Shown here: positions 1 to 5,436 of the stretch, piece after piece
Position numbering within the stretch: position 1 is the stretch's first letter
How the letters are laid out: each line of letters begins with the position of its first letter
NCBI GenBank assembly: GCA_001803565.1
Contig: MHDQ01000215.1
Coordinates: forward strand, 860 to 6,295
DNA: 5,436 bases
Source: Nitrospinae bacterium RIFCSPLOWO2_12_FULL_45_22
GTDB lineage: Bacteria; 2-12-FULL-45-22
Direction: 5' to 3'
The notes under the pieces: generated by a model
What the model saw: only the letters and a program-made list of their open reading frames with translations
Databases searched by the model: none
Told to the model about the DNA's origin: nothing
Program-made: the position numbers and the translations under genes

Positions 1-23
1 TCTCAGACTGAGGAATTCTTACT

Positions 24-171
24 TTCCCCTCTTAAAAGGCTTGTCCCGTACTCCGATACGGGAAGGGACTAAGGGGGGTGTCCTTTACCCTCCCCTCTAA
101 AAAGAGGGGTCGGGGGGTGTGTTCCTAGTATTCCCCTCTAAAAAGAGGGGATTAAGGGGTGTGTTTCTTCC
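24..171. repeat. Cluster of three C-rich palindromic repeat units
   Basis: Three tandem, degenerate units share the plan TCCCCTCT-A-run-AGAGGGG, a short link, then a GGGGTGTG tail. Units 2 and 3 contain the identical 18-base palindrome CCCCTCTAAAAAGAGGGG (92-109 and 133-150). Their tails are at about 111-125 and 154-171. Unit 1 (24-83) has a diverged palindrome interrupted by a separate small hairpin, TCCCGTA / TACGGGA, at 44-63 with a six-base loop, which looks like a repeat nested in a repeat. The third unit supplies the stop codon and the last residues (KKHTP) of the DUF559-type gene. An inverted copy lies at 653-687. The unit function is unknown. The palindromes could act as weak bidirectional terminators, but none has a T-tract. 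Confidence 0.8.
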
Positions 172-535
172 GTTCTTCACAATCTTCAATAAAGCATCGA
201 ATTACTTGTAAAACCCCATCCGTATTTTTCATTGCATCTTCGTCGCAGAATCTCAGTACCGTTATCCCCAATTCCTTTAATCTCTCTTGTTTTAAGACGT
301 CTTTCTTTACAATTTCTTCAAATGTATGAGTATAACCATCCAACTCAATAGCGAGTTTTAATTTGTTACAGAAAAAATCTAATATAAAATTACCAATTGG
401 TTTTTGCCGATGAAAATCATACCCCATCATTTTCTTACTCTTCAAGTATTGCCAGAGTTTAATTTCTGATTTCGTACTCTTATTTCTCAATTTCCGTGCA
501 AGTTCTTTGAGTTTTGGATGGTAATTTATCTTCAC
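152..535 (-). CDS. DUF559-family endonuclease-like protein
   Basis: This is a protein of about 127 residues of the DUF559 family, which has a Vsr/PD-(D/E)XK-like nuclease fold. With a GTG start at 535 it opens VKINYHPKLKELARKLR, as family members usually do. The family core follows: HRQKPIGNFILDFFC near residues 42-56, then LAIELDGYTH near 61-70, which gives candidate metal-binding acidic residues D53, E64 and D66. The C-terminal half has LGITVLRFCDEDA. An ATG at 580 is also in frame, but it would add 15 residues translated from a MITE and a dispersed repeat, so I prefer GTG 535. An AAGGGG lies ten bases upstream (546-551) as a possible ribosome site. Members are typically stand-alone, probably DNA-cleaving enzymes; the cellular role is not established. 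Inverted copies of one repeat sit at both ends of the gene and encode its termini. The gene looks intact. Confidence 0.85.
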   Translation of the reverse strand: MKINYHPKLKELARKLRNKSTKSEIKLWQYLKSKKMMGYDFHRQKPIGNFILDFFCNKLKLAIELDGYTHTFEEIVKKDVLKQERLKELGITVLRFCDEDAMKNTDGVLQVIRCFIEDCEERKKHTP

Positions 536-554
536 GGAAAACACACCCCTTGGA

Positions 555-648
555 GGCTGTCTAAAAAGTCCATAAACCATACAAAAAGTAGGGGCTGAAA
601 ATCTTCAGCCCTTACATATGGTACGTTCAAAATACTTTTTGGACAGCC
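555..648. mobile_element. MITE-like palindromic element, 94 bp
   Basis: Fifteen-base terminal inverted repeats, GGCTGTCTAAAAAGT (555-569) and ACTTTTTGGACAGCC (634-648), match at 14 of 15 positions. The centre holds a second palindrome, GGGCTGAAAATCTTCAGCCC (about 592-611). There is no coding capacity. This is the architecture of a non-autonomous element mobilised by a transposase elsewhere. It is flanked by the direct repeat AAAACACACCCCTT (538-551 and 653-666), offset by three or four bases from the termini. That repeat also belongs to the local C-rich family, so it is not a clean target-site duplication. The element lies immediately upstream of the DUF559 gene and could affect its expression. 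Confidence 0.65.
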
Positions 649-652
649 CCAT

Positions 653-687
653 AAAACACACCCCTTTGTCCCCTCTTTTTAGAGGGG
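653..687. repeat. Inverted copy of the C-rich palindromic repeat
   Basis: AAAACACACCCCTT followed by the 18-base palindrome CCCCTCTTTTTAGAGGGG (670-687) is the reverse complement of the unit at 133-167. With that unit it brackets the DUF559 gene and the MITE-like element in a head-to-head arrangement. A second partial copy of the tail, without the palindrome, is at 538-551. Confidence 0.75.
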
Positions 688-712
688 AAAGCACGATGCT
701 CCGTTAATTCGA

Positions 713-772
713 GGGTTCAGGCTTCGTCGTGAGCAAAGCCGAACTGTTTCAACGTGAACCCGCTGGGGAGGC
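713..772. repeat. GGGTTCA/TGAACCC hairpin block next to attC
   Basis: The arms GGGTTCA (713-719) and TGAACCC (755-761) are complementary. The right arm continues as CGCTGGGGAGG, closely matching the blocks ending at about 2199 (TTGAACCCACTTGGGGAG) and about 2867 (CTGAACCCGCTTAGGAG). The loop carries CTTCGTCGTGAGC (722-734), a 13-mer also found inside the methyltransferase gene at 5149-5161. With the MITE and the attC, this accounts for most of the gene-free stretch between 536 and 857. No ORF there is convincing. Confidence 0.55.
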
Positions 773-774
773 CA

Positions 775-863
775 CTAACGTTAAGGGTAACCAGCGGCGA
801 CATCCAAGCTCGCCCGTCAGGCCACCCGCGCTTCTCGCCGTCTGGTTGACCCGCTTGTTAACT
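775..863 (-). other. attC: Integron attC recombination site
   Basis: Read on the minus strand, the site starts with GTTAAC (862-857) and ends with GTTAG (779-775), the outer R-type boxes. Inside, arm 836-852 (minus strand GGGTCAACCAGACGGCG) pairs with arm 785-799 (plus strand GGGTAACCAGCGGCG). The pairing gives 15 base pairs and leaves exactly two unpaired bases, G848 and T841, on the plus strand. Extrahelical G and T on the bottom strand, flanked by an unpaired spacer (here GTTAA and GCTT), are the known hallmarks that let IntI recognise a folded attC and set its orientation. The polarity agrees with the minus-strand gene direction. The variable terminal loop is about 800-835. The TAA stop of the upstream PIN-like gene lies within the GTTAAC box, as is frequent in cassettes. 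Confidence 0.8.
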
Positions 864-1984
864 GCATATTTTTGTTACACATTCAACTGCTTGGCCAGGA
901 TCAGACAATACCTTACATTTGTACTTTTTATCAAACCCAATATTATTCCTTGAAACTAAGTCTCTCAGACTATGCTCAGTAAAAAAATAATCAAAGTATG
1001 GTAATGCGGCTTGCGCATGGCGAAAATCTGACATGTCATTGGTTTTAACCTTCCTGTTAACATCTTGTCTAACTGAAGCATGCAGCCCTGCAGCAATAAC
1101 TAATGTTGGGAAATAATTTCCAAGTTTGTTCTTTCTGAAAACATGATAAATAATATTTGCTATTTGTTTTCCTGAATTAGTAGCCTCCACCTCCTCTGTT
1201 GCTGGCTTGTAACCCTTTCCCTTTTCAAATAAATAAATCAAAGCGTCTTCAAACAGATGTGAGAAGAGATCTATTACTCCAGCAATCTCTGAGAGGAAAA
1301 GTTGCTTGAATGAATTGTTTTCATTGGCGTACTTAATTTTATTTTCATTTAGTTTATCTGAAATATCGTTATATTTAGGCATGGCTAAAATGTTTTCCAT
1401 ACCTATTACTCTTATCATGTCGGTTAAAGAAAGGGACCACATTTGGTCAAAAAATGCTTTCTGGATTACTAACGCCTCTTCTGGTGAGAACGGAGTTGAT
1501 GTAGGGTGCGATGCCCCATATATATATGACACTTTTGACCAAACAAAAATATCAGGATGGCATACAGAGTTCTTGCCCTTAGTTGAACTGTGAATGAAAT
1601 AAAGAATTTCGAATTTTATTCTTTCTTCAGTAGATAATAACGCAACCCCCCTTGATAAATCGTCTATAAGGCTGGCCGAAGCGCTGAGAGTTGAAGGGTC
1701 TGACTGTAGCAAACTTCATAAAAATTTTCGTCACTGATTGGGCAAATTAACTTACCAGCTTCCACTCCATTGTGTAACAGCTCCAAGAGTTTCACGAAAT
1801 TCTTATTTTCTTGTCTTCCCAAAATGACATTTCTTAATTCCAGCCAATAATTTGTGTCCAGGTAAATTTTCTTGCAATTTTTAATTTCTTCTCCAAGTTG
1901 TAGCCTTAACCCCTTTGTATATTCCTCAAGCGATATGTTTGGTTCTTGACGATGTTTTTCAAAAGTATTGACGAATTTCATCAT
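858..1984 (-). pseudogene. PIN-like domain protein, frameshifted
   Basis: Two overlapping minus-strand frames together make one protein of about 375 residues. The first (1984 down to about 1712) contains KKIYLDTNYWLELRN, a PIN-type first strand with its catalytic aspartate, then CPISDENFYEV. The second (from about 1712 to the TAA at 858-860) begins LQSDPSTLSASASLIDDLSRGVAL and ends with FRHAQAALPYFDYFFTEHSL and VLSDPGQAVECV, resembling the D/H-rich C-terminal part of large PIN-like proteins. Adding one base in the GTTTG run near 1709-1713 joins them as ...FYEVLLQSDP.... Without that base, translation stops at 1664 after about 106 residues. The ATG at 1984 (or 1981) is preferred over the TTG at 2002. 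No good ribosome site is visible. PIN folds are usually metal-dependent RNases, but the role here is unproven. The stop codon lies inside the attC, so this is the ORF of that cassette. Confidence 0.7.
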
Positions 1985-1996
1985 TTTCGAAGCAGT

Positions 1997-2125
1997 TAAC
2001 AAATTATTATACAGACCTGTATATCCTGCTAAAAGCGAGATATACGAGAAAAGGCACGTTGTGTACCGGAATTAAATCATGCAATATGGTGACTGTTTCC
2101 ACACTGCTTTTGCCGGTTCAATCCC
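1997..2125 (-). repeat. Inter-gene (cassette-boundary) repeat, copy 1
   Basis: This 129-base copy aligns without gaps to copy 2 (2707-2835), with roughly a dozen mismatches by eye, and its first 76 bases align to copy 3. It contains the small hairpins ATACAG/CTGTAT and TATATC/GATATA, plus GGCACGTTGTGTACC, in which one pair of the GGCAC/GTGCC stem is lost. Read on the minus strand it ends ...TATAATAATTTGTTAAC just upstream of the PIN-like start, so conservation stops at a GTTA junction as in cassette arrays. Confidence 0.85.
2006..2011 (-). promoter_or_regulatory. Candidate -10 box (TATAAT) in repeat copy 1
   Basis: The minus strand reads TATAAT 21 bases before the ATG at 1984. The same hexamer is in the same place in all three repeat copies. 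No convincing -35 box is seen at 16-18 bases spacing. If active, the leader would be only about a dozen bases long. Confidence 0.4.
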
Positions 2126-2162
2126 CGCACAGGAATTCAAACTGGCGGGTGAATCCAACTCC

Positions 2163-2189
2163 TGGGTTCAAGTTGCAAACTTGAACCCA
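2163..2189. repeat. Perfect 12-bp stem with 3-base loop
   Basis: TGGGTTCAAGTT (2163-2174), loop GCA, AACTTGAACCCA (2178-2189) is a perfect inverted repeat, with a further ACTCC/GGAGT pair outside it. It is the strongest hairpin in the gap. Weaker versions sit at 2839-2861, 3319-3343 and 713-761, always on the upstream-gene side of the boundary repeat. No T-tract follows on either strand, so it is not an obvious intrinsic terminator. Between it and the ASCH stop at 2284 I see only a 12-mer, TCAGTCGAACGA (2226-2237), shared with 5164-5175. Confidence 0.7.
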
Positions 2190-2283
2190 CTTGGGGAGTC
2201 TTGCTCTAAATATTTAGTCCCTAATTCAGTCGAACGAAATGGCTGTAAGTGCCCATCTTTATTTAATACACGATAAAGAGGCA

Positions 2284-2685
2284 TTATTTACTCGCCTTTC
2301 TTATGACTTCCTTTTCGATTTTGGGCGGAAGCTGCCAAAACCCAAGAGCACCGTTACAATAAATTGGCTCAATAGAGCGGGGATTTTTTAAAACAAAGCC
2401 ATATGCACCGCCGAACCACTTCGATTTGGAATTTGTTACACAATCTACTATATCTACAAATCCGATAACTGCACCACGGGTTATGACTTTCAAATCAGGA
2501 ATTTTCTTTCTATGATAATGTAGGAATAACTTTGCAGCTTCCTCATATTCTTTTATAGTCATTCCTTTTGCCGCATGAATAGCAACATTTCCTCGAAATA
2601 GGGTTGGCCAGTTTCTATTCTCTATATCTTTTCCAGCGAAAATAATTGCCCAAGCCCAAGGTTGCCTTACTGTTATAGCCTTCAT
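2284..2685 (-). CDS. ASCH-domain protein
   Basis: This is a 133-residue single-domain ASCH protein with a PUA-like beta-barrel fold that binds RNA or modified nucleosides in characterised relatives. Signature blocks appear in order: MKAITVRQPWAWAII (1-15), GKDIENRNWPTLFRG (18-32), VAIHAAKG (34-41), GAVIGFVDIVDC (71-82), WFGGAYGFVLKNP (90-102) and GALGFWQLP (112-120). The length is normal for the family. The ATG at 2685 is chosen because GAGGG lies about seven bases upstream and the conserved domain starts at once. The frame extends to a TTG at 2712, which runs into the boundary repeat. The gene is alone between two repeat copies. The substrate is unknown; related small ASCH proteins are frequent in phages and mobile regions. 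Confidence 0.88.
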   Translation of the reverse strand: MKAITVRQPWAWAIIFAGKDIENRNWPTLFRGNVAIHAAKGMTIKEYEEAAKLFLHYHRKKIPDLKVITRGAVIGFVDIVDCVTNSKSKWFGGAYGFVLKNPRSIEPIYCNGALGFWQLPPKIEKEVIRKASK

Positions 2686-2706
2686 ATTTATGCCCTCATT
2701 TGCCAC

Positions 2707-2835
2707 TAACAAGTTATTATACAGTCCTGTATATTCTGCTAAAAACGAGATATGCGAGAAAAGGCACGTTGTGTGCCGGAATTAAATTATACAAAATGGT
2801 GGCTGTTTCCACGCTGCTTTTGCCGATTCAATCCC
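2707..2835 (-). repeat. Inter-gene (cassette-boundary) repeat, copy 2
   Basis: This copy has the same length as copy 1 and is nearly identical to it, with an intact GGCAC-GTTGT-GTGCC hairpin (2763-2777) and the ATACAG/CTGTAT stem. On the minus strand it ends TATAATAACTTGTTAG, followed directly by the leader of the ASCH gene. It contains a second TATAAT (2791-2786) that copy 1 lacks. Confidence 0.85.
2716..2721 (-). promoter_or_regulatory. Candidate -10 box (TATAAT) in repeat copy 2
   Basis: TATAAT on the minus strand lies 30 bases upstream of the ASCH ATG, at the position conserved in the other copies. The -35 region is poor, so activity is a guess supported mainly by conservation. Confidence 0.4.
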
Positions 2836-2838
2836 ACA

Positions 2839-2861
2839 GCGGGTTTGCAACCTGAACCCGC
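2839..2861. repeat. Hairpin directly after the zinc-ribbon gene stop
   Basis: GCGGGTT (2839-2845) and AACCCGC (2855-2861) form a 7-bp stem with a nine-base loop, starting the base after the TAA at 2862-2864. The position suits a transcript end or a recombination-site arm. The absence of a T-tract argues against a standard intrinsic terminator. It corresponds to the 2163-2189 hairpin. Confidence 0.55.
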
Positions 2862-3230
2862 TTAGGAGAGGTACTCGCACTTCGGACATTCATGCGTTGC
2901 GTTCTGGATACTCACGAAGTCTCGTGGAACCGGTCTCATGTAGAACGGCTTCGCCTTGGTCGAACAGTTCGGGCAGGTGGGAATATCACTCGGCCTCGCC
3001 GATGAAGCAGATGAGAGTTCGGCCACCTGTGCTTCCAGTACCTGATTGCGCTCTCTAAGGGAGAGACGCTCCTCACTCAGCTTGATATTCGTTTCGTGAA
3101 GTTCCGCGTGTTCCGCTTGGATGTTAACGATTAGTGATTGAATGGTATTCAACTCTGCCGCCACCTTGCGATCCTGAATCCGGCTCACAAGCTGCGTGAG
3201 CAGGTCAACTACGTCTTTGATTGCACCCAT
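2862..3230 (-). CDS. Small coiled-coil protein with C-terminal zinc ribbon
   Basis: This 122-residue protein has no function I can name. The N-terminal part (1-33) is helical: MGAIKDVVDLLTQLVSRIQD. A charged heptad-like segment follows (about 34-73: ETNIKLSEERLSLRERNQVLEAQVAEL), very likely a coiled coil that mediates oligomerisation. The C-terminus has two cysteine pairs, CPNC (86-89) and CPKC (115-118), spaced as in a zinc ribbon, so nucleic-acid or protein binding is plausible. There is no signal peptide or membrane segment. The ATG at 3230 has a strong ribosome site. The gene is clearly richer in G+C than the ASCH and PIN-like genes either side, which fits separate origins brought together as cassettes. 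It could be an adaptor or a regulator; the sequence does not decide. Confidence 0.8.
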   Translation of the reverse strand: MGAIKDVVDLLTQLVSRIQDRKVAAELNTIQSLIVNIQAEHAELHETNIKLSEERLSLRERNQVLEAQVAELSSASSARPSDIPTCPNCSTKAKPFYMRPVPRDFVSIQNATHECPKCEYLS

Positions 3231-3233
3231 ATT

Positions 3234-3243
3234 CTCCTCCTCC
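3234..3243 (-). promoter_or_regulatory. Strong Shine-Dalgarno for the zinc-ribbon gene
   Basis: The minus strand reads GGAGGAGGAG three bases before the ATG at 3230. The optimal AGGAGG register sits about 6-8 bases away. It abuts the GTTA end of repeat copy 3, so the ribosome site belongs to the cassette and not to the repeat. Confidence 0.8.
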
Positions 3244-3343
3244 TAACAAGTTATTATACAGACCTGTATATCCTGCTAAAGCGAGATATACGAGAAAAGG
3301 CACGTTGTGTGCCGGAATCAAGTTGCATACGCGAATCCGCTTA
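3244..3343 (-). repeat. Inter-gene (cassette-boundary) repeat, copy 3 (short form)
   Basis: Bases 3244-3318 match copies 1 and 2 with a few mismatches and one deleted A. The copy then jumps to a tail, CAAGTTGCATACGCGAATCCGCTT, that resembles the outer hairpin block of copy 1 (about 2169-2192). About 50 to 100 bases present in the longer copies are missing. It fills almost all of the gap between the methyltransferase stop (3353) and the zinc-ribbon gene. The hairpins GGCAC-GTTGT-GTGCC (3299-3313) and ATACAG/CTGTAT are intact. Confidence 0.8.
3253..3258 (-). promoter_or_regulatory. Candidate -10 box (TATAAT) in repeat copy 3
   Basis: TATAAT on the minus strand lies 22 bases before the ATG at 3230. 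The leader would be about 15 bases and include the whole GGAGGAGGAG site, a compact and believable arrangement. A weak TTTAGC lies 16 bases upstream as a possible -35. Confidence 0.45.
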
Positions 3344-3352
3344 AAAGATATT

Positions 3353-5436
3353 TTATGGTGAACCTTCCGCAACGATTTTGATTTCATCCTCTGTCAATCC
3401 GTACAGTTCGTACACCAACTGATCAATCTGGCGGTCGGTGGCGTCAATCTGACGCTGGATGACGGTCTTGTCATGATCTGTCTTTGCCGATGCTGATCGC
3501 TTATGCAGTTCAAGCATCTGTCTAACAAAAGCAACCACACTGTCATGGTAAGACTTGTCCGATGGGTTGGAGGAATCAATTGTGCGAATGGGAATTTGTG
3601 AAAAATACATTGGTTTGTATTCAAAATAACCACCCTGTTTAGTAGAGGAAATCGAATGCATAAAGAAATCAGCCACTCTTGAATTCAATGTTCCAAGCAG
3701 GTATAAATCGCCTGTGACTATTATAGACGTTTTATCATTTGAGTAAAAACCAGTATCATCCAATGTATATGACGCATTTTGAACAATACACGGAACAATT
3801 ATCTTTGGTTTTTCAAACTTAGCGTAGTAGTCAACTGCATCTTGAATTTCATACCATTTATAAGTTCCTGGTTTTCTTCCTTTCCAATTACTGCCTTTCC
3901 AGCCCTTCGGTTTTGGCATAAGTCGTTCTTTATACTGACTTAAATATTTTTCTATGGCAGGATATTTTTGGATTTCGATCCCGCGTCTGGTAAAAATCAA
4001 GAATTGATTGCCCGTTGGCGGTTGATAGCGTTTAATATCCCGTCCGAGCAGGAATGGCTTTATAATCTCTTTGCTTTTAGTGTCTTCAGAAAAAAGCTTA
4101 TTTCTTGTTTCTTCATCTATCACAAATGCCTCATTGAGGCCTGTCTTAATACCATAGTAGATTTTACCCTTTACGTATTCTTTTAAAGGAACTCCGGTCT
4201 TTTTCAGCTTATTAAGCAGCGCAGAGCTTCGTTCATCTGTGAGCGACCAACCCGTATCATCAAGGGTGGATAGTTTTACAGAATGGCGGTTTTCTTTTAC
4301 ATAGCCTTCCAGACTTTCAAATTCAAGTGTTTTTACCTGGGTTGAGATAAAGGCGGATGGAGGTTTATCTTTCCCAATAACGAGGATGCAGGGATACGTT
4401 GTAGCTTGCTGGAATACAGGCAAATCTCCAAAATCTACAATTTGCGCAATACATTGTCGCTTTAACCACTTTCTGAGTGGTTCACCATAATTAGCCCGCA
4501 TCCACTTGTTTGCAACTATGTAACCGAAAATCCCTTTATCCCTGAGCAACGAAACACCTTTCTCAATAAAGTACGCATAGAGGTCGGACATTCCATGATA
4601 TACCGTGTATTTATGTTGGAAATATTCTTTCAGGTCGCCTAAGCCTTCTTGCCTTACATACGGCGGATTCCCGATTACCGCATCAAACCCGCCATTTTTC
4701 ATGATTTCCGGAAATTCCTTTTCCCAATCGAATGGATTGACCTTGCGACGTTCCTCGTCTGACAAAACACCATTACCCGCTAAATGGGTTACAACCCCCT
4801 CACCCCCTTTTCTAAGGGGGATATCTGGATTCCCCCTTAACAAAGGGGGATTTAGGGGGTTGTTATAAAAATCCGTGCCGATGAGTGAATTACCGCACTT
4901 GATGTTATTGCCGAGGTCTGGCAGGGCGCGCTCGTGGAACATTTTGAGTTGCTTTACAATGGTCTGTTCAGATTCCCCTTCCAGCACTTTGAGGAGAAGC
5001 GAAAGCTTCGTTACTTCCACGGCCTGTGGGTCAATGTCCACACCGTAGATATTATTGAGGAGGATACGTCTGCGTTCAGCGGTAGTCAATTGCCAATTTC
5101 GGATTTGGGAATTCGGATCCCCGATCTGAGTCGAGGACAAGTTTCGGACTTCGTCGTGAGCGCTCAGTCGAACGATTTCGGATTTTCCGGATTGGTACAG
5201 CGCAGGTGTGCGGCCGGTTGCCCATTTTTCAGGGTCATTGGCTACGTACCAGTCACGATGCCAGTCGAGCAGGTATTGATATGCGCCCAGGAGGAATGAG
5301 CCAGAACCACAGGCGGGGTCGAGGATTTTTAGTTTCGATACATATTTTGGATTTAGGGGATTAACAACCCCCATTTCCCCCTTTGTTAAGGGGGACTTCA
5401 CAACCCCCTTACCCCCTTTGCTAAGGGGGATTTTCC
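3353..5436 (-). CDS. Type IIG (Eco57I-like) N6-adenine methyltransferase/specificity protein, 5' partial
   Basis: This is the C-terminal part of a large restriction-modification protein. At least 682 residues follow the in-frame GTG at 5401, and the frame stays open to the window edge, so the true start and any N-terminal nuclease lie outside. Counting from 5401: SAM-binding motif I DPACGSGSF (28-36), GVDIDPQAVEVTKLSL (120-135), and catalytic motif IV NPPY (245-248), which marks an amino-group (adenine) methylase. Then come LLGRDIKRYQ (451-460) and a TaqI-like C-terminal specificity region (roughly 420-610, with KWYEIQ and QNASYTLDDTGFYSNDKTSII), and a helical tail to TAA 3353-3355. It would transfer methyl groups from SAM to adenine in a specific site, and cut if the nuclease is present. 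Three repeat-derived segments are translated in frame without disrupting the motifs. It could instead be a methylase-only relative. Confidence 0.88.
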   Translation of the reverse strand, partial: KIPLSKGGKGVVKSPLTKGEMGVVNPLNPKYVSKLKILDPACGSGSFLLGAYQYLLDWHRDWYVANDPEKWATGRTPALYQSGKSEIVRLSAHDEVRNLSSTQIGDPNSQIRNWQLTTAERRRILLNNIYGVDIDPQAVEVTKLSLLLKVLEGESEQTIVKQLKMFHERALPDLGNNIKCGNSLIGTDFYNNPLNPPLLRGNPDIPLRKGGEGVVTHLAGNGVLSDEERRKVNPFDWEKEFPEIMKNGGFDAVIGNPPYVRQEGLGDLKEYFQHKYTVYHGMSDLYAYFIEKGVSLLRDKGIFGYIVANKWMRANYGEPLRKWLKRQCIAQIVDFGDLPVFQQATTYPCILVIGKDKPPSAFISTQVKTLEFESLEGYVKENRHSVKLSTLDDTGWSLTDERSSALLNKLKKTGVPLKEYVKGKIYYGIKTGLNEAFVIDEETRNKLFSEDTKSKEIIKPFLLGRDIKRYQPPTGNQFLIFTRRGIEIQKYPAIEKYLSQYKERLMPKPKGWKGSNWKGRKPGTYKWYEIQDAVDYYAKFEKPKIIVPCIVQNASYTLDDTGFYSNDKTSIIVTGDLYLLGTLNSRVADFFMHSISSTKQGGYFEYKPMYFSQIPIRTIDSSNPSDKSYHDSVVAFVRQMLELHKRSASAKTDHDKTVIQRQIDATDRQIDQLVYELYGLTEDEIKIVAEGSP
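4791..4864. repeat. In-frame C-rich palindromic insertion in the methyltransferase
   Basis: Perfect ten-base outer arms ACAACCCCCT (4791-4800) and AGGGGGTTGT (4855-4864) enclose two hairpins, CCCCCTTTTCTAAGGGGG (4803-4820) and CCCCCTTAACAAAGGGGG (4832-4849). It encodes about residues 180-204 (NPLNPPLLRG...IPLRKGGEGVV), between GTDFYN and LSDEERRKVNPFDWE. Those two blocks are close together in relatives as I remember them. The reading frame is preserved. Confidence 0.8.
5099..5188. repeat. Second in-frame repeat-like insertion in the methyltransferase
   Basis: This stretch encodes about 30 residues (72-101: GKSEIVRLSAHDEVRNLSS...) between PALYQS and NWQLTTAERRRILL. In relatives, as I remember them, these are nearly adjacent (ALYQGPGGEWRLTTAER-like). 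The DNA contains the perfect palindrome TGAGCGCTCA (5157-5166), TTTCGGA repeated three times, the 13-mer CTTCGTCGTGAGC shared with 722-734, and TCAGTCGAACGA shared with 2226-2237. It is therefore built from a dispersed intergenic repeat of a different family from the C-rich one. The limits are approximate. Confidence 0.6.
5356..5436. repeat. C-rich palindromic repeats in the 5' part of the methyltransferase
   Basis: Two hairpins, CCCCCTTTGTTAAGGGGG (5377-5394) and CCCCCTTTGCTAAGGGGG (5412-5429), are of the family seen at 4791-4864. On the coding strand they read ...KIPLSKGGKGV, then (V/M)KSPLTKGEMGVV, just before KLKILDPACGSG. The GTG at 5401 lies inside this repeat, so it is unlikely to be the true start. 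The block may extend beyond the window. Confidence 0.8.

Follow-up and report, generated by a model that had tools for sequence, protein, structure and literature searches.

Dispersed attI-like repeats linked to restriction-modification genes as probable cassette insertion sites lacking an adjoining integrase

The window analysed here, a stretch of 5,436 nucleotides from contig C215 of bin G000, raises the question of what the repeats that part its genes are. The preliminary description had reported three copies of one repeat, in the same orientation and at the boundaries of unrelated genes, and had considered the stretch a possible cassette array in which the repeats, which do not fold as standard attC sites, are either a diverged attC class or the boundary element of another gene-capture system. 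The three copies are real and share one orientation. An ungapped alignment of 148 nt gives 86% identity between copies 1997-2144 and 2707-2854, and the third copy (3244-3324) has about 80 nt in common with them at 91-97% identity, lacks the middle ~55 nt that is present in both, and ends in ~19 nt (3325-3343) that match only the 5' edge motif AAGCGGRTTC. Chance is excluded as the origin of these repeats because about 25 more copies with the same end point are found in related genomes. All genes in question lie on the minus strand, and it is in gene direction that each repeat, as had been described, starts at or just past a stop codon and ends in GTTA, with the next start codon a few to ~30 nt further on. 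The window repeats each finish with TATAATAAYTTGTTA and the next gene lies directly behind.

In gene direction, the order is a type IIG restriction-modification (R-M) gene, repeat 3, a zinc-ribbon gene, repeat 2, an ASCH-like gene, repeat 1, a PIN-like gene, and an attC. The first gene (3353-5436, minus) had been noted as a methyltransferase and is identified as a type IIG restriction enzyme-methyltransferase by Pfam (Eco57I, E 2.4e-50) and PADLOC (REase_MTase_IIG, E 7e-109); the contig end leaves its C-terminal two thirds. Repeat 3 (3244-3343, minus) is a short form located directly behind this gene, and in the related locus L020 the short form is likewise directly behind the R-M gene. Cargo gene 1 (2862-3230, minus) encodes 122 aa with a coiled coil and a zinc ribbon and features a weak similarity to PADLOC LmuB (E 1.3e-7), and its stop codon falls inside the first bases of repeat 2 (CTCTCCTAAGCGGG; 2707-2868, minus). 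Cargo gene 2 (2284-2712, minus) encodes 142 aa, is ASCH-like by eye, and has its ATG probably at 2685. Repeat 1 (1997-2199, minus) is the full form, consisting of a 5' hairpin (GGGTTCAAGTTTGCAACTTGAACCC), a middle part, and a 75-nt core at 2071-1997. Cargo gene 3 (858-2002, minus) is PIN-like by eye; an apparent frameshift near 1700, either an assembly error or real, divides it between ORFs 1664-2002 and 858-1712. The predicted crossover G/TT, where the slash marks the exchange point, lies between 2000 and 1999 in repeat 1, between 2710 and 2709 in repeat 2, and between 3247 and 3246 in repeat 3, each on the minus strand. Pfam gave no match for any of the three window cargo genes, and searches for known RNA families, tRNAs, and viral or plasmid homologues found none. 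The palindrome GGGTTCAAGTTTGCAACTTGAACCC (window 2164-2188), which forms the 5' part of the repeat, is REP-like and is dispersed on both strands at many loci in G099, G406, and G468.

The first relatives were found by scanning species genomes with a 20-base piece of the repeat, which led to the Planctomycetota MAGs with loci L019 and L020. A search of their Planctomycetota family then gave ~25 further copies in 12 of its 33 genomes, followed by unrelated genes, and the source genome (a 3.67 Mb MAG) holds three copies only, all in the window. Hydrazine synthase is present in five of the 12 repeat-bearing genomes, so the family contains anammox bacteria. Bin G000 is without hydrazine synthase, its phylum has just two genomes in the set searched, and the window contig is close to the anammox-family MAGs; C215 is therefore probably misbinned, and the intI genes binned with it may come from a different organism. 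The contigs C215, C304, and C243 of this bin are of probably different origin. Across loci the repeat is 75-260 nt long, and its dispersed copies in the family include copies behind rubrerythrin, RNase R, and IlvC. A match in G042 was rejected as chance, since it sits within a protein gene of an AT-rich genome. One repeat copy in L019 contains an insertion of ~155 nt with inverted ends (CCTATGCACTTTRCTCAGG; about 4893-5048), which is probably a MITE. Locus L020 is syntenic with the window, featuring SelB (91% DNA identity to the SelB of the window locus), variable genes parted by the same repeats, and the same R-M gene, whereas the genes between the repeats are quite different from those of the window.

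In all intact copies, likeness ends at ...AACTTGTTA or ...TATAATAACTTG/TTA and is followed by unrelated sequence, with unrelated genes in the relatives beginning 0-90 nt past this point. The three bases past GTTA agree with the R' consensus that independent attCs from intI-adjacent arrays show. The first of these bases (n = 19) is G in 12 copies, T in five, A in two, and C in none, and when GTTA sites of the genomes were drawn at random 20,000 times, no draw reached the R' score of the junction bases. G099 and G497 have the same sequence at the rubrerythrin locus up to ...AATAACTTG and resume their likeness at the TPR gene that follows, with different cargo in between, namely TrmO in G099 and another gene in G497. 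The cargo behind the repeat of the RNase R locus differs as well, with a 112-aa gene and an Abi_alpha gene in G099 and a gene that is DUF262-like by eye in G498. The Abi_alpha pair occurs at two places, behind RNase R in G099 and behind an R-M gene in G490. The relatives' cargo, which includes BrnT toxin, HigB toxin, Abi_alpha, DUF4238, DUF5677, TrmO, and the DUF262-like gene, is of the typical small cassette and defence type. The proposal of a cassette-type array thus holds, in that orthologous places carry differing genes, the same gene occurs at different places, and several of the genes end in an attC.

These attCs were located with a calibrated covariance model (R1), built from an alignment of 15 attCs from true intI arrays of these genomes with their R''/R' and L''/L' pairs. 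In the window, with filters off, the model identifies one canonical attC (774-863, minus; 35.6 bits, E 1.6e-7), which the preliminary description had missed. It folds end to end (z -2.4), has the PIN-like gene's stop codon within its R'' box, and ends the last cassette. The last cargo gene alone keeps an attC; the zinc-ribbon and ASCH-like genes are without one and end in the repeat. In 220 kb around the repeats, all distinct sites at E<0.06 are attCs on the same strand as the repeat and just behind the following cargo genes (window, L106, L102, L019, L107, L101), and in a control of 212 kb the model gave one attC, which adjoins an intI. A simple palindrome scan was less sensitive than the model, yet it was the sole method that flagged the attC of L044. 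At 1900-1950 of L019, the end of a BrnTA cassette is a 5' attC half, joined to the 3' fragment of an R-M gene through the shared CGGCAAA.

The far side of the cargo is equally sharp. In L042, L106, L044, and L019, a common right flank starts exactly at the GTTATGC of the last attC and continues as CCCCGCGGGTTCACGTTACAAACC, with 92-100% identity to the L044 flank over 65-75 nt. The genes before it encode TrmO (L042), a 228-aa protein (L106), DUF4238 (L044), and a 289-aa protein (L019), and the attCs left of it are unrelated among the four loci. In the window, the region right of the last attC (700-773, minus), which begins GTTAGTGG, aligns as a diverged relative of this flank (GCGGGTTCACGTT...). 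The sequences themselves show the repeat family, the attCs, exact junctions on the left and on the right, and an exchange of cargo at orthologous places. Variable cargo between precise G/TT junctions on both sides is what integron cassette insertion, an established mechanism (PMC11023631, PMC12901181), produces.

Joining the left and right halves reconstructs an empty site, AATAACTTG/TTATGC, or in its longer form TATAATAACTTGTTATGC followed by CCCCCGCGGGTTCACGTTACAAACC; no empty site was found. The reconstructed site is identical over 15 of 15 nt (AATAACTTGTTATGC) to the attI (L016, 6480-6497, minus) next to the second intI of C304, a contig binned with the window, and is similar to the G294:C79 attI (AATAAGTTGTTATGA). 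In a position matrix built from the last 18 nt of the repeat, with a maximum of 30.2 bits, the attI sites of C304 and G294:C79 score 21.0 and 23.1 bits. At least 20 bits were reached at 8 of 405,372 positions of the test loci, which are the two attIs and six others that, not itemised, are consistent with repeat copies. A comparison of the whole repeat with the attI regions beside intI found no likeness past the core of 15-18 nt. Locus L016 features two intI genes ~1 kb apart on one contig (4451-5815 and 6749-7088); a canonical attC array accompanies the first, and the second has an attI that is like the repeat.

The repeats are very probably dispersed attI-type insertion sites without intI in cis, which would have spread with R-M genes and would be served by IntI in trans. 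The attI-type site would form the 3' tail of a mobile R-M gene, of type IIG here and a type I HsdS in some relatives, and this gene would carry it to many chromosomal places. A cassette, consisting of a promoterless gene and an attC, would enter at TATAATAACTTG/TTATGC, and after entry the left half of the site would lie before the gene and the right half behind the attC that closes the last cassette. Presumably, IntI would be supplied in trans by a true integron at another place in the cell. The window would be a locus of this kind, comprising three cargo genes and three sites; the zinc-ribbon and ASCH-like genes, each bounded by two attI-like sites, would correspond to the attI-ORF-delta-attI cassettes known in class 1 integrons or else to stacked R-M/attI units from which the R-M gene was lost. 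Against this explanation stand the lack of intI by any copy, the two of three window cargo genes without attC, and the dissimilarity of the repeat, outside the 15-18 nt core, to intI-adjacent attI regions. The absence of an empty site, the repeat-bearing genomes without an intI match, the probable misbinning of the window contig, and the instability expected of the array under an active integrase count against it as well. So does a promoter scan of the window, which found none in the repeats above chance, although the long form has TTGACA-N17-TATAAA as a candidate Pc promoter.

The spread with R-M genes is suggested by what lies upstream. In relatives, it is usually a type IIG gene that precedes the repeat, and the repeat lies behind such a gene or its 3' stub in the window, L019, L020, L106, L107, and L116 (W3, G098, G099, G490, and G496). 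In G316, G493, and G498, it is located behind the C-terminus of a type I HsdS. The remaining upstream places are loci where close relatives carry the type IIG gene; the RNase R locus features the start of this gene in G496, G169, G480, and G497. In L104, the element is joined directly to the initial codons of the type IIG gene. From this repeated co-occurrence with R-M genes, we infer that the site travels as an R-M gene tail.

The action of IntI in trans on these sites is plausible, and the cargo genes would presumably be expressed. No intI was found in the window or beside any copy; the intI genes detected lie at a distance or on separate contigs. The bin (C243, C304), G316, G294, and G493 have complete intI genes, none of which adjoins a repeat. 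At E<1e-30, five of the ten repeat-bearing genomes searched, several of them incomplete MAGs, gave no intI match, and in several repeat-bearing genomes intI is broken or without a strong match. Direct attI-ORF-attI units are excised almost completely by active IntI1 (PMC12901181), and the window array would therefore be unstable if a matching integrase were active; its persistence suggests low or no present integrase activity on the sites. In a first alternative, the loci are what is left of ordinary integrons in which R-M genes took the place of intI, with copies that spread only via homologous recombination among R-M paralogues and are now unused. This is unlikely. In its favour, the 3' stubs of R-M genes are repeated in L019, one of them is fused to an attC half through a short match, and broken intI genes are common in these genomes. 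Cargo that differs between close relatives at one locus argues against it, since this implies use after the site was placed.

A second alternative, which is rather improbable, is that the copies are hot spots of the attG type, that is, a dispersed repeat unrelated to integron platforms whose GTT core is tolerated by IntI and where cassettes landed. Cassette insertion outside integrons is established, as cited in PMC12444791 and PMC12901181, and the likeness to intI-adjacent attI spans 15-18 nt only. However, the intact copies are all occupied, at the same base each time, and intI-adjacent attI sites score 21-23 of 30 bits against the core. An attG is by definition an insertion site that is neither attC nor attI, and the attI-like core speaks against this. 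PMC12444791 reports that in E. coli attG insertions are spread widely, over many loci. Going by papers that cite Loot et al. 2024, attG resembles the present case in cassette insertion away from the integron platform and differs in being scattered over many loci, whereas here there is one conserved, multi-copy, attI-like site.

That the repeats are an unusual attC class is very improbable and already largely refuted. They do end in GTTA ahead of genes, the YTAAGCGGGTT at their 5' edge is reminiscent of the R''/L'' portion of the local attCs (TTAACAAGCGGGTC), and the stop codon of the zinc-ribbon gene falls within a repeat edge. However, model R1 with filters off gave 6.6 bits at most in the window outside 774-863, so that none of the three repeats has an attC score, and true attCs occur between the repeats and the right flank. 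Folding of both strands leaves the repeat ends unpaired, with separate small hairpins and free ends, and R''/L'' and L'/R' pairing with an extrahelical base is absent from the repeats. The observation that they do not fold as standard attC sites is confirmed in this way, and attC identity is rejected by the covariance model and the folds; in place of a diverged attC class or a boundary element of another system, the repeats appear attI-like, the ordinary partner site of an integron. A MITE-like or mobile-promoter element ahead of genes with no gene-capture role is scarcely credible: the repeats are dispersed, with a TATAAT near their 3' end and TTGACA-N17-TATAAA in the long form, but such an element would leave downstream genes unmoved whereas orthologous cargo differs from the crossover base on, and the attCs behind the cargo, the R' bases, and the common right flank would go unexplained.

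The usual view of an integron is that of a single platform per array in which attI has a fixed place next to intI. The dispersed attI-type sites proposed here share with chromosomal integrons an attI-like core, G/TT junctions, gene and attC cassettes in one orientation, and a cargo of toxin-antitoxin, defence, and unknown genes. They differ in having no intI in cis, an R-M gene in its place, and many sites per genome with one or few cassettes each. Like CALINs, they comprise cassettes without an adjoining integrase, and unlike CALINs they feature an attI-like site at the head. The single attC of the window falls short of the at least two attCs without intI that define a CALIN, and a CALIN headed by attI has been reported once, in the Shewanella prophage M16-3 (PMC9892861). 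The delta-attI cassettes of class 1 and 2 integrons show the same attI-ORF-attI order and a short AT-rich attI core before GTTRRRY, which in delta-attI2 is AATAAAATGTTRRRY (PMC12901181), and the zinc-ribbon and ASCH-like genes share their defining feature, a cassette attC replaced by part of an attI. Delta-attI cassettes lie within intI-bearing mobile integrons and their attI fragments are short (14 nt or more) (PMC12901181), whereas here the repeats are 75-260 nt long and occur at many loci. Among open papers, none was found that deals with integrons of anammox bacteria or with an R-M-linked, dispersed attI family, and a multi-copy, restriction-linked attI family appears to be undescribed there. 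If the explanation is true, a conserved, multi-copy attI without integrase would spread cassette capture over the chromosome and link it to restriction genes, and would account for cassettes missed by attC-based searches, as single-attC loci lie below CALIN thresholds. Tentatively, the whole may form a distributed integron, in which R-M copies bring an attI docking port as their 3' tail and an IntI elsewhere in the cell fills it with defence or toxin-antitoxin cassettes, giving small defence islands at many loci.

The linkage of the window to SelB rests on scaffolding, because a run of N (L014 851-859), flanked by the short repeat TCTCAGACTG, joins the end of SelB to the window, which starts at L014 860; L020 has the same order without a gap. 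Additionally, window 152-580 contains a DUF559 endonuclease-like gene that is 90-94% identical to copies in L110 and L116, is present twice in one of these two relatives, and is itself mobile, lying between GGGG-rich repeats.
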